Notes under the pieces: generated by a model | What the model was told of the DNA's origin: nothing | Seen by the model: the letters and a program-made list of their open reading frames with translations, nothing else | Databases searched by the model: none | Shown here: one piece after another, positions 1 through 64,000 of the stretch | Layout: each line of letters starts with the position of its first letter | How positions within the stretch are numbered: position 1 is the stretch's first letter | NCBI RefSeq assembly: GCF_000312045.1 | Contig: NZ_HE978634.1 | Span: forward strand, 2,745,875-2,809,874 | Reading direction: 5' to 3' | Length of the DNA stretch: 64,000 bases | DNA from: Noviherbaspirillum massiliense JC206 | GTDB lineage: Bacteria > Pseudomonadota > Gammaproteobacteria > Burkholderiales > Burkholderiaceae_D | Program-made: the position numbers and the translations under genes

Positions 1-582
1 CTCCCATGGTCTGAGCCAGTCGGGGCCGTTTTCCTCGTCCAGCGACTGCTCCGCTTCGGCATACACCAGGCCTCCCACTTCGAGCAGGCGCTCGCACAAA
101 GGAAGCATCTTCGCAAGCCAGCCGTGGTGATAAGGCGGATCAAGGAAGATCACATCAAAGCGCGCGTGCTCCCCATCGCGGCGCTCGACCAAACTGTGCG
201 CAATGCGCCCAGCATCGCCTTGCAATATCGTCACCTGCTCCGCATTCAGTTTAGCCTTGCTCGCCTCCATCCGCTTCACGGCAGGCAAATAATTTTCGAC
301 CATGAGTACGCTCGCAGCTCCGCGGCTTGCCGCTTCGAAACCGAAGGCGCCGGTTCCGGCAAACAGGTCGAGGCAGCGGACATTGTCCCAGCTGCCCTCA
401 AGCAAATGATTCAACCAGTTGAACACGGTCTCTCGGACGCGGTCCGGCGTAGGCCGCAAACCTTCCGCGTCCAGCACTGGCAAGGGCGTGCGCTTCCACT
501 GCCCGCCGATGATGCGCACCTGTTGCGCCGGCCCGCCGCCATGTTGCGGCATCGCCCTGCCCCGCTTTTGCTGCTTTTGCAT
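1..582 (-). CDS. rsmD: 16S rRNA (guanine966-N2)-methyltransferase RsmD, N-terminal part
   Basis: SAM-dependent enzyme that methylates G966 of 16S rRNA on the small subunit. The first 194 residues are in the window; the gene runs off the left edge. Seen: the RsmD-typical stretch RPTPDRVRETVFNWL (residues 43-57), the SAM-binding loop LDLFAGTGAFGFEA (71-84) and the catalytic DPPY (148-151). The ATG at 582 lies 3 bases past the stop codon of the upstream M16 peptidase gene, so the two are probably co-transcribed and translationally coupled. The RsmD-M16-FtsY neighbourhood is common in proteobacteria. Assignment is firm; only the C-terminus is missing. Confidence 0.93.
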   Translation of the reverse strand, partial: MQKQQKRGRAMPQHGGGPAQQVRIIGGQWKRTPLPVLDAEGLRPTPDRVRETVFNWLNHLLEGSWDNVRCLDLFAGTGAFGFEAASRGAASVLMVENYLPAVKRMEASKAKLNAEQVTILQGDAGRIAHSLVERRDGEHARFDVIFLDPPYHHGWLAKMLPLCERLLEVGGLVYAEAEQSLDEENGPDWLRPWE

Positions 583-585
583 GTG

Positions 586-1905
586 CTATTGCTCCGGCCC
601 GACCACGACCGTGGTCAGGCGGTCCAGCGAGACTTTCCGGCTGAAGGCACTCCGGATGTCGGCGAGCGTGACCTTGGCGACATTGGCGGTCCAGGTGTCG
701 AGGTAGTCGAGCGGCAGGTTGTAAAAGCCAATGGCGGCGACGTTGTCGAGAATCTTGCGGTTGTTATCGATGCGCAAGGCAAAGCCGCCGATCAGGTTGT
801 CCTTGGCCGCCTTCAATTCCTCCTGCGTCGGCCCGTCGCGCAGGAAAGTGGCGAGCGTATCCTGCACCACCTTGAGCGCCTGCTCGGTCTGCTCCTTCTT
901 GGTCTGCAAGCCGATCTGGAATGGCCCCTGCTGCGCCAGCGGATTGAAATAGCTGTAGGCGCTGTAGGACAGGCCGCGCTTCTCGCGCACTTCGTAGGTC
1001 AGGCGTGACACGAAGCCGCCGCCGCCAAGCACATAGTTGCCGACGATGAGAGGAAAATAATCCTTGTCGCCGCGGGCGACAGCCGGCTCGCCGATCAGCA
1101 CATGGGCCTGAGAAGCGGGGTGCAGGATGTATTCCTTCTTGGCCTGAAGTACCGGCACCGAAGGCAGGGGCGGCAGCGGCTCACCCTGCGGCAGGCGCAC
1201 GGTGAGCTGCCGCGCCATGGCATCCGCATCGGCGCGGCTGATGTCGCCGATGATCGCGATGATGGCGCGATTGGCCACGTAGTAGGTGCGATGGAAATTG
1301 ATCAGGTCTTCCCGGGTAATTGCTTCAACCGAAGACGCGGTTGCCTGGCTTGCATAGGGATGCATGCCGTAGAGCAGGCGCCAGAAGGCCTTGTCGGCAA
1401 TTGTTTCCGGCTTGGTGTCATCTTCCTTGATGGAAGCGATGGTGCGCGCCTTGTCGCGTGCCAGCAGCTCATCAGGAAAACCCGGCTGGGCCAGGATGCG
1501 TGCCACCAGCATGACGGCCTTGTCGCGCTCGGCCGGGCTCGACAAGGTACGCAATGTAGCGCCAGCCCTGTCCAGCCCCGCACCGCCACCGCGCTGGGCC
1601 GCGGTATCGGCCAGCGCATCGGAGATCTGCGCCTCGGTCAGTGCCGGTTCGGAAACCGGCGTCTCGGACGCGTGCACGCCGCGTGCCAGCATGGCATTGG
1701 TCAGTGCGGCAGTGCCGGCCTTTCCTTCGGGATCGCGGCGCGCGCCGGCATCGAATTCGATGCTCGCATCCACGATAGGGATTGAATGATTTTCCACGAA
1801 CAAGACGCGGGCACCGTTGTCCAACGTCCATGACTGGATCTTCAAAGTGGCATGCGCGACAGGCGCGCAAACTATCGCAAAAGCCAGAACGAGATATCGG
1901 ATCAT
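586..1905 (-). CDS. M16 family peptidase, non-catalytic partner type
   Basis: A 439-residue protein with an N-terminal signal peptide (MIRYLVLAFAIVCAPVAHA), so exported to the periplasm. The insulinase/M16 fold is shown by the LENG-like start (WTLDNGARVLFVENHS), FDAGARRDPEGKAGTAALT, and the conserved C-terminal block GGFVSRLTYEVREKRGLSYS. The zinc motif HxxEH expected after the GTA/GVAH position is absent: the sequence there is TAALTNAML. Such zinc-less M16 proteins usually pair with an active M16 subunit, and the next gene upstream in the operon (ending at 1952) carries an intact HALEH. I infer a two-subunit periplasmic protease whose substrate is unknown. Confidence 0.9.
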   Translation of the reverse strand: MIRYLVLAFAIVCAPVAHATLKIQSWTLDNGARVLFVENHSIPIVDASIEFDAGARRDPEGKAGTAALTNAMLARGVHASETPVSEPALTEAQISDALADTAAQRGGGAGLDRAGATLRTLSSPAERDKAVMLVARILAQPGFPDELLARDKARTIASIKEDDTKPETIADKAFWRLLYGMHPYASQATASSVEAITREDLINFHRTYYVANRAIIAIIGDISRADADAMARQLTVRLPQGEPLPPLPSVPVLQAKKEYILHPASQAHVLIGEPAVARGDKDYFPLIVGNYVLGGGGFVSRLTYEVREKRGLSYSAYSYFNPLAQQGPFQIGLQTKKEQTEQALKVVQDTLATFLRDGPTQEELKAAKDNLIGGFALRIDNNRKILDNVAAIGFYNLPLDYLDTWTANVAKVTLADIRSAFSRKVSLDRLTTVVVGPEQ

Positions 1906-1951
1906 GATGGTTTTGTGCGTTCTCTATGTCTGAGCGGGCAAGCCGGGAGCA

Positions 1952-3316
1952 TCAATGACGCAGTCCCGGCGGCTCCGGTTTTTTCTCGGTGAGCGGCAAG
2001 GGCACGAGGGTGGCAACGGTCAGGGTATCGTCGCGAAAATACTTCTGTGCGACGGCCTGCACCTGCGCCGGCGTCACTTCGCGCAGCTTTTCGATGATGC
2101 GGTCGATCAGGGTCTGTGAAATGCCCGTCATTTCCATGACGCCGATCTCCATTGCCTGGCCGAAGATGGAATCGCGCTTGTAGATCTGGCCGGCGATCAA
2201 TTGCGCCTTGACCCGGTTCAATTCCTCTTCGGACACGCCATCCTTTGCAATGCGCTCCACTTCCGCGCGCAGACGCTGTTCCAGCTGTTCGGTGGTGGTG
2301 CCGCGTGCGGGCGTGCCATCCAGCAGGAACAGCACCGGCCCGCGGGAATTGCCCGAGTAACCTGCGCCCACTTCGTTCGCGATGCGCTCGGTGCGTACCA
2401 ATCTCGCGTTCAGCCGCGCATTGTCGTAGCCGTCGAGGACCGCGGCCAGCACTTCCAGCGCATGCGAGTCGGTATCCTTCTCGACGTCGCGCAAGGCCGG
2501 CACCTTGAATGCGAGCACGACATAGGGATTTTCTGCCGGTGCCTTGACGGTGACGCGCCGGATGCCCTGCTGCTCGGGTTCAATCTGCGGCTTGGTCGGG
2601 ATCAGGGTCTTGGCGGGAATCTTGCCGAAATGCTTGTTGGCGAGCGCGAACACCTTCTTGGCGTCGACATCCCCGCACACCACCATGATCGCATTGTTCG
2701 GCGCATACCAGCGGTCATACCAGGCTTTTGCATCCCGTACCGTCATGTTCATCAGGTCGCTCATCCATCCCGCCACCGGATGATGGTAGGGATGAGCCAC
2801 GAAGGCCGACGCGTTCAGGGCTTCATAGACTTTCGGAATCGGCAGGTCTTCGGTACGCCAGCGGCGCTCTTCCATCACCACCCGTATTTCGCGCGAGAAC
2901 TCGTCCTTGTCGAATACGAGATTGGCCATGCGATCCGCTTCGAGCGCCATGACTTGTTCCAGCCTGGACTTCTCCACCTGCTGGAAGTACGCAGTGTAGT
3001 CCTTGCTGGTGAAGGCATTCTCACGCCCGCCCAGTGCGGCCACCTTGCGGCTGAACTCGCCCGGCTTGAGCGTCTTGGTGCCCTTGAACATCATGTGTTC
3101 GAGGGCATGAGCCACGCCAGTCGTGCCATTGGTTTCATCCATGGCTCCGACCTTGTACCAGATCATGTGGGCGACGGTCGGCGCGCGGTGATCCTCCTTG
3201 ACAATGACTTTCATGCCATTTTGCAAGATGAATTCCTTCGCGGGTTCGGCCTGGGCGAGCGGCGACAGCAGGACAGCCACCAATGCCCAAAACCCAAGTG
3301 CAGTTCGAATTTTCAT
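1952..3316 (-). CDS. M16 family zinc metallopeptidase, catalytic subunit
   Basis: A 454-residue exported peptidase. I start it at the ATG at 3316, which gives a clean signal peptide (MKIRTALGFWALVAVLLSPLAQA); a longer frame to 3364 adds 16 residues that break the signal-peptide pattern. The inverted zinc motif HALEH is at residues 70-74, inside GVAHALEHMMFKGT, with the third ligand region in the following helix (VVMEERRW). It lies 46 bp ahead of the zinc-less M16 gene on the same strand, suggesting a heterodimer like processing-protease alpha/beta pairs. The gene is divergent from ftsY. Confidence 0.92.
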   Translation of the reverse strand: MKIRTALGFWALVAVLLSPLAQAEPAKEFILQNGMKVIVKEDHRAPTVAHMIWYKVGAMDETNGTTGVAHALEHMMFKGTKTLKPGEFSRKVAALGGRENAFTSKDYTAYFQQVEKSRLEQVMALEADRMANLVFDKDEFSREIRVVMEERRWRTEDLPIPKVYEALNASAFVAHPYHHPVAGWMSDLMNMTVRDAKAWYDRWYAPNNAIMVVCGDVDAKKVFALANKHFGKIPAKTLIPTKPQIEPEQQGIRRVTVKAPAENPYVVLAFKVPALRDVEKDTDSHALEVLAAVLDGYDNARLNARLVRTERIANEVGAGYSGNSRGPVLFLLDGTPARGTTTEQLEQRLRAEVERIAKDGVSEEELNRVKAQLIAGQIYKRDSIFGQAMEIGVMEMTGISQTLIDRIIEKLREVTPAQVQAVAQKYFRDDTLTVATLVPLPLTEKKPEPPGLRH

Positions 3317-3445
3317 AATCTGTGCTCTGATAAAATGTGCGATTTGGATCTTCGACGACACCAAGCGCCAACGGTTGGTGAAGGGATTGTATCTTTTTTC
3401 GTCAGCGCAGCTTCCTGCGCCTCGTCAGCCTCTTTCCTCATTCCA

Positions 3446-4708
3446 ATGTTTAGTTTTTTCAAGAAAAAACCGAAAGACCAGCCTGTTTCCCAGCCGGCCC
3501 TTGAGCCGGAATCCGCTCAACCGGCAGAGCCGGCGAGCGCCGAGGCGCCGGCTCCCGAGGCAAGGACTGACGCGCCCGCGCCTAGTCCGGTGCCGCCGCA
3601 AAAGCAGTCATGGTTCGCGCGCTTGAGAGGATCTGCCGCTGCCCCGGCGCAGGAGGCTGCTCCGGAAGTTGTGCCGGAAGTTGCGCCGCCGGCAAATGCC
3701 GCGCCCGTGCCCACTGCCGAACCGGAATTCGTACCGCAACCCGAATCCGTCACTCAGCCCGAGCCGGAAGACGAAGGCGAAATCGTCGAGATACCGGTGC
3801 CGGCGGCGGAAAAGCAATCCTGGCTAGCGCGCCTGAAAGCCGGCCTATCGAAGACGTCGAGCAGCCTGACCACGCTGTTTGTCGGCGCAAAGATCGACGA
3901 CGAGCTGTATGACGAACTGGAATCGGCGCTGCTGATGGCTGATGCGGGCGTCGAGGCGACCCAGTACTTGCTGAATGCCCTGAAGAAAAAGGTCAAGGAG
4001 GAAAAGCTCACTGAAGCGGCACAGGTCAAGGCCGCGCTGCGCAGCCTGCTGATCGGGCTGCTGACCCCTCTGCAAAAGCCGCTGGTGCTGGGACGGGTCC
4101 AGCCTCTGGTGATGATGATTTGCGGCGTCAACGGTGCCGGCAAGACCACCACCATCGGCAAGCTTGCCAAGCATTTGCAGGCCCATCGGCAATCGGTCCT
4201 GCTGGCCGCAGGCGATACCTTCCGTGCCGCGGCACGCGAGCAGCTCACGATCTGGGGCGAGCGCAACAATGTCACGGTGATTGCGCAGGAATCCGGCGAC
4301 CCGGCGGCAGTGGCCTTCGATGCGGTGCAATCGGCGCGCGCGCGCCGTACCGATGTGGTCATGGTGGATACCGCGGGCCGGTTGCCGACCCAGCTCCATC
4401 TGATGGAAGAACTCAAGAAGATCAAGCGCGTGATCGGCAAGAGCATGCCTTCCGCTCCGCATGAGCTGCTGCTGGTCATCGATGGCAATACCGGGCAGAA
4501 CGCGCTGGCTCAGGTCAAGGCTTTCGACGATGCGCTGCAGCTGACCGGCCTGGTGATCACCAAGCTCGACGGGACTGCCAAGGGCGGCGTGCTTGCGGCA
4601 ATTGCAAAAACCCGCCCGGTGCCGGTATATTTCATCGGCGTCGGAGAAAAGATCGAGGATTTGCAGGCATTCAATGCCGAAGAATTTGTCGACGCCCTCT
4701 TGAGCTGA
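3446..4708 (+). CDS. ftsY: Signal recognition particle receptor FtsY
   Basis: The membrane-associated SRP GTPase, which docks SRP-ribosome complexes at SecYEG. The 420-residue frame begins MFSFFKKKPKDQ at 3446; the open frame extends upstream to 2201 but that part is antisense to the M16 gene and unlikely to be coding. Residues 12-120 form the acidic Pro/Ala/Glu-rich A domain. The NG GTPase domain follows, with GVNGAGKTTT (about 229-238), DTAGR (about 307-311) and TKLDG (about 371-375). The gene is followed after 5 bp by ftsE, in the ftsY-ftsE-ftsX order known from E. coli. Confidence 0.97.
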   Translation: MFSFFKKKPKDQPVSQPALEPESAQPAEPASAEAPAPEARTDAPAPSPVPPQKQSWFARLRGSAAAPAQEAAPEVVPEVAPPANAAPVPTAEPEFVPQPESVTQPEPEDEGEIVEIPVPAAEKQSWLARLKAGLSKTSSSLTTLFVGAKIDDELYDELESALLMADAGVEATQYLLNALKKKVKEEKLTEAAQVKAALRSLLIGLLTPLQKPLVLGRVQPLVMMICGVNGAGKTTTIGKLAKHLQAHRQSVLLAAGDTFRAAAREQLTIWGERNNVTVIAQESGDPAAVAFDAVQSARARRTDVVMVDTAGRLPTQLHLMEELKKIKRVIGKSMPSAPHELLLVIDGNTGQNALAQVKAFDDALQLTGLVITKLDGTAKGGVLAAIAKTRPVPVYFIGVGEKIEDLQAFNAEEFVDALLS

Positions 4709-4713
4709 TCTGC

Positions 4714-5397
4714 ATGATCGAATTCCTTGGAGTCTCCAAGCGGTACTCCCGCAATGCCGTTGCGCTGTCCGACATCAGCCTGTCGATAGGCAAGGGCGAA
4801 CTGGTCTTCCTGTCCGGCCCTTCCGGCGCCGGCAAGTCCACCCTGCTGAAAATGATCGCGGCCATCGAACGCCCCACCTCGGGCCGGGTACTGGTCAATG
4901 GACAGGACATCGCCCGCATCAAGGCCTCGGGCCTCCCTTACCTGCGTCGCAATCTCGGCCTGATTTTCCAGCAGCAGACCCTGCTGGCGGACCGCAACGT
5001 GCTGGCAAACGTCATGCTGCCGCTGATGGTGACAGGCACGGGCAAGGCCGATGCGGAGCGACGGGCGCGGGCGGCACTTGACAAGGTGGGCCTGCTCGAC
5101 AAGGCCGCATTCGAACCTCCGATGCTGTCCGGCGGCGAGCAGCAGCGCGTGGCAATTGCGCGGGCCATCGTCAACCGGCCGCAAATCATCCTGGCCGATG
5201 AGCCGACCGCCAATCTCGACCGCAAGAGCGCCGACAAGGTGCTCGACGCACTCAAAGCCTTCCATGGGGTGGGCGTCACCTGCCTGATCTCGACCCATGA
5301 CGAGCAGATGCTGGAAAACGCAAGGCGCGTCATATACCTGAATCAGGGCAAGCTGGCGCAAGCCGAACACCTCGATATCCGACCGGAGTTGGCATGA
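4714..5397 (+). CDS. ftsE: Cell division ATP-binding protein FtsE
   Basis: Cytoplasmic ATPase of the FtsEX complex, which at the division septum activates periplasmic murein hydrolases. The 227-residue ABC protein has Walker A GPSGAGKST (35-43), signature LSGGEQQRV (about 138-146) and Walker B IILADEP. Its stop codon overlaps the ftsX start (ATGA arrangement), so translation is coupled. It directly follows ftsY. Confidence 0.97.
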   Translation: MIEFLGVSKRYSRNAVALSDISLSIGKGELVFLSGPSGAGKSTLLKMIAAIERPTSGRVLVNGQDIARIKASGLPYLRRNLGLIFQQQTLLADRNVLANVMLPLMVTGTGKADAERRARAALDKVGLLDKAAFEPPMLSGGEQQRVAIARAIVNRPQIILADEPTANLDRKSADKVLDALKAFHGVGVTCLISTHDEQMLENARRVIYLNQGKLAQAEHLDIRPELA

Positions 5398-6311
5398 AAC
5401 CATGGATCCGTCAGCATCTGTATGCGCTGGCTGAAGCCTGCAAGCATCTGCTTCGGCATCCCGGCAGCTTCCTTCTCAACATGCTGGTGGTGAGTGTCGC
5501 GCTGGCCTTGCCGTTTGCCGGACTGACCATGCTGGAAAACGTGCGGCCTGTCTCCGAACGCCTGGCGGTGGAACCGGAAATCAGTGTATTCCTGAAGCTC
5601 GACACCCCGCGCGAAACCGCGCTCGCCCTTGCGACCCAGATCGACCGGACGGTCGGCACAGGCACTGCGAAACTGGAATTTCTTCCGCGGGAGCAGGCCT
5701 TGAACAAGTTGCGGGACAAGGCCGGACTGGCGGATGCGCTCGCCGCCCTTGGGGACAATCCGCTGCCCGACGCTTACGTCGTCAGGCTGCCGGGATTCCA
5801 GGACGCGGTTCATGCGGCGGAAGTCGAGGCTGTAGCGAACCGGCTGAGAACTTTGCCTGGGGTGGAACAGGTGCAGGTCGATTCGGCCTGGGTAAAGCGA
5901 CTGGCGGCCCTGGTGCGGGTGCTGCGGGTAGTCTTGCTGTTTATGGCTGGCACACTCGCGGTGGTGGTAGTAGCCGTCGTATTCAACACCATACGCCTGC
6001 AAGTGATGACGCAGCGTGAGGAAATCGAGGCATGCCGGATGTTCGGCGCCACTAATGCATTCATTTACCGGCCGTTCTGCTATACCGGTGCACTGCTGGG
6101 CTTATTTGCGGGAGCCGCGGCGCTCGTGATGGTCGGTGTAGCACTCTATCCGCTGAATGCCGCAATTTTCGATTTTGCCCGGATGTATGGCTCGGAATTC
6201 CGGCTTTCAGCCCTGAATTTCTCTTCCATCCTTATCCTGCTTGCAATCAGTGCCGCGCTCGGCCTGTCCGGAGCGTTTTTCTCGGTGCGCCGTCATTTGA
6301 CCCGCCCGTGA
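5394..6311 (+). CDS. ftsX: Cell division permease FtsX
   Basis: Membrane partner of FtsE. The 305-residue protein starts MKPWIRQHLYALAEACKHLLRHPGS in FtsX style. It has a first membrane helix near residues 23-45, a periplasmic loop to about 175, then three more helices (about 183-205, 230-255, 278-298). The loop in related proteins contacts murein-hydrolase activators. The start overlaps the ftsE stop by 4 bases. The next gene, rpoH, is 220 bp away and has its own regulatory region. Confidence 0.96.
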   Translation: MKPWIRQHLYALAEACKHLLRHPGSFLLNMLVVSVALALPFAGLTMLENVRPVSERLAVEPEISVFLKLDTPRETALALATQIDRTVGTGTAKLEFLPREQALNKLRDKAGLADALAALGDNPLPDAYVVRLPGFQDAVHAAEVEAVANRLRTLPGVEQVQVDSAWVKRLAALVRVLRVVLLFMAGTLAVVVVAVVFNTIRLQVMTQREEIEACRMFGATNAFIYRPFCYTGALLGLFAGAAALVMVGVALYPLNAAIFDFARMYGSEFRLSALNFSSILILLAISAALGLSGAFFSVRRHLTRP

Positions 6312-6439
6312 TTCCTTCGCGACTTCATTAAGTCGTTGATTTTTCGCAACAAACTCCCTGCGCCGTGGGCTAGGATGATGTATCAATCGGCCAACGTACT
6401 GCCATAGCGTCTCCCTATCTTGAAGCTTGAAAATGACGA

Positions 6440-6466
6440 TTAGCACTCTCGGTGCCGGAGTGCTAA
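6440..6466 (+). promoter_or_regulatory. Perfect CIRCE operator (HrcA site) upstream of rpoH
   Basis: The 9-9-9 inverted repeat TTAGCACTC, nine bases, GAGTGCTAA matches the CIRCE consensus with no mismatch. It lies 65 bp ahead of the rpoH start. An extended -10-like TGCTAATAT (6461-6469) overlaps the right arm, and the left arm sits at the matching -35 spacing, so HrcA bound here would block RNA polymerase. The site is seen directly; HrcA control of rpoH is inferred. Confidence 0.9.
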
Positions 6467-6531
6467 TATAGTGAAGTCGAAAAAACGGCTGGTTTTCCAG
6501 CTGTTCCTTTATAGGGAAACAAGGAGAAGGA

Positions 6532-7428
<897 letters not shown>

Positions 7429-7444
7429 GCCTGGAAAGCAACGC

Positions 7445-7474
7445 AAAAGGCGCTCCACTGGAGCGCCTTTTTTA
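7445..7474 (+). terminator. Intrinsic terminator after rpoH, probably bidirectional
   Basis: An 8-bp GC-rich stem (GGCGCTCC / GGAGCGCC) with a 3-base loop is flanked by AAAA on the left and TTTTTT on the right. It lies between convergent rpoH and the sco gene and can serve both strands. Confidence 0.85.
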
Positions 7475-7522
7475 TTTGCCTGCGTGAATTAGATCGAGGC
7501 CTGCCCGTCAGCAGGGCCAAGT

Positions 7523-8155
7523 TCAGGACAACAACAGTTTCAAGTCATGCACGACGGGTTCTGGTCCCTGTCCATGCCGCATGAAAAGCCGGATCCGCCC
7601 TTGGGGATCAAAGACATAACTGCCCGCAGTGTGGTCCATCGAATAGCTGCCCGGCTCCTTGCCCGGCACTTTTTGATAGAACACCTTGAATTCCTTCGCC
7701 ACTTTTTCGGTGGCCGCCTTGTTACCGACCAATCCGAGGAAGCGCGGGTCGAAGGCCGGCACATACTTGGCAAGGAGTTCTGGTGTGTCGCGCTCGGGAT
7801 CCACCGTGATGAACACTACCTGAACCCGGTCGGCAAGCGGTCCGAGCTGCTGCATGACATTTGCCATTTCCGCCATGGTGGTCGGGCATACATCCGGGCA
7901 TTGGGTATATCCGAAAAATACGACGACAGCCTTGCCTCTGAAATCGGCAAGCGAGCGCTGCTTGCCATTGAAATCGGGAAGGCTGAAGTCCTTTGCGTAG
8001 TCCAGTCCGGTGATATCGGTATTCTTGAAGGCCGGCTTGTCGGCGGGCAGCAACTGCGCAGCCCAGCCCCCGGACTTCTGTTCGCAAGCGGCAAGCAGGA
8101 AGGCCAGCGGCAGCAGGAGTAGCGGCAACAGCCGCGCGAAGGAAGGCAGGCGCAT
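7523..8155 (-). CDS. Sco/SenC family copper chaperone lipoprotein
   Basis: Periplasmic thioredoxin-fold protein that helps load the CuA site of cytochrome c oxidase subunit II. It has 210 residues. The lipobox LAAC (Cys24) predicts membrane anchoring. The copper-binding pair CPDVC is at residues 86-90 in FFGYTQCPDVCPTTM, and the conserved distal His is in SMDHTAGSY. It is the last gene of the run SURF1, Sco-like, ctaA, ctaB, sco; its start overlaps the ctaB stop. Confidence 0.93.
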   Translation of the reverse strand: MRLPSFARLLPLLLLPLAFLLAACEQKSGGWAAQLLPADKPAFKNTDITGLDYAKDFSLPDFNGKQRSLADFRGKAVVVFFGYTQCPDVCPTTMAEMANVMQQLGPLADRVQVVFITVDPERDTPELLAKYVPAFDPRFLGLVGNKAATEKVAKEFKVFYQKVPGKEPGSYSMDHTAGSYVFDPQGRIRLFMRHGQGPEPVVHDLKLLLS

Positions 8156-9042
8156 CAGAAGAATCTCACGTAATGATCAACCAGCAGCGCAGCGAACAGC
8201 AAGGACAGGTAAATGATCGAATAGGCAAATGTCTTGCGCGCCAGGACGTCGGTGTAATGCCGGTACAGCTGCCATGCGCGACGGAGAAAGATCGCGCCGA
8301 GGGTCAGTGCGCTCAGCAGGTAGATCAGTCCGCTCATCTGTACGGCAAACGGCAGGAGCGTGGTCGCAACCAATGCAATCGTGTACAGCAGAATTTGAAA
8401 CTGGGTGAATTTCAGGCCGTGCGTGATGGGCAGCATCGGCAGGCCGGATTTCGCGTAGTCATCACGCCGGTACAGGGCAAGCGCCCAGAAGTGGGGCGGT
8501 GTCCAGACGAAAATGATCAGCACAAGAATCCAGGCCTGCATCGGCACATCGTTGGCAACGGCAGCCCAGCCCAAGGCCGGGGGCATGGCACCGGATAGCC
8601 CGCCGATCACAATGTTCTGCGGTGTGGCCGGCTTGAGGATGATGGTGTAGACGACCGCATAGCCGACGAAAGTGGCGAAAGTCAGCCACATGGTGAGCGG
8701 ATTCACTAAGTTATACAGAATCCACATGCCGATACCGCCGATCGCGCCGGAAAAGACCAGGGTCTGAAGTACCGTGATTTCACCACGCGCCATGGGGCGG
8801 CGGGCGGTGCGGGCCATGCGGGAATCGATTTCCCGCTCCACCAGGCAATTGACCGCGAACGCTGCACCGGCAAGCAGCCAGATTCCCACGGTTGCCGCGA
8901 TCAATATTTTCCAGTTCGGCAATTCTTCGGTTGCGAGGAACATGCCGATCACGGCACAGAATACTGCCAGCTGGGTCACGCGCGGCTTGGTCAGCGCCCA
9001 GTATTGGGTGAAGCGATTCGAGGAAGCAGTCAGGGTAGTCAT
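8155..9042 (-). CDS. ctaB: Protoheme IX farnesyltransferase (heme O synthase)
   Basis: Integral membrane UbiA-family prenyltransferase that converts heme B to heme O, the first step toward heme A. It has 295 residues with about eight to nine hydrophobic helices. The family motif [19 protein letters not shown] is present near residues 64-82, and a second acidic loop follows ([15 protein letters not shown]). It lies between ctaA and sco in the oxidase maturation operon, overlapping sco by one base. Confidence 0.96.
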
Positions 9043-9052
9043 GCCTTGCGTA

Positions 9053-10165
9053 TCAGGCGGCCGAAAGCCGCGTACTAACTCTGTTTGACGCAGCCTGCGC
9101 CGGGATGCGAACCTTGAAGTTTAACATGACCAGCAAGAGCACGAGGAGCGCTGCGCCTCCGTTGTGCACCACGGCCAGGGCAAGCGGCCACTTCAGGTAG
9201 ATGGTAGCCAGGCCGGTGGACAACTGCAGGGCCAGGGCGATCAGCAGCCAGCGCGATGTCTTGCGCAGGCCTTCGACCTTCAAGCCCCGGCATGCGACCC
9301 ATGCGACGACCAGCGCGACAACGAAGGCGAAGCTGCGGTGGGTCCAGTGAATGGCCGTCAGCGCGGGAAATGGCAAGTAATCGCCATCCGCCGTCTTGCC
9401 CAGTGCGCGCCACAAGGTGAAGCCGTGGTTGAAATCCATGTGGGGCAGCCATGCTCCCTGGCACATCGGGAAATCCAGGCAGGCGAGCGCCGCGTAATTC
9501 GTGCTTACCCAACCGCCCAGTGCGACTTGCAGGATAAGCAAGCCGAGGGCAATCAGTGCCGGGCTGCGGAGTGCCAGTGCTGCCGTGTCGACCAGCGCAT
9601 GCCGTGCCTGCCGTGCGCCGAGCCAGGTGAGCATGGCGAGCAGGGTCAGTCCCAGCAGCAGATGGATGGTGACGATGACCGGCTGCAGTTTCATGGTCAC
9701 CGTCCAGGCACCGAATGCGCCCTGCAGGCACACGAATGCGAACAGGGTGGTCGGGAACCAGGGCGAAAATTTTGGTTCGGTTCGTTTCGATTTCAACCAC
9801 TGCCGCCATGCGATCAACATGATGGCAATGATCAGGACGCCAACACCCATCGCCAGGTAGCGGTGGATCATTTCTATCCAGGCTTTCATGACTGTCACCG
9901 GCCCTGTCGGCATGGCCGCTTCGGCCGCGCTGATGTGCGCGTGCGCCTGCAGGGGATTGGCATGACCATAACATCCTGGCCAGTCGGGACAGCCGAGCCC
10001 GGAATCGGTAAGCCGCGTAAAGGCACCGAACATGACCAGATCGAAGGTCAGGAAGAGCGTGACCCATACCAGCTTGCGGTATTTGTCTTTATCGCTCGAT
10101 GCCCACACGACGGTCAGCGGCAGCAAGGCTGCCAATACGCCCATGATGGCGAGTTGGATCAGCAT
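9053..10165 (-). CDS. ctaA: Heme A synthase (COX15/CtaA)
   Basis: Membrane oxidase converting heme O to heme A for the aa3 oxidase. It has 370 residues with about eight hydrophobic helices. The two cysteine pairs are visible in extracytoplasmic loops (CPDWPGC and CLDFPMC), as are the heme-ligand histidine regions MIHRYLAMG and HWTHRSFAF. It is transcribed with ctaB, 10 bp upstream of it. Confidence 0.96.
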
Positions 10166-10172
10166 GACAAAT

Positions 10173-10775
10173 TTATCCTATTCGTGAGGCCTTCAACAAT
10201 CGGGACAAGTCTTTCTTGATCTTGTTGGGATCGGCATCTTTGGGGAACCGCATCATCAGATTGCCAAGAGGGTCGATCATGTAGATATGGTCGGACTGGC
10301 GCGTGTCAACCTCTGCCGGGAGCCAGTTCTTCAGCTTGTGCGGCTGCGCACGGAGCATATGGGTGCCGTCATATTCCCGCATGAGCAGCGTATCCAATGG
10401 TTTATCGTCCGTGATCAGCCAAACGCGCTCGATGCGATCCATGTCCTTGCCCTGGGCGAGGCGCAACTGGCGCATGTCATACAACTTCTTGCGGCACGCT
10501 TCCGGACAGTCGGCATCACTCACCATCAGCATCACCCACTTGCCGCGATAGGCATCGAGCGTGACCGGTATTCCATCGAGCAGGTGCAAACCAAGTGCCG
10601 GCACGGGATAGCTGCGCGGGTCGAGCAGCGTGCCATAGTTGGTGCGCCCCTGCGGCTTGACGACATAGTAGGCGAAGTACGAGGCGAGGACCGGTGCGGC
10701 GCAGACTGCGAGCACCGCGAAGAGTTTCCAGCGTCCCTGACTGCGCTGATTGCTAGCTTGCCTGTTTGCTTCCAC
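10173..10775 (-). CDS. Membrane-anchored Sco-like cytochrome oxidase assembly protein
   Basis: A 200-residue protein with one N-terminal membrane helix (about residues 16-36) followed by a thioredoxin-like domain. It carries a CxxxC pair (DADCPEACRKKL), as in Sco proteins, and a conserved tail IYMIDPLGNLMMRFPKDADP. I start it at the GTG at 10775, which overlaps the SURF1 gene by 23 bp as is usual in this operon. The open frame to 11042 lies inside SURF1 and is unlikely to be used. I infer a role in oxidase copper or thiol handling; a second Sco lies three genes downstream. Confidence 0.85.
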   Translation of the reverse strand: MEANRQASNQRSQGRWKLFAVLAVCAAPVLASYFAYYVVKPQGRTNYGTLLDPRSYPVPALGLHLLDGIPVTLDAYRGKWVMLMVSDADCPEACRKKLYDMRQLRLAQGKDMDRIERVWLITDDKPLDTLLMREYDGTHMLRAQPHKLKNWLPAEVDTRQSDHIYMIDPLGNLMMRFPKDADPNKIKKDLSRLLKASRIG

Positions 10776-11475
10776 GACGTAATCCTGTAACCATGAAAAA
10801 TATGAGTGCCATTGCCGAAAGTGCATACCACTGGAAGGCATAACCCTTGTGCTTGTCGACGCCGCTCGATGGCCGTGGCCAGTCGCGTACCAGTCCGTCC
10901 CCGGTATCGCTGGTCTGCTCGACGAAATATGGCTGCACGGGCAATCCACTGGCCTGTGTGAATTGTGCGATCTCGACATTCTGCAGGATTGCGCCCGGTT
11001 GCAGCGGCAGCGGTGTTCCGAGTTGAAGTACGTGGCTGGCATTGCGCCGGACCATGCCTTCGATGTCGATCGGATCGCCCGGCGTCTTCAAGTCGGGCAG
11101 TTTGGTGCGATCGGCAATGTCGCGCTTGAACCATCCGCGCATGACCAGAACATATTTGCTCGTGCCGTCAATCCTGAATGGCGTAAGCACGTAGAAGCCC
11201 GGCACACCCTGGTAGGGACGATTATCCAGATAGATGCTCCAGCGCGGGAGGAATTCTCCCTTGAGGTGCACGCGCCGATACTCTGCCTCTTCCACGCCCG
11301 GCGTCACCCGGTTCAAGTCCAGAGGCGGGGCGGATTCGCGCTCGAGCAGCTTCTGTTCGATCGCCTCTTTTTCCGCTGCGCGGCGGGTTTGCCAATTCCC
11401 CAGCAGGATGCCAATCGTGATCGCGATGGAGCAAGCAATGAACGGCATCCATCTAAAACGGAATTTGATTGGCAT
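10753..11475 (-). CDS. SURF1 family cytochrome oxidase biogenesis protein
   Basis: Inner-membrane assembly factor for the heme A site of subunit I. It has 240 residues with the SURF1 topology: a helix near residues 11-30, a large periplasmic domain with YQGVPGFYVLTPFRIDG and YVLVMRGWFKRD, and a second helix near 215-233. It is the first gene of the minus-strand maturation run and is divergent from the small twin-helix protein at 11568. Confidence 0.94.
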   Translation of the reverse strand: MPIKFRFRWMPFIACSIAITIGILLGNWQTRRAAEKEAIEQKLLERESAPPLDLNRVTPGVEEAEYRRVHLKGEFLPRWSIYLDNRPYQGVPGFYVLTPFRIDGTSKYVLVMRGWFKRDIADRTKLPDLKTPGDPIDIEGMVRRNASHVLQLGTPLPLQPGAILQNVEIAQFTQASGLPVQPYFVEQTSDTGDGLVRDWPRPSSGVDKHKGYAFQWYALSAMALIFFMVTGLRRGSKQAS

Positions 11476-11567
11476 TACAATATCACTCTGTCTTTCATGC
11501 CCCTGTTAATCCTCTCTCCTGCAGCGTTCCAGCCGGCGCGCGACGCACGGACAGCTTTCAATCCATC

Positions 11568-11768
11568 ATGAAAATTCTTGTCGCCATCGCTTTCGTCCTG
11601 ATATTGAGCAGTCTTGGATCTGCACTGTTTTTTTTAATGAAAGACAAAGGGAAAAGCAACCGGACCGTCAAAGCACTCGCACTGCGCGTCGGCTTTTCCA
11701 TTGCACTGTTCGTGCTGCTGCTGATCGCTTATTCGCTGGGTTGGATTGAGCCTACCGGGATTCGATAA
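11568..11768 (+). CDS. Small twin-transmembrane protein (DUF2909 type)
   Basis: A 66-residue protein starting MKILVAIAFVLILSSLGSAL. Two hydrophobic helices (about 3-24 and 41-59) are joined by a short basic loop, MKDKGKSNRTVK. Proteins of this type are regularly found inside cytochrome oxidase loci of betaproteobacteria; function unknown. The in-frame extension back to 11469 lies in the SURF1 promoter region and lacks coding character. It is convergent with ctaE, separated by a terminator. Confidence 0.8.
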   Translation: MKILVAIAFVLILSSLGSALFFLMKDKGKSNRTVKALALRVGFSIALFVLLLIAYSLGWIEPTGIR

Positions 11769-11795
11769 ACCTGCGGGTTTCATGCCTACCCAGTA

Positions 11796-11828
11796 AAAAA
11801 GCCGCACCAAGGTGCGGCTCTTCTTTTT
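11796..11828. terminator. Bidirectional intrinsic terminator
   Basis: Stem GCCGCACC / GGTGCGGC (11801-11808 and 11811-11818) is preceded by a run of six A and followed by TCTTCTTTTT. It lies between the convergent twin-helix gene and ctaE. Confidence 0.8.
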
Positions 11829-11850
11829 GCCCAGACTATCCGCAGGACAG

Positions 11851-12708
11851 TTACAGCCAGTAAACCACCACATAGAGGCCAAGCCATACGACGTCCACAA
11901 AGTGCCAGTACCATGCGGCGCCTTCGAAGGCGAAGTGATGTTCGGGGGTAAAGTGTCCTTTCAGCACGCGGACCAGCACCACGGCCAGCATGATAGCACC
12001 CATCGTGACGTGGAATCCGTGGAATCCGGTCAACATGAAGAAAGTCGAACCATAGATGCCGGAAGTCAGCTTCAGGTTCAATTCCGTATAGGCATGGATA
12101 TATTCAAAAGCCTGGAAACCCATGAACACGGCGCCAAGCACGATGGTGGCAAACAGCCAGAATGCCGTCTTGCTTCGCTGGCCTGCGCGCAGTGCATGGT
12201 GAGCAATTGTCAACGTCACACCCGAAGTCAGCAGCAACGCAGTGTTGATGGTCGGGATGGGGAATGGGCCCATCTTGGTGAAAGGCTGGATAGTGCCTGC
12301 CGGTGTATTGCCCCATTGCCCGGTGAAGTCCGGCCACAGGATCTTGTAATCGAGGCTGGCCAGATCAGGCAGCGTAATCGTGCGTGCATAAAACAGGGCG
12401 CCGAAAAATCCGGCGAAGAACATGACTTCGGAGAAGATGAACCAGCTCATGCTCCAGCGATAGGAAACGTCGATGCGGTTGCTGTACAAGCCGCCTTCGG
12501 ATTCCCTGATCGCATCGCCAAACCAGCGATACAGCACGACCAGGAGTGCAAGAATGCCAGCAATATTGGCCACCGGCCCCCAGCTGACGCTGTTGACCCA
12601 TGCGGCGGCTCCTGCCATCGTCAAGAGCAGCGATGCACCTGCAAGTACCGGCCACCTGGAGGGGCCGGGTATGAAGTAATAAGGCGCATTTCCATGCTGA
12701 GAACTCAT
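11851..12708 (-). CDS. ctaE: Cytochrome c oxidase subunit III
   Basis: Subunit III of the aa3 oxidase, 285 residues with seven hydrophobic helices. Typical segments are visible: SWFIFSEVMFFAGFFGALFY, the TSGVTLTIAHHALRAGQ helix and GFHGFHVTMGAIML. I start at the ATG at 12708 (MSSQHGNAPYYFIPGPS), which has GGGAG seven to eleven bases upstream; the open frame has another ATG at 12726 without a site. It lies last in the ctaC-D-G-E run. Confidence 0.95.
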   Translation of the reverse strand: MSSQHGNAPYYFIPGPSRWPVLAGASLLLTMAGAAAWVNSVSWGPVANIAGILALLVVLYRWFGDAIRESEGGLYSNRIDVSYRWSMSWFIFSEVMFFAGFFGALFYARTITLPDLASLDYKILWPDFTGQWGNTPAGTIQPFTKMGPFPIPTINTALLLTSGVTLTIAHHALRAGQRSKTAFWLFATIVLGAVFMGFQAFEYIHAYTELNLKLTSGIYGSTFFMLTGFHGFHVTMGAIMLAVVLVRVLKGHFTPEHHFAFEGAAWYWHFVDVVWLGLYVVVYWL

Positions 12709-12737
12709 GTCCATCTCCCAATGCAAATTTTAAATAG

Positions 12738-12953
12738 TTACTTCGCAACCACGCTTTTTACGATCAACAGCAGGATCCCGATAAAGATCACCGCGCCAAT
12801 AATCCCCGCAATAATCACGTGGACCGGATTCAATTGCGCCGCGTCCTGCTCGTAGTGGCTTTTCTTCCGCACCCCGAAGAACGACCAGAATACCGCCTTG
12901 ACAGTTGCCCAGAAGGACGACTTGCGAGTCACGACCTTTTTCAGATCATCCAT
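12738..12953 (-). CDS. DUF2970 family small membrane protein
   Basis: A 71-residue protein beginning MDDLKKVVTRKSSFWATVKAV with a single C-terminal membrane helix (about 47-68). The motif AVFWSFFGVRKKS with a downstream helix is characteristic of DUF2970, a family usually found between ctaG and ctaE. Function unknown; the location argues for oxidase assembly. The open frame extends upstream into ctaG, but that portion is not coding. Confidence 0.85.
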   Translation of the reverse strand: MDDLKKVVTRKSSFWATVKAVFWSFFGVRKKSHYEQDAAQLNPVHVIIAGIIGAVIFIGILLLIVKSVVAK

Positions 12954-12964
12954 ACGCCCCCCTG

Positions 12965-13534
12965 TCAGCCTGCTTTCCCGCCTGTCCCGCCAACCTCGAA
13001 AAAGGTGTAGGACAGAGTAATCGTCTTCACATCCTTGGGCAGAGCCGGGTCGATGTAAAACACGACCGGCATCTGCTTTGCCTGATTTGGTCCGAGCGTC
13101 TGCTGCTGAAAGCAGAAGCACTCCATCTTCTTGAAGTGGGCCGCTGCCTGCTGCGGCGCGTAGCTTGGAATCGCTTGCGCGTCGATGCTGCGCGGCTGCG
13201 TGTTCACAACTTCATAGACCACTTGCGCCATTTCCCCCGGATGCACCTGCATGCTGGAAACCGTCGGCCGGAAACGCCAGGGACCTTGGGAATTCGCATC
13301 AAACTCGATGGTGATGGTACGGGTCTTGTCGACCTGCGTATTGGCGACACCGTCGAGCTTGACATCCTTCGTTGACAGGACGTTGATGCCAGTGATTTCA
13401 CAAATCTTTTTATAGACTGGCACCAGCGCATAGCCGAAGCCAAACATCATCACCGCAATCACCAGCAACTTGCCGAGCATGTGCGTGTTCAGCTTGCGGG
13501 CCTGTCCTGCGCTGCCTTGATTCCTTGTTTCCAT
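12965..13534 (-). CDS. ctaG: Cytochrome c oxidase assembly protein CtaG (Cox11)
   Basis: Periplasmic, membrane-anchored copper chaperone that delivers CuB to subunit I. It has 189 residues with one N-terminal helix (about 19-39). The copper-binding CFCF motif is in KKMECFCFQQQTLGPN, and the Cox11 tail PALPKDVKTITLSYTFFEV is present. Its ATG follows the stop codon of the 35-residue small protein without a gap (TAAATG). Confidence 0.96.
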   Translation of the reverse strand: METRNQGSAGQARKLNTHMLGKLLVIAVMMFGFGYALVPVYKKICEITGINVLSTKDVKLDGVANTQVDKTRTITIEFDANSQGPWRFRPTVSSMQVHPGEMAQVVYEVVNTQPRSIDAQAIPSYAPQQAAAHFKKMECFCFQQQTLGPNQAKQMPVVFYIDPALPKDVKTITLSYTFFEVGGTGGKAG

Positions 13535-13642
13535 TTAGCCGAACCAAATCCGTTTGACGAACAGGCCTACAAAAAACGCCAGCGCGATTGACGCAAGGAT
13601 CAACGCGGTCTTCAGGTTATTCGGCTTTTTCTGCTGAGACAT
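13535..13642 (-). CDS. Cytochrome oxidase small assembly protein, 35 residues
   Basis: Read directly from the sequence: ATG at 13642 opens MSQQKKPNNLKTALILASIA, continues through a single hydrophobic helix (residues about 12-28) and ends VKRIWFG before TAA at 13535-13537. The stop abuts the ctaG ATG, so the two are translationally coupled. A short N-tail of QQKK type plus one helix in the ctaD-ctaG gap is a known arrangement in Burkholderiales oxidase operons. Easily missed because of its size. Confidence 0.85.
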   Translation of the reverse strand: MSQQKKPNNLKTALILASIALAFFVGLFVKRIWFG

Positions 13643-13675
13643 AGAGTAATCAGGCGAGCCCAGCCCGCCTTCTAG

Positions 13676-15271
13676 TTACTTCACCGTCGGCGGCACTTCA
13701 AACGTGTGGAAAGGTGCCGGGCTTGGCACGGTCCACTCCAGGCCTTCCGCGCCTTCCCAAGGCTTGGCCGCCGCTTTTTCACCGCCTTTGATGGCAGGCA
13801 GAATCACCGCGAACAGGAAATAAACCTGTGCTAGCCCAAAGCCGAGCGCACCGACCGAGGCAACCAGATTGAAGTCGGTGAACTGCGCCGGGTAGTCGGC
13901 ATAGCGGCGCGGCATGCCGGCCAACCCCAGGAAGTGCATGGGAAAGAAGGTAATGTTGAAGAAAATGAGCGATGCCCAGAAATGGATCTTGCCGCGGGTC
14001 TCGTTGTACATGAAGCCGGTCCATTTCGGTCCCCAGTAGTAGAAGCCCGCAAACAGCGCGAACAGCGAACCGGCCACCAGCACATAGTGGAAGTGGGCCA
14101 CGACGTAGTAGGTATCCTGCATCTGGATATCGATCGGCGCGACGGCCAGGATCAGGCCGGAAAAGCCGCCGATGGTGAACACGAAGATGAAGCCGATCGC
14201 AAACAGCATCGGGGTTTCAAAGGTCAGCGAGCCTTTCCACATCGTCGCGATCCAGTTGAAGATCTTCACGCCGGTCGGCACCGCAATCAGCATGGTGGCA
14301 TACATGAAAAACAGCTGGCCGGTGACGGGCATGCCGGTCGTGAACATGTGGTGCGCCCAGACGATGAAGGACAGGATCGCGATCGAAGCGGTCGCATACA
14401 CCATCGAGGCATAGCCAAACAGGGGCTTGCGGGAAAACGCCGGCACAATCTGCGAAATGATGCCGAACGCCGGCAGGATCATGATGTAGACCTCGGGGTG
14501 GCCGAAGAACCAGAAGATATGCTGGTACATCACCGGGTCGCCGCCGCCGGCCGCATTGAAGAAGGAAGTTCCGAAGTGACGGTCAGTCAGCGTCATGGTG
14601 ATGGCTCCTGCCAGCACGGGCATGACGGCGATCAGCAGGTAGGCGGTGATCAGCCAGGTCCAGCAGAACATCGGCATCTTCATCAGAGTCATGCCTGGTG
14701 CGCGCATGTTCAGGATCGTGGTGATGATGTTGATCGAACCCATGATCGAGGACGCGCCCATGATGTGGACGGCAAAAATCGCCATGTCATGGCCCATGCC
14801 CATCTGTGTCGACAGCGGCGCATACATGGTCCAGCCAGCCGCCGTCGCGCCACCCGGCACGAAGAAGGAGCCGACCAGCAGCAGCGCTGCGGGAGGCAAC
14901 AGCCAGAACGAGAAATTGTTCATCCGGGCAAAAGCCATGTCGGATGCACCAATCTGCAAGGGAATCATCCAGTTGGCGAAGCCGACGAAGGCGGGCATGA
15001 TCGCACCGAACACCATGACCAGGCCATGCATGGTGGTCAGCTGGTTGAAAAATTCCGGGCGAAACAGTTGCAGGCCCGGCTGGAACAGTTCGGCACGGAT
15101 CAGCAATGCCAGTACGCCCCCAGACAGCAGCATGGCGAAGGAAAACCACAGGTACAGGGTGCCGATGTCCTTGTGGTTGGTCGCGAACAGCCAGCGCTGC
15201 CAACCGTGCGGATGATCGTGCGCGTGGTCATGAGAATGATCGTGTACGTGATCGACTGCGGTGGTGCTCAT
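13676..15271 (-). CDS. ctaD: Cytochrome c oxidase subunit I
   Basis: Catalytic subunit of the aa3 oxidase, carrying heme a and the heme a3-CuB centre; 531 residues, twelve helices. Visible: [16 protein letters not shown], the Cu-ligand region [28 protein letters not shown] and [15 protein letters not shown] (a3/a ligands). The N-terminus is His/Asp-rich ([16 protein letters not shown], residues 8-23) and may bind metal. A Shine-Dalgarno AGGAG precedes the ATG. It follows ctaC by 19 bp. Confidence 0.98.
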
Positions 15272-15290
15272 ATCAATCTCCTAAATTCAA

Positions 15291-16448
15291 TTACTTGCGC
15301 GCAGCCAGCACTTCAGCCGGTTGAACAATGTTTTCCTGAGCCTTGTTGGACCAGTTGTTCCGGGTATAGGTGATCACGGACGCGATCTCGGTATCCGACA
15401 ACACTCCTTTCCAAGGCGGCATGCCGCCCTTGCCGTTCAACACGATATTGATTTGCCCAGCTTTCGGGCCGTTGACGATCTGAGAACCGTCGAGCGCGGG
15501 GAAGGCACCGGGCACGCCTTTGCCGTTTGCCTGATGGCAGGCGACGCAGTTTGCCGCATAAACCTTTTCACCGCGCTGCTTCAACTCGTCAATGGTCCAT
15601 GTCTTGTTGGGATCGTCGGCCTGAGCAGCCATTTCCTTCTTCTTGCCGTCGACCCACTTCTTGTAATCCTCTTCGGACACGACATTGACCACGATAGGCA
15701 TGAAGGCATGGTCCTTGCCACACAACTCGACGCAGTTACCGCGATAAGTGCCGATTTTTTCAGCCTTGAACCAAGCATCGCGCACGAAGCCCGGGATCGC
15801 ATCCTGCTTTACGCCGAATGCCGGGATGGTCCAGGAATGGATCACGTCATTGGCGGTGGTCACGATACGGATTTTCTTGTTTACCGGCACGACGACGGGA
15901 TTGTCGACCTCGATCAGGTAATTGACGTTCTTTTCTGCCGTACCGTCAATCTGGTCGCGCGGCGTGGACAAGGCCGACAGGAAGGAAATACCCTCGCCCT
16001 CACCCTTCAGGTAATCATAGCCCCACTTCCACTGCATGCCGGTAACCTTGATGGTGATATCGGCATTCGATGTGTCCTTCATCGCTACCATCGTCTTGGT
16101 AGCGGGCAGTGCCATTCCGATCACGATCAGGAACGGAATGATGGTCCAGGCGATTTCGACTGCGGTGCTTTCATGGAAGGTTGCCGGCCTGTGCCCGACC
16201 GACTTGCGGTGCTTGACGATGGAATAGAACATCACGCCGAAGACGGCGATGAAAATCGCCAGGCAGATCACCAGCATCAGGTTGTGCAGCGAATAAATCT
16301 CTTCCGCAATTCTTGTCACTGGCGGCTGAAAGTTCAGCTCGCGCACTGCCGGCCCGCCCGGGCTATCGACCACCGCCCAGGACGGCATGCCTGCCGCCAG
16401 GAGCGACGCACCGATTATCAAAGATTGAAGGCGCTTCGCAAGTTTCAT
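15291..16448 (-). CDS. ctaC: Cytochrome c oxidase subunit II with fused cytochrome c domain
   Basis: Electron entry subunit, 385 residues. A signal peptide and two helices are followed by the cupredoxin domain with the CuA motif CVELCGKDHAFM (about 238-249). A C-terminal class I cytochrome c domain follows with heme motif CVACH (about 298-302). This caa3-type fusion is common in betaproteobacteria. It is the first gene of the structural run; a 626-bp gene-free region precedes it. GGGGA lies just ahead of the ATG. Confidence 0.97.
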   Translation of the reverse strand: MKLAKRLQSLIIGASLLAAGMPSWAVVDSPGGPAVRELNFQPPVTRIAEEIYSLHNLMLVICLAIFIAVFGVMFYSIVKHRKSVGHRPATFHESTAVEIAWTIIPFLIVIGMALPATKTMVAMKDTSNADITIKVTGMQWKWGYDYLKGEGEGISFLSALSTPRDQIDGTAEKNVNYLIEVDNPVVVPVNKKIRIVTTANDVIHSWTIPAFGVKQDAIPGFVRDAWFKAEKIGTYRGNCVELCGKDHAFMPIVVNVVSEEDYKKWVDGKKKEMAAQADDPNKTWTIDELKQRGEKVYAANCVACHQANGKGVPGAFPALDGSQIVNGPKAGQINIVLNGKGGMPPWKGVLSDTEIASVITYTRNNWSNKAQENIVQPAEVLAARK

Positions 16449-17074
16449 AGTTTCCCCAAAAGCCCAAATTAGAATTCTGTCTAGCTACCCGACATCAGCG
16501 CGCCGCAAGTTGCGGACCAGCGCCCGCCTTCTCCATTCCGCCCAATACCGCCCGGCTTCCGCTCGTGCGTCGCGGGATTCAAGGCCGCTCAACCGCTGGA
16601 CGAAACAGGCAACGTGAACGTATCCGCCTGTACTGCCGGACTTGCCCGGCCCGGATCAACTTCTCCAGCTCACAGCACTCGAACTGCACAATGCGCTCCC
16701 GGTCACTCGCATGTAGACGCAAAACAAGAAGGCAAACAGCGGATACCCAAGAACACCATGCAAAAGGCCGCGCAGACGCACATCAATTACCGCGGAGTGA
16801 TCAAGGAATTCCGGCCAAAAATTCACTCCAGCTCGGCCATACTGCTTCGCCTGAACGCCTTGAACGACCAATGCCAGCATCGCGCAAAACTTGGGAAGTA
16901 TAAGTCCGAAGTGGTTTTATTATCAAGCATAAAAACATAGCAACAACCGTTAAAACACACACCTTCCAACGACCTCGCAACTACGCCTTCCCTCACCCGA
17001 GGTTGATGTTTTGATCATTGCGGCTTCCCTCGATATTGCGCTCGCTGCGGTGATGAATGCGCTGCGGGAAGTTG
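16449..17074. other. Gene-free region upstream of ctaC with a candidate minus-strand promoter
   Basis: No convincing coding frame in 626 bp. On the minus strand TTGTTG (16941-16946), an 18-bp spacer and TAATAA (16917-16922), preceded by TG in extended -10 position, could start a ctaC transcript with a leader of roughly 460 bases. Several short frames on both strands lack Shine-Dalgarno sites and recognisable domains. The region holds the probable control elements of the oxidase operon. Confidence 0.4.
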
Positions 17075-18019
17075 TCATTTCCTGCGCAAGTCGAGTCGGA
17101 CAATGGCCTCGCCGCGCGAAGTGACTTTGGGCACCGGACGAAATGCATGGCCGTAGATGATTTCAAATGTCAAAGGTATTGTTCCATCGTCACGACGCCG
17201 CCTTTCCAGATCGGCAAGAACCTGCTTCCATCCATGGCGCCCGAACAGCCCGGCTCGGCGGTTTGCCAATGGATTACCGCCCCATGCCCGCACATCGGAC
17301 ATCAGTTTGGCGACCGTTTCGTAGGTAACGGTAATGGTTTCCATGTCCATCACCGGGGTCGAAAAACCTGCATGGACCAGCATGTCGCCAAAATCATGCA
17401 TGTCGACAAAGGGTAACGTATGCGGAGCGGCATCAGCCCTGCCGAAAGCCTCGCGCAATTCTTTGAATGTATCGGGACCGAAGCAGGAAAACATCAGGAG
17501 GCCATCCACCCGCAGCACGCGCCGCCATTCCTCAAATACCCGGTCCGGCTGCGGATGCCAATGCAATGCGAGGTTGGACCAGATCATGTCTATGGCATTC
17601 ACCCCAAACGGCAAGCGCGCGAAGTCTCCACAGATCAGTCCGGCATTACCGGCATTTCCTCCGCCCAGCTTGGCTGGCAGCCATTTGCCGAAAAGGCGGT
17701 TCATTGATGAGGAGGCTGCGTTCCGCGCTGCGCGCGCCGCTGTCAGCATCGGCAGCGAAGCATCGAGTCCGATTACCTGTGCTTCGGGAAAGTTATCCTG
17801 CAGTATCGACAGGTCCGATCCTTCACCACAACCAGCATCCAGTACTTGCTTCGGATTGATTTTTATCAGGGCAAGGCGCTCATGCATGCGTCCGGCGATT
17901 TCCCTGCGCAAGAAATTTGATTCGGCAGTATTCGCCGGCACGGCAAACAGCTCGCGCACTCGCTGCATGTCGATCGGTGCGCTTTGCGGAACGTTGTCTG
18001 GGGAAGAGGAAGAAGGCAC
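17075..18019 (-). CDS. BioC-like class I SAM-dependent methyltransferase
   Basis: A 314-residue cytosolic methyltransferase. Motif I is VLDAGCGEGSDLSIL (about 61-75), followed by GLDASLPML and MIWSNLALHWHPQPDRVFEEWRRVLRVDGLLMFSCFGPDT. The WSNLALHW segment resembles BioC, malonyl-ACP O-methyltransferase of biotin synthesis. No bio genes are adjacent, so the exact substrate is an inference; a general methyltransferase is the alternative. It is divergent from the ComF-type gene. Confidence 0.75.
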   Translation of the reverse strand: MPSSSSPDNVPQSAPIDMQRVRELFAVPANTAESNFLRREIAGRMHERLALIKINPKQVLDAGCGEGSDLSILQDNFPEAQVIGLDASLPMLTAARAARNAASSSMNRLFGKWLPAKLGGGNAGNAGLICGDFARLPFGVNAIDMIWSNLALHWHPQPDRVFEEWRRVLRVDGLLMFSCFGPDTFKELREAFGRADAAPHTLPFVDMHDFGDMLVHAGFSTPVMDMETITVTYETVAKLMSDVRAWGGNPLANRRAGLFGRHGWKQVLADLERRRRDDGTIPLTFEIIYGHAFRPVPKVTSRGEAIVRLDLRRK

Positions 18020-18086
18020 GAAGAAACCGGGGAAATGCAGTGAGATAATGCTCGCCAGTTTACACTGTTGAGGATTTCATTGTCCG

Positions 18087-18827
18087 ATGTTCTCGCGCTT
18101 GTCCCACTGGTCCCAGCATAGCCTGACTCGACTGCATGCAGCCCTGCCGTCGTCCTGCGCATTATGCGGAAGCAATGGTCGCGAGGCCATGTGCAGCGAC
18201 TGCCGGGCGCAATTCTTCAGCCACCTCCCTGCCCGCTGTGGACAATGTGCGGCGCCACTTGCCTCAGGCAGCACTGCCGTGAAATGTGGAGAATGTCTCA
18301 GGAATCCGCCGGCGTTCGATGCGACTGTCGTAGCCGCCGATTATGTACCGCCGCTGGATCATCTGGTGCTGGCTTTGAAGTTTGGCAACCGGCTGGCCTT
18401 GGCACCGCTATGCGCCAGTTTGTTGCGCCACGCCCTGCAGCGCGGTCCCGGAGTTCCGCTGCCGGAAGTATTGACTGCGGTACCTCTGGGAGCGCAACGA
18501 CTCCGGGAACGCGGCTTCAACCAGTCACTGGAAATCGGAAAGCCGCTATCACGAGAGCTCGGCATCCGCCTCGATGCGCGCCTCGTGTTCCGTCAACGAG
18601 AGACCCAGGCGCAGTCGCTGCTGCCTCCGGATGAACGACGTAAAAATATGCGCAACGCCTTCATGGTCCATGGCGATGCGATCGACTGGGTTCGCGGCCG
18701 GCACATTGGCGTGGTCGACGATGTCATCACCACTGGCGAAACGCTGGGCGAACTGGCCGCGACCCTCAAGCGCTTTGGCGCGACGCGCGTCACCAACCTC
18801 GTATTCGCGCGTGCCTTGCAAAAGTAA
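18087..18827 (+). CDS. ComF family phosphoribosyltransferase-like protein
   Basis: A 246-residue protein with an N-terminal zinc-ribbon-like cysteine set (CALCGSNGREAMCSDC, CGQCAAP, KCGECL) and a C-terminal PRTase fold. The PRPP loop VVDDVITTGETL is at about 209-220. Related ComF/GntX proteins act in DNA uptake or use of DNA as nutrient, but the reaction is unsettled. It is followed after 12 bp by trmL and probably forms an operon with it. Confidence 0.88.
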   Translation: MFSRLSHWSQHSLTRLHAALPSSCALCGSNGREAMCSDCRAQFFSHLPARCGQCAAPLASGSTAVKCGECLRNPPAFDATVVAADYVPPLDHLVLALKFGNRLALAPLCASLLRHALQRGPGVPLPEVLTAVPLGAQRLRERGFNQSLEIGKPLSRELGIRLDARLVFRQRETQAQSLLPPDERRKNMRNAFMVHGDAIDWVRGRHIGVVDDVITTGETLGELAATLKRFGATRVTNLVFARALQK

Positions 18828-18839
18828 AAGGAGCAGAAC

Positions 18840-19310
18840 TTGTTTCATGTAGTGCTGGTTGAACCCGAGATTCCGCCGAACACCGGCAACATCATTCGCT
18901 TGTGCGCCAATACCGGCGCACAATTGCATCTCGTCGAACCGCTCGGGTTTCCTCTTGACGATGCAAAGATGCGCCGGGCCGGACTCGATTATCATGAATA
19001 CGCCCGCATGAAAGTGCATAGCAACTGGGATGCCTTCATCGCGAGCGAAGCCCCGGACCGGTTGCGGATGTTTGCACTGACCACGCATGGCTCGGCGCCG
19101 TTCGCCGAGGCTGTGTTCCAGCCTGGCGATTTCTTCGTCTTCGGCTCGGAAACCAGGGGGCTGGCGCCGGAACTGCGCGAATCCTTCGCCCCCACGCAGC
19201 GTATCCGCCTGCCCATGCGGCCGGGTAACCGCAGCCTCAACCTGTCCAATACGGTGGCGGTAGTGGTGTACGAAGCCTGGCGCCAGAACGGATTTGCAGG
19301 CGGCAGCTGA
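18840..19310 (+). CDS. trmL: tRNA (cytidine/uridine-34 2'-O)-methyltransferase TrmL
   Basis: SPOUT-family enzyme methylating the wobble ribose of certain leucine tRNAs; 156 residues, the normal family length. Seen: EPEIPPNTGNIIRLCANTG at the start, FGSETRGL, and the knot region RLPMRPGNRSLNLSNTVAV. The start codon is TTG at 18840, supported by AAAAGGAG seven bases upstream and by homology starting at FHVVLVEPEIPPN. Confidence 0.94.
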   Translation: MFHVVLVEPEIPPNTGNIIRLCANTGAQLHLVEPLGFPLDDAKMRRAGLDYHEYARMKVHSNWDAFIASEAPDRLRMFALTTHGSAPFAEAVFQPGDFFVFGSETRGLAPELRESFAPTQRIRLPMRPGNRSLNLSNTVAVVVYEAWRQNGFAGGS

Positions 19311-19351
19311 ACGCTTGCCCATCTTCTTTCAACTGACTTCAAAGGACCATC

Positions 19352-19867
19352 ATGCGACTTCGATTCTTCCTCTCCCTTGGTGCACTGCTGGCCGCGACTG
19401 CAACTGCCCACGCGCACGACTATCAGCTGGGGGAGCTGCACATCGGCCAGCCGTTTGCGCGCCCCAGCGTGCCGGGGCAGACTTCGGGCGCTGCTTACCT
19501 GAGTATCGAGAATCGGGGGAAGACGGGCGACAAGCTGATCGGCGCAGCCTCGCCCGCTGCCCGGGCAGTGGAGATCCACACCATGTCCATGGAGGGCAAC
19601 CTGATGAAGATGCGCGAAGCAGGAGAAGTCGCGATTGCGCCGTCCCAGAAAATAGTGATGCAGCCGGGCCAGGGCTATCACCTGATGCTGCTCGGGCTGA
19701 AGCAGCCGCTGAAAGCCGGTGACAAGCTGCCGCTCACTCTGAACTTTGAAAAGGCGGGCAAGACCGAAGTGTCCGTGCTGGTGCAGGACAAGGATGCAAG
19801 GGCTGCCACCATGCAGGAAGCCGGCGCGAATCAAGGCCAGCAGCAAGGGATGCATCACGGCCATTGA
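19352..19867 (+). CDS. Periplasmic PCu(A)C copper chaperone
   Basis: A 171-residue secreted protein (signal peptide MRLRFFLSLGALLAATATAHA). The copper site pattern of the PCu(A)C family is present: EIHTMSMEGNLMKMRE, with a later HLMLLGLKQPL. The tail is rich in Gln/His/Met (GQQQGMHHGH) and may also bind metal. These chaperones deliver Cu(I) to oxidases and fit the oxidase genes nearby, although the gene sits behind trmL. Confidence 0.92.
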   Translation: MRLRFFLSLGALLAATATAHAHDYQLGELHIGQPFARPSVPGQTSGAAYLSIENRGKTGDKLIGAASPAARAVEIHTMSMEGNLMKMREAGEVAIAPSQKIVMQPGQGYHLMLLGLKQPLKAGDKLPLTLNFEKAGKTEVSVLVQDKDARAATMQEAGANQGQQQGMHHGH

Positions 19868-20001
19868 GCCGGCAAAGCGGCGAGCCGCCGTATTTCACTT
19901 GCCTGCTCGACGATGCGTGCCGCACGGTACGAACCATACGTCGTCATTCAAATTCCTGGAGCGTCCGGCAGATCGCCGCCGGCGCGTTCTTGCTGCATGC
20001 C

Positions 20002-21009
20002 CTAGGCCTTGACCAGGCTTACCGTGGCGCGGATTTCTCCAGTCAGCAATCCCATCGCATTCTTCAATTGCGGCCGCATCCAGGGTGTAGGCACCGGCAC
20101 GGCAGAGTGCGGAATCAGGCCGAGCTGCTGCAACACCGAGACAGTTGCAGGATACAAGGCGCGGCTGTTGCCGTCGGCCACCTTCAAGGCAATGCCCAGT
20201 CCGGCCGAGCGGATGCCAATCACTTGCACACCTTCGGCGCCGATTTTGGCGACCCAGTCGCCGGGCGCAGCTTGCATGAAGGCGAGATCGCTGCGGCCGG
20301 TTCCGGAGACGAGTTCCGGATGCGAAGTCATCGCCTGGAACAAGGTGCCCAGCACATCGCCATATTCCCCATCCCGCTCGCCCTGCGCCAGCCTCGCATA
20401 GCAAAACGCCAGGCGCGACAGCGGCATCGCGTAATTCGGTGCCGAGCAGCCATCGGTGCCAGCCTGCATGGTGGATTCCGGGATACGAGCGAGATCGGCG
20501 AGCCTCGTCCTGATTACCTGTTGCAGAGGATGGTCCGGATGCAGATAAGTGCCGAGATCCAGGCCATGCTGCACGCAATAGGCGAGAAAACCCGCGTGCT
20601 TGCCGCTGCAATTGTTGTATAGCTGGTTGAAACTGGCCCCCGCCGGTGGCTGCCTGTCGGGGATGGAATACTGCAGGGGCAGGTGGCAGCCGCAGCGCAG
20701 GTGATGCTCGTCGCAGCCCGCCTTGTGCAGCATCCCCTGCACGGTCTCGACATGCATCGGTTCGCCCGAATGGCTGGCGCACATCAGCGCGATTTCCCGC
20801 GAGCCATAGCCGAATCGCGCCGCGCCGCCCGACTGCAGAAATGGCAGAGCCTGGAAGGGTTTGATGGTGGAACGGGTGAATGTCGGAAAGTGCGGATCGC
20901 CCGCCTGATACAGCAACTCGCCGCGAGTATTGACCACGGCGACCGATCCGAAATGAATGGATTCGACCTGGTTGCCGCGCGTGACTTCGGCCAGTGGAGC
21001 AAGGCTCAT
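20002..21009 (-). CDS. L-asparaginase II-type protein
   Basis: A 335-residue protein of the Asparaginase_II family (distinct from the E. coli AnsA/AnsB fold). Typical segments: EVTRGNQVESIHFGSVAVV, RSTIKPFQALPFLQSG, MCASHSGEPMHV and NNCSGKHAGFLAYC. Predicted to hydrolyse asparagine to aspartate; activity within this family is thinly documented. It overlaps rfaE2 by 4 bp. Confidence 0.88.
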   Translation of the reverse strand: MSLAPLAEVTRGNQVESIHFGSVAVVNTRGELLYQAGDPHFPTFTRSTIKPFQALPFLQSGGAARFGYGSREIALMCASHSGEPMHVETVQGMLHKAGCDEHHLRCGCHLPLQYSIPDRQPPAGASFNQLYNNCSGKHAGFLAYCVQHGLDLGTYLHPDHPLQQVIRTRLADLARIPESTMQAGTDGCSAPNYAMPLSRLAFCYARLAQGERDGEYGDVLGTLFQAMTSHPELVSGTGRSDLAFMQAAPGDWVAKIGAEGVQVIGIRSAGLGIALKVADGNSRALYPATVSVLQQLGLIPHSAVPVPTPWMRPQLKNAMGLLTGEIRATVSLVKA

Positions 21010-21491
21010 CCGCTTGTGCCTTTTCGTACCTTCGACAGGAGCTTGGTGGTGGATCGGTCGTGTTCGAAATCGATCGCGACCGCACGCCCGCCATAGGCCA
21101 GCACCGCTTTCCCCTCCGGGATGGTCGCCATGTCGTAATCGCCGCCCTTCACATACACATCCGGCCGCGCCGCCTGCACCACTTCCAGCGCCGTGTCTTC
21201 ATCGAAAGGCACTACCAGCGCCACCGATTCCAGCGCCGCAAGAATCGCCATGCGGTCTTCGCAGGTGTTGACCGGCCGGTCATCGCCCTTGCCCAGGCGT
21301 CTGACGGAGGCATCGGTGTTGACCGCGACCACTAGCGCTGCCCCGAGCTCGCGGGCCTGTGCGAGATAGGTCACATGCCCGCGATGCAGGATATCGAATA
21401 CGCCATTGGTCAGCACCACCGGCTTGGGCAGTTCAGCGACGCGCGCAGGCAGCTCGGCGCGGGAACAGATTTTTTTTTCAAAGTCGGGCAT
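21006..21491 (-). CDS. rfaE2: D-glycero-beta-D-manno-heptose 1-phosphate adenylyltransferase
   Basis: A stand-alone version of the C-terminal domain of HldE, making ADP-heptose for LPS core; 161 residues. The nucleotidyltransferase motif LTNGVFDILHRGHVTYL is near residues 27-43, and the KGGDYDMATIPEG and GGRAVAIDFEHDRSTTKLL blocks are present. I start at the ATG at 21491 (MPDFEKKICSRAE); an in-frame TTG at 21509 adds six residues. No Shine-Dalgarno precedes either: the T-run of the hairpin at 21501-21520 ends within a few bases of the ATG. Its 3' end overlaps the asparaginase gene. Confidence 0.93.
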   Translation of the reverse strand: MPDFEKKICSRAELPARVAELPKPVVLTNGVFDILHRGHVTYLAQARELGAALVVAVNTDASVRRLGKGDDRPVNTCEDRMAILAALESVALVVPFDEDTALEVVQAARPDVYVKGGDYDMATIPEGKAVLAYGGRAVAIDFEHDRSTTKLLSKVRKGTSG

Positions 21492-21493
21492 GG

Positions 21494-21520
21494 AATAAAA
21501 AAGCCGCAAGTCTGCGGCTT
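21494..21520 (-). terminator. Intrinsic terminator downstream of the ferritin-like gene
   Basis: On the minus strand AAGCCGCA / TGCGGCTT (8 bp, 4-base loop) is followed by TTTTTT. It would end transcripts of the gene at 21544-22392 and sits directly in front of the rfaE2 ATG. Confidence 0.75.
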
Positions 21521-21543
21521 CCGAAGGCTGGTGGTTTACTGCA

Positions 21544-22392
21544 TCAGGCCGATTGCAACTGCGGCAGGCGCGAAGTGATTTCCTTGCGATAGCGGTTCAG
21601 GTCTTGCACCGAGTTGAAAGTGCGATCGAACAGCAGCGACAGATTGTGCAGGATGCGGTCGACCACTTTCTTTTCCCAGTCGCTGTCGAACTTGATCTGC
21701 CGGTCAAGCCAGCGTTCCAGCCAGTTGGGATCCGGCAGGCGGCTTTGCACGGTATCGTTCGGGAACAGAGATTGATTGACGTGGAGATTCGTCGGATGCA
21801 AAGGCTTTTCGGTGCGGCGGGCCGAAGCCATCAGCACGCCGATCTTGGCGAAGGCCGCGCGTGCCGAGTCGCCGACGTCATTCAATGCCTTTTTCATGTA
21901 GCGCAGGTAGGCACCGCCATGGCGGGCTTCGTCCTGGCTGATGATCTTGTAAATCTGCTTGATGACTGGTTCGGTATGCCAGTCGGCGGCGCAGCGGTAC
22001 CAGTGATTCAGGCGGATCTCGCCGCAGAAGTGCAGCATCAGGGTTTCCAGCGGCGGTGCCGGGTCGAATTCAAAACGCACGTTTTGCAGTTCCTGCTCCG
22101 TAGGCACGAGATCCGGGCGGAAACGGCGCAAGTATTCCATCAGCACCAGGGAATGCTTCTGTTCCTCAAAAAACCAAACGGACATGAAGGCGCAAAAATC
22201 GCTGTCCCCACGATTGTCACGCAGGAACATCTCTGTTGCCGGCAAGGCTGACCATTCGGTGATTGCATTCATGCGAATGGTTTGTGCCTGCTCGTCGGTA
22301 AGTTGGGATGCGTCGAATTTGTCCCATGGAATGTCTTTTTCCATGTTCCATCGAACCTGCTCGAGTGACTTGAATAATTCTGGGTACAGCAT
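21544..22392 (-). CDS. Ferritin-like di-iron protein, function unknown
   Basis: A 282-residue helical protein. Carboxylate/His ligands for a di-iron centre are visible: E46, EEQKH (76-80, ExxH), E125 in GEIRLNHW, and DEARH (154-158, ExxH). The spacing resembles acyl-ACP desaturases and AurF-like oxygenases rather than storage ferritins. I start at the ATG at 22392 (MLYPELFKSLEQVRWNMEKD), which has AAGG upstream. It is flanked by a terminator downstream and by the PilT-like ATPase gene upstream. No pathway partner is evident. Confidence 0.8.
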   Translation of the reverse strand: MLYPELFKSLEQVRWNMEKDIPWDKFDASQLTDEQAQTIRMNAITEWSALPATEMFLRDNRGDSDFCAFMSVWFFEEQKHSLVLMEYLRRFRPDLVPTEQELQNVRFEFDPAPPLETLMLHFCGEIRLNHWYRCAADWHTEPVIKQIYKIISQDEARHGGAYLRYMKKALNDVGDSARAAFAKIGVLMASARRTEKPLHPTNLHVNQSLFPNDTVQSRLPDPNWLERWLDRQIKFDSDWEKKVVDRILHNLSLLFDRTFNSVQDLNRYRKEITSRLPQLQSA

Positions 22393-22671
22393 TCCACACC
22401 TTAAAAATTGAGTTAAGTATTCGATTCTACCAAGGGCAGACGGCACGCGGAGTTTCCTGGCAGCAAATCGTCCGGCGGACAGCCCGTTCTTGTGGCTATG
22501 ACAATCGTCCTTGGGCTAAGTGCCTTGACCGTCGGCCATCCACCGGCAGGATTATTGATGGGCTTGCACATCCATGAGATGAGCGGGATCAGACTTGACG
22601 CCTCTGCCGACCGGCGCCAAGACCTTCAGAATCGACGGCCAGCGGGAACGGGCCGCTGATGTGTGATGCGA

Positions 22672-23814
22672 TTATGCAGCCTGCCGAAACATGCCTTCGA
22701 ACTTCATGCGGTCGGTAGTGGCCCGGCGCGCGTCGTCCAGGCTGATTTTCTTTGCCTGGATCAGCAGCTTCAGGTCGTCGTTCATGGTGTGGCACCCCGA
22801 ACCGGCAACTTGGCTCAGCTTGTCCAGCAGGGGGCGAATGCCGGCAATGTTGCGGCTGCCGATCAATTGCATCACCTCCGGATTGGTGGTCATGCACTCG
22901 CTTGCCAGATGAAAGCTGTCCCCCTTGAGCGAAGGCAACAAAGCCTGGCAGATCACGCCGCGCAGGCAGTTGGACAAGGCCTGCGACTGGGCATCGCCGT
23001 TGCCCAGCAGCCGCAGCAGCTTCTGCAGCCCGAATTCGGTGGATCGTGCATGCAGGGTGGCAAATACCAGCGGCCCGGATTCGGCCAGTGCCAGCGCTTC
23101 CTGCGCCGTCTGGGCATCCCTGATCTCGCCGATCAGGATGACGTCCGGCCGCTCGCGCAAGGCGTCGAGCGCACCGAGGTAATAGCTTTCCACGTCGCCA
23201 TCAGCGCCGACTTCGCGTTGCGTAATGATGGACTTGCGCTGCGGGATCAGGGTTTCCACCGGATCCTCGATCGTGATGATGTGTCCGGAGCGGCTTTTGT
23301 TGATCTCGTCCAGCAGGGAGGCAATCGTGGTCGACTTGCCCTGGCAGGTATCACCGATGATGAGAACCAGGCCGCTGTGCAGCTTTGCAAATGCCTGGCC
23401 TGAGGGGCGCAGACCAATCTCGGCCAGCGGCATCGGCTCCGTGGGGAAACGACGAATCACGCAACCCAGGCGCTTCTTGCCCTGAAAGGAAAAGCAGTTG
23501 GCCCGGATGCGCGCGCTGAACAAGTCCTTGGAGCGGTCGAATGCCCGGTCCTTGATCTTTTCTGCCCAGTCCGGCTCGATCACCTCGAAAAACTCTTCCA
23601 GCTCCGCTTCCGTGATCGGCGTGTCCGACACCGCAACCAGGCGCTTGGGCTGGCGCAGCATGATCGGGCTGTTCTGGTGGATGATGATGTCGCTGAACAC
23701 CATGTTGGAATTGAGCAGATGAACAATCTGCTCTACCAGGGTTCCCGAAGTCGGCAGGCCGGCAGTCTCGGCAAAGGTGAGTGTTTCAATCAGAGAGTAT
23801 TTTTGATCTTCCAT
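22672..23814 (-). CDS. PilT/PilU-like secretion or retraction ATPase
   Basis: A 380-residue AAA-type ATPase of the PilT/VirB11 superfamily. An N-terminal PAS-like region (about 20-125) is followed by the Asp box TIEDPVE (181-187), Walker B VILIGEIRD (225-233) and a His box FATLHA. The P-loop reads GDTCQGKST (154-162), where pilus retraction ATPases usually have GPTGSGKST. It is not next to other pilus genes, but a predicted two-helix membrane protein lies 59 bp upstream. Closest fit is PilU or a divergent PilT paralogue; DotB-like proteins are an alternative. Confidence 0.82.
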   Translation of the reverse strand: MEDQKYSLIETLTFAETAGLPTSGTLVEQIVHLLNSNMVFSDIIIHQNSPIMLRQPKRLVAVSDTPITEAELEEFFEVIEPDWAEKIKDRAFDRSKDLFSARIRANCFSFQGKKRLGCVIRRFPTEPMPLAEIGLRPSGQAFAKLHSGLVLIIGDTCQGKSTTIASLLDEINKSRSGHIITIEDPVETLIPQRKSIITQREVGADGDVESYYLGALDALRERPDVILIGEIRDAQTAQEALALAESGPLVFATLHARSTEFGLQKLLRLLGNGDAQSQALSNCLRGVICQALLPSLKGDSFHLASECMTTNPEVMQLIGSRNIAGIRPLLDKLSQVAGSGCHTMNDDLKLLIQAKKISLDDARRATTDRMKFEGMFRQAA

Positions 23815-23873
23815 CGGTGTTCCCTTGTGCTTCTATGAGTGCCGGTCGGAGCACATATTGCTTCAGAAGAGGC

Positions 23874-24029
23874 CTAACCTTTAAAAGTAAGGCGAACGGC
23901 AACGATCAAAAGTAGTACACCGGTCAAAGCGATGAACTTCTTCAAATCTCCGTCTCCTGCGCGACCAAGTGCACCACGAATGAGGTAGAAACCCATTACT
24001 AGACTAATGAGCTTGATCAACACGTCCAA
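23874..24029 (-). CDS. Predicted 51-residue two-helix membrane protein
   Basis: A short frame read directly: TTG at 24029 opens LDVLIKLISLVMGFYLIRGA, a polar turn LGRAGDGDLKKF follows, then a second hydrophobic helix ending VRLTFKG before TAG at 23874-23876. AAGGGGG lies four bases ahead of the TTG; a GTG at 24023 is an alternative start. The helix-loop-helix pattern and the Shine-Dalgarno argue for a real gene. It lies 59 bp upstream of the PilT-like ATPase and probably shares its transcript. No family recognised. Confidence 0.55.
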   Translation of the reverse strand: MDVLIKLISLVMGFYLIRGALGRAGDGDLKKFIALTGVLLLIVAVRLTFKG

Positions 24030-24279
24030 AAGGCCCCCTTGGCTCTTTATCTCCTAGCGATCTTATCCAATCGCTGTACAAAAATACAGCAAAAAATGAC
24101 GTCAAGAAACGTCATGCAGTGTATATCGCGAGTCTGGACAGGTACAAGCTTGGCAATGCCGTGACGTTGCGTTTGGGACAATCAACGCAAACGGAAAAAC
24201 GCAGGAAGGAAATAAACTTCAGCCGGCCTGCATTGTGCGATCACGCACGCCGCAGCAGGCCGGTGCCGGGAAATGGATT

Positions 24280-24903
24280 TCAGTGCTTTGGTGATTTGCG
24301 CTTGGGTGCCGCATCGCCCTGTGCGGCCTGGTCGGACTGACTGGCCGAAGAACCGTCCATGCCCGCCTGTGTCTGCGCTTGGGCCATGGCCTGATTCACC
24401 GCCTGCTTGAACTGGTCCTGAAGCATGTTCCACCAGGCAGTGGCATTGGCCAGCGGTGCGGTAAATGCGGCCGCATCGACCCGGGGCTGGCTGCCGGATT
24501 CGGGTCCAGCGGAGGATTGGCCATCGGGAGCCGGCGCATCCTGGGCTTTCGTTTCAGCGGCTTGCCCGCTGGCGCCTGTCATCGCAGCGTTAAGGCTTTC
24601 TCCCATCGACTGCAGGGCCGAGATTGTCGCACTCTGCACTTCCAGTGCCTGAATGGTCGCGCGCAGCATGTTCATGTTCAGCGTAATCCAGGACTCCACC
24701 GCCCTCAGCTCGGAGATCCTCTTGTTGATCTCCTCGACCGACAAAGTCGGCATGGCCATCTGGGGCATGCTCATGCCCGCAGGATTCGTCCCGGGCGGCA
24801 TCATCCCCGGCACACCCATGCCGCCCCACAGATTTTTCATGAATTCCAGGGTATCGCCCATCGGGCCTGCCCCCGGCGTGCCTGAAACATTCGGTTTGAC
24901 CAT
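24280..24903 (-). CDS. phaM: PHA granule regulatory protein PhaM
   Basis: A 207-residue granule-associated protein that activates PHA synthase and links polyhydroxyalkanoate granules to the nucleoid. Seen: the N-terminal TLEFMKNLWGGMGVPGM, the helical core LSVEEINKRISELRAVESW, an Ala/Gln-rich middle part and a basic tail APKRKSPKH that fits DNA binding. I start at the ATG at 24903, with AGGAGG five bases upstream. It is divergent from the DUF3108 pair. No other PHA gene is in the window. Confidence 0.88.
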   Translation of the reverse strand: MVKPNVSGTPGAGPMGDTLEFMKNLWGGMGVPGMMPPGTNPAGMSMPQMAMPTLSVEEINKRISELRAVESWITLNMNMLRATIQALEVQSATISALQSMGESLNAAMTGASGQAAETKAQDAPAPDGQSSAGPESGSQPRVDAAAFTAPLANATAWWNMLQDQFKQAVNQAMAQAQTQAGMDGSSASQSDQAAQGDAAPKRKSPKH

Positions 24904-25083
24904 CGCATCCTCCTGAGCCTGTCGCATGAATCTGCATTCAGCGTAGCAGATAAGCAGGATGGACAACATGGCAAAGACTCCAGAATCTCGGATAAGCGCG
25001 AGATAGATCAATGCCACCAGATTGCGGCGTCTAAACTTTCGCCGTCCAAGCCTCTCCGAGGCATAGGTTGCTACACTTACGCC

Positions 25084-26199
25084 ATGACGATTCCTGTGCC
25101 AGATTCCCGAGCGCGACGCGACCGCCCACTGATGTTCGGGCGCTGGTTCGCGCTGCTGGTCGCATCGGTCCTGCTGCATCTTCTGGTGTTCGGATGGGCC
25201 AATGGCCGGATCGGCCTGCCCTCATTCCAAACCAGCACGCCCAATGTCGTTACCGCCACGCTGCGCATACCGCCGGCACAGGAAGCGGCGACAATGGCGC
25301 CGGCCGAGCCACCGCCTCCGCCACCAAAGAAAAAAGCCAGGCCGCGTCCGCGCAAGCGTGTCCCGCCCCCGTTGCCACCACCAGCCGCCAGCGCCGCGGT
25401 GCCCGAGCCCGCCGGCCTGGAAGTGCCCGCACCGGAGCCCGCCATCGAGGACGACGCCACGCTTCCAAGTGCAGCCGCATCCGAGCCGGACCAGGCTTCG
25501 GCACCGGCGGCCGAACCAGTACCGGAAGCGGTCACAGCTTACAGAACCGATCCGCCGCCTTCCGCAACACTGGATTTCAAGGCCAGCGCCTTGCGCAAGG
25601 GTGAATACATTTACGGCGGCAGCGGCGAAATCAAATGGGAAACGGATGGCCGGCATTATTCCGTCCGCGGTGAAGCCCGCGTCCTGTTTCTTACGCTGCT
25701 CAATTTCAAAAGCGAAGGCGAGATCGACAGCTTCGGCGTGGCCCCGGAGCTGTACAGCGAGAAGCGTTTTCGCAAGGCCGAGACGAATACGCATTTCCAT
25801 CGGGAACGCAACACCATCAGCTTTTCCGCGTCGACCCTGTCCTATCCGCGCGCAGGCGGCGAACAGGACCGCAGCAGCGTGATCTGGCAGCTTGCCAGCA
25901 TCGGCCGCGGCGACGCCGGAAAATTTTTCCCGGATGCGCAATTCGACTTCTTCGTCGCCGGTGCGCGTGATGGCGAAGTGTGGCAATTCCGCGTGATCGG
26001 CGAGGAAGAAATCGAAACCGGGCTGGGCAATTTCCTGGCCTGGCATGTGCTGCGCGTGCCGCGCCCCGGATCCTACGAACAGAAGGTCGATATCTGGCTT
26101 GCGCCGCAACAGGAATGGTATCCGGTGAAACTGCGCTATACCGAAACCAATGGGGACTATCTCGAACTCCTGCTGTCCAAGCTGGTCAGCGCCCAATAA
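25084..26199 (+). CDS. DUF3108 protein with membrane anchor and Pro-rich linker
   Basis: A 371-residue protein with a membrane anchor near residues 20-38, a Pro/Lys/Arg-rich stretch (about 77-105) and an Ala/Glu/Pro linker to about 155. The C-terminal DUF3108 domain (about 165-371) includes YGGSGEIKWETDGRHYSV and GEQDRSSVIWQLAS. The anchor plus linker resembles TonB-type periplasm-spanning proteins. DUF3108 proteins are predicted envelope proteins without a known reaction. It is followed after 19 bp by a shorter paralogue. Confidence 0.85.
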   Translation: MTIPVPDSRARRDRPLMFGRWFALLVASVLLHLLVFGWANGRIGLPSFQTSTPNVVTATLRIPPAQEAATMAPAEPPPPPPKKKARPRPRKRVPPPLPPPAASAAVPEPAGLEVPAPEPAIEDDATLPSAAASEPDQASAPAAEPVPEAVTAYRTDPPPSATLDFKASALRKGEYIYGGSGEIKWETDGRHYSVRGEARVLFLTLLNFKSEGEIDSFGVAPELYSEKRFRKAETNTHFHRERNTISFSASTLSYPRAGGEQDRSSVIWQLASIGRGDAGKFFPDAQFDFFVAGARDGEVWQFRVIGEEEIETGLGNFLAWHVLRVPRPGSYEQKVDIWLAPQQEWYPVKLRYTETNGDYLELLLSKLVSAQ

Positions 26200-26218
26200 G
26201 CATTCCAACGGATAAACA

Positions 26219-26980
26219 ATGCCCAAGCTCCGCATCACCTCAGCATTCGCTACTTCGATCGCATGCTCCCTGATCCTGGCGACCGCCGCTCTTGGCGCGA
26301 ATCGCTCGGCTCCCCGGCAGAAATTCAACGTGCCGCCCTCCGCCGACCTGACCTATAGCATCAAGGCCCATCAGGGCGGCATCGCCGCGCAGGGGCAGGC
26401 GATCGTGCGCTGGACGGCTTCCGGCGACGAGTTTTCCGTCAACACCGAGGCCCGCGCCATGCTGGTCGGGAAAATCCTCGAAACCAGCAGCCACGGCCTC
26501 ATCGATCAATATGGCCTGGCGCCGCTCAGTTTCACCGAAAAGCGCTTCCGCAAGCATCCGACCACCACCTCATTCGACCGCACGACCAAGACCATCAGCT
26601 TTACCGAGTCGGCACAGACGTACCCGATCAAGGGCGGCGAGCAGGACCGCAGCAGCGTGGTCTGGCAACTGGTGTCCATCGCGCGCGCCGCGCCCGCCAG
26701 GATGAAGCCGAATTCGGAATGGAAGTTTTTCGTTGCGGGACGGCGCGATGCCGAACCCTGGACCTTCAAGGTCGTCAATCAGGAAAAGATCAAGACGGGC
26801 GTCGGCACGCTCGATGCGGTTCACATCCTGCGGGCGCCGCCGCCCGACTCCCAGTCGCAGAAGCTGGATATCTGGCTCGCGCCATCGCTGGACTGGTATC
26901 CGGTGCGCCTGCGCTTTACCGATGCCGATGACGAATTCATCGAACAGACACTCGAGAACGTGAACCGCAAGGCTTCATGA
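26219..26980 (+). CDS. Secreted DUF3108 protein
   Basis: A 253-residue exported protein (signal peptide through about residue 30, ending LATAALGA) consisting of a DUF3108 domain. It shares blocks with the preceding protein: LSFTEKRFRKHPTTTSFDR, KGGEQDRSSVVWQL and SQKLDIWLAPSLDWYPVRLR. It is clearly a tandem duplicate, but is secreted rather than membrane-anchored by a Pro-rich linker. Function unknown. Confidence 0.85.
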   Translation: MPKLRITSAFATSIACSLILATAALGANRSAPRQKFNVPPSADLTYSIKAHQGGIAAQGQAIVRWTASGDEFSVNTEARAMLVGKILETSSHGLIDQYGLAPLSFTEKRFRKHPTTTSFDRTTKTISFTESAQTYPIKGGEQDRSSVVWQLVSIARAAPARMKPNSEWKFFVAGRRDAEPWTFKVVNQEKIKTGVGTLDAVHILRAPPPDSQSQKLDIWLAPSLDWYPVRLRFTDADDEFIEQTLENVNRKAS

Positions 26981-27028
26981 ACGGCCTGTGGCAGGCCTGA
27001 TCAACTTTTTTACATTCGCAAGGACCCC

Positions 27029-27742
27029 ATGAATTTTTCGAACCGCGCACTGGTGCTCTTCAGCGGCGGGCAGGATTCAACCACCTGCCTCGCCTGGGCC
27101 TTGTCGCGTTACCCGCAAGTCGAAACCATCGGCTTCGATTACGGCCAGCGGCACACGGTTGAACTGAAGGTGCGCCCGACAGTGCTGGAGCACTTGCGCG
27201 CGTTGTCGCCGCAGTGGCGCGAGCGCCTGGGCGAAGACCACATGATCGACCTTTCCCTGATCGGAAAGATTTCCAATACCGCGCTTACCAGCGAAGCCGC
27301 CATCAGCATGCAGGCAAACGGCTTGCCGAATACCTTCGTACCCGGACGCAATCTGCTGTTCATGACGGTGGCCGCGACCGTGGCCTACCGGCGTGGACTC
27401 GATGTACTGGTGGGCGGCATGTGCGAAACGGATTTTTCGGGTTATCCCGACTGCCGCGACGACACCATGAAAGCGCTGCAGGTCGCGCTCAACCTCGGCA
27501 TGGCAACCCGGCTGAAAATCGAAACGCCGCTGATGTGGATCGACAAGGCAGCCACGTGGTGGCTTGCGCAAGAGGTCGGCGGCCAGGCGCTGGTCGATGT
27601 GATCCGCGAAGATACGCATACCTGCTATCTCGGCGAACGTGGCACGCTGCATGAATGGGGATATGGCTGCGGGCATTGCCCGGCCTGCGAGTTGCGTGCG
27701 AAAGGATACCGGGAATTCGTGAACGCCAAAGCAATGCCTTGA
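27029..27742 (+). CDS. queC: 7-cyano-7-deazaguanine synthase QueC
   Basis: ATP-dependent enzyme converting carboxy-deazaguanine to preQ0 in queuosine synthesis; 237 residues. PP-loop [16 protein letters not shown] (9-24), the [10 protein letters not shown] segment and a C-terminal zinc site [19 protein letters not shown]...C. No other que gene is in the window. It is convergent with the DUF72 gene. Confidence 0.96.
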
Positions 27743-27772
27743 TTCAGCGCCGGGCCTGGCCAGCGTCTTGCG

Positions 27773-28540
27773 CTACTTCGCTACCCGCGCCAGCACCGAC
27801 AAGGCATTCGGCACCGCCGCACCTTCTGCGGTGTTATCGAAGATGCACCAGACGCGACGACCGAGGCGCGCATGCGTGTCGAGCTCGGCCGCCTGCCTTT
27901 CCAGGTATTCCTCCGAATAGGCCGAGTAATACATCCGCGGCGATCCGTGCAGGCGCACATAGACGGTTTCCCTGTCCGCCTCGGGCAGCAGGGGAACGAT
28001 GGGCGGATCGGCCATGACATAAGCGATTCCATGCTGCGCCAGCATGGCCGCAGCCTGCGGCGCAAACCACGTAGCATGGCGAGCCTCGCACACGACCGGC
28101 ACCTGCGTCAGCGCGCGCAGCTGATCGAAAAATGGTTCCGCCGCTGTGGCTTCATAGCGCAGGCTTGGCGGCAGTTGCACCAGCAGGCAGCCCAACTTTT
28201 CTTCGAGGTGGCCCACTTCATCGAGAAAGCGCGTCAGCTCATTCTCAGCGTTGCGCAGGCGAAGCTGATGCGTGATGGTGCGCGGCATCTTCACCGAAAA
28301 GCGGAATGCACTCGGTACGCTCTCCCGCCAGCGCGCATAACTGGCTGGTCGGTGCGGACGATAGAACGAAGTGTTGATTTCGACTGCCGGAAAGACCGCG
28401 GCATAGCGTTCGAGGTGGCTGCCTTGCCTTGGAAAATGCTCGCTGGCGGCACCTGGAACGCTCCAGCCGGCGCAACCGATGAGAATCGGCCCGGGACTGG
28501 CATCTTTCTCGTCTCCTGCAGCGAACAGGTCGAGCGTCAT
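27773..28540 (-). CDS. DUF72 domain protein
   Basis: A 255-residue TIM-barrel-like protein. Family segments: ILIGCAGWSVP, FPAVEINTSFYRPHR, FRFSVKMPRTITH, LLVQLPPSLRY, VVCEARHATWF and VYVRLHGSPRMYYSAYSEEYL. The biochemical role of DUF72 (YecE family) is not established. It is convergent with queC and stands alone between opposing units. Confidence 0.88.
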   Translation of the reverse strand: MTLDLFAAGDEKDASPGPILIGCAGWSVPGAASEHFPRQGSHLERYAAVFPAVEINTSFYRPHRPASYARWRESVPSAFRFSVKMPRTITHQLRLRNAENELTRFLDEVGHLEEKLGCLLVQLPPSLRYEATAAEPFFDQLRALTQVPVVCEARHATWFAPQAAAMLAQHGIAYVMADPPIVPLLPEADRETVYVRLHGSPRMYYSAYSEEYLERQAAELDTHARLGRRVWCIFDNTAEGAAVPNALSVLARVAK

Positions 28541-28621
28541 GCGCGCACTGCGGCTGGATGAACTGACAGGTTGGAGGTGCCGTTATCCCTCCATCCTGTC
28601 GCAGGACATGCCGGTCCTTCG

Positions 28622-31600
28622 CTATGCCGCATGGCGGGTTGTCGCATCCGACGCATGGAAATCGCCGAGCAGCCGGGCTTCCTTTTCCTTCGCCGCCTTC
28701 AGGTTTCTTTCCTTGATGTGCCCGAAGCCGCGAATCTCTTCCGGTATGCTGGCCAGCTCCACCGCCTTCGCCAGGTTGTCGCTGTTCAGCTTCGGCAGCA
28801 GGCTTTCCACCATGTCCCGATACTGGCGGATCAGTTCTCGTTCCGTCCTGCGCTCTTCGGAATGGCCAAAGATATCCATCGGCGTACCGCGGAGGAAGCG
28901 CAGCTTCGCCAGGATGCCAAAGGCTTTCATCGTCCAGGGACCGAATTCCTGCTTGATGAGATGGCCTTGCGCATCGCGCTTAGCGAACAGGGGCGGAGCC
29001 AGATGGAACTTCAGCTTGTAGTCGCCTTCGAACATGCCGTCGATCTTGTCTGCAAAGGCACGATTGGCATACAGGCGCGCCACTTCATACTCGTCCTTGT
29101 ACGCCATGAGCTTGAAGTAATAGCGGGCCACGGCTTCGGTCAGGCGCGGCCGCTTCTGGGCACCCAGTACCGCAGCTTCCGCGGCGCGCACCTTTTCGAC
29201 AAAGCTGCGGTACTGCTCTGCGTAAGCAGCGTTCTGGTAATCCGTCAGGAACGCGACCCGCCGTGAAATCAGCTCGTCCAGAGAAGGCGCGCGCTGGAAC
29301 TCGATGACTTGCCCGGCGCTGTCGTTCAGCTTTGCCAGTCGTACCACAGCCGCCCAGTCATGCGCGGCGCTGCGTCCCCACTGGAAAGCCTGCTTGTTGA
29401 ATTCGACGGAAACGGCATTCAGCTCGATGGCCTTCATGATCGCCGCTTCCGACAACGGCACCCAACCCTTCTGCCAGACGTAGCCCAGCATGAACATGTT
29501 GGTCGCGATGCTGTCGCCCATCAGGGCAGTCGCGATCCTGCCGGCATCGACGAAATCCGCATTGCCCTCGCCGCAGGCATGGCGGATCTCGCCTTCCGCT
29601 GCTGTTCCCGGGTATTGCCAGTCAGGGTTGCGGACGAAGGCGGCCGTGGGTGCGCCGGTGGTGTTGAGCGCTGCATGCGTGCGGCCTTCGCCCATGCGCG
29701 AAACCGCATCGCGGCTGGCAGTCACGATCACGTCGCAGCCGATCACGAGGTCCGCGGCACCGGTGCCGACGCGGGTCGAATGAATATCCTCCGGACGGTC
29801 CGCCAGCCGCACATGCGACATCACGGGGCCGCCCTTCTGCGCCAGGCCGCTCATGTCGAGCACCGAGCAACCCTTGCCTTCCACGTGGGCCGCCATGGCG
29901 AGGATCTGGCCGACGGTGATGACGCCGGTGCCGCCGATGCCGGTGACCAGGATGCCGAACGGCTGTGCCGTGGTCGGCAGGACCGGCTGCGGCAGACTGC
30001 GCCCTTCCCAGATAGGCAGAGCCTTCGCGCTGTCATCCTTGTCCGCCGTCGCCTTCTTCGGCTTCTTCAACTGCCCGCCTTCGACCGTGACGAAGCTCGG
30101 GCAGAAGCCTTTGACGCAGGAGAAATCCTTGTTGCACGATGATTGGTTGATCTGGCGCTTGCGGCCGAATTCAGTCTCCAGTGGCTCGACCGACAGGCAG
30201 TTGGATTGCACGCTGCAATCGCCGCAGCCTTCGCAAACGGCTTCATTGATGACTACCCGCTTGGCGGGGTCGGGGTATTCAGGGCGCCCGTCTTTCATTC
30301 TTTTCCTGCGGCGCCGCTTTTCGGAAGCACAGGTCTGGTCATAGATGATGGCAGAGACGCCCTTGACGTCGCGCAGCTCGCGCTGCACGGCGTCGAGTTC
30401 ATCGCGATGGCGGATCGTCACCCCCTGTGCCCAGTTCACGCCAGCGGGATACTTCTCCGGCTCGTCGGTGACGACCACGATGGGAGCGACGCCTTCGGCA
30501 GCAATCTGGCGCGAGATCATCGCCGGATCGAGCGGGCCGTCCACATGCTGGCCGCCGGTCATCGCCACCGCATCGTTGTACAGGATCTTGTAGGTCATGT
30601 TGACCTTGGCAGCAACGGCGGCGCGGATCGCGAGCAAACCGGAATGGAAATACGTCCCGTCGCCCAGATTGGCGAACACATGCTGCTCGCTGGTGAAAGG
30701 CGCATGGCCGATCCAGGTCACGCCTTCCGCGCCCATATGGGTGAAGGTCGAGGTATTGCGATCCATCCACAGCACCATGTAATGGCAGCCGATGCCGGCC
30801 AGCGCACGACTGCCTTCGGGTACCTTGGTGGACGTATTGTGCGGGCAGCCCGAGCAGAAATGCGGAATGCGGTCCTTCTCCGGGTCCGGCTTGGCGCTGC
30901 CGGCCTTGAGCACCGCTTCCTTCGCTTCCAGGTAGGCGATGCGTTCCTTCACCCGCTGCTCGATCGGATGCCCGGCGAAATACTTGCTGATGCGGGCGGC
31001 GATGGCGCGCGCGATCTGCGCCGGATTCAATTCGTAGGTCGCCGGCAGCAGCCAGTGGCCATGCCCTTCATGATGCGGATTGCTCCACTCGCCGGTATCG
31101 TCGAACTTGCCGACCACGCGGGGGCGCACATCGTCGCGCCAGTTGTACAGCTCTTCCTTGAGCTGGTATTCGAGGATCTGGCGCTTTTCCTCGACCACGA
31201 TGATTTCCTCCAGCCCTTGCGCGAACTGGCGCACGCCTTCCGCTTCGAGCGGCCAGGTCATGCCGATCTTGTACAGGCGGATGCCGATGTCCTTTGCCAC
31301 CGCTTCATCGATGCCGAGGTCGGCCAGCGCCTGGCGCGTGTCGAGATAGGACTTGCCGGCGGTGATAATGCCGATGCGGGCACGGGGGCTGTCCCAGATG
31401 ATCTGGTTCAGCCTGTTGGCGCGTGCATAGGCCAGCGCGGCATACCACTTGTAATGGTTCATCCGCGCTTCCTGCTCCAGCACCGCGTCCGGCCAGCGGA
31501 TGTTCAGGCCGCCGGGCGGCAGCATGAAGTCGGTGGGCAAAACAACCTGTACCCGATCGGGATCGATTTCGACCGAGGCGCCGGATTCGACGATGTCGGT

Positions 31601-32236
31601 CACGCACTTCATCGCGACCCAGAGACCGGTGTAGCGGCTCATCGCCCAGCCGTGCAACCCGTAGTCGAGATATTCCTGCACCGAAGAGGGATACAGCACC
31701 GGGATGCCGCAGGCTTTCAGGATATGCTCGCTCTGGTGCGCAGTCGTGGAAGACTTTGCGGCATGATCGTCGCCGGCGAGTACCAGCACGCCGCCATGCG
31801 GGGAAGTTCCGGCCATGTTGGCATGCTTGAAGACGTCGCCGCAGCGGTCGACGCCCGGCCCCTTGCCATACCACATGCCGAAGACACCATCGTATTGCGC
31901 GCCCGGAAACATGTTGACCTGCTGCGTGCCCCAGACACTGGTCGCTGCCAGGTCTTCATTCATGCCCGGATGAAACTTGACCTGATGCGCATCAAGATAC
32001 TTTTTCGCCTTCAGCGCAGTCATGTCGACATTGCCCAGAGGCGAACCGCGATAGCCGGTGATGAAACCCGCAGTGTTGAGGCCGGCCTTGAAGTCGCGCT
32101 GCCTTTGGAGCATGGCAAGGCGGATGAAGGCCTGGGTGCCGGTCAGGAAAGCGCGTCCGCGCTCCAGCGTGAATTTGTCGTCGAGGGAAATGTCGCCCAG
32201 CAGTTGATGCTGCGCAGGCGTGAGGGGTGCATTCAT
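28622..32236 (-). CDS. Indolepyruvate ferredoxin oxidoreductase, fused alpha-beta form
   Basis: A 1204-residue oxidoreductase that decarboxylates arylpyruvates to aryl-acetyl-CoA using TPP and ferredoxin. N-terminal pyrimidine-binding part (FITGYRGSPLGNVDMTA). A TPP-binding part includes CSGCPHNTSTKVPEGSRALA and NLGDGTYFHSG. A cysteine cluster for Fe-S centres follows near residues 660-700 (CEGCGDCSVQSNC and a second Cys set). The C-terminal gamma-type domain starts GILVTGIGGTGVITVGQIL (about 755). The fusion is usual in proteobacteria. It lies 97 bp downstream of phhA-hppD, all feeding on aromatic amino acids. Confidence 0.93.
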   Translation of the reverse strand: MNAPLTPAQHQLLGDISLDDKFTLERGRAFLTGTQAFIRLAMLQRQRDFKAGLNTAGFITGYRGSPLGNVDMTALKAKKYLDAHQVKFHPGMNEDLAATSVWGTQQVNMFPGAQYDGVFGMWYGKGPGVDRCGDVFKHANMAGTSPHGGVLVLAGDDHAAKSSTTAHQSEHILKACGIPVLYPSSVQEYLDYGLHGWAMSRYTGLWVAMKCVTDIVESGASVEIDPDRVQVVLPTDFMLPPGGLNIRWPDAVLEQEARMNHYKWYAALAYARANRLNQIIWDSPRARIGIITAGKSYLDTRQALADLGIDEAVAKDIGIRLYKIGMTWPLEAEGVRQFAQGLEEIIVVEEKRQILEYQLKEELYNWRDDVRPRVVGKFDDTGEWSNPHHEGHGHWLLPATYELNPAQIARAIAARISKYFAGHPIEQRVKERIAYLEAKEAVLKAGSAKPDPEKDRIPHFCSGCPHNTSTKVPEGSRALAGIGCHYMVLWMDRNTSTFTHMGAEGVTWIGHAPFTSEQHVFANLGDGTYFHSGLLAIRAAVAAKVNMTYKILYNDAVAMTGGQHVDGPLDPAMISRQIAAEGVAPIVVVTDEPEKYPAGVNWAQGVTIRHRDELDAVQRELRDVKGVSAIIYDQTCASEKRRRRKRMKDGRPEYPDPAKRVVINEAVCEGCGDCSVQSNCLSVEPLETEFGRKRQINQSSCNKDFSCVKGFCPSFVTVEGGQLKKPKKATADKDDSAKALPIWEGRSLPQPVLPTTAQPFGILVTGIGGTGVITVGQILAMAAHVEGKGCSVLDMSGLAQKGGPVMSHVRLADRPEDIHSTRVGTGAADLVIGCDVIVTASRDAVSRMGEGRTHAALNTTGAPTAAFVRNPDWQYPGTAAEGEIRHACGEGNADFVDAGRIATALMGDSIATNMFMLGYVWQKGWVPLSEAAIMKAIELNAVSVEFNKQAFQWGRSAAHDWAAVVRLAKLNDSAGQVIEFQRAPSLDELISRRVAFLTDYQNAAYAEQYRSFVEKVRAAEAAVLGAQKRPRLTEAVARYYFKLMAYKDEYEVARLYANRAFADKIDGMFEGDYKLKFHLAPPLFAKRDAQGHLIKQEFGPWTMKAFGILAKLRFLRGTPMDIFGHSEERRTERELIRQYRDMVESLLPKLNSDNLAKAVELASIPEEIRGFGHIKERNLKAAKEKEARLLGDFHASDATTRHAA

Positions 32237-32333
32237 GGTGTCTCCGGGCCAAAAATTGTGTCTTTGGGTGCGCGCTGATCGCCGTCAAACTGGTTCCCTT
32301 GTGAGGAAGCCGTTCTGTTTTGACGAATCCACC

Positions 32334-33251
32334 TTAGCACAGACGTGATCCGCGCTCAATGCACGGCGCAGCATTGTGTGGCGCGATATTGATCTCGCCC
32401 GGCAGCTGCGCATCGGCCGGCAATGGCTCCAAGGTTTTCACTCTCGCATAGAGCGGCGCAAAGTCGATTGCGATGTCGTCAAAAAGTTGTCGGAAATCGC
32501 GGATGACGAAATAGCTTTCCTGATAGGAGTCGATCTTGTACAGCGTGCGCAGCACCCGCTCGACATTGAACGCGATGCGGCGTGGCGTTGGGCTGCGCAG
32601 GCAGTATTCGATTTCGCCGCCGGACGACAGGATGCCGGCGCCGTAGGCGCGCAGCCCCTGTTCGGTCTGCATCAATCCGAATTCCACCGTGTACCAGTAC
32701 AGTCTTGCGAGATAAGGCAGCGCATCCAGTTCGAGCGCCTTCAACCCGCCCTTGCCGTATTCCTGGAGATGGTCGGCGAATACCGGATTGAACAGGAGCG
32801 GCACATGGCCGAAGAAGTCGTGGAAGATGTCGGGCTCGACGATGTAGTCGAACTCCTCCGGCTCGCGCAGCCAGACGGTTACGGGGAAACGGCGGTTTGC
32901 GAGATGCTGGAAAAAGCTCAGGTCGGGAATCAGGCCCGGCACGGCAACCAGGCGCCAGCCGGTTGCCTTGTCCAGCGCATCGGATGCACGCTCCAGGTCG
33001 GGAATCGTGTCGGCCGCATCCAGCCTTGCCAGACTGTCGATGAAAATGTCGCAGGCACGCCCCGGCAGCAGCCTTGCCTGCCGCTGGTACAGCCGGCGCC
33101 AGAGCGCATGCTGCTGCGATGTATACGCGGCGCAGTCCTGCCAAACCACATAGTGTTCGTCAGCTTGGCTGTAATCGCCGCGCAGGCTGCCGGCGTCGGA
33201 TTTCTCCGCCAGCGTGCGGAAAAAATCGGCCTGGTCGACAGTCGTGTTCAT
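32334..33251 (-). CDS. phhA: Phenylalanine 4-monooxygenase
   Basis: Pterin-dependent non-heme iron enzyme making tyrosine from phenylalanine; 305 residues. The iron ligands are in HDFFGHVPLLFNP (His-x4-His) and YWYTVEFGL (Glu). The N-terminal part TPDL-like binding and the helix RRLYQRQARLLPGRACDIF match the family. It follows hppD by 9 bp on the same strand, so the Phe to Tyr to homogentisate steps form one operon with hppD first. Confidence 0.96.
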   Translation of the reverse strand: MNTTVDQADFFRTLAEKSDAGSLRGDYSQADEHYVVWQDCAAYTSQQHALWRRLYQRQARLLPGRACDIFIDSLARLDAADTIPDLERASDALDKATGWRLVAVPGLIPDLSFFQHLANRRFPVTVWLREPEEFDYIVEPDIFHDFFGHVPLLFNPVFADHLQEYGKGGLKALELDALPYLARLYWYTVEFGLMQTEQGLRAYGAGILSSGGEIEYCLRSPTPRRIAFNVERVLRTLYKIDSYQESYFVIRDFRQLFDDIAIDFAPLYARVKTLEPLPADAQLPGEINIAPHNAAPCIERGSRLC

Positions 33252-33260
33252 GGTCGCGCC

Positions 33261-34394
33261 TCATGCGGACACGCTTTCGTTCCTGAGTGCGCCGTGCTCA
33301 TCCTTCAACACGCCTCGCCGTACCTGGTCAAGCTCGATCGATTCGAACAGGGCGCGGAAATTGCCCTCGCCGAATCCCTGGTCGCCCTTGCGCTGGATGA
33401 TTTCGAAGAAGATCGGGCCGATCACGTTCTGGGTGAAGATCTGCAGCAGCAATTCGCGCCTCGAGGCATTGCTGTTGCCATCGATCAGAATGCGCAGACG
33501 GCGCAATTCTTCCAGCCGCTCGCCATGCTCCGGCAAACGGCGCTCGACCAGGTCGTAGTATGTGTCGATCGTGTCCTGGAACAGCACGCCACGGTCTTTC
33601 ATGCCCGCCACCGTGGCATAGATATCGTCGGTTCCGAGGGCGATATGCTGGATGCCTTCGCCATGGTAGAGGTCGAGGTATTCGGCAATCTGGGACTTGT
33701 CGTCGGAGGATTCGTTGATCGGAATGCGGATCTTGCCGCAAGGCGAAGTCATCGCCTTCGATTTCAGGCCGGTCAGCTTGCCTTCGATGTCGAAGTAGCG
33801 GATCTCGCGGAAGTTGAACAGGGTTTCATAGAACTCGGCCCATTCCTTCATGCGGCCGCGATGCACGTTATGGGTCAGATGGTCGATGTAAGTCAGGCCG
33901 TGGCCTTTCGGATTGACCGGTGCGCCGGGGATCGCAACGAAGTCGACATCGTAGATGCTGATGTCGCCGATGCCGCCGCTCGCGCCTTCCTTGCCGCGCC
34001 AGCGGTCGACAAAATAGATCAGCGAATCGCCGATGCCCTTGATGGCTGGAATGTTCAATTCCATCGGGCCGGTCTTGTTATCGAAGCCCCAGGCGCCCAG
34101 TTCGAGTGCACGCTTGTAGGCAAAGGCCGCATCCTTCACGCGGAAGGCGATGGCGCAGATCGATGGGCCATGCTGGCGGGCGAAGCGTTGCGCAAAGGAA
34201 TCCGGCTCGGCATTGATGATGAAATTGATTTCGCCCTGGCGGTACAGCGTGACTCTCTTGTGGCGGTGCCGGGCGATGGCGGAAAAGCCCATTTGCTCGA
34301 ACAGGGCGCCCAGTGCTGCCGGATCGGGGGCGGCATATTCGATGAATTCAAAACCGTCCGTGCCCATCGGGTTATCCCAGGGTTGGAAATCCAT
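33261..34394 (-). CDS. hppD: 4-hydroxyphenylpyruvate dioxygenase
   Basis: Fe(II) dioxygenase forming homogentisate from 4-hydroxyphenylpyruvate; 377 residues. The metal ligands are visible in the C-terminal half: DHLTHNVHRGRM (His), GIQHIALGTDDIY (His) and FFEIIQRKG (Glu). I start at the ATG at 34394 (MDFQPWDNPMGTDGFEFIEY), which has AAGGAG six bases upstream; the open frame reaches 34496 but crosses the regulatory palindromes. Divergent from the Lrp/AsnC-type regulator. Confidence 0.96.
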   Translation of the reverse strand: MDFQPWDNPMGTDGFEFIEYAAPDPAALGALFEQMGFSAIARHRHKRVTLYRQGEINFIINAEPDSFAQRFARQHGPSICAIAFRVKDAAFAYKRALELGAWGFDNKTGPMELNIPAIKGIGDSLIYFVDRWRGKEGASGGIGDISIYDVDFVAIPGAPVNPKGHGLTYIDHLTHNVHRGRMKEWAEFYETLFNFREIRYFDIEGKLTGLKSKAMTSPCGKIRIPINESSDDKSQIAEYLDLYHGEGIQHIALGTDDIYATVAGMKDRGVLFQDTIDTYYDLVERRLPEHGERLEELRRLRILIDGNSNASRRELLLQIFTQNVIGPIFFEIIQRKGDQGFGEGNFRALFESIELDQVRRGVLKDEHGALRNESVSA

Positions 34395-34463
34395 CGCTGT
34401 CTCCTTGTGATTATCGTAATCGGCCTGATTAAAGTATAGGCAAGCCCTCCCGGCATTTGATTG

Positions 34464-34475
34464 CGAAATATTTCG
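34464..34475. promoter_or_regulatory. Palindrome 1, candidate Lrp-type operator
   Basis: CGAAATATTTCG is a perfect 12-bp palindrome in the hppD/regulator gap, embedded in TTGCGAAATATTTCGAAG. Its centre is 29.5 bp from the centre of the second palindrome, about three helical turns, as expected for one wrapped Lrp/AsnC oligomer. Confidence 0.5.
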
Positions 34476-34490
34476 AAGCGAGGAGTAGTC

Positions 34491-34507
34491 GCGCAATAAT
34501 ATTGCGC
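34491..34507. promoter_or_regulatory. Palindrome 2, candidate Lrp-type operator
   Basis: GCGCAATA A TATTGCGC is a perfect 8-1-8 inverted repeat located 24 bp ahead of the regulator ATG and 97 bp ahead of hppD. It shares the TTGCG half-site with palindrome 1. Likely autoregulation plus control of hppD-phhA. Confidence 0.55.
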
Positions 34508-34531
34508 ATCCCCTACTGATATGGACACATC

Positions 34532-35023
34532 ATGGCCAAAATCGAGCTCGACAAGACCGACCGCAAGATTCTTTCCGTGCTGCAAGCGGATGGCCGGCTG
34601 ACCAACCAGGAAGTGGCGGAGCGCGTTAACCTCTCGCCTTCACCTTGCCTGCGCCGCATCCGGAACCTGGAGCAGATGGGCGTGATCCGGCAATACGTCG
34701 CCCTGCTGGACGCGGAAAGGATCGGCCTCGGGCTGCTGGCTTACGTGAACGTGCGGCTGGAAAGGCATGGCGAGCGATCAGCTGGTGGCGGGCTGGCCCC
34801 GCGCGCGGCCTTTGCCGCGTCCGTGATGGAGTGGCCGGAAGTCGTCGCCTGCTATGCGATGACCGGGGAAATGGATTTCCTGCTGCGGGTGCATGTGGAA
34901 GACATGGAGCATTTTTCCCGCTTCATGATGGAAACACTGCTGCGTCACCCCGCAGTGCTGGACGTCAAGTCCAGTTTCGCACTGCAGCGGATCAAGGATA
35001 CGACTGCCTTGCCCCTGGCCTGA
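34532..35023 (+). CDS. Lrp/AsnC family transcriptional regulator
   Basis: A 163-residue regulator with an N-terminal winged helix-turn-helix (LDKTDRKILSVLQADGRLTNQEVAERVNLSPSPCLRRIRNLE, residues 5-46) and a C-terminal RAM/AsnC ligand domain (VVACYAMTGEMDFLLRVHVED). A slightly irregular linker (GERSAGGGLAPRAAFAAS) follows the first beta strand. It is divergent from hppD-phhA with two palindromes between them. I infer it controls aromatic amino acid catabolism, with an aromatic amino acid as the probable effector. Confidence 0.92.
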   Translation: MAKIELDKTDRKILSVLQADGRLTNQEVAERVNLSPSPCLRRIRNLEQMGVIRQYVALLDAERIGLGLLAYVNVRLERHGERSAGGGLAPRAAFAASVMEWPEVVACYAMTGEMDFLLRVHVEDMEHFSRFMMETLLRHPAVLDVKSSFALQRIKDTTALPLA

Positions 35024-35035
35024 CGGGAGAGCGAA

Positions 35036-35737
35036 TCATTCGTTCTTGAATTTCGGCAGCTTCCGGATGAGTTTCATTGCTGCGCGCGCCCGCTTCTTGA
35101 AGGAGTAATCGAACATCGCGATTTGTTCGGCCACCGCCTCCTGCAGCATGCTGCTCGGGTCCGCAGGCACCAGCTTCAGATAGGCATCCGCCTCGCCGTG
35201 CATGCGATGGATTTCCATGCCGGCTTTCTTGGCAATGTGAATCATGGTGCGATTCGTTGCCAGGCAATGCATGTAGAGCGTATCCACATCGGCGTTGCGG
35301 CAATGAATGGCCGCGCGTTCGAACAGCCGGGAACCGATGCCCTTGCCGCGCGCCTTGGCCAGCACCGATATGCCGAGCTCGCCCAGGCGCTCCTTGGAAG
35401 TGGCGGCCCCCACCTCCGGGATCGCATCGCGCGGCGCAAAGGCGAGATGACCCACTCCCACCAGTTCAAAGCGCGGGCTGTAGACACCGAAGATTGAGTC
35501 GCGCGAGAAATCCAGGCGCTGCACATACTGGGTAACCAAATCATCCGACAGCATCGAGCCAAACCGCAGGAGGCGATCATCCGGATCGAGCTGCAGGAAA
35601 TGCATCAGCAGGCGGCGCCGGTCGCGCTCGGACAATTCCTTCACGCGGATTGTGGGCTTGGCGGGCTTTTGCGGCTGGGCGGCCGCGGTCATGGCGAGAC
35701 CGGCGAGGACGGCATTGAGCAGTTCGGGGGAATCCAT
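35036..35737 (-). CDS. GNAT family N-acetyltransferase
   Basis: A 233-residue protein with an N-terminal tail and a GNAT fold. The acetyl-CoA-binding stretch is LGELGISVLAKARGKGIGSRLFERAAIHCRN, with RGKGIG as the pyrophosphate loop. I start at the ATG at 35737, which has GAGG upstream, rather than at the first codon of the open frame (35770). Substrate not predictable. It is convergent with the Lrp-type regulator, 12 bp apart. Confidence 0.82.
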   Translation of the reverse strand: MDSPELLNAVLAGLAMTAAAQPQKPAKPTIRVKELSERDRRRLLMHFLQLDPDDRLLRFGSMLSDDLVTQYVQRLDFSRDSIFGVYSPRFELVGVGHLAFAPRDAIPEVGAATSKERLGELGISVLAKARGKGIGSRLFERAAIHCRNADVDTLYMHCLATNRTMIHIAKKAGMEIHRMHGEADAYLKLVPADPSSMLQEAVAEQIAMFDYSFKKRARAAMKLIRKLPKFKNE

Positions 35738-36142
35738 CAGGAACCTCGGTCGTGGGCAGGTTTGGTGCAATGCACAATCACATTCTATGCCATATGGCGC
35801 TCAAGCACTTGACCGAGAACGATTGGAAGTCTCATACCTTTACACGATGGCAAAAACTGCACTCCAGCAACGCAATTGAAAACTTGCATTCAAAACTGAG
35901 CAAAATCAGGCTCAAGAATAATTTCTGCTTCGAAAGCATAAGGCCTTGAAATTTCTAGGAAAACATTTAATTCGCGAAAACATGATGACCAATATGTAAT
36001 TTTTGCTTCCGGGAGCAAGGTGTATTTTGCATGCAATTTATGTTAGTTTCCCCCGAGCAATTTTTTATCACACTCATTCTTTGGCTATCAATGCCATGTG
36101 CATCATGGACATGGCATCGCAAATGTTTTTATGGGAAGACTC
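35738..36142. other. AT-rich intergenic region
   Basis: About 400 bp noticeably poorer in GC than its neighbours, especially 35860-36075 with many A/T runs. A 65-codon frame at 35752-35949 has no family resemblance or convincing Shine-Dalgarno. It probably holds the promoters of the divergent GNAT and binding-protein genes; no clear -35/-10 pair stands out. Confidence 0.4.
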
Positions 36143-37276
36143 ATGACTCTTGATTGGCGAAAACTGCTCGGCACCTTATTTCTGACAAGCGTTGCTTTCG
36201 GCGCGTCCGCGGAAGAAGGAGTAAGCGATACGACCATCCTGATCGGCCAGACAGTCGGCTTGACCGGGACCGTTGCCGGCCCTGTCAAGGAGACCAATGA
36301 AGGCGCAAATGCCTACTTCGCCATGATCAACAAGCAAGGCGGCGTGCATGGCCGAAAAATCGAATTGCTGACCCTGGATGACAAATTCGATCCGAAACTG
36401 ACCTTGGCCAATGCGGAAACCCTGATCAAAAAGCACCACGTATTCGCCCTGCTTCAGGGACGCGGTACGCCTCATACCCAAGGTATCCTGCCGTTGCTGA
36501 ACGCATACAAGGTGCCTCTGGTCGGACCCAGCACGGGGGCGACCGTTTTCCATGAGCCGGTCACTCCCTGGCTCTTCAATATCCGCGCACGCTATCAGGA
36601 TGAAGTTGCCAAAGGGGTGGAGCATTTCAGTACCCTCGGTTTCACGAATATCGCCCTGCTGCACGTGGACGACGCCTTCGGCCAGGACTGCCTGGAAGGT
36701 TTTCAGAAGGCGATGGCGGCGCATAATCTGAAGCCCGCCCTTATCACCAAATTCGATCGCGTCAATCCCGACTATGCCGCAGCCGCCAAGCGAGTTATCG
36801 AAGCGAATCCGAGCGCGCTCATCATTTCCAGCTCCGCCAAAAACACGATCGAAGTGATCAAGGCTATCCGCGCCCAAGGCGGGACCATGCAGATCATGAC
36901 GCAGTCGAACAACTCGTCGGCATCCTTCGTGAAGGAACTCGGCCCTGCCGGCTCCGGCGTCATCGTGACCCAAATCACGCCAGCGCCGCACTTGGTTTCC
37001 ACCACGCTGGGACAGGAATTCGGCAGAGCGGCCAAGGCAACCGGCGCCACCATTTCCTACGCAGCCATGGAAGGCTTCGTCAATGCCAAGGTATTCGTCG
37101 AAGGCTTGCGGCGCGCCGGACGCAACCTGACTCGCGAAGGCTTCGTGCGTGCGATGGAATCAATGGAACGGGTGGACTTCGGCGGACTGATGGTGACCTA
37201 CGGGCCGAATGATCACTCCGGCAGCGAGTTCGTCGAACTGACGATGATCGGCAAGGATGGGCGCTTCGTGCGCTAA
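36143..37276 (+). CDS. ABC transporter substrate-binding protein, branched-chain amino acid type
   Basis: A 377-residue periplasmic binding protein of the LivJ/PBP1 class. I start at the ATG at 36143 with GGGAAG upstream, giving the signal peptide MTLDWRKLLGTLFLTSVAFG. The mature part begins EEGVSDTTILIGQTVGLTG, with later TLDDKFDPKLTLANAETLI and DDAFGQDCLEGFQKAM. No permease or ATPase genes are adjacent, so it is an orphan binding protein. In betaproteobacteria such orphans may serve transport or sensing. The AT-rich gap upstream contrasts with the normal coding sequence. Confidence 0.88.
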   Translation: MTLDWRKLLGTLFLTSVAFGASAEEGVSDTTILIGQTVGLTGTVAGPVKETNEGANAYFAMINKQGGVHGRKIELLTLDDKFDPKLTLANAETLIKKHHVFALLQGRGTPHTQGILPLLNAYKVPLVGPSTGATVFHEPVTPWLFNIRARYQDEVAKGVEHFSTLGFTNIALLHVDDAFGQDCLEGFQKAMAAHNLKPALITKFDRVNPDYAAAAKRVIEANPSALIISSSAKNTIEVIKAIRAQGGTMQIMTQSNNSSASFVKELGPAGSGVIVTQITPAPHLVSTTLGQEFGRAAKATGATISYAAMEGFVNAKVFVEGLRRAGRNLTREGFVRAMESMERVDFGGLMVTYGPNDHSGSEFVELTMIGKDGRFVR

Positions 37277-37316
37277 GTCCGTGCAAGCAGGCATGCCCAT
37301 GCCTGCATCCGCATCC

Positions 37317-37351
37317 ACAGGCTCGTTGCCCTGCCAAGGGAACGAGCCTGT
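37317..37351. terminator. Bidirectional hairpin between convergent genes
   Basis: ACAGGCTCGTT / AACGAGCCTGT is a perfect 11-bp stem, extended by CCCT/AGGG inside, followed by TTTCT on the plus strand. It ends the binding-protein gene and the cca gene. A smaller hairpin GCAGGCAT / ATGCCTGC lies just before it (37287-37306). Confidence 0.7.
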
Positions 37352-37353
37352 TT

Positions 37354-38589
37354 CTATTCCGGCGAGGAAGAAGAGCGGCTGATGGCCTGGCTCACCGCCG
37401 CGACCCGGGCAGCATGGACTGCCTCGGGGATGCGCTGCGGCGCGTCGGCCAGTCGTTTTGCCACGTCACCGGCATTGACCGCCCGCGCCGCCTGCAGCGC
37501 CTGCTCCAGGTGCCCGCTCTGGGGAAAAGCTTTTTCGGCGAAGCCGGTGCGCCCCCGATGGTCGCATTCCGACACACGCAACATTTCGACAAAGCGTTCC
37601 GGCTTGCGAAAGGCATCGCAACGCTCGAACAGCTTGACGATGGTATTCGGGCGCAACTCCATGGCGCGCCCGACATTGCCGTGTTCCCGTGCGGCCATGC
37701 GCGCCAGATCGCGGCAATCGTTGGGGACCTTCAGGCGCGCGCACACCTGATTCACCAGAGCGACGCTGCGTCCTTCATGTCCGTAATGATGCGGCCAGTC
37801 CGAGGACGGCGTCGTGCCCTTGCCTAGGTCATGCGTCAATGCCGCGAAGCGAACGGGCAGGCTGTAGCCTTGCTGCGCAGCGTAATCGACGACCATCATG
37901 ACGTGCACGCCGGTATCGATTTCCGGATGATGCTGCTCCGGCTGCGGCACGCCCCACAAGGCGTCGAGTTCCGGAAGGATGCGCGCCAGCGCGCCACAGT
38001 TGCGCAAAACCTCGAACATGCGCGACGGCTTCTGCTCCATCAGGCCGCGCGCGAGTTCCTGCCATACCCGTTCCGGCACCAGTGCATCCACTTCGCCCGC
38101 ACGCACCATCTCCTGCATCAGCGCATTGGTCTCGGGCGCAACCTGAAAATCGGTGAAGCGCGCGGCAAAGCGCGCCAGCCGGAGAATGCGTACCGGGTCT
38201 TCGGCAAATGCGGGGGACACGTGGCGAAACACCCTGTTCTCGAGATCGCGGCGGCCGCCAAAGGGATCGATGAGGCTGCCATCTTCCGCCCTCGCCATTG
38301 CATTGATCGTGAGGTCGCGCCGGACCAGATCCTGTTCCAGCGTGACGTCGGGTGCAGCATGAAAGATAAAGCCGCGATAACCGGGCGCGGTCTTGCGCTC
38401 CGTGCGCGCGAGCGCGTATTCCTCGTGCGTGACGGGATGCAGGAAGACCGGAAAGTCCTTGCCTACCGGCGTGAAGCCGCGCGCAATCATGTCCTCGGGC
38501 GTCGCGCCGACTACCACGTAATCATGGTCCTGCACCGGCAGGCCGAGCAATTCGTCGCGCAGGGCACCGCCCACAACATAAGCTTTCAT
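37354..38589 (-). CDS. cca: Multifunctional CCA-adding tRNA nucleotidyltransferase
   Basis: Adds or repairs the 3' CCA of tRNAs; 411 residues. N-terminal nucleotidyltransferase head: VVGGALRDELLGLPVQDHDYVVVG with the metal-binding DHD. The RRDLTINAMA motif and the RILRLARFAARF helix follow. A C-terminal HD phosphohydrolase domain (FAALTHDLGKGTTP) marks the multifunctional proteobacterial type. Stand-alone, with GST upstream. Confidence 0.96.
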   Translation of the reverse strand: MKAYVVGGALRDELLGLPVQDHDYVVVGATPEDMIARGFTPVGKDFPVFLHPVTHEEYALARTERKTAPGYRGFIFHAAPDVTLEQDLVRRDLTINAMARAEDGSLIDPFGGRRDLENRVFRHVSPAFAEDPVRILRLARFAARFTDFQVAPETNALMQEMVRAGEVDALVPERVWQELARGLMEQKPSRMFEVLRNCGALARILPELDALWGVPQPEQHHPEIDTGVHVMMVVDYAAQQGYSLPVRFAALTHDLGKGTTPSSDWPHHYGHEGRSVALVNQVCARLKVPNDCRDLARMAAREHGNVGRAMELRPNTIVKLFERCDAFRKPERFVEMLRVSECDHRGRTGFAEKAFPQSGHLEQALQAARAVNAGDVAKRLADAPQRIPEAVHAARVAAVSQAISRSSSSPE

Positions 38590-38643
38590 TTCATCTCGAA
38601 GAAGGCATTTCCTTTGGCTTTGGGCATCGCATCCTGCCCTGCC

Positions 38644-39363
38644 TCAATCCGGATAGACATCGTATTTTTTAAGATGCTCCGGTTCATTCTCCGCGTCCCG
38701 CATCCATTGCGCCACAGCCGGATGCGCGATGATGCGCTCGACATAAGCCTGCAGAGCGGGAGCAAGCGCCACCTCATAGGTGCGGAAACGCATGACCACG
38801 GGCGCGTAAAACGCATCGGCGATCGAGAAATCGCCGAACAGGTAACCGTTAGGGCCGGAACGGGCCAGGCAGCTTTCCCAGATTTCACTGATGCGGCCGA
38901 TGTCGGCTTGCGCCTGTGCTGTGCGGCCCTTGCCGGGAAAACGGGCGCGGATATTCATCCACATCGCTGAGCGCAAGCCGGTAAAGCTGGAATGCATCTC
39001 GGCGCAGACCGAACGCGCCAGCGCTCTCGCAGCAGGATTGCGCGGCCAGAAGCCCTTTTCCGGACAACGCTCTGCCAGGTATTCGCAAATGGCGAGCGAA
39101 TCCCATACCGTGAGGTCGCCGTCGATCAGCACCGGCACACGACCCGCATGGGAATACTCGGCAATGCGAGTTCCGGTATCGGGCCGGTCGAGCTGAACCA
39201 TGATTTCCTCGAAGGGTACGCCGAACGCGGTCATGGCGACCCAGGGCCGCATCGACCATGAGGAATAATTCTTGTTGCCGATCACCAGCTTCAGGCGGGG
39301 ATGGGAGCTTGCTTCCTGTGGCTGCGAGAGCGCGGGGGCGGGGTCGAGTTCTGTGGTTTGCAT
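38644..39363 (-). CDS. Glutathione S-transferase family protein
   Basis: A 239-residue cytosolic GST. The thioredoxin-like N-domain begins after a 24-residue tail (LKLVIGNKNYSSWSMRPWV), with the glutathione-binding region GRVPVLIDGDLTVWDSLAICEYLAE. An all-helical C-domain follows (FGDFSIADAFYAPVVMRF). The NKNYSSWSMRPW start is like YfcF/zeta-like GSTs. Substrate unknown. Confidence 0.9.
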   Translation of the reverse strand: MQTTELDPAPALSQPQEASSHPRLKLVIGNKNYSSWSMRPWVAMTAFGVPFEEIMVQLDRPDTGTRIAEYSHAGRVPVLIDGDLTVWDSLAICEYLAERCPEKGFWPRNPAARALARSVCAEMHSSFTGLRSAMWMNIRARFPGKGRTAQAQADIGRISEIWESCLARSGPNGYLFGDFSIADAFYAPVVMRFRTYEVALAPALQAYVERIIAHPAVAQWMRDAENEPEHLKKYDVYPD

Positions 39364-39580
39364 GAATCCTGTCCGATGGCTTGATGAGTTTCAGGGGGAT
39401 TTGCTTGCCGCATGGCAGCGACGCGAGGTCATGCTGCATCGCTGTCACGGCATCCCTTGAAGGTTAAAGCTTTTGCGAGTTTTTGCCAAATGGACAAGGC
39501 GTCGGGGCGCGCCGGTCCATTCCGCAACGGCAAGCGACGCCATTGGATGAATGACGCACAGAGAGTGTGCGACGAACTTT

Positions 39581-41533
39581 CTAGGGCAGGTCGCTGGGGA
39601 CGAAGTCCTTTGGCGCCACCATGCCAAGGCGGGACTTCAGCGACTGCGGCTTGCCTTCAAACAGTGCCGCATAGTAAGTCGCATTCGACAGGACATTCTT
39701 CACATAGCCGCGGGTTTCGGAGAAGGGAATCGATTCCGCAAAGATCGCGCCCTCGACGGCCCGCGTCAGGGTCGAGCGCCAGGCGCGGGGCCGGCGCGGG
39801 CCGGCGTTGTAGGCGGCCGTTGCCAGCGCCTGCGAGCCGTCGAGGTCGGTCAACACCATGTTCAGGTAATTGGTGCCCAGCATGATGTTAGTATCGATAT
39901 CGTTCATCTGCGCAACGGAGAATTTGCTCAGTCCGAGCTTGCGCGCCACGTACTGCGCCGTGCCCGGCATGACCTGCATCAGCCCCGAGGCGCCCACATG
40001 CGAGCGCGCATGCTGGACGAAGCGCGATTCCTGCCGGATCAATCCATACACCCATGCCATGTCGAGGCCGAGCTTCTGCGTGACTGCCCGCATGGTATCG
40101 CGGAAGGGCGAAGGAAAGCGCTGATTGAAATCGGCCTGCTCGCGGGTACGTTCGGAGGTATTCACCATGCGGTCGAGCACGTTGATCTGGCGCGCATATT
40201 CCGCCGCCGCCAAGTGCTGGCGCTCATTCATTTTCCGCAATTGCCAGTTCCACTCGCGCACGCCTTCGAAGCGCAGGTTCAGTTCGAAGAACTTGAGCGC
40301 GTGGCGGAATCCTTCGTTGGCCGCCATCGGCGCGATTTCTTCCGCGGTCACCGGGTCCTTCGGCGGCGGCGGCACCGTGATCTTGCGGTCCAGCTCTTCC
40401 AGCGCGAGCTGGCCGTAGAAGTTGGTCTGGTCGGCGATCGACTCGAAGCGCTTCTGCGCCGCTTCCTGCGCGCCCTCTTCCTTCAAGGCGCGCCCCATCC
40501 AGTACACCCACGTGACGTCATTGCGCAGGCTGGCGGGCATGGCTTCGATGCCCGCCTTCACCGCCTTCCAGTCGCCGGCCCGCAATGCCGCGCGCACCTT
40601 CCATTGCTGCGCATCGAGCGACAGCGGGGCACCATCGGTGCGCTGCCAGAACAGCACGGCTTCAGGCTCGAGCCTGAGCGAGGACTGCAGCGCAATCTGC
40701 GACCAGGCAACCGCCCTCTCCTGCGCGCTCATGCGATCTGCGGCTGCGGTCAACGCGGTGAGGGCCTTGGAAGTGTCGTTTTTGGCAACCCGCCCCAATG
40801 CCAGGATGAAAAGCTCGTGCGCAATCCGTCCGCTGCCGATGCCGCGCTTGATGACCGCTTCCGGCTTTTCGATTGCCTGCATCAGCGCGGCTTCCGGCAC
40901 GCCAGTCGCATCGGTCATTCGGCGGACAGTGCTCGCATAGCCCGATTCCGAAATCAGGCGGACCTGATTCCACACATCGTCCGCATTGAACTGCTTCTCC
41001 TGCACCAGCATCGTGATCAGAGCAGGACAGGCCTCGCCGTAATTTTGCGGCGCCGTCAGTAAAGCGCGTGCTTCGCCGGCGACATTGCTGCTCTTCGCCG
41101 CCTTCGACATGAGCGCATAGCATTTGACCTGCAGGTCATCGTCCAGCACGAACTTCGGATACTGCTCGTCGAACACCGACCAGTTGCGCACCCGGCCCAG
41201 TTCCAGCAGCCAGTCGTTGCGCAAACGGTCGGCGATCGCGCTTCCCTGATAGCGCGTCAGGAAAGCCTGTATTTCATCCGACGCCGCGGCATTGATGCGC
41301 GGCTTCAGGCGGTAGTAATCAACGTAGGAAGGAATGGAATAATTCGGCAAGCGGCTTGCCAGATCAGCAGCCTTTGTCGCATCGTTGTTGCGCACGGCAT
41401 CGCGCAATGCAAGAAAGATATCGTCATCGGTGGCTGGAACGGAATTGCGCTTTTCCGCATGCGACATGGGGGCAAACAGACTTGCCGAGGCTGCGACAAA
41501 TGCCAGACCGGCAATCCATTTCATCGAAATCAT
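39581..41533 (-). CDS. slt: Soluble lytic murein transglycosylase
   Basis: Periplasmic enzyme cleaving the glycan strand of peptidoglycan; 650 residues. Signal peptide to about residue 27. A long helical U-shaped region follows, then the catalytic SLT domain near residues 490-610 with IRQESRFVQHARSHVGASG (catalytic Glu in RQES), LMQVMPGTAQYVA and the tail AYNAGPRRPRAW. AAGGTGG seven bases ahead of the ATG at 41533 supports the start. Divergent from the 5-formyl-THF cyclo-ligase gene, 80 bp apart. Confidence 0.94.
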   Translation of the reverse strand: MISMKWIAGLAFVAASASLFAPMSHAEKRNSVPATDDDIFLALRDAVRNNDATKAADLASRLPNYSIPSYVDYYRLKPRINAAASDEIQAFLTRYQGSAIADRLRNDWLLELGRVRNWSVFDEQYPKFVLDDDLQVKCYALMSKAAKSSNVAGEARALLTAPQNYGEACPALITMLVQEKQFNADDVWNQVRLISESGYASTVRRMTDATGVPEAALMQAIEKPEAVIKRGIGSGRIAHELFILALGRVAKNDTSKALTALTAAADRMSAQERAVAWSQIALQSSLRLEPEAVLFWQRTDGAPLSLDAQQWKVRAALRAGDWKAVKAGIEAMPASLRNDVTWVYWMGRALKEEGAQEAAQKRFESIADQTNFYGQLALEELDRKITVPPPPKDPVTAEEIAPMAANEGFRHALKFFELNLRFEGVREWNWQLRKMNERQHLAAAEYARQINVLDRMVNTSERTREQADFNQRFPSPFRDTMRAVTQKLGLDMAWVYGLIRQESRFVQHARSHVGASGLMQVMPGTAQYVARKLGLSKFSVAQMNDIDTNIMLGTNYLNMVLTDLDGSQALATAAYNAGPRRPRAWRSTLTRAVEGAIFAESIPFSETRGYVKNVLSNATYYAALFEGKPQSLKSRLGMVAPKDFVPSDLP

Positions 41534-41613
41534 TACTCAACCACCTTAATTTTCTTACTGAGACCGGGGCCATCTAGAATAGCATGTGAAGTCCTAAAAT
41601 TTCCTTCTTCAAC

Positions 41614-42186
41614 ATGCATGCTAAACACGGTTTGATGCAGGACAAAGCGAATTTGCGCTCCACGCTGCTTGCGCACAGACAGGCAATTCCCGCCGAAGTT
41701 CGCGCAGAGTGGGATGCTGTGATAGGCGCACGCGTGCTCGCATGGCTCGCCACGCATTCTGTGCAGACACTTGGAATCTACTGGCCAATGCGCGGCGAAC
41801 CGGATTTGAGGGAAACCTATCGGGAACTGGCAAGGAGCGGCGTTCAGCTGGCCTTGCCCATGGTGGAGGTGCGAGATGCGCCGCTGCGCTTTGCAGCATG
41901 GACGCCGGATGAGCCCTTGGTCAAGGATGCGCTTGGCGTCTTGGTACCGGCTGATGGCAGGCATGTGATCAAGCCCGAAGCCCTGCTGATTCCCTGCGTC
42001 GGATTCAATTCAAACAACTTCCGCTTGGGATATGGCGGCGGATTCTATGACCGCACGCTTGCGAGTCATCCCCGTCCATTCGCGATCGGCATCGCCTACG
42101 CATCCCTGTTCGCCGATTTCGAAGCGGCGCCGCATGACATTCCGCTGAATCTCGTCATTACCGAACAGGCCGGAGCAGCGTATTGA
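41614..42186 (+). CDS. ygfA: 5-formyltetrahydrofolate cyclo-ligase
   Basis: Converts 5-formyl-THF to methenyl-THF with ATP; 190 residues. Seen: LRSTLLAHRQAIPAE, IYWPMRGEPDLRE, LIPCVGFN and the signature RLGYGGGFYDRTLA. The start is either the ATG at 41614 or the one at 41635; neither has a clear Shine-Dalgarno. It is convergent with metF and fits the one-carbon gene group. Confidence 0.92.
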   Translation: MHAKHGLMQDKANLRSTLLAHRQAIPAEVRAEWDAVIGARVLAWLATHSVQTLGIYWPMRGEPDLRETYRELARSGVQLALPMVEVRDAPLRFAAWTPDEPLVKDALGVLVPADGRHVIKPEALLIPCVGFNSNNFRLGYGGGFYDRTLASHPRPFAIGIAYASLFADFEAAPHDIPLNLVITEQAGAAY

Positions 42187-42221
42187 TACTCGTGCGCCGT
42201 CCTGAGGCAGCGCACAATAAT

Positions 42222-43082
42222 TCAAATTGCAGTTGCGGCTGAAGTTTTGCCAAGCCGCTCGCAAATATCGAGCGTCGCATTGGCCTGATTCAGCGTATAG
42301 AAATGCAGGCCGGGCGCACCACCCGCGAGCAGGCGTTCGCACAGCTCGGTCACCACATCCAGCCCGAACGCTCGGATCGACTGGGCATCGTCGCCGAAGC
42401 TGGCAAGCTTGAGCCGGATCCAGCGCGGGATCTCGGCCCCGCACATGTCGGAGAAGCGCATCAGCTGCGAGTAGTTCGTGATCGGCATGATGCCGGCCAC
42501 GATGGGGATGTCGACTCCGGCCTTGCGTGCTTCCTCGGCAAAGCGGAAGTAGGCATCGGCATTGTAGAAATACTGGGTGATCGCGGCATTGGCTCCGGCC
42601 TTGACCTTGCGGACGAAGCTCTGCACATCGTCTTGCGGCGACTTGGCCTGGGGATGCATTTCCGGATAGGCAGCCACTTCAATGTGGAACCAGTCGCCGG
42701 TTTCGGCGCGGATGAATTCCACCAGCTCATTCGCATAACGCAGTTCGCCCGATGTCAGGCCCGCGCCATAGCCGCTCGGCAGGTCGCCGCGCAAGGCCAC
42801 CAGGCGCCGGATGCCATGCGACTTGTATTGCTGCAGGATCTCGCGCAGGCTGTCGCGCGAACTGCCGATGCAGGACAGATGCGGCGCCGCCTCATGACCT
42901 TCGCGCATGATTTCGAGCACGGTTTCCAGCGTGCCCTTCTGGGTGGAGCCGCCGGCGCCAAAGGTGACGGAAAAATATTTCGGCTTCAGCTGAGCCAGTT
43001 TCGCACGCGTGGTGCGCAGCTTTTCCAAGCCCTCCGGTGTCTTGGGCGGGAAAAACTCGATGCTGATGTTTTGCTGAGTCAT
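42222..43082 (-). CDS. metF: 5,10-methylenetetrahydrofolate reductase
   Basis: FAD enzyme that forms 5-methyl-THF for methionine synthesis; 286 residues. Seen: ISIEFFPPKTPEG at the N-terminus, FSVTFGAGGSTQKGT, ALRGDLPSGYG and AITQYFYNADAYFRF. Its start is 1 bp beyond the stop of the small membrane protein, in the order ahcY, small membrane protein, metF, so it probably shares the riboswitch-controlled transcript. Confidence 0.97.
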   Translation of the reverse strand: MTQQNISIEFFPPKTPEGLEKLRTTRAKLAQLKPKYFSVTFGAGGSTQKGTLETVLEIMREGHEAAPHLSCIGSSRDSLREILQQYKSHGIRRLVALRGDLPSGYGAGLTSGELRYANELVEFIRAETGDWFHIEVAAYPEMHPQAKSPQDDVQSFVRKVKAGANAAITQYFYNADAYFRFAEEARKAGVDIPIVAGIMPITNYSQLMRFSDMCGAEIPRWIRLKLASFGDDAQSIRAFGLDVVTELCERLLAGGAPGLHFYTLNQANATLDICERLGKTSAATAI

Positions 43083-43083
43083 G

Positions 43084-43422
43084 TTATTTCAGGATGAGCG
43101 CTGACAGTATCCAGGAGATCAGGCTGTACAGGAGCGCGCCGAAAACGGCTGCCATGAATCCCGTGACATGGAAACCCTGGACAAAATTGGCGACGGCCCA
43201 GAACAGCAGGCCATTGATGACGAGGATGAACAAGCCGAGGGTCAGCACCGTCACCGGCAAGGTCAGCAGGACCAGGATCGGCCGGATCAGGGCATTGACC
43301 AGGCCCAGCACCAGGGCTGCGATCAGGGCCGAGGTAAAGTCCCGCACCTGGATCGACGGCAGGACATAAGGCAGGACGAACAGGGCTGCGGCATGGATAA
43401 GCCAGCTAATGAGCAAGCGCAC
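43084..43422 (-). CDS. Phage-holin-like small membrane protein (PF04020 type)
   Basis: A 112-residue protein with four hydrophobic helices: RLLISWLIHAAALFVLPYVL, LVLGLVNALIRPILVLLTLP, a central helix TLGLFILVINGLLFW and a last one FMAAVFGALLYSLISWIL. I use the GTG at 43422, with AAGGAG eight bases upstream; the open frame to 43512 is not needed. The ahcY-holin-metF order recurs in betaproteobacteria, but no link to methionine metabolism is known for this protein. Confidence 0.85.
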   Translation of the reverse strand: MRLLISWLIHAAALFVLPYVLPSIQVRDFTSALIAALVLGLVNALIRPILVLLTLPVTVLTLGLFILVINGLLFWAVANFVQGFHVTGFMAAVFGALLYSLISWILSALILK

Positions 43423-43522
43423 AGTCTCGGCTCCTTCAGTAAGACGGCAAACAAGGCAGGCACGGGAAGCCGCAATCTGCCTGCGCAGCTCCCACACACC
43501 CACTCCGGACACTTCACCAGCG

Positions 43523-43546
43523 CATCCTTCCGCATGCGGAAGGATG
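43523..43546. repeat. Perfect 24-bp palindrome in the ahcY-to-metF gap
   Basis: CATCCTTCCGCATGCGGAAGGATG equals its own reverse complement when read in two halves of 12. As RNA it forms a 10-bp stem with a CAUG loop just after the ahcY stop codon. No T-run follows, so it is more likely an mRNA stabiliser or processing site than a terminator. Confidence 0.75.
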
Positions 43547-43552
43547 GTGGCC

Positions 43553-44983
<1,431 letters not shown>

Positions 44984-45010
44984 GCCCTCCTTTCATAAGA
45001 AAAAAGTAAC

Positions 45011-45076
45011 GTGAGCGCCGTTGTAGAGATATCCAAGCCTGACACGGCGCTAGGCCGTGCTGCAACGCTCCTTGGA
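45011..45076 (-). ncRNA. SAH riboswitch in the ahcY leader
   Basis: Read on the minus strand the leader holds the SAH-riboswitch core CCAAGGAGCGTTGCA, an arm CACGGC / GCCGTG, and CAGGCTTGG, then CAACGGCGCTCACG. P1 pairs 45071-45076 with 45032-45037. The internal hairpin pairs 45054-45059 with 45043-45048. GAGCG (45066-45070) can pair with CGCTC (45013-45017) as the pseudoknot. SAH binding would be expected to turn ahcY on. Confidence 0.88.
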
Positions 45077-45083
45077 GGGCAAA

Positions 45084-45089
45084 ATTATA
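45084..45089 (-). promoter_or_regulatory. Consensus -10 box of the ahcY transcript
   Basis: TATAAT on the minus strand lies 8 bases before the first paired base of the riboswitch, placing transcription start at the riboswitch edge. No good -35 hexamer is visible at the usual distance. Confidence 0.6.
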
Positions 45090-45116
45090 CCGCAGCTTTT
45101 CGGGGCCGATCCCTGG

Positions 45117-46088
45117 TCAGGGCCGTGCGCCGCCGTTTTTCCTCTCGTCCACAGGCGACAAGGCCACTGGCCGCAGCGCGGGCACCGTATCCTTCTGCGG
45201 CACATTGCGCTCGATCCAGCCCAGCATGTCCTGCCAGATGCGTTGCACTTCTGCCTTGGGCGGCATGGCTTGCGCATTGGGCAACTCGATTGTGACTACC
45301 GGCACCTTCTTGTGCAAGCCGCTGTAATTGCCGAGCGATCCGGGATAGACGCCAACCCGGTTGAACAGCAACCGGCCGAAACGGCGCGGCGGCGTGGCAG
45401 GGCCGTCGAGGTCGAGCACGCCGAAGGGCGCATGCACGGAAATGATGACATGCGGCCTGAAGCGCTCCATTTCCTGATGCAGCCAGCGGCTTTCCGGCTC
45501 GGACAGCGGGGTCGTGCCCGGAAAGCGGCGCGGATCGCTGCGGGTGGTTTTCATCCAGTAACGCGGCGCCTCCTGTTGCCAGCCGGGCGTTGGAAAGTTC
45601 CGGTTCAGGTCGACGCCATTTGCATTCATGCGCTGTGGCTTGGAGGCAAGCAAGCCGTCGGGATTCACCACGGGCATCACGCGCCAGTGGAATCGTTGTG
45701 CAACCGGCCCCTGCATCCATTGCATCCACTGGAACACGATCGCCGAGGAAGTCAGCTCATCGCCGTGTATCCCGCCGAGCAAAAGGACACGCACCGGCTC
45801 TTTGGCCGGAATGTCATTTGCTACAGGAAAGTCACGCGCAAGAAGCGGGAAGCCCTTTAGGGAGAACGAGCCGGTCGGCACCAAGGCACCGTGCTCGCAA
45901 TTCGCAAGCAGCACGCCGGGCAGTCGCCCGATCAACCGCTTGCACCAGCCGCTCTGCTGCCCGGGATCGGCGGTTCCGGCAACTGCGGCTGCCGCGGAAC
46001 CGGGCAGGCCAGCGCCGGCTCCGGCCATGAGGATGCAAGAGACAAGGCGCGCAATCAGGCCAACGGTGCGCACTCCTGCCCTTCGCAT
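45117..46088 (-). CDS. M14 family zinc carboxypeptidase, exported
   Basis: A 323-residue protein with an Ala-rich signal peptide. Zinc and catalytic residues of the M14 family are visible: GGIHGDELTSS (HxxE), VNPDGLLASK, NGVDLNRNFPTPGW (Arg/Asn), SVHAPFGVLDLDG (His) and VVTIELPNA (Glu). The short single-domain layout resembles murein tripeptide amidase MpaA or succinylglutamate-type members. It lies 9 bp downstream of metK on the same strand, and ends just ahead of the ahcY promoter. Confidence 0.87.
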   Translation of the reverse strand: MRRAGVRTVGLIARLVSCILMAGAGAGLPGSAAAAVAGTADPGQQSGWCKRLIGRLPGVLLANCEHGALVPTGSFSLKGFPLLARDFPVANDIPAKEPVRVLLLGGIHGDELTSSAIVFQWMQWMQGPVAQRFHWRVMPVVNPDGLLASKPQRMNANGVDLNRNFPTPGWQQEAPRYWMKTTRSDPRRFPGTTPLSEPESRWLHQEMERFRPHVIISVHAPFGVLDLDGPATPPRRFGRLLFNRVGVYPGSLGNYSGLHKKVPVVTIELPNAQAMPPKAEVQRIWQDMLGWIERNVPQKDTVPALRPVALSPVDERKNGGARP

Positions 46089-46097
46089 GGGCAGCGC

Positions 46098-47276
<1,179 letters not shown>

Positions 47277-47365
47277 CGCAGGCTCCTATTGATTAAGAAG
47301 TTGACCCTTGTCGCGGCCAATCGATGAGCCTGCGACGCTTTAGCGAGATTTGTATTCCGCCTCGC
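47277..47365 (-). promoter_or_regulatory. Structured metK leader that can hide the Shine-Dalgarno
   Basis: In the minus-strand transcript CGCAGGCTC (47326-47334) is the exact complement of GAGCCTGCG (47277-47285), which ends directly at the metK ATG and contains most of the AGGAG site. The stem is 9 bp, with a 40-base loop that can extend it through CGATTG and CAAT pairing. A second hairpin GCGAG / CTCGC (47343-47347, 47361-47365) lies upstream. Architecture fits translational control; I do not recognise it as a known SAM riboswitch class. Confidence 0.6.
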
Positions 47366-47451
47366 AAGTTGTCTGTTAACTCGGCGGATAAAACTTTCGT
47401 GATATTTTACGCCTCTTGGAAAAAATCACCAACCGCCCCCCTCTTTTATTG

Positions 47452-48309
47452 ATGCTCGTCACACTTTTTCGTTTTTTGTCCAAATTGCCATTGCCGGTGC
47501 TGCATGCGGTTGGCATCGTGATCGGCTGGCTGGTCTATCTCCTGTCTCCCTCCTACCGGAACCGGCTGAAAGAAAACATCTCTCGCGCCGGCTTTGCATC
47601 CGCGCTGCCGGCTTCGATCCGTGAAGCCGGCAAGAATGTGTTCGAACTGCCTTTCATCTGGTGCGCGAAGCCCGAGCGCGTCCTGAAAACCGCCACCGTG
47701 GAAAACTGGGAACTGGTGCAGGCGGCACTGGACGCGAAGCGCGGCGTCATCCTGCTGACGCCCCATCTCGGCTGCTTCGAAATCATCGCCCAGGCGATTG
47801 CGCAAAGGATTCCGCTCACCGCGCTCTACCGCCCGCCGCGCAAGGCAGCCCTCAAGCCCTTGATCGAAGGCGCGCGCTCCCGGCATAACCTGTTCCTCGC
47901 GCCCGCCAACCTGGGCGGCGTGCGCACGCTCCTCAAGGCGCTCAAGCAGGGCGGCGCCATCGGCCTGCTGCCGGACCAGGTTCCGCAAAACGGGGAAGGT
48001 GTTTGGGCCGACTTCTTCGGCAAGCCGGCATACACCATGACCCTGTCGGCCAAGTTGCAGCAGATGAGCGGTGCACCCATCATCCTCAGCTATGCCGAGC
48101 GCCTGCCCCGCAGCAAGGGCTATCTGGTGCGATTCGTGCCGTTCGAGCAAGCCTTGGGCGAGACGCCGGAACAACAGGCGCGGGCCATCAATGTCGCAAT
48201 GGAAAAATTGATCGCGCGCTGCCCGGCACAGTATTTGTGGAGCTATAACCGCTACAAGAGGCCGGCCGGTGTCAGTGCGCCGCCGCCCGCCAAGGACGAG
48301 AAAGCATGA
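47452..48309 (+). CDS. LpxL/HtrB-type lysophospholipid or lipid A acyltransferase
   Basis: A 285-residue membrane-anchored acyltransferase. Hydrophobic N-terminus, then the HX4E catalytic motif in LLTPHLGCFE (His105, Glu110), ALYRPPRKAAL and the binding pocket stretch GLLPDQVPQNGEGVWADFFGKPA. The ATG at 47452 fits family N-termini (MLVTLFRFLSKLPLPVLH); a TTG at 47416 is possible, and neither has a good Shine-Dalgarno. The stop overlaps the next acyltransferase start (ATGA). I infer lipid A secondary acylation. Confidence 0.88.
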   Translation: MLVTLFRFLSKLPLPVLHAVGIVIGWLVYLLSPSYRNRLKENISRAGFASALPASIREAGKNVFELPFIWCAKPERVLKTATVENWELVQAALDAKRGVILLTPHLGCFEIIAQAIAQRIPLTALYRPPRKAALKPLIEGARSRHNLFLAPANLGGVRTLLKALKQGGAIGLLPDQVPQNGEGVWADFFGKPAYTMTLSAKLQQMSGAPIILSYAERLPRSKGYLVRFVPFEQALGETPEQQARAINVAMEKLIARCPAQYLWSYNRYKRPAGVSAPPPAKDEKA

Positions 48310-49205
48310 GGTTGCTGCTGGCTCTGATGTGGCTGCTGCACTGGCTGCCTCTGCCCGTGCTCGGACGCCTGGGCGAGGCGGCCGGTTCACTCTTGTTCCG
48401 AATCATGGGGCCGAGGCGCAACATCTGCCTGACCAATCTGCGTCTGTGCCTCCCCGAGCTGTCGGACAAGGAGCGCGAAGCGATCGCAAAGCGGCACTTC
48501 CAGGCCTACGCTCGCAGCATTCTCGAGCGCGGCATCCTCTGGTGGGCCTCCGAAGCGCGCATCAAGCGCCTGGTGGAATTCGAGCCTTGCATGCCACTGG
48601 ATGAGATACGCGCCAACCCTACCATCCTGTTGTGCCCGCATTTCGTGTGCCTGGACGTCGCCGGCGCCGCGATTGCGATGCAAACATCCGGCTGCTCGAT
48701 CTATACGCCGCAACGGAACCCGGTATTCGATGCCGTCCTGCGCAAGGGCCGCTCACGCTTCAATCCAGTGAAGCTGCTCTCCCGGGCGGAAGGCATCAAG
48801 CCCGTGATTCGCGTCTTGCGCCAGCGCTTGCCTTTTTTCATGCTGCCGGACCTCGACTTCGGTCCGCAGGATGCGGCCTTCGTTCCGTTTTTCGGCATCC
48901 CGGCAGCAACCCTGACCGCCCCTGCCCGGCTCGCAGCCGTGACCGGTGCCAAGGTCATTCCCGTCATCTCTACCTTTCTGCCGAATTACCGGGGATGGAA
49001 GGTGACTTTCTATCCGGCCTGGGAAAACTATCCGGGCGATGACATTCTGGCAGCGACACGGCGCATGAATGAATTCATCGAAGAACGCATCCGGGAGGTA
49101 CCCGCGGAGTACTTCTGGACCCACAAGCGTTTCAAGACCCGTCCTCCTGGCATGCCGAGCGTGTATGCCAAGAACGCACCGGACGCGATGCCTTTCGAAG
49201 AGTAA
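48306..49205 (+). CDS. Lipid A acyltransferase, LpxL/LpxM family
   Basis: A 299-residue inner-membrane acyltransferase with an N-terminal hydrophobic helix. The catalytic HX4D motif is in LLCPHFVCLDVAG (His112, Asp117), followed by QRNPVFDAVLRKGRSRFN and FMLPDLDFGPQDAAFVPFFG. Overlaps the previous, paralogous gene by four bases; together they could add the two secondary acyl chains of lipid A. Substrate preference of each is not deducible. Confidence 0.9.
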   Translation: MRLLLALMWLLHWLPLPVLGRLGEAAGSLLFRIMGPRRNICLTNLRLCLPELSDKEREAIAKRHFQAYARSILERGILWWASEARIKRLVEFEPCMPLDEIRANPTILLCPHFVCLDVAGAAIAMQTSGCSIYTPQRNPVFDAVLRKGRSRFNPVKLLSRAEGIKPVIRVLRQRLPFFMLPDLDFGPQDAAFVPFFGIPAATLTAPARLAAVTGAKVIPVISTFLPNYRGWKVTFYPAWENYPGDDILAATRRMNEFIEERIREVPAEYFWTHKRFKTRPPGMPSVYAKNAPDAMPFEE

Positions 49206-49241
49206 AGCAAGCGCGGCCCGACGACAGCCTATAATCACAGT

Positions 49242-50093
49242 ATGAAAATCAAGTTCACCAAGATGCATGGTGCCGGCAATGATTTCGTCGTCATCGACGC
49301 CATCAGCCAGCACATCAAGCTCACGCCCGCACAATGGCGCTTCCTGGCCGACCGCCGCTTCGGCGTCGGCGCTGACCAGATACTGGTGGTGGAAAAGCCG
49401 CAATCGGCTGGTGTCGATTTCCGCTACCGCATCTACAACGCCGACGGCGGGGAAGTGGAACAGTGCGGCAATGGCGCACGCGCCTTCGTCAAGTTCGTGA
49501 CTGACAAGGGCCTGACCTCAAAGCAGGCCATCCGTGTCGAAACCATGGCAGGTGTGATCGAGCCGCGGCTCGAAGCCGACGGTCGCATCACGGTGGACAT
49601 GGGCGCCCCCTTGCTGGAGCCGCACCAAGTACCTTTCGATGCCAGCGGGTTGACGGGAAAACAGGAAGGCGAAGACTTGCTGTGGCCGGTCGACATCCAT
49701 GGCAAGGCGAACTGGATTTCGGTGGTTTCGATGGGCAATCCGCATGCAGTGCAAGTCGTGGAGGATGCGGAGACCGCGCCCGTCACCGCCGATGGCCCGG
49801 CGATCGAACACCATCCGCGTTTCCCGAAACGGGTGAATGCCGGCTTCATGCAAATTCTCGACCGCCATCAGATCAAGCTGCGTGTATTCGAGCGCGGCGC
49901 CGGCGAAACGCTGGCCTGCGGCACCGGCGCCTGTGCCGCCGTTGTCGCCGGCATCCGGCGCGGATTGCTGGATTCGCCGGTGAAGGTGAGCACGCGTGGC
50001 GGCGAACTGTCTATCGCCTGGGAGGGCCAAGGGTCGGCGGTCATGCTGACCGGTCCGGCAGTCAGCGTGTTCGAGGGCGAGATCGAGGTTTGA
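49242..50093 (+). CDS. dapF: Diaminopimelate epimerase
   Basis: Converts LL- to meso-diaminopimelate for lysine and peptidoglycan; 283 residues. The two catalytic cysteines are in [11 protein letters not shown] and [11 protein letters not shown], with [15 protein letters not shown] at the N-terminus. The order dapF, DUF484, xerC is the conserved proteobacterial group. Confidence 0.97.
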
Positions 50094-50310
50094 CGCAATT
50101 ATCCTGACGCTATCCGCCTTCCTCCAGGAGGCGGATCAGCCACCCTCCCTGCGCCGTTTTCTAGCCCGCTGCCGCAGGCTGTCCGCATGCGGATTTCCTT
50201 CCTGTTCCTGCAAATCCGCTGCTTTTGTCGGTTAAAATCGAGCCTCAATTGCGGCTCGGCATTGAAGCCGGCGCACCGGTGATCTCCCACCACTATTGAT
50301 CCTTCTACCC

Positions 50311-50979
50311 ATGAGCCATCCACTTGATTCCGACGCGGTTGCCGATTACCTGGCAACCAATCCCCATTTTTTCGAAGAACACGGCGATCTGCTGGCGAGG
50401 CTCAGACTGGTCAGCCCGATCGGCGGTCGCACCGTGTCCTTGCAGGAAAGGCAAATGGAGGTCCTGCGCGAAAAGGTCAAGACGATGGAATTACGCCTGG
50501 CCGAGTTGCTGCGGATCGGGCAGGAAAACGATGCGATCAGCCAGAAGTTCGTGCAGTGGACACGTTCCCTGCTGCTGGCGCGCAACGATGTCGACCTGCC
50601 GCATGTGCTCGTCAACGGACTGCAGACGATCTTCTCCGTGCCCCAGGCCACCTTGCGCATCTGGGGCGTAGCGCCCGAGTTTTCCCATACCTGGTTCGCG
50701 GCCGCGGTGTCCGACGATGCGAAAATCTTCTGCAACGGCTTGACCGCCCCCTTCTGCGGCCAGAACCTGGATTTCGAGGCAGCCTCCTGGCTCGACGATG
50801 GTGCCGCCGTCCAGTCGATCGCGATGCTGCCGCTGCGCACGGGCGCTGCGCCGGAAGCCTTCGGCCTGCTGGTGCTGGGATCGCCCGATCCGACCCGGTT
50901 CACCTCCGACATGGCGACCGATTTCCTGCAAATGATCGGCGAAACCGCAAGCGCCGCACTGACCTACTTCCTCGACTGA
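50311..50979 (+). CDS. DUF484 family protein
   Basis: A 222-residue protein beginning MSHPLDSDAVADYLATNPHF at 50311. The N-terminal part has a short helical region with LATNPHFFEEHGDLL, a coiled stretch LQERQMEVLREKVKTMELRLAELL (as two adjoining helices) and a GAF-like C-terminal domain (about 85-222). DUF484 (YigA in E. coli) sits between dapF and xerC in many proteobacteria. Role unknown. Its stop is 1 base ahead of the xerC frame. Confidence 0.88.
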   Translation: MSHPLDSDAVADYLATNPHFFEEHGDLLARLRLVSPIGGRTVSLQERQMEVLREKVKTMELRLAELLRIGQENDAISQKFVQWTRSLLLARNDVDLPHVLVNGLQTIFSVPQATLRIWGVAPEFSHTWFAAAVSDDAKIFCNGLTAPFCGQNLDFEAASWLDDGAAVQSIAMLPLRTGAAPEAFGLLVLGSPDPTRFTSDMATDFLQMIGETASAALTYFLD

Positions 50980-50980
50980 C

Positions 50981-51958
50981 TTGCTTTTCCCCGTGGGCGC
51001 CGACGCCAATCACGCCAGCTTGAACGGCTACCTGGAAAATCTGCGTACCCAGCGCAAGCTGTCGGCGCACACCCTCGATAGCTATCGGCGCGACCTGGCG
51101 GAACTCGCGGCCTTTGTCGAAGCCTTGCCGGGCAAGCCCGGGGTCGGCGCGGTCAACCACTTTCAGATCCGCAAGTTCGCGTCGCAACTGCATGCGAAAG
51201 GCTTGAATCCGCGCTCCATCGCCCGCAAATTGTCCGCCTGGCGCGGCTTTTACGAATGGCTTGCCGAGCATGAGACGCTGGCAGCCAACCCGGTCGATGG
51301 CGTGAAGGCGCCGAAACGCAGCAAGCCCTTGCCGAAAGCCTTGTCCGCCGACGATGCGGTGCGGCTGGTCTCGGAACATAATCCCGCCAAAGACTCCCAT
51401 TCGCCCTCGCAGCTATGCAATCGCGCGATGTTCGAACTGTTGTATTCCAGCGGCTTGCGCGTGTCGGAACTGACGGCGCTGGATGTGCGCTATGCAAAGG
51501 ATGGTGACCATGAATCGGCCGGCTGGGTCGATTTCGATGCCGCTGAAGTGATTGTCACCGGCAAGGGCAGCAAGCAGCGCAGGGTGCCGGTCGGGAAGCC
51601 GGCGCTCGAAGCGCTTGCATCCTGGATGGCTGTGCGCGGAGCGCTGCTGAAGAGTGACTCGCATCCGCTATTCCTGACCGAGCGCGGCACTCGCATGTCG
51701 CCGCGCGTCGTCCAGACACGGCTGAAGGCGCATGCACGCGCACTCGGGATTCCCGCAGATGTGCATCCACATGTGCTGCGGCATTCCTTCGCGTCCCACG
51801 TCCTGCAGTCGTCAGGCGATTTGCGTGCCGTGCAGGAAATGCTCGGCCATGCATCGATCGCTGCCACGCAGATCTACACTTCGCTCGACTTCCAGCGCCT
51901 TGCACAGGTCTACGATGCGGCGCACCCGCGCGCGAAGAAGGCGAATTCCGGCAAATAA
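50981..51958 (+). CDS. xerC: Site-specific tyrosine recombinase XerC
   Basis: Resolves chromosome dimers at dif with XerD and FtsK; 325 residues. Catalytic residues are visible: Arg in SSGLRVSELTALD, Lys in GKGSKQRRVPVG, His-x-x-Arg in VHPHVLRHSFASH, His in LGHASIAATQIYT and Tyr in the same block. The frame begins with TTG at 50981; a GTG at 50993 is an alternative. Conserved position behind dapF and DUF484. Confidence 0.94.
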   Translation: MLFPVGADANHASLNGYLENLRTQRKLSAHTLDSYRRDLAELAAFVEALPGKPGVGAVNHFQIRKFASQLHAKGLNPRSIARKLSAWRGFYEWLAEHETLAANPVDGVKAPKRSKPLPKALSADDAVRLVSEHNPAKDSHSPSQLCNRAMFELLYSSGLRVSELTALDVRYAKDGDHESAGWVDFDAAEVIVTGKGSKQRRVPVGKPALEALASWMAVRGALLKSDSHPLFLTERGTRMSPRVVQTRLKAHARALGIPADVHPHVLRHSFASHVLQSSGDLRAVQEMLGHASIAATQIYTSLDFQRLAQVYDAAHPRAKKANSGK

Positions 51959-52003
51959 GCGCAGCCAAGCGCGCTCCTGCTACTAGAGATTAGAGTTCAG
52001 ACC

Positions 52004-53206
52004 ATGCTCACCATTACACTCAAGCCCGGCAAGGAAAAAAGCCTGTTGCGCCGCCATCCCTGGATCTTCCCCGCCGCGATCGAGCGAATCGACGGCAAGC
52101 CGGAAGAAAAGTCGAAGCCCGGCGCCACCGCGGTGGTGCAGTCGGCATCCGGCCAGTTCCTGGCGCGCGCCGCGCACAGCCCGAAGTCGCAAATCCGCGC
52201 ACGGGTCTGGAGCTTCAGTGAAAATGAGCCGGTCGATCATGCGATGATCAAGCGCCGCCTGAAAAAGGCGATCGACTATCGGCGCGCTGCCGTCCGCGAT
52301 ACCGATGCAATCCGGCTGGTGTTCGGCGAGGCGGATGGCTTCCCGGGACTGGTGGTCGACTGGTATGGCGGCAAGGATGGCCACCTGGTCTGTCAGTTCC
52401 AGTCGGCCGGCGTGGAAACCTGGAAGGTGCCGATCGTGCAAGCACTGATTGCCGAAACCGGCTGCCCGAACGTGTATGAGCGTTCCGACGCGTCGGTGCG
52501 CGAACGCGAAGGCCTGCCGCTAGTAACCGGCACCCTGGCCGGCGCGGAACCGCAGGAAGAAACCCTGGTGACCGAAAACGGCGTGCGCTATGCGGTCGAT
52601 ATCCGAACCGGCCACAAGACCGGCTTTTATGTCGACCAGCGCGACAACCGCAGGCTGGTGATGGACCATGCAAACGGGCGCGATGTACTCAATTGCTTCT
52701 GCTATACCGGAGGCTTTTCGCTGGCGGCACTGAAAGGCGGCGCGAAGAGCGTGATCTCCATTGATTCATCCGGTGAAGCGCTGGCAGTCGCTCAACGCAA
52801 CATGGCATTGAACGGTTTCGACGACGCAAAAGCGCAATGGTGGGATGCGGATGTGTTCAAGACGCTGCGGAGCCTGCGTGAGCAAGGCCAGTCCTTCGAC
52901 CTGATCGTGCTGGACCCGCCGAAGTTCGCCTCCTCTCCCGCCCATGTCGAGCGCGCGGCGCGGGCTTACAAGGATATCAACCTGCTCGGGCTGCAACTGC
53001 TGCGCGAAGGCGGCTTGCTGTTCACCTATTCCTGCTCCGGCGCCATCAGCGCGGACCTGTTCCAGAAGATCGTCGCTGGCGCTGCGAGCGATGCCAGAGT
53101 CGATGCGCGCATCCTGCGCCGGCTGTCGGCTGGCGCTGATCACCCGATGACGACGAACTTCCCGGAAGGGGAATATCTGAAGGGCTTGATGCTGCACAAG
53201 CTGTAA
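52004..53206 (+). CDS. RlmI-type 23S rRNA methyltransferase
   Basis: A 400-residue protein with an N-terminal PUA-like domain (residues 1-75, LKPGKEKSLLRRHPWIFPAAI) and a C-terminal Rossmann methyltransferase domain. Seen: RTGHKTGFYVDQRDNRRLV, LNCFCYTGGFSLAALKGG, DLIVLDPPKFASSP and FTYSCSGAISADLF. This matches RlmI (m5C1962 of 23S rRNA) by architecture; function is by family. Confidence 0.9.
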   Translation: MLTITLKPGKEKSLLRRHPWIFPAAIERIDGKPEEKSKPGATAVVQSASGQFLARAAHSPKSQIRARVWSFSENEPVDHAMIKRRLKKAIDYRRAAVRDTDAIRLVFGEADGFPGLVVDWYGGKDGHLVCQFQSAGVETWKVPIVQALIAETGCPNVYERSDASVREREGLPLVTGTLAGAEPQEETLVTENGVRYAVDIRTGHKTGFYVDQRDNRRLVMDHANGRDVLNCFCYTGGFSLAALKGGAKSVISIDSSGEALAVAQRNMALNGFDDAKAQWWDADVFKTLRSLREQGQSFDLIVLDPPKFASSPAHVERAARAYKDINLLGLQLLREGGLLFTYSCSGAISADLFQKIVAGAASDARVDARILRRLSAGADHPMTTNFPEGEYLKGLMLHKL

Positions 53207-53309
53207 TACCGACCGGTGCCGGATTTTGCACGCCGATCGCACAATTTGGGCATAATCCTCGGTCCGGTTTCTTTTTGAGGATGGCGCACAGCGCGCGCCC
53301 AGTTAAGTC

Positions 53310-54338
53310 ATGGCACTGATTCCAACCACAATTCTGACCGGCTTCCTCGGTGCTGGGAAAACTACCTTGCTCAACCGCATGCTGCGCGAGCCGCACGGCC
53401 ACAAGATCGCCGTGATCGAAAACGAATTCGGCCAGGAAAACATCGATAACGAAATCCTGGTGCAGGAGAGTAACGAACAGATCGTCGAGATGAACAACGG
53501 CTGCATCTGCTGCACCGTGCGCGGCGATCTGATCGTGGCGCTGGAAACCCTTGGACGCAAGCGCGACGAGGGTGAATTGCAGTTCGACCATGTGGTCATC
53601 GAAACCACGGGCGTGGCGAACCCGGGGCCGGTCGCGCAAACCTTTTTCATGGATGACGCAGTCGCCTCCCGCTATCTGCTCGACGCCATCATCACCGTCG
53701 TCGATACCAGACATGCGATGCAGCAGCTCGACGAACATGAAGAAGCCCAGCGGCAGGTTGGTTTCGCCGACCGGATACTGCTGTCCAAAACCGACCTGGT
53801 CGACGCTGCCCAGACAGAAACGCTGATCGCGCGCCTTCGTCGCATCAACCCGCGCGCCACAATCGGCAGGACCGAATTCGGCAAGGTGCCGGTCAGCGAA
53901 GTGCTTGACCTGCGCGGCTTCAATCTGAATGACAAGCTGGAAATCGACCCGGCCTTCCTCGCGGAAGAAGAACATGAACATCATGATTGTGACGAACATT
54001 GCGATCATGATCATCACGATCACCATCACGCCCATCATTCGGATGGCATTGCTGCCTTTGCATTCAAGAGCGACCGCCCGTTCGATGTGGCGAAGCTGGA
54101 TGAATTTCTGGGCAGTCTGGTGCAGGTTTATGGACCGCGCATGCTGCGCTACAAAGGGGTCCTGTGGATGGAAGGCGCCGACCGCAAGGTGGTTTTCCAG
54201 GGCGTCCATCAGATGATGGGAACCGATATTGGGGCGAAATGGAGCGATTCCGAACCGCGCGGCAGCAAAATGGTGTTTATCGGCAAGAATCTGCCGAAAG
54301 ACATTTTTATTCGCGGTCTGGAACAATGTTTGGTATAA
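53310..54338 (+). CDS. COG0523/CobW family GTPase, metal chaperone type
   Basis: A 342-residue G3E GTPase. Walker A GFLGAGKTTLL (11-21), ENEFGQENIDNEIL, the metal-binding NGCICCTVRGDL (CxCC) and the nucleotide motif SKTDLVD. A His/Asp-rich stretch near residues 215-245 (HEHHDCDEHCDHDHHDHHHA) is a likely zinc or other metal reservoir. The C-terminal CobW_C domain follows. Related proteins deliver zinc under scarcity. No obvious Zur box in the 100 bp upstream. Located next to a DksA gene. Confidence 0.93.
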   Translation: MALIPTTILTGFLGAGKTTLLNRMLREPHGHKIAVIENEFGQENIDNEILVQESNEQIVEMNNGCICCTVRGDLIVALETLGRKRDEGELQFDHVVIETTGVANPGPVAQTFFMDDAVASRYLLDAIITVVDTRHAMQQLDEHEEAQRQVGFADRILLSKTDLVDAAQTETLIARLRRINPRATIGRTEFGKVPVSEVLDLRGFNLNDKLEIDPAFLAEEEHEHHDCDEHCDHDHHDHHHAHHSDGIAAFAFKSDRPFDVAKLDEFLGSLVQVYGPRMLRYKGVLWMEGADRKVVFQGVHQMMGTDIGAKWSDSEPRGSKMVFIGKNLPKDIFIRGLEQCLV

Positions 54339-54459
54339 ACTATGAAAGTTTTGATTCAGGCTTGACGTCCGGAGGCAGCTAATCACTTGACAATAAGCAT
54401 GGGAAAGTTCCATGCGAGGCCCGCCGCAAATCCGGGCAGTTCTTTGAATTGAGGACACT

Positions 54460-55326
54460 ATGAACGCAACCGTTACAAGATCCGTCCCGAAGAGCAAGGC
54501 GAGCAAAACCGACACCAAGCTGTCCGCCAAATCAAGCGCTACCGGTAAGCTAGCTTCAGCGACCAAAACCGCAAGCAAGCCTGCAGTCAAGGCAGCGGCA
54601 AATCCGACAAAAGCCGTGGTCAGGAACAGCAAAATAACTGCTGAAGTCAAAATCCGGTCGGAAGCGGCGCCTGAAGCGGTGCGAAAATCCAACACCAAGC
54701 CGGCTCCTGTCAAAACTGTGGCATTGTCTGCGGCAAGCAGGACCGGATCTTCATCGAAAACCGCTGCACAACACGGTCAGGCTTTGCCGCCTGATGTTAT
54801 GAGCAGCAACAATGCAAATCCAGGATCAGTAGATAAAATGGGACAAACCCAAGTTTCGAAAGCAAGCGAAGTGGCTACCAAAACAACGAAACCGACTCCG
54901 AGTAGCGCAGGCAATGCTCCTTTGCTGACTGAAGAAGAAATTCTTCAGATGAGCGACAAGGATTACATGAACGACGCGCAATTGGCCTTTTTCAAGGCTC
55001 GGCTGCAGCAACTCGAAAGAGATCTGCTGAAGAATGCCGGTGAGACGACGGAGCACTTGCGTGAAACCGTCCTCGTGCCGGACCCTGCCGATCGCGCGAC
55101 GATCGAGGAAGAGCATGCGCTGGAGTTGCGTACCCGGGATCGCGAGCGCAAGCTGCTCAAAAAGGTGCAGCAGGCAATCGCCAGCATCGATGCTGGGGAA
55201 TATGGCTGGTGCGAAGAAACCGGGGAACCGATTGGCATTCCACGCCTGCTTGCACGCCCGACCGCAACCCTGTCGCTGGAAGCGCAACAGCGCCGCGAAC
55301 TGAAACAGAAGCTGTACGGCGACTGA
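54460..55326 (+). CDS. dksA: RNA polymerase-binding DksA with a long Lys/Ala-rich extension
   Basis: A 288-residue protein. The C-terminal 130 residues are DksA: coiled coil LTEEEILQMSDKDYMNDAQL onward, the tip motif DPADRA (208-213, DxxDxA) and the globular end YGWCEETGEPIGIPRLLARP. Residues 1-150 are a low-complexity Lys/Ala/Ser/Thr tail resembling histone H1-type sequences. Only one cysteine (Cys251) remains of the usual four-Cys zinc finger. The ATG at 54460 is preceded by GAGGACACT, supporting the long form. Probably the main ppGpp-linked DksA. Confidence 0.93.
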   Translation: MNATVTRSVPKSKASKTDTKLSAKSSATGKLASATKTASKPAVKAAANPTKAVVRNSKITAEVKIRSEAAPEAVRKSNTKPAPVKTVALSAASRTGSSSKTAAQHGQALPPDVMSSNNANPGSVDKMGQTQVSKASEVATKTTKPTPSSAGNAPLLTEEEILQMSDKDYMNDAQLAFFKARLQQLERDLLKNAGETTEHLRETVLVPDPADRATIEEEHALELRTRDRERKLLKKVQQAIASIDAGEYGWCEETGEPIGIPRLLARPTATLSLEAQQRRELKQKLYGD

Positions 55327-55372
55327 TATTAGCCGCGCCGGTTGAGAATTCCGGCTCGCAGACCAGCAGAAT

Positions 55373-55402
55373 AAGTGTGCATTTCTCCTGAATTGCACAC
55401 TT
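55373..55402 (+). terminator. Hairpin after dksA
   Basis: AAGTGTGCA / TGCACACTT is a 9-bp perfect stem with a 12-base loop, followed by GTTTGCTT. A weak intrinsic terminator, 46 bp after the dksA stop. Confidence 0.4.
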
Positions 55403-55499
55403 GTTTGCTTATGAGGGCTGCACCTTTCCCGCCTTGCCAGCCATTAAACCAAATGCAACATTTTGCTTGCTTTTTGTGGCTGGCACTCGGCTTCGCCAA

Positions 55500-55528
55500 T
55501 TGACAAAGCACAATACTCACGCTGTAAT
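55500..55528 (+). promoter_or_regulatory. Near-consensus sigma70 promoter for the STAS-protein gene
   Basis: TTGACA (55500-55505), a 17-bp spacer and TGTAAT (55523-55528) match the sigma70 consensus with one mismatch. The next gene starts at 55688, giving a leader of about 150 bases that contains a GCCACG / CGTGGC hairpin. The 361 bp between dksA and the STAS gene hold no other gene. Confidence 0.65.
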
Positions 55529-55687
55529 CCTTTTCCGGCGTCGAATTTGTGTTACCTTTAGGCACTATCAGTCACTTTTGTCCGCAAGGGCGGTGAACGC
55601 ACACTGTCACGGCCGATAGCAGCTATACGAACGGACACAAGCCACGCCACCGCAAGTAGCGCGTGGCCACACTCAATCAGGGACAAC

Positions 55688-57091
55688 GTGGGAATTTTTA
55701 CGCTTTTTGGAAAGAAGGATGAGCCGGAAGAAAAGCCTTCCGGCAAAAGTTCTTCGCAAGCAAAACGCGACAAAACCCTGCCCGGCAACGATGGCGGTCG
55801 TTCGCAGGCAGGTCAACGCAATATGCACGTCGCCCGCGCTGCGACGGCAAAGAAAATCGATGCCATCGAATCCGAAATGTCCTCGGAATTCGTCCGGGCG
55901 GCCAATACCATTCCCGGCAACACCGTGCCCGGCCCCGCTACTGTCCCGGGGAACCTGCCCCAACCATCGCGCGCCAATGCTTCAGCATCCGCACAGCCCG
56001 GCAGCCCCACGCTGAGCCAGCCCACACTGCCGGTCATGGGCCCCACCACGGAATTCTTGCTGGATGGGGCAACCGCCCTCGGCGATATCGCCGTGCCCGC
56101 ATCGGATGCGACGGCTGTTCTTGAGGAAGCCGCAATTCTGTTTGCCAATGGGCAAACCGCTGTGGTTGAGCAAATGCTGCTGGGAGCGATTCAGGAAGAC
56201 AATCTCGGTGGCGCCACGCTGACGGCATGGTGGATGCTGTTTGACCTGTACCAGATCAGCGGGAAGCAGCAGGAATTCGAAAATCTCTCCATCGAGTACG
56301 TCAGCAAGTTCGAAACTTCACCACCGGCATGGGTCAACGCCAGCGCCGCCAGCGTAAAGAAGGCACCGGCCGGCGCCGTACCGACAGTGGCGTTTTCAGG
56401 CAAACTGGATGCCAGCAGCAGCAAGCTGCTTGAACGCCTGCAGAAGCTGTCCGAAACCAACCGCACCTTGCGTCTCGAATTCAACCGGGTCAGCGAAGTC
56501 GCGCCAGAAGGCTGCAGCCTTTTGCTGGATATGCTGAAGAAGCTGCACAAGTCCGGACATGACCTGATCCTGGTCGGCGCTGCAGAGCTTCTCAACAAGA
56601 TCCGGGCAGTCGTGGAAGTCGGCAGGCGTGATGAAACCGAAGATCCATGGCTGCTGCTGCTGGAAATCCTGCGCCTGTTGAACCGGGAAAAGGAATTCGA
56701 GGAAGCCAGCATCGATTACTGCGTCACGTTTGAAGTTTCTCCGCCGGCCTTTGTCGCGCCGAAAAACAAGGTGACGACGGCAGCCGCGGAAGCGGCGGCA
56801 GCCGACGGCGAAAGCGACCACTTCAAGATGCCTGCAATAATCGAAGGCGCGATCGATCCACTGATCCTGGCAATCGGTGCCTATACCGATCAGCATAATC
56901 CAGCGTTCATCGATTGCTCGCGCCTGAACCGCGTCGATTTCAGCGCAGCAGGAAAATTGCTGACCGGCCTGGCGCCATTCTGCAGCAATGGCAAGACCAT
57001 TGAATTCCATAACGTCAATCATCTGGTTACTGCCCTGTTCAGCATCATCGGATTGAAGGACATCGTCCGCATTTCCCCCCGCAAGAGCTGA
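55688..57091 (+). CDS. Protein with two tandem helical-plus-STAS-like units
   Basis: A 467-residue cytosolic protein of unknown function. Low-complexity N-terminus (about 1-140, Pro/Ser/Ala). Then a duplicated unit: a helical element (178-215, WWMLFDLYQISGKQQEFENL...SPPAW; 319-356, WLLLLEILRLLNREKEFEEA...SPPAF), each followed by a STAS-like domain (about 233-312 and 382-463). The repeat is seen directly from matching EF.E.SI.Y...FE.SPPA.V. STAS domains act in anti-anti-sigma signalling and scaffold formation. Starts with GTG, AGGGA upstream. Confidence 0.8.
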   Translation: MGIFTLFGKKDEPEEKPSGKSSSQAKRDKTLPGNDGGRSQAGQRNMHVARAATAKKIDAIESEMSSEFVRAANTIPGNTVPGPATVPGNLPQPSRANASASAQPGSPTLSQPTLPVMGPTTEFLLDGATALGDIAVPASDATAVLEEAAILFANGQTAVVEQMLLGAIQEDNLGGATLTAWWMLFDLYQISGKQQEFENLSIEYVSKFETSPPAWVNASAASVKKAPAGAVPTVAFSGKLDASSSKLLERLQKLSETNRTLRLEFNRVSEVAPEGCSLLLDMLKKLHKSGHDLILVGAAELLNKIRAVVEVGRRDETEDPWLLLLEILRLLNREKEFEEASIDYCVTFEVSPPAFVAPKNKVTTAAAEAAAADGESDHFKMPAIIEGAIDPLILAIGAYTDQHNPAFIDCSRLNRVDFSAAGKLLTGLAPFCSNGKTIEFHNVNHLVTALFSIIGLKDIVRISPRKS

Positions 57092-57135
57092 TTCCGGCCC
57101 GCGGGAACCTTCCCTGTAAATTCAAGCCTCTTCAC

Positions 57136-57166
57136 AAACCTTCTCCGCTTCCCGCGGCGAAGGTTT
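57136..57166 (+). terminator. Hairpin terminator after the STAS gene
   Basis: AAACCTTCTCCGC / GCGGCGAAGGTTT (13 bp, one mismatch) with a 5-base loop, followed by TCGTTC. It separates the STAS gene from hslV. Confidence 0.5.
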
Positions 57167-57223
57167 TCGTTCATTGCCGCCGTTTTGTCCTTGCGTTGCC
57201 GATTAGCGGCTTCCAGGACGGCA

Positions 57224-57251
57224 CTTGTAATCCGCCATGGCATCCCCAACT
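57224..57251 (+). promoter_or_regulatory. Sigma32-like heat-shock promoter for hslVU
   Basis: CTTGTAA (57224-57230), 13 bp, then CCCCAACT (57244-57251) resemble the RpoH consensus CTTGAAA / CCCCATNT. The ATG of hslV is 54 bp downstream. It fits the presence of rpoH in the same window. Confidence 0.5.
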
Positions 57252-57304
57252 GGACAAAGTTACGCGCACAACAATTTCTGTTTTATCGTTTTCAGAGGCC
57301 AAGC

Positions 57305-57841
57305 ATGGAACAATTTCACGGCACCACCATCCTGACGGTGCGCCGCGGCAATGTCGTCGCATTAGGCGGCGATGGCCAGGTGACCCTGGGCAATGTGGTC
57401 ATGAAAGGCAGCGCCCGCAAGGTACGCAAGCTGTATCAGGGCAAGGTGCTTGCCGGATTCGCGGGCGGAACCGCGGATGCCTTTACCCTGCTCGAACGTT
57501 TTGAAGGCAAGCTGGAAAAGCACCAAGGCCATTTGCTGCGTGCCTCGGTGGAATTGGCCAAGGACTGGCGTACCGACCGCATTCTGCGGCGTCTGGAAGC
57601 CATGCTTTTGGTAGCAGACCGCGAATCGACGCTGATCATCACCGGCAATGGCGATGTGCTGGAACCGGAACTGGGCATTGGCGCAATCGGTTCCGGCGGC
57701 GTGTATGCGCAGTCAGCGGCGAGAGCCCTTTATGAAAATACCGAGATGTCGCCGGCCGAGATCGTGAAGAAATCGCTCACCATTGCTGGAGAGCTATGCA
57801 TCTACACCAATCTGTCGCACATCATTGAAACGCTGGATTAA
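57305..57841 (+). CDS. hslV: ATP-dependent protease peptidase subunit HslV
   Basis: N-terminal-threonine peptidase of the HslUV protease; 178 residues, the family length. Start at the ATG at 57305 gives MEQFHG before the active-site Thr ([10 protein letters not shown]), a short propeptide. [13 protein letters not shown] and [14 protein letters not shown] are family blocks. The open frame to 57185 is a non-coding extension. Followed after 43 bp by hslU. Confidence 0.97.
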
Positions 57842-57884
57842 CCCGCCCCTGGTTTGCGGGCCACTTGAATAGCAAAGATTCATC

Positions 57885-59216
57885 ATGAACATGACCCCTC
57901 AAGAGATCGTTTCCGAACTCGACAAGCATGTCGTCGGCCAAGGACGCGCGAAACGCGCCGTCGCCATTGCGCTGCGCAACCGCTGGCGGCGGCAGCAGGT
58001 AGCGGAACCGCTGCGTCACGAGATCACGCCCAAGAACATTCTCATGATCGGCCCGACCGGTGTCGGCAAGACCGAAATTGCGCGTCGCCTCGCCAAGCTG
58101 GCCGACGCGCCTTTCATCAAGGTGGAGGCAACCAAATTCACCGAGGTCGGTTATGTCGGGCGTGACGTAGACACGATCATCCGCGACCTGATCGATATCG
58201 GCATCAAGCAGACGCGCGAAGCAGAAATGCGCAAGGTGCGCGCGCGCGCCGAAGACAATGCGGAAGACCGGGTGCTCGACATCCTCGTGCCGCCGCCGCG
58301 CGATTTCGGTTTCGGCACTTCCGCTTCTTCCGACAGCGACTCCAGCACGCGTCAGACCATGCGCAAGCGCTTGCGCGAAGGCGCGTTCGACGAGCGCGAA
58401 ATCGAAGTGGAAGTGGCCGATGCCGTGCCGAGCATGGAAATCATGGCCCCGCCCGGCATGGAAGAAATGACGGAACAGATCAAGTCGATGTTTTCCGGCC
58501 TGGGCAGCGGCCGCAAGAAGATGCGCAAGCTCAAGATCAAGGAAGCGATGAAGCTCCTGGTCGAGGAAGAAGCGGCGAAGCTGGTCAACGAAGACGAGCT
58601 GAAGCAGAAGGCGATCGCCAACGTCGAACAGAACGGCATCGTGTTCCTGGACGAGATCGACAAGATCGCCACCCGCTCGGAAGTCGGCGGCGCCGATGTC
58701 TCGCGTGCCGGCGTGCAGCGCGACCTGCTGCCTCTGGTGGAAGGCACGACCGTCAACACCAAGTACGGCATGATCAAGACCGATCACATCCTGTTCATCG
58801 CATCGGGCGCCTTTCACTTGTCCAAGCCTTCGGACCTGATTCCGGAATTGCAGGGTCGCTTCCCGATCCGGGTCGAACTGGAATCGCTGTCGATCGCCGA
58901 TTTCGAGCGCATCCTGACCGGCACCGATGCCTGCCTGACCAAGCAGTATGAAGCCCTGCTGTCGACGGAAGGCGTGCGGGTTGAATTCACCGCGGACGGC
59001 ATCCGGCGCATTGCGGAAATCGCCTTCTCCGTGAATGAGAAAACAGAAAACATCGGCGCGCGCCGCCTGTACACAGTGATGGAAAAGCTGCTGGAAGAAA
59101 TGTCGTTCTCGGCCACCGAGAAGGCAGGCCGGACGGTAAGCGTGGATGCGGCCTACGTGGATGAAAAGCTGGGCGCACTCTCCGTCAACGAAGACTTGTC
59201 GCGTTACGTGTTGTGA
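57885..59216 (+). CDS. hslU: ATP-dependent protease ATPase subunit HslU
   Basis: AAA+ unfoldase of HslUV; 443 residues. Walker [15 protein letters not shown] (about 57-70), Walker [13 protein letters not shown] (about 249-260), and the C-terminal tail LSRYVL that docks into HslV. A large I-domain (about 110-230) is present. Operon with hslV behind a sigma32-like promoter. Confidence 0.98.
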
Positions 59217-59221
59217 TCAAC

Positions 59222-59245
59222 AGCGCAGGCCAACGTGCCTGCGCT
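59222..59245 (+). terminator. Hairpin after hslU
   Basis: AGCGCAGGC / GCCTGCGCT, 9-bp perfect stem with a 6-base loop, followed by CCTTTCT. Likely weak terminator, just ahead of a small basic protein gene. Confidence 0.5.
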
Positions 59246-59267
59246 CCTTTCTGATTCCACCAGCATC

Positions 59268-59468
59268 ATGGCAAACAAGGCGCTTGCCAAACGGCAGAAG
59301 ATGACCATCCGGGTCGAACCGTCCCAGAAGGCGTTGAAGCCGCGCAACCCAATTGCACTCGCTGCAAAACAACGCGTTGCCGGCAGCCATCAGAAATCCG
59401 TTTCCGCCCAGCGGCAGATGGAAAAGCGCGCGCTGAAAAAGGCGGTCAACGAACCGGAAGACAAATAA
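59268..59468 (+). CDS. Small basic protein, 66 residues
   Basis: A short Lys/Arg/Ala-rich protein starting MANKALAKRQKMTIRVEPSQ at 59268 and ending NEPEDK. It contains only one proline-rich stretch (LKPRNP) and no hydrophobic helix. Strongly positive charge suggests nucleic-acid contact, which is an inference. No recognised family. It is convergent with gspC. Confidence 0.6.
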   Translation: MANKALAKRQKMTIRVEPSQKALKPRNPIALAAKQRVAGSHQKSVSAQRQMEKRALKKAVNEPEDK

Positions 59469-59520
59469 AGGCGACAGGCCGCCTGAGTGTGCCGCCTGCC
59501 GCCTACCTCATTGTCTGCCC

Positions 59521-60417
59521 TTACTGTGGCGCCGAAGCAGCGCTGCCATGGGATTGACGCAAGGCGGGATTGGCAGCCGGGTTGGTGTTGGTCGTACCCG
59601 CAGGTGCGGCCGGAGTTCCTGAAGAAGCACCGGTGCCGGTCGCTCCTGTCTGTGCTGCTACCGAACCCGGATTGACCACCATCGAGGGCGGCGCGGTTGT
59701 ACCGGGGGTTGCAGGCATGGCGGCGGGAGCAGCCGGAGAAACGGATGACTGCGCGGATGACTGGGGCAATGCTTGTTGTACCGGCGGTGCCGCCGTCGGG
59801 GCGGCGCCAGGCTGTTGCGTTCCCGGCAGGGAAGGAACACCCGGTGCGGCCGAAGACGGGGCTTGCGCAGCGGGAGCGGCCGGTGCAGCTGCCGCCGGCA
59901 TCTGGGGCGCGAGTACACCCGACGGACGAGCCTGAGCGGCAGCACCTGGTGCTGCGGACGCCGGGGATGATGCGGGCGCCGAAAGCGGCGAATTGCTCGC
60001 CAGATTCACTTGCGCCTTTGCGCTTTCCGGCAATTCCACCCGCTTGCTGGCACCACCATCCGACAGCAGTACGTAATCCTTGTGCACTTCCTTGACGATC
60101 ACACCCGGCACCACTTCCCTGCCCGCTCTCACCGCCTGCGCTGGCTTGCCGTCGGCGCTGAGAATCGCCACACTTTCACTTGCAGTGCCGGACATGATGA
60201 TGCCGCGCAACTGATAATTGGTCGCGACATCGGCCTTGCCGGCGCGTCCTCCAAACAGGGAGGACGCCGAATCCACGTTGACTTCAGCATTCGCCACGCG
60301 CGGCGGCGCGGCCACCGGGCGCAAGGGCGGCTTGAACAATTGCAGCCCCCAGTACGCGAGCGACGCGCACAGGGCCAGGAACAGAACAAAACTCGCAACC
60401 AGGGGCAAGCGTTTCAT
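59521..60417 (-). CDS. gspC: Type II secretion GspC-like protein with long Pro/Ala tail
   Basis: A 298-residue inner-membrane protein linking the T2SS platform to the secretin. Membrane helix near residues 7-28, a homology region (about 55-135) with YQLRGIIMSGTASESVAILS and the DYVLLSDGGASKRVEL end. Residues about 140-298 are low-complexity Pro/Ala/Ser/Gly. No PDZ domain is visible, although many GspC proteins have one. Last gene of the run gspD-E-F-C; no gspG follows. A structured repeat separates it from gspF. Confidence 0.82.
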   Translation of the reverse strand: MKRLPLVASFVLFLALCASLAYWGLQLFKPPLRPVAAPPRVANAEVNVDSASSLFGGRAGKADVATNYQLRGIIMSGTASESVAILSADGKPAQAVRAGREVVPGVIVKEVHKDYVLLSDGGASKRVELPESAKAQVNLASNSPLSAPASSPASAAPGAAAQARPSGVLAPQMPAAAAPAAPAAQAPSSAAPGVPSLPGTQQPGAAPTAAPPVQQALPQSSAQSSVSPAAPAAMPATPGTTAPPSMVVNPGSVAAQTGATGTGASSGTPAAPAGTTNTNPAANPALRQSHGSAASAPQ

Positions 60418-60431
60418 TGGTTCTTGTCCTC

Positions 60432-60698
60432 GAGGGTGTTATGAAGCAGGTAGGGGGCCGCGCAGCCCCGCGAACTGGTCGAATGCAAGGCGCGCCGACG
60501 CGTCGTAGCGGTGCTACGGCAAGGAGCCGCAACGCTGCAGGCGGCCCGTTCCCGGGGCTGCCCGCAGGGTTCATGCGAGAAGGGCGCCCCGCGGTGTCGC
60601 GTGCCGCTTGCAGTGCCCGCACTGCGGCGCATCCCGCTCCTGGCGGATGCATCCCTTCTCGCATGAACGCGACCCCCTGCCTGCTTCATAACACCCTC
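60432..60698. repeat. Three-armed inverted-repeat element between gspF and gspC
   Basis: A 267-bp element. Outer 31-bp inverted repeats (60432-60462 and 60668-60698) with two mismatches include GTTATGAAGCAGG / CCTGCTTCATAAC. Arm A is 60462-60561: GCAGCCCCG / CGGGGCTGC at its base and CGTAGC-GGT-GCTACG at its tip. Arm B is 60569-60668: a 16-bp perfect repeat (60569-60584, 60653-60668) and GCAGTGC-CC-GCACTGC at its tip. The arms abut each other and the outer stem, giving a three-way junction. The right end touches the gspF stop codon. Confidence 0.85.
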
Positions 60699-61918
60699 TA
60701 CCGTACCAGCTGATTGATTTCAATGATCGGCATGAGCACCGCCAGCACGATCAGCAACACCACCACCCCCATGACCAGGATCAGCGCCGGCTCAAGCAGG
60801 CCGGCGATCGTCATCGCGCGCCGCTCCAGATCCTGTTCCTGCGCATTCGACGCGCGCTCCAGCATCGCCGGCAATTCCCCGGTCACTTCGCCGGCGCGTA
60901 TCATGTGGATCAGCATTGGCGGAAAATGCTTGTGAGCCGACAGGGCGCGGGCCAGCCCCACGCCTTCGCGCACGCTGTTGGTCGCGTCTTCCACCTGCTC
61001 GCGCATGGCAACGTTCGACAAGGTGTCACGGCTGGTCTGCAGCGCACGCAGGATGGGCACGCCAGAGCCGGTTGTGATCGCCAGCGTGCTGGCAAAGCGC
61101 GAGGTATTCAGGCTGCGCTCGAACTTCCCATATAGCGGCGCGGTCAGCAGCCAGCTGTGCCAGCGGTACTTGATCTCGGGATTTTTCAGCGCCCTGTTCC
61201 ATGCGAAAAACACGCCCGTCAGGATGATCAGGACGATCCAGCCATAGCTGCGCACGAAGTCCGAAATGGCCAGCATGATTACCGTCAGCAAAGGCAGTTT
61301 CTGCTTGGTATTGGCGAACACCGACACGATCTGCGGGACAACATAGGCCAGCAGGAAGATCACGATCGCAAATGCCACCACCGTCACGATGGCCGGATAA
61401 GTAAAGGCAAGCCGAACCTTTTGCACCAGCGAATTGCGCCGCTCGATATAGTCGGCCAGGCGCGACAGCACCCGGGCCAGCTGGCCGATCTGTTCGCCGG
61501 ACGTAACCAGCGCCCGGTAAATGTCGGCGAAGTCTCGCGGATGGCGCGCCAGCGCATCCGACAGCGAGGAGCCGCCCATGACTTCCGCGCGGATCGATGC
61601 AATCAGGTCACGTACGTAAGGCCGCTCGGCCTGTTCCAGCAAGGCGGAAAACGCTTGTTCCAGCGGCAGGCTGGCTTCCAGCAGGCTGGCCAGCTGGCGT
61701 GTGAACAGGGCCAGCTCGGTGGTCGACAGACGGTCGCCGAAGGCACGCCTGCGCGCCTGGCCGAGTTCGTCGACCTGGGCGGCAATCGCTTCCACCGTGA
61801 TCGGCACCAGGCCCTGCGTACGCAAGTCGGAGCGCGCGGCGCGCGCATTGTCGGCATTGACGACACCTTTCCGGGTGGCGCCAACGGCATCAACGGCTTC
61901 GTAGCGGAATGCTGGCAC
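60698..61918 (-). CDS. gspF: Type II secretion inner-membrane protein GspF
   Basis: Polytopic platform protein of the T2SS; 406 residues. Starts MPAFRYEAVDAVGATRKGVV. It shows the two T2SSF domains, with helices near residues 170-190, 220-240 and 375-400, and the conserved TRQLASLLEASLPLEQAF block. Its stop codon overlaps the structured repeat by one base. Order gspE, gspF, repeat, gspC. Confidence 0.96.
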   Translation of the reverse strand: MPAFRYEAVDAVGATRKGVVNADNARAARSDLRTQGLVPITVEAIAAQVDELGQARRRAFGDRLSTTELALFTRQLASLLEASLPLEQAFSALLEQAERPYVRDLIASIRAEVMGGSSLSDALARHPRDFADIYRALVTSGEQIGQLARVLSRLADYIERRNSLVQKVRLAFTYPAIVTVVAFAIVIFLLAYVVPQIVSVFANTKQKLPLLTVIMLAISDFVRSYGWIVLIILTGVFFAWNRALKNPEIKYRWHSWLLTAPLYGKFERSLNTSRFASTLAITTGSGVPILRALQTSRDTLSNVAMREQVEDATNSVREGVGLARALSAHKHFPPMLIHMIRAGEVTGELPAMLERASNAQEQDLERRAMTIAGLLEPALILVMGVVVLLIVLAVLMPIIEINQLVR

Positions 61919-61926
61919 GGCGCTTC

Positions 61927-63366
61927 CTAGTCTTTAGTCACGCGCAGCAGTTCTTCCTGCGTGGTAACACCCGCAGCCAGCCAGCGCTCGCCGTCTTCAC
62001 GCATGGTGCGCATGCCGTTGCGCTGCGCAGTAGTACGGATCTCGGCTTCGGGCGCCCGGTCATGGATCTGGGAGCGGATTTGATCGGTGGTGGTCAGCAG
62101 TTCGTACACCCCGACCCGCCCCTGATAGCCGGTATGGCCACACTTGTCGCAGCCGACCGCATGCCAGCGCTGGCCGTCGTTACGCTTGCACACCGGGCAG
62201 AGCTTGCGCACCAGACGTTGCGCCACCACGCCAAGCAGCGAGGACGACAACAGGAAAGGTTCAATGCCCATGTCGAGCAGGCGGGTGACCGCCGACGCCG
62301 AATCATTGGTATGCAGAGTGGCCAGCACCAGGTGACCGGTCAGCGAAGCCTGGACCGCGATCTGCGCGGTTTCCAGGTCGCGGATCTCGCCGATCATGAT
62401 GATGTCCGGGTCCTGGCGCAGGATTGCGCGCAGTGCCTTGCCGAAGGTCATGTCGATGCGCGAATTGACCTGGGTCTGTCCCACGCCCTGCAGTTCGTAT
62501 TCGATCGGGTCCTCCACCGTCAGGATATTGGTGGTGGGCGCATTCAGCTGCGACAGCGCCGCATACAGCGTGGTGGTCTTGCCGGAACCGGTCGGCCCGG
62601 TGACCAGCACGATGCCATGCGGCTGGCTGATCAGGTGATCGAATTCGCGCCGCACCTCTTCACTCATTCCAAGGTGCTGCAGATCGAGCCGGCCGGCTTC
62701 CTTGTCGAGCAGACGCAATACTGCGCGCTCGCCATGCCCGGTCGGCAGGGTGGAAACGCGCACGTCGACTGGCTTGCCGCCCACGCGCAAGGTGATGCGG
62801 CCGTCCTGCGGCAGGCGCTTCTCGGCGATGTCGAGCTGCGCCATGATCTTGATCCGCGAAATCAGCGAAGCATGGATCGCCTTCTTCGGCCGCACGATGT
62901 CGCGCAGGTTGCCGTCGACGCGAAAGCGCACCACCGATACCTGTTCGAAGGGTTCGATATGGATGTCGGATGCTTCCTCGCGCAGTGCCTGGGTCAGCAG
63001 TGCATTGATCATGCGGATCACCGGTGCATCGTCGGCCGACTCCAGCAAGTCTTCGACCGCCGGCATGTCGTTCATCAGCTTGGTGAGGTCGAGGTCGGAT
63101 TCGAATTCATCGACCACTTGCGCCGCATCGCCGCCGGAGCCGGCATAGGCTTGGGCAATCGCCGCTTCAAGCTCTTCGCGCGGCATCGGTTTCAGTTTTA
63201 CCCGGCCGAAGCGGCGGCTTACTTCCGCGATGGCCGTGGGTGCGGTGGCGTCGGATACCCAGACCTCCACCGCATTGTTGGCCGCCTCGCTGCGCCGCGC
63301 CAGCAGCGCGAAATCGCGCGCAAAGGCGTAAGGCAGGAGGCGGGCGTCGTTTACTACTGTACTCAT
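61927..63366 (-). CDS. gspE: Type II secretion ATPase GspE
   Basis: Cytoplasmic motor ATPase; 479 residues. Walker A GPTGSGKTTTLYAAL, Asp box TVEDPIEYEL, Walker B IIMIGEIRDLETA, and the zinc site CPVCKRN...CDKCGHTGY that marks GspE. It starts 3 bp past the gspD stop and runs into gspF 8 bp on. Confidence 0.97.
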   Translation of the reverse strand: MSTVVNDARLLPYAFARDFALLARRSEAANNAVEVWVSDATAPTAIAEVSRRFGRVKLKPMPREELEAAIAQAYAGSGGDAAQVVDEFESDLDLTKLMNDMPAVEDLLESADDAPVIRMINALLTQALREEASDIHIEPFEQVSVVRFRVDGNLRDIVRPKKAIHASLISRIKIMAQLDIAEKRLPQDGRITLRVGGKPVDVRVSTLPTGHGERAVLRLLDKEAGRLDLQHLGMSEEVRREFDHLISQPHGIVLVTGPTGSGKTTTLYAALSQLNAPTTNILTVEDPIEYELQGVGQTQVNSRIDMTFGKALRAILRQDPDIIMIGEIRDLETAQIAVQASLTGHLVLATLHTNDSASAVTRLLDMGIEPFLLSSSLLGVVAQRLVRKLCPVCKRNDGQRWHAVGCDKCGHTGYQGRVGVYELLTTTDQIRSQIHDRAPEAEIRTTAQRNGMRTMREDGERWLAAGVTTQEELLRVTKD

Positions 63367-63368
63367 GG

Positions 63369-64000
63369 TTATCTGCTTTGCTTCAATTCCGGATTCGTTT
63401 CCGGCGCAGCTGGCGCCGGGACCTGTTCGGGCGGAGATTCTGGTCCGGGCACGGTCGGCGTGTTTTCGGGGCCGATGATTTTCAGTACCTTGCCGCCCAT
63501 GGGACGGCCGTCCTGCAGCGGCGGCAGCACTGGCGCAGTCTCATCCGAGAACAGCACATTGTGCTTCGGCTGGCTTTCGATTTCCACACCGCGGATATAG
63601 TCGTAGCGGTCAGCCACGACATCCATGCTCTGTTCATTAGTCCGAATGACGGTTGGCCGCAGGAAAACCATCAGATTGGTCTTCGTATGGTTGCGCGTCC
63701 GGTACTTGAACAGATTGCCAAGTACGGGAATGTCGCCGAGCCCCGGCACCTGTTCGGTGGTCGAGGTGTCGTTGTCTTCAATCAGGCCGCCCAACACAAT
63801 GATTTGACCATCGTCAACCAAAACGTTCGATTCGATCGAACGCTTGTTGGTAATTATTCCCGCGGCATTCGTGGTATCACGGATGCTGGACGTTTCCTGA
63901 TAAATGTTGAGCTTGATCGTGCCGCCCTCGGACACCTGCGGCCGCACGCGCAAGGACAGGCCGATATCCCTGCGCTCGATCGTCTGAAATGGATTGGTGC
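63369..64000 (-). CDS. gspD: Type II secretion secretin GspD, C-terminal part
   Basis: Outer-membrane secretin, last 210 residues; the gene continues beyond the right edge. Visible: PNPFQTIERRDIGLSLRVRP at the window edge, VSEGGTIKLNIYQETSSI, VLDDGQIIVLGGLIED-type VDDGQIIVLGGLIEDN and GLGDIPVLGNLFKYR, all secretin C-terminal blocks. A Pro/Glu tail ends the protein. First of gspD-E-F-C. Confidence 0.95.
   Translation of the reverse strand, partial: TNPFQTIERRDIGLSLRVRPQVSEGGTIKLNIYQETSSIRDTTNAAGIITNKRSIESNVLVDDGQIIVLGGLIEDNDTSTTEQVPGLGDIPVLGNLFKYRTRNHTKTNLMVFLRPTVIRTNEQSMDVVADRYDYIRGVEIESQPKHNVLFSDETAPVLPPLQDGRPMGGKVLKIIGPENTPTVPGPESPPEQVPAPAAPETNPELKQSR

Follow-up and report, generated by a model that had tools for sequence, protein, structure and literature searches.

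The window, by which we mean the whole 64,000-nucleotide stretch analysed here, carries a type II secretion operon on its minus strand, and a 267-bp palindromic element lies between two of the operon's genes, gspF and gspC (Table 1). The gspF product scores 532 bits for GspF, for which the curated NCBIfam cut-off is 424; the gspC product scores 37.5 bits for Pfam T2SSC (cut-off 27) and falls below both NCBIfam GspC cut-offs. A sequence-only reading of this DNA had described a palindrome with outer inverted repeats and two abutting hairpins of about 100 nt, said to occupy the gspF–gspC gap exactly and to end on the gspF stop codon. The architecture is as described, with an outer stem of 30 bp enclosing the two abutting arms, each interrupted by internal loops, in what amounts to a three-way junction. 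The coordinates and the end on the stop codon also stand, the last base of the element being the G of the gspF stop TAG (60698-60700); the gap is filled except for the ribosome-binding region of gspC, with 14 bp between the element and the gspC ATG. The predicted fold is very stable on either strand, with z = -8.4 for the + strand as DNA and z = -8.3 for the - strand as RNA, and in both cases 0 of 200 shuffles were as stable.

Table 1. The element, its parts and its neighbours, in window coordinates.
Feature	Position	Strand	Remarks
gspC, downstream neighbour	59521..60417	-	Pfam T2SSC
Whole element, 267 bp	60432..60698	+	orientation taken with arm A first
Left half of outer stem	60432..60461	+	bears the terminal inverted repeat GAGGGTGTTATGA... 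on its outer side
Arm A, hairpin module	60462..60561	+	near-invariant core bases AAGGC, CGAC, GGCAAGGAG, AAC
Junction between arms, 7 nt	60562..60568	+	
Arm B, second module copy, inverted	60569..60668	-	scored by the arm A model
Right half of outer stem, terminal inverted repeat	60669..60698	+	
TA adjoining right end	60699..60700	+	completes the gspF stop TAG (- strand) together with the last base of the element
gspF, upstream neighbour	60698..61918	-	over the curated NCBIfam GspF cut-off

How are the two arms related? With a covariance model of arm A, termed R1, arm A itself reaches 113.2 bits (+ strand) and 42.2 bits (wrong strand), and arm B reaches 45.2 bits (- strand) versus 15.3 bits (+ strand). 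Since the arms are near-palindromic, it is the strand preference of about 30 bits in arm B that is the telling figure, and by these scores the element looks like two inverted copies of one hairpin module placed between terminal repeats. Other genera contain relatives that have one arm and a variety of ends, and in further families (G361, G372) module matches lie next to each other as inverted pairs.

The element has company in its own genome (4.19 Mb in three contigs), where contig C1 contains a second copy (53963-54175) that matches it at 83% over positions 25-240 and, at 3006562-3006632, a fainter match that belongs to a one-armed relative with other ends, GAGCGTCTAACAAAATG. This relative extends over about 3006540-3006670 (L106 641-780), its ends differ from those of the window element, and a copy on a Massilia litorea plasmid (L314) has ends, GAGCGCCTAACAAAA, that are similar to it. 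A search of the family, run at a threshold of E <= 0.01 and with two candidates scored per genome so that copy numbers are lower bounds, found matches in 146 of 294 genomes, and further full copies were recovered from Herbaspirillum and Collimonas. With R1 and 20 candidates scored per genome, matches appeared in 105 of 195 family genomes and 27 of 44 genera; with 13 candidates per genome across the order, to which all the genomes scanned belong, they appeared in 85 of 300 genomes, 52 of 135 genera and 31 families (the last counted from the table), copy numbers again being lower bounds in both scans. When 150 candidates were scored, a single genome yielded up to 32 matches. As a rough check on these E-values, R1 was run over 78,689 bases around lexA, comprising 25 lexA loci of 30 fetched, one per genome, and produced one match, with E 0.24; the same loci were meant to probe for the Bordetella repeat discussed below, and no Bordetella-like genome was recognised among them. 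A phage search found none matching the window element or a one-armed relative, a plasmid search with the window element gave as its sole match the gspF of one Cupriavidus plasmid, and a plasmid search with one Herbaspirillum copy gave none.

For a larger set, 115 copies were gathered by the arm A core pattern. Setting aside 20 whose outer stem scored below 20 left 95, of which 91 could be delimited, and 80 of these 91 are 262-268 bp long. Departures from this length go both ways. A copy of 343 bp (L039 1371-1713, from G024) has an additional hairpin in arm A, and the same terminal repeats bound shorter elements, of 56-99 bp, in G141 (L092, L093, L095) and G162 (L094); one of them, L092, still has part of arm B and resembles a deletion derivative. 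On contig C1 of a genome of the Herbaspirillum genus (G026), ten module matches have an identical score of 77.3 bits, which suggests a recent burst of one subfamily.

At the locus itself, gspF was found in all 15 genomes of the genus that were compared and ends at the same residue in each, and the element is absent behind gspF in 14 of the 15. We regard the element as mobile because its own genome holds a second copy and because the gspF–gspC interval lacks it in those 14 genomes. Copies at other loci and empty sites, both of which the sequence-only reading had proposed to look for, are therefore in hand, and the outcome it had named as counting against its proposal, a lack of both related elements and conserved pairing, is not what we observed, although the pairing is kept among copies at other loci and not among gspF–gspC gaps. 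In one genome (G100; loci L062 and L050), a stretch of about 20 bp (TTTTCAACTCAGGACACTAG) is common to the gspF–gspC gap and to the sequence flanking an element copy at another place.

Where does the element insert? TA flanks both sides of 51 of the 91 delimited copies, the left side of 64 and the right side of 66; the bases directly before 60432 are TC, which leaves the window copy with TA at its right end alone. Three filled sites in Herbaspirillum could be set against element-less relatives (four, four and one, respectively), and at each of these sites the closest empty relative aligns without a gap at the junction once one TA is removed, which implies a 2-bp target. These closest empty sites read CA, CA and TT, and the filled sites have TA on both sides; either the target became TA before insertion or the TA comes with the element. 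A true duplication of a target TA appears likely. Stop codons were considered as a preferred target, since 20 of 76 gene 3' ends beside 84 copies use TA plus the G of the element as their stop. This idea is weakened by one of the sites (L220), whose empty counterpart (L347) reads CAG, such that the insertion itself created the TAG stop, two codons before the stop of the relative. Stops formed by TA and the element's G may therefore be made by insertion.

The element has no transposase gene of its own, and its ends offer a candidate for the enzyme that moves it, as the GAGGGTGTTATGA... end is close to the ends of IS5-family insertion sequences (ISs) in the genus. Two genomes (G023 and G215) contain ends reading TAGAGSSTGTTATGA, to within one mismatch, that are paired at a spacing of 863-866 bp; two of the three pairs (L090 and L091, 865-866 bp) enclose open transposase frames, which score 211 and 203 bits for the IS5 family model NF033580 (cut-off 110), and the third is broken. 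In Herbaspirillum, similarly, an 819-bp IS5-family IS has ends GGGCGTGTTCACAC, which are close to the GGGCCTGTTCACA seen on many copies there. Two genera, then, each have one element end type that matches a resident IS, a match that holds at the level of the genus: in the two genomes bearing the first ISs, G023 and G215, the delimited copies (L036 and L031) end differently, and in the genome of the window element no IS5_3 transposase is complete, a fragment matching over 57 positions being all there is, and no further end like that of the window element was found at one mismatch. The transposase search in the Herbaspirillum genus put 3 of 11 genomes over the cut-off, and no IS with the GAGCGTGTTATG ends carried by some copies in that genus (L040, L041, L043-L045) was found there. 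Considering these end comparisons together, the element is probably a passenger of IS5-family transposases. In a separate genome, G257, the C-terminal part of an IS5-family transposase has 58 short matches, and nearly all of those listed lie at contig ends; this genome probably contains a high-copy IS that broke the assembly.

Beyond the ends, there is the fold. Alignment A1 comprises 22 copies of 263-268 bp from different places, collected by BLAST out of 25 loci examined for ends; L039, at 343 bp, and L046 and L049, in which no matching outer repeat was found, were left out. On these 22 copies RNAalifold proposes 87 pairs, 58 of which are changed on both sides. In a count of 80 pairs, 57 have two-sided changes, and 0 of 500 shuffles did as well. 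Paired cells amount to 95.6%, versus 76.2% in shuffled alignments and no more than 41.7% when partners are slid; the covariation score, 0.529 here, falls to 0.159 when shuffled and to 0.121 or less with slid partners. These figures are to be read with the caveat that the structure was derived from the same sequences and that the copies are related to one another, each of which tilts the comparison in its favour. The two-sided changes, at 297 cells versus 74, are the stronger part of this evidence. They sit in the outer stem, where 27 of 30 pairs have them, and in the basal stems of the arms; the inner core of arm A has them in only 2 of 13 isolated pairs, and its core bases, listed in Table 1, are nearly fixed among the 22 BLAST-collected copies. 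Across 100 distinct copies, the mean top-base frequency is 0.72 in the basal stem of arm A, 0.77 in the outer stem and 0.91 in the arm A core, the last being biased upward because the copies were picked by the core pattern. The covariation suggests that the fold itself is maintained, in addition to the ends. As for the strand that folds, G-U exceeds A-C by 144 to 40 in the basal stem of arm A and by 166 to 90 in the outer stem, among related copies, whereas arm B shows no excess (9 to 15). The balance leans towards a folded + strand, with arm B in disagreement and the copies not independent.

An unexpected kinship came from a one-armed relative in another genus (L286), which by BLAST matches 23 places in each of two Neisseria gonorrhoeae records. 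These records (NZ_CP119140.1 and NZ_CP119142.1), each 2.17 Mb long, are filed as plasmids and are evidently chromosomes. The first of the places that was read (L312) is what we take to be a complete Correia element, both by its ends, TATAGTGGATTAA, and by the motifs TCAGGACAA, CCGGTACGG and AAATTTAAA in its core. Correia elements end in 26-bp repeats, TATAGTGGATTAA... R1 itself, run on one of the 2.17-Mb chromosomes, matches 25 places at E <= 10 and 22 at E < 1, the best at 31.9 bits and E 0.005. Among 23 matches that were fetched, 22 have Correia repeats on both sides and one has a repeat on one side, and only 2 Correia repeats were counted in the 58,034 bases around them. By model score, then, the Correia elements of Neisseria share the module; single scores are modest, and it is the pattern that convinces.

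The accessible portion of one source gives the three motifs just named as those of the Correia core, a length of mostly 104-108 or 153-157 bp, insertion at CA sites as well, and RNase III processing of the transcripts (PMC2649163); the accessible text of another calls them the first prokaryotic MITEs to be described (PMC10969869), and in the literature as far as it was accessible they are also said to alter gene expression. Like the Correia elements, also known as CREE or NEMIS, our element has terminal inverted repeats continuous with a hairpin, the same core module by covariance model, what may be a preference for TA, and many copies. A CREE, however, has one arm and ends in TATAGTGGATTAA, whereas the window element ends in GAGGGTGTTATGA... 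and packs two inverted modules into 267 bp, with a three-way junction and IS5-like ends. Another potential relative is the beta-proteobacterial repeat element (BRE), a repeat of about 90 bp in Bordetella and other betaproteobacteria according to the accessible text of its description (Hot et al. 2011, PMC3110155). By that description BREs are GC-rich, usually intergenic and suspected to be mobile, and their size and range fit one arm of our element; they differ in being described as single or tandem repeats, and that text makes no mention of terminal repeats, a transposase or a fold.

We therefore come to favour a reading, which we hold with a probability of roughly 0.75, in which the sequence inserted at the gspF stop codon is a two-module, Correia-like, non-autonomous transposable element. 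It has the terminal inverted repeats of a MITE, several copies at different sites, and ends shared with ISs (at the genus level and not for all end types). The mobile, structured, MITE-like repeat envisaged in the sequence-only reading is supported by the other copies, the empty sites, the IS5-family-like terminal repeats and the pairing kept through double changes. Its mention of REP/BIME-like sequences fares differently: a REP is a palindrome of 20-40 bp with a GTAG or CGTC tag, as defined in the accessible part of the source (PMC3733652), and 267 bp with long terminal inverted repeats is something else. That a RAYT (Y1) transposase moves the element as one of the REP/BIME type is thus barely conceivable, even if a GC-rich, intergenic palindrome with internal mismatches is reminiscent of that class. 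The same reading had also entertained an RNA element acting on the operon, and the very stable fold of the - strand transcript, placed between gspF and gspC, could be so construed. Yet the gspF–gspC interval goes without the element in 14 of the 15 genomes of the genus compared, copies sit at other loci in both orientations, and an Rfam search with the window element returned no match up to E 1. As a conserved function, regulation of the gsp operon is refuted, and we judge a structured RNA regulating gsp very improbable.

A closer competitor is an ordinary MITE, derived from an IS5-family element by internal deletion, in which only the ends matter for movement and the palindromic inside is incidental. 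Some of the ends are IS5-like, and the 56-99 bp elements in G141 and G162 indicate that the full inside is not needed for paired ends to occur. Against it, the module recurs in the 52 of 135 sampled genera mentioned above and with various ends; the stems covary, and most delimited copies keep the full length. IS5-family MITEs resemble our element in their IS5-like ends and their want of a transposase gene, but what the window element has inside is not the remnant of an IS; it is a module that is conserved and covaries. The ordinary MITE seems to us a poor prospect. A different objection concerns the pairing itself, which might stem from copying rather than selection if one side of a stem were rewritten from the other by gene conversion or template switching. 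Template switching is known in long palindromes, and the outer stems are often perfectly paired yet strongly different between copies. Against it, mismatched positions in the internal loops stay nearly invariant in the 22 copies instead of becoming pairs; the arm A core, with so few isolated pairs changed on both sides, says little either way. We consider pairing by copying unlikely, though worth keeping in view.

Returning to the Correia-like element, how might it move, and what might its fold be for? An IS5-family transposase, supplied in trans, would act on the terminal repeats and move the element, preferring TA. Less firmly, the fold would be kept because the element must fold in single-stranded form at some stage of its life. 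The best candidate for that stage would be RNA in read-through transcripts, where the fold could insulate neighbouring genes or undergo RNase III processing as in Correia elements; we lean towards such action at the RNA level at a little under even odds. It is weakened by the 84 copies with called neighbours, whose gene-end classes (24/23/21/16, with crude ORF calling) show no clear terminator or orientation bias with respect to genes, a result that also tells against the RNA element acting on the operon. The next choice would be single-stranded DNA during transposition, a possibility that we rate at about one in three.

More broadly, we find it somewhat probable that the Correia elements of Neisseria, probably the BREs of Bordetella, and the two-armed elements described here make up one superfamily that spans the betaproteobacteria. 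Its members would share a hairpin module whose fold and loop bases are under selection, and this module would have been coupled to the ends of different resident ISs, borrowing their transposases, with the three-way form bearing two inverted modules. In the accessible portion of the literature, Correia elements are reported as confined to Neisseria, with the mechanism of their mobilisation undetermined (PMC2649163); our own literature search, which was only partly aimed at this link and had subscription papers mostly outside its reach, found no work connecting Correia elements with such an order-wide module. If the superfamily is real, Correia elements would have relatives well beyond Neisseria and, in addition, a candidate class of enzyme to mobilise them. 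A repeat long thought special to Neisseria looks like a branch of a much wider family, and with that family extending across the order and some of its members having IS5-like ends, the question of how Correia elements are mobilised becomes one that can be tested in harmless soil bacteria.
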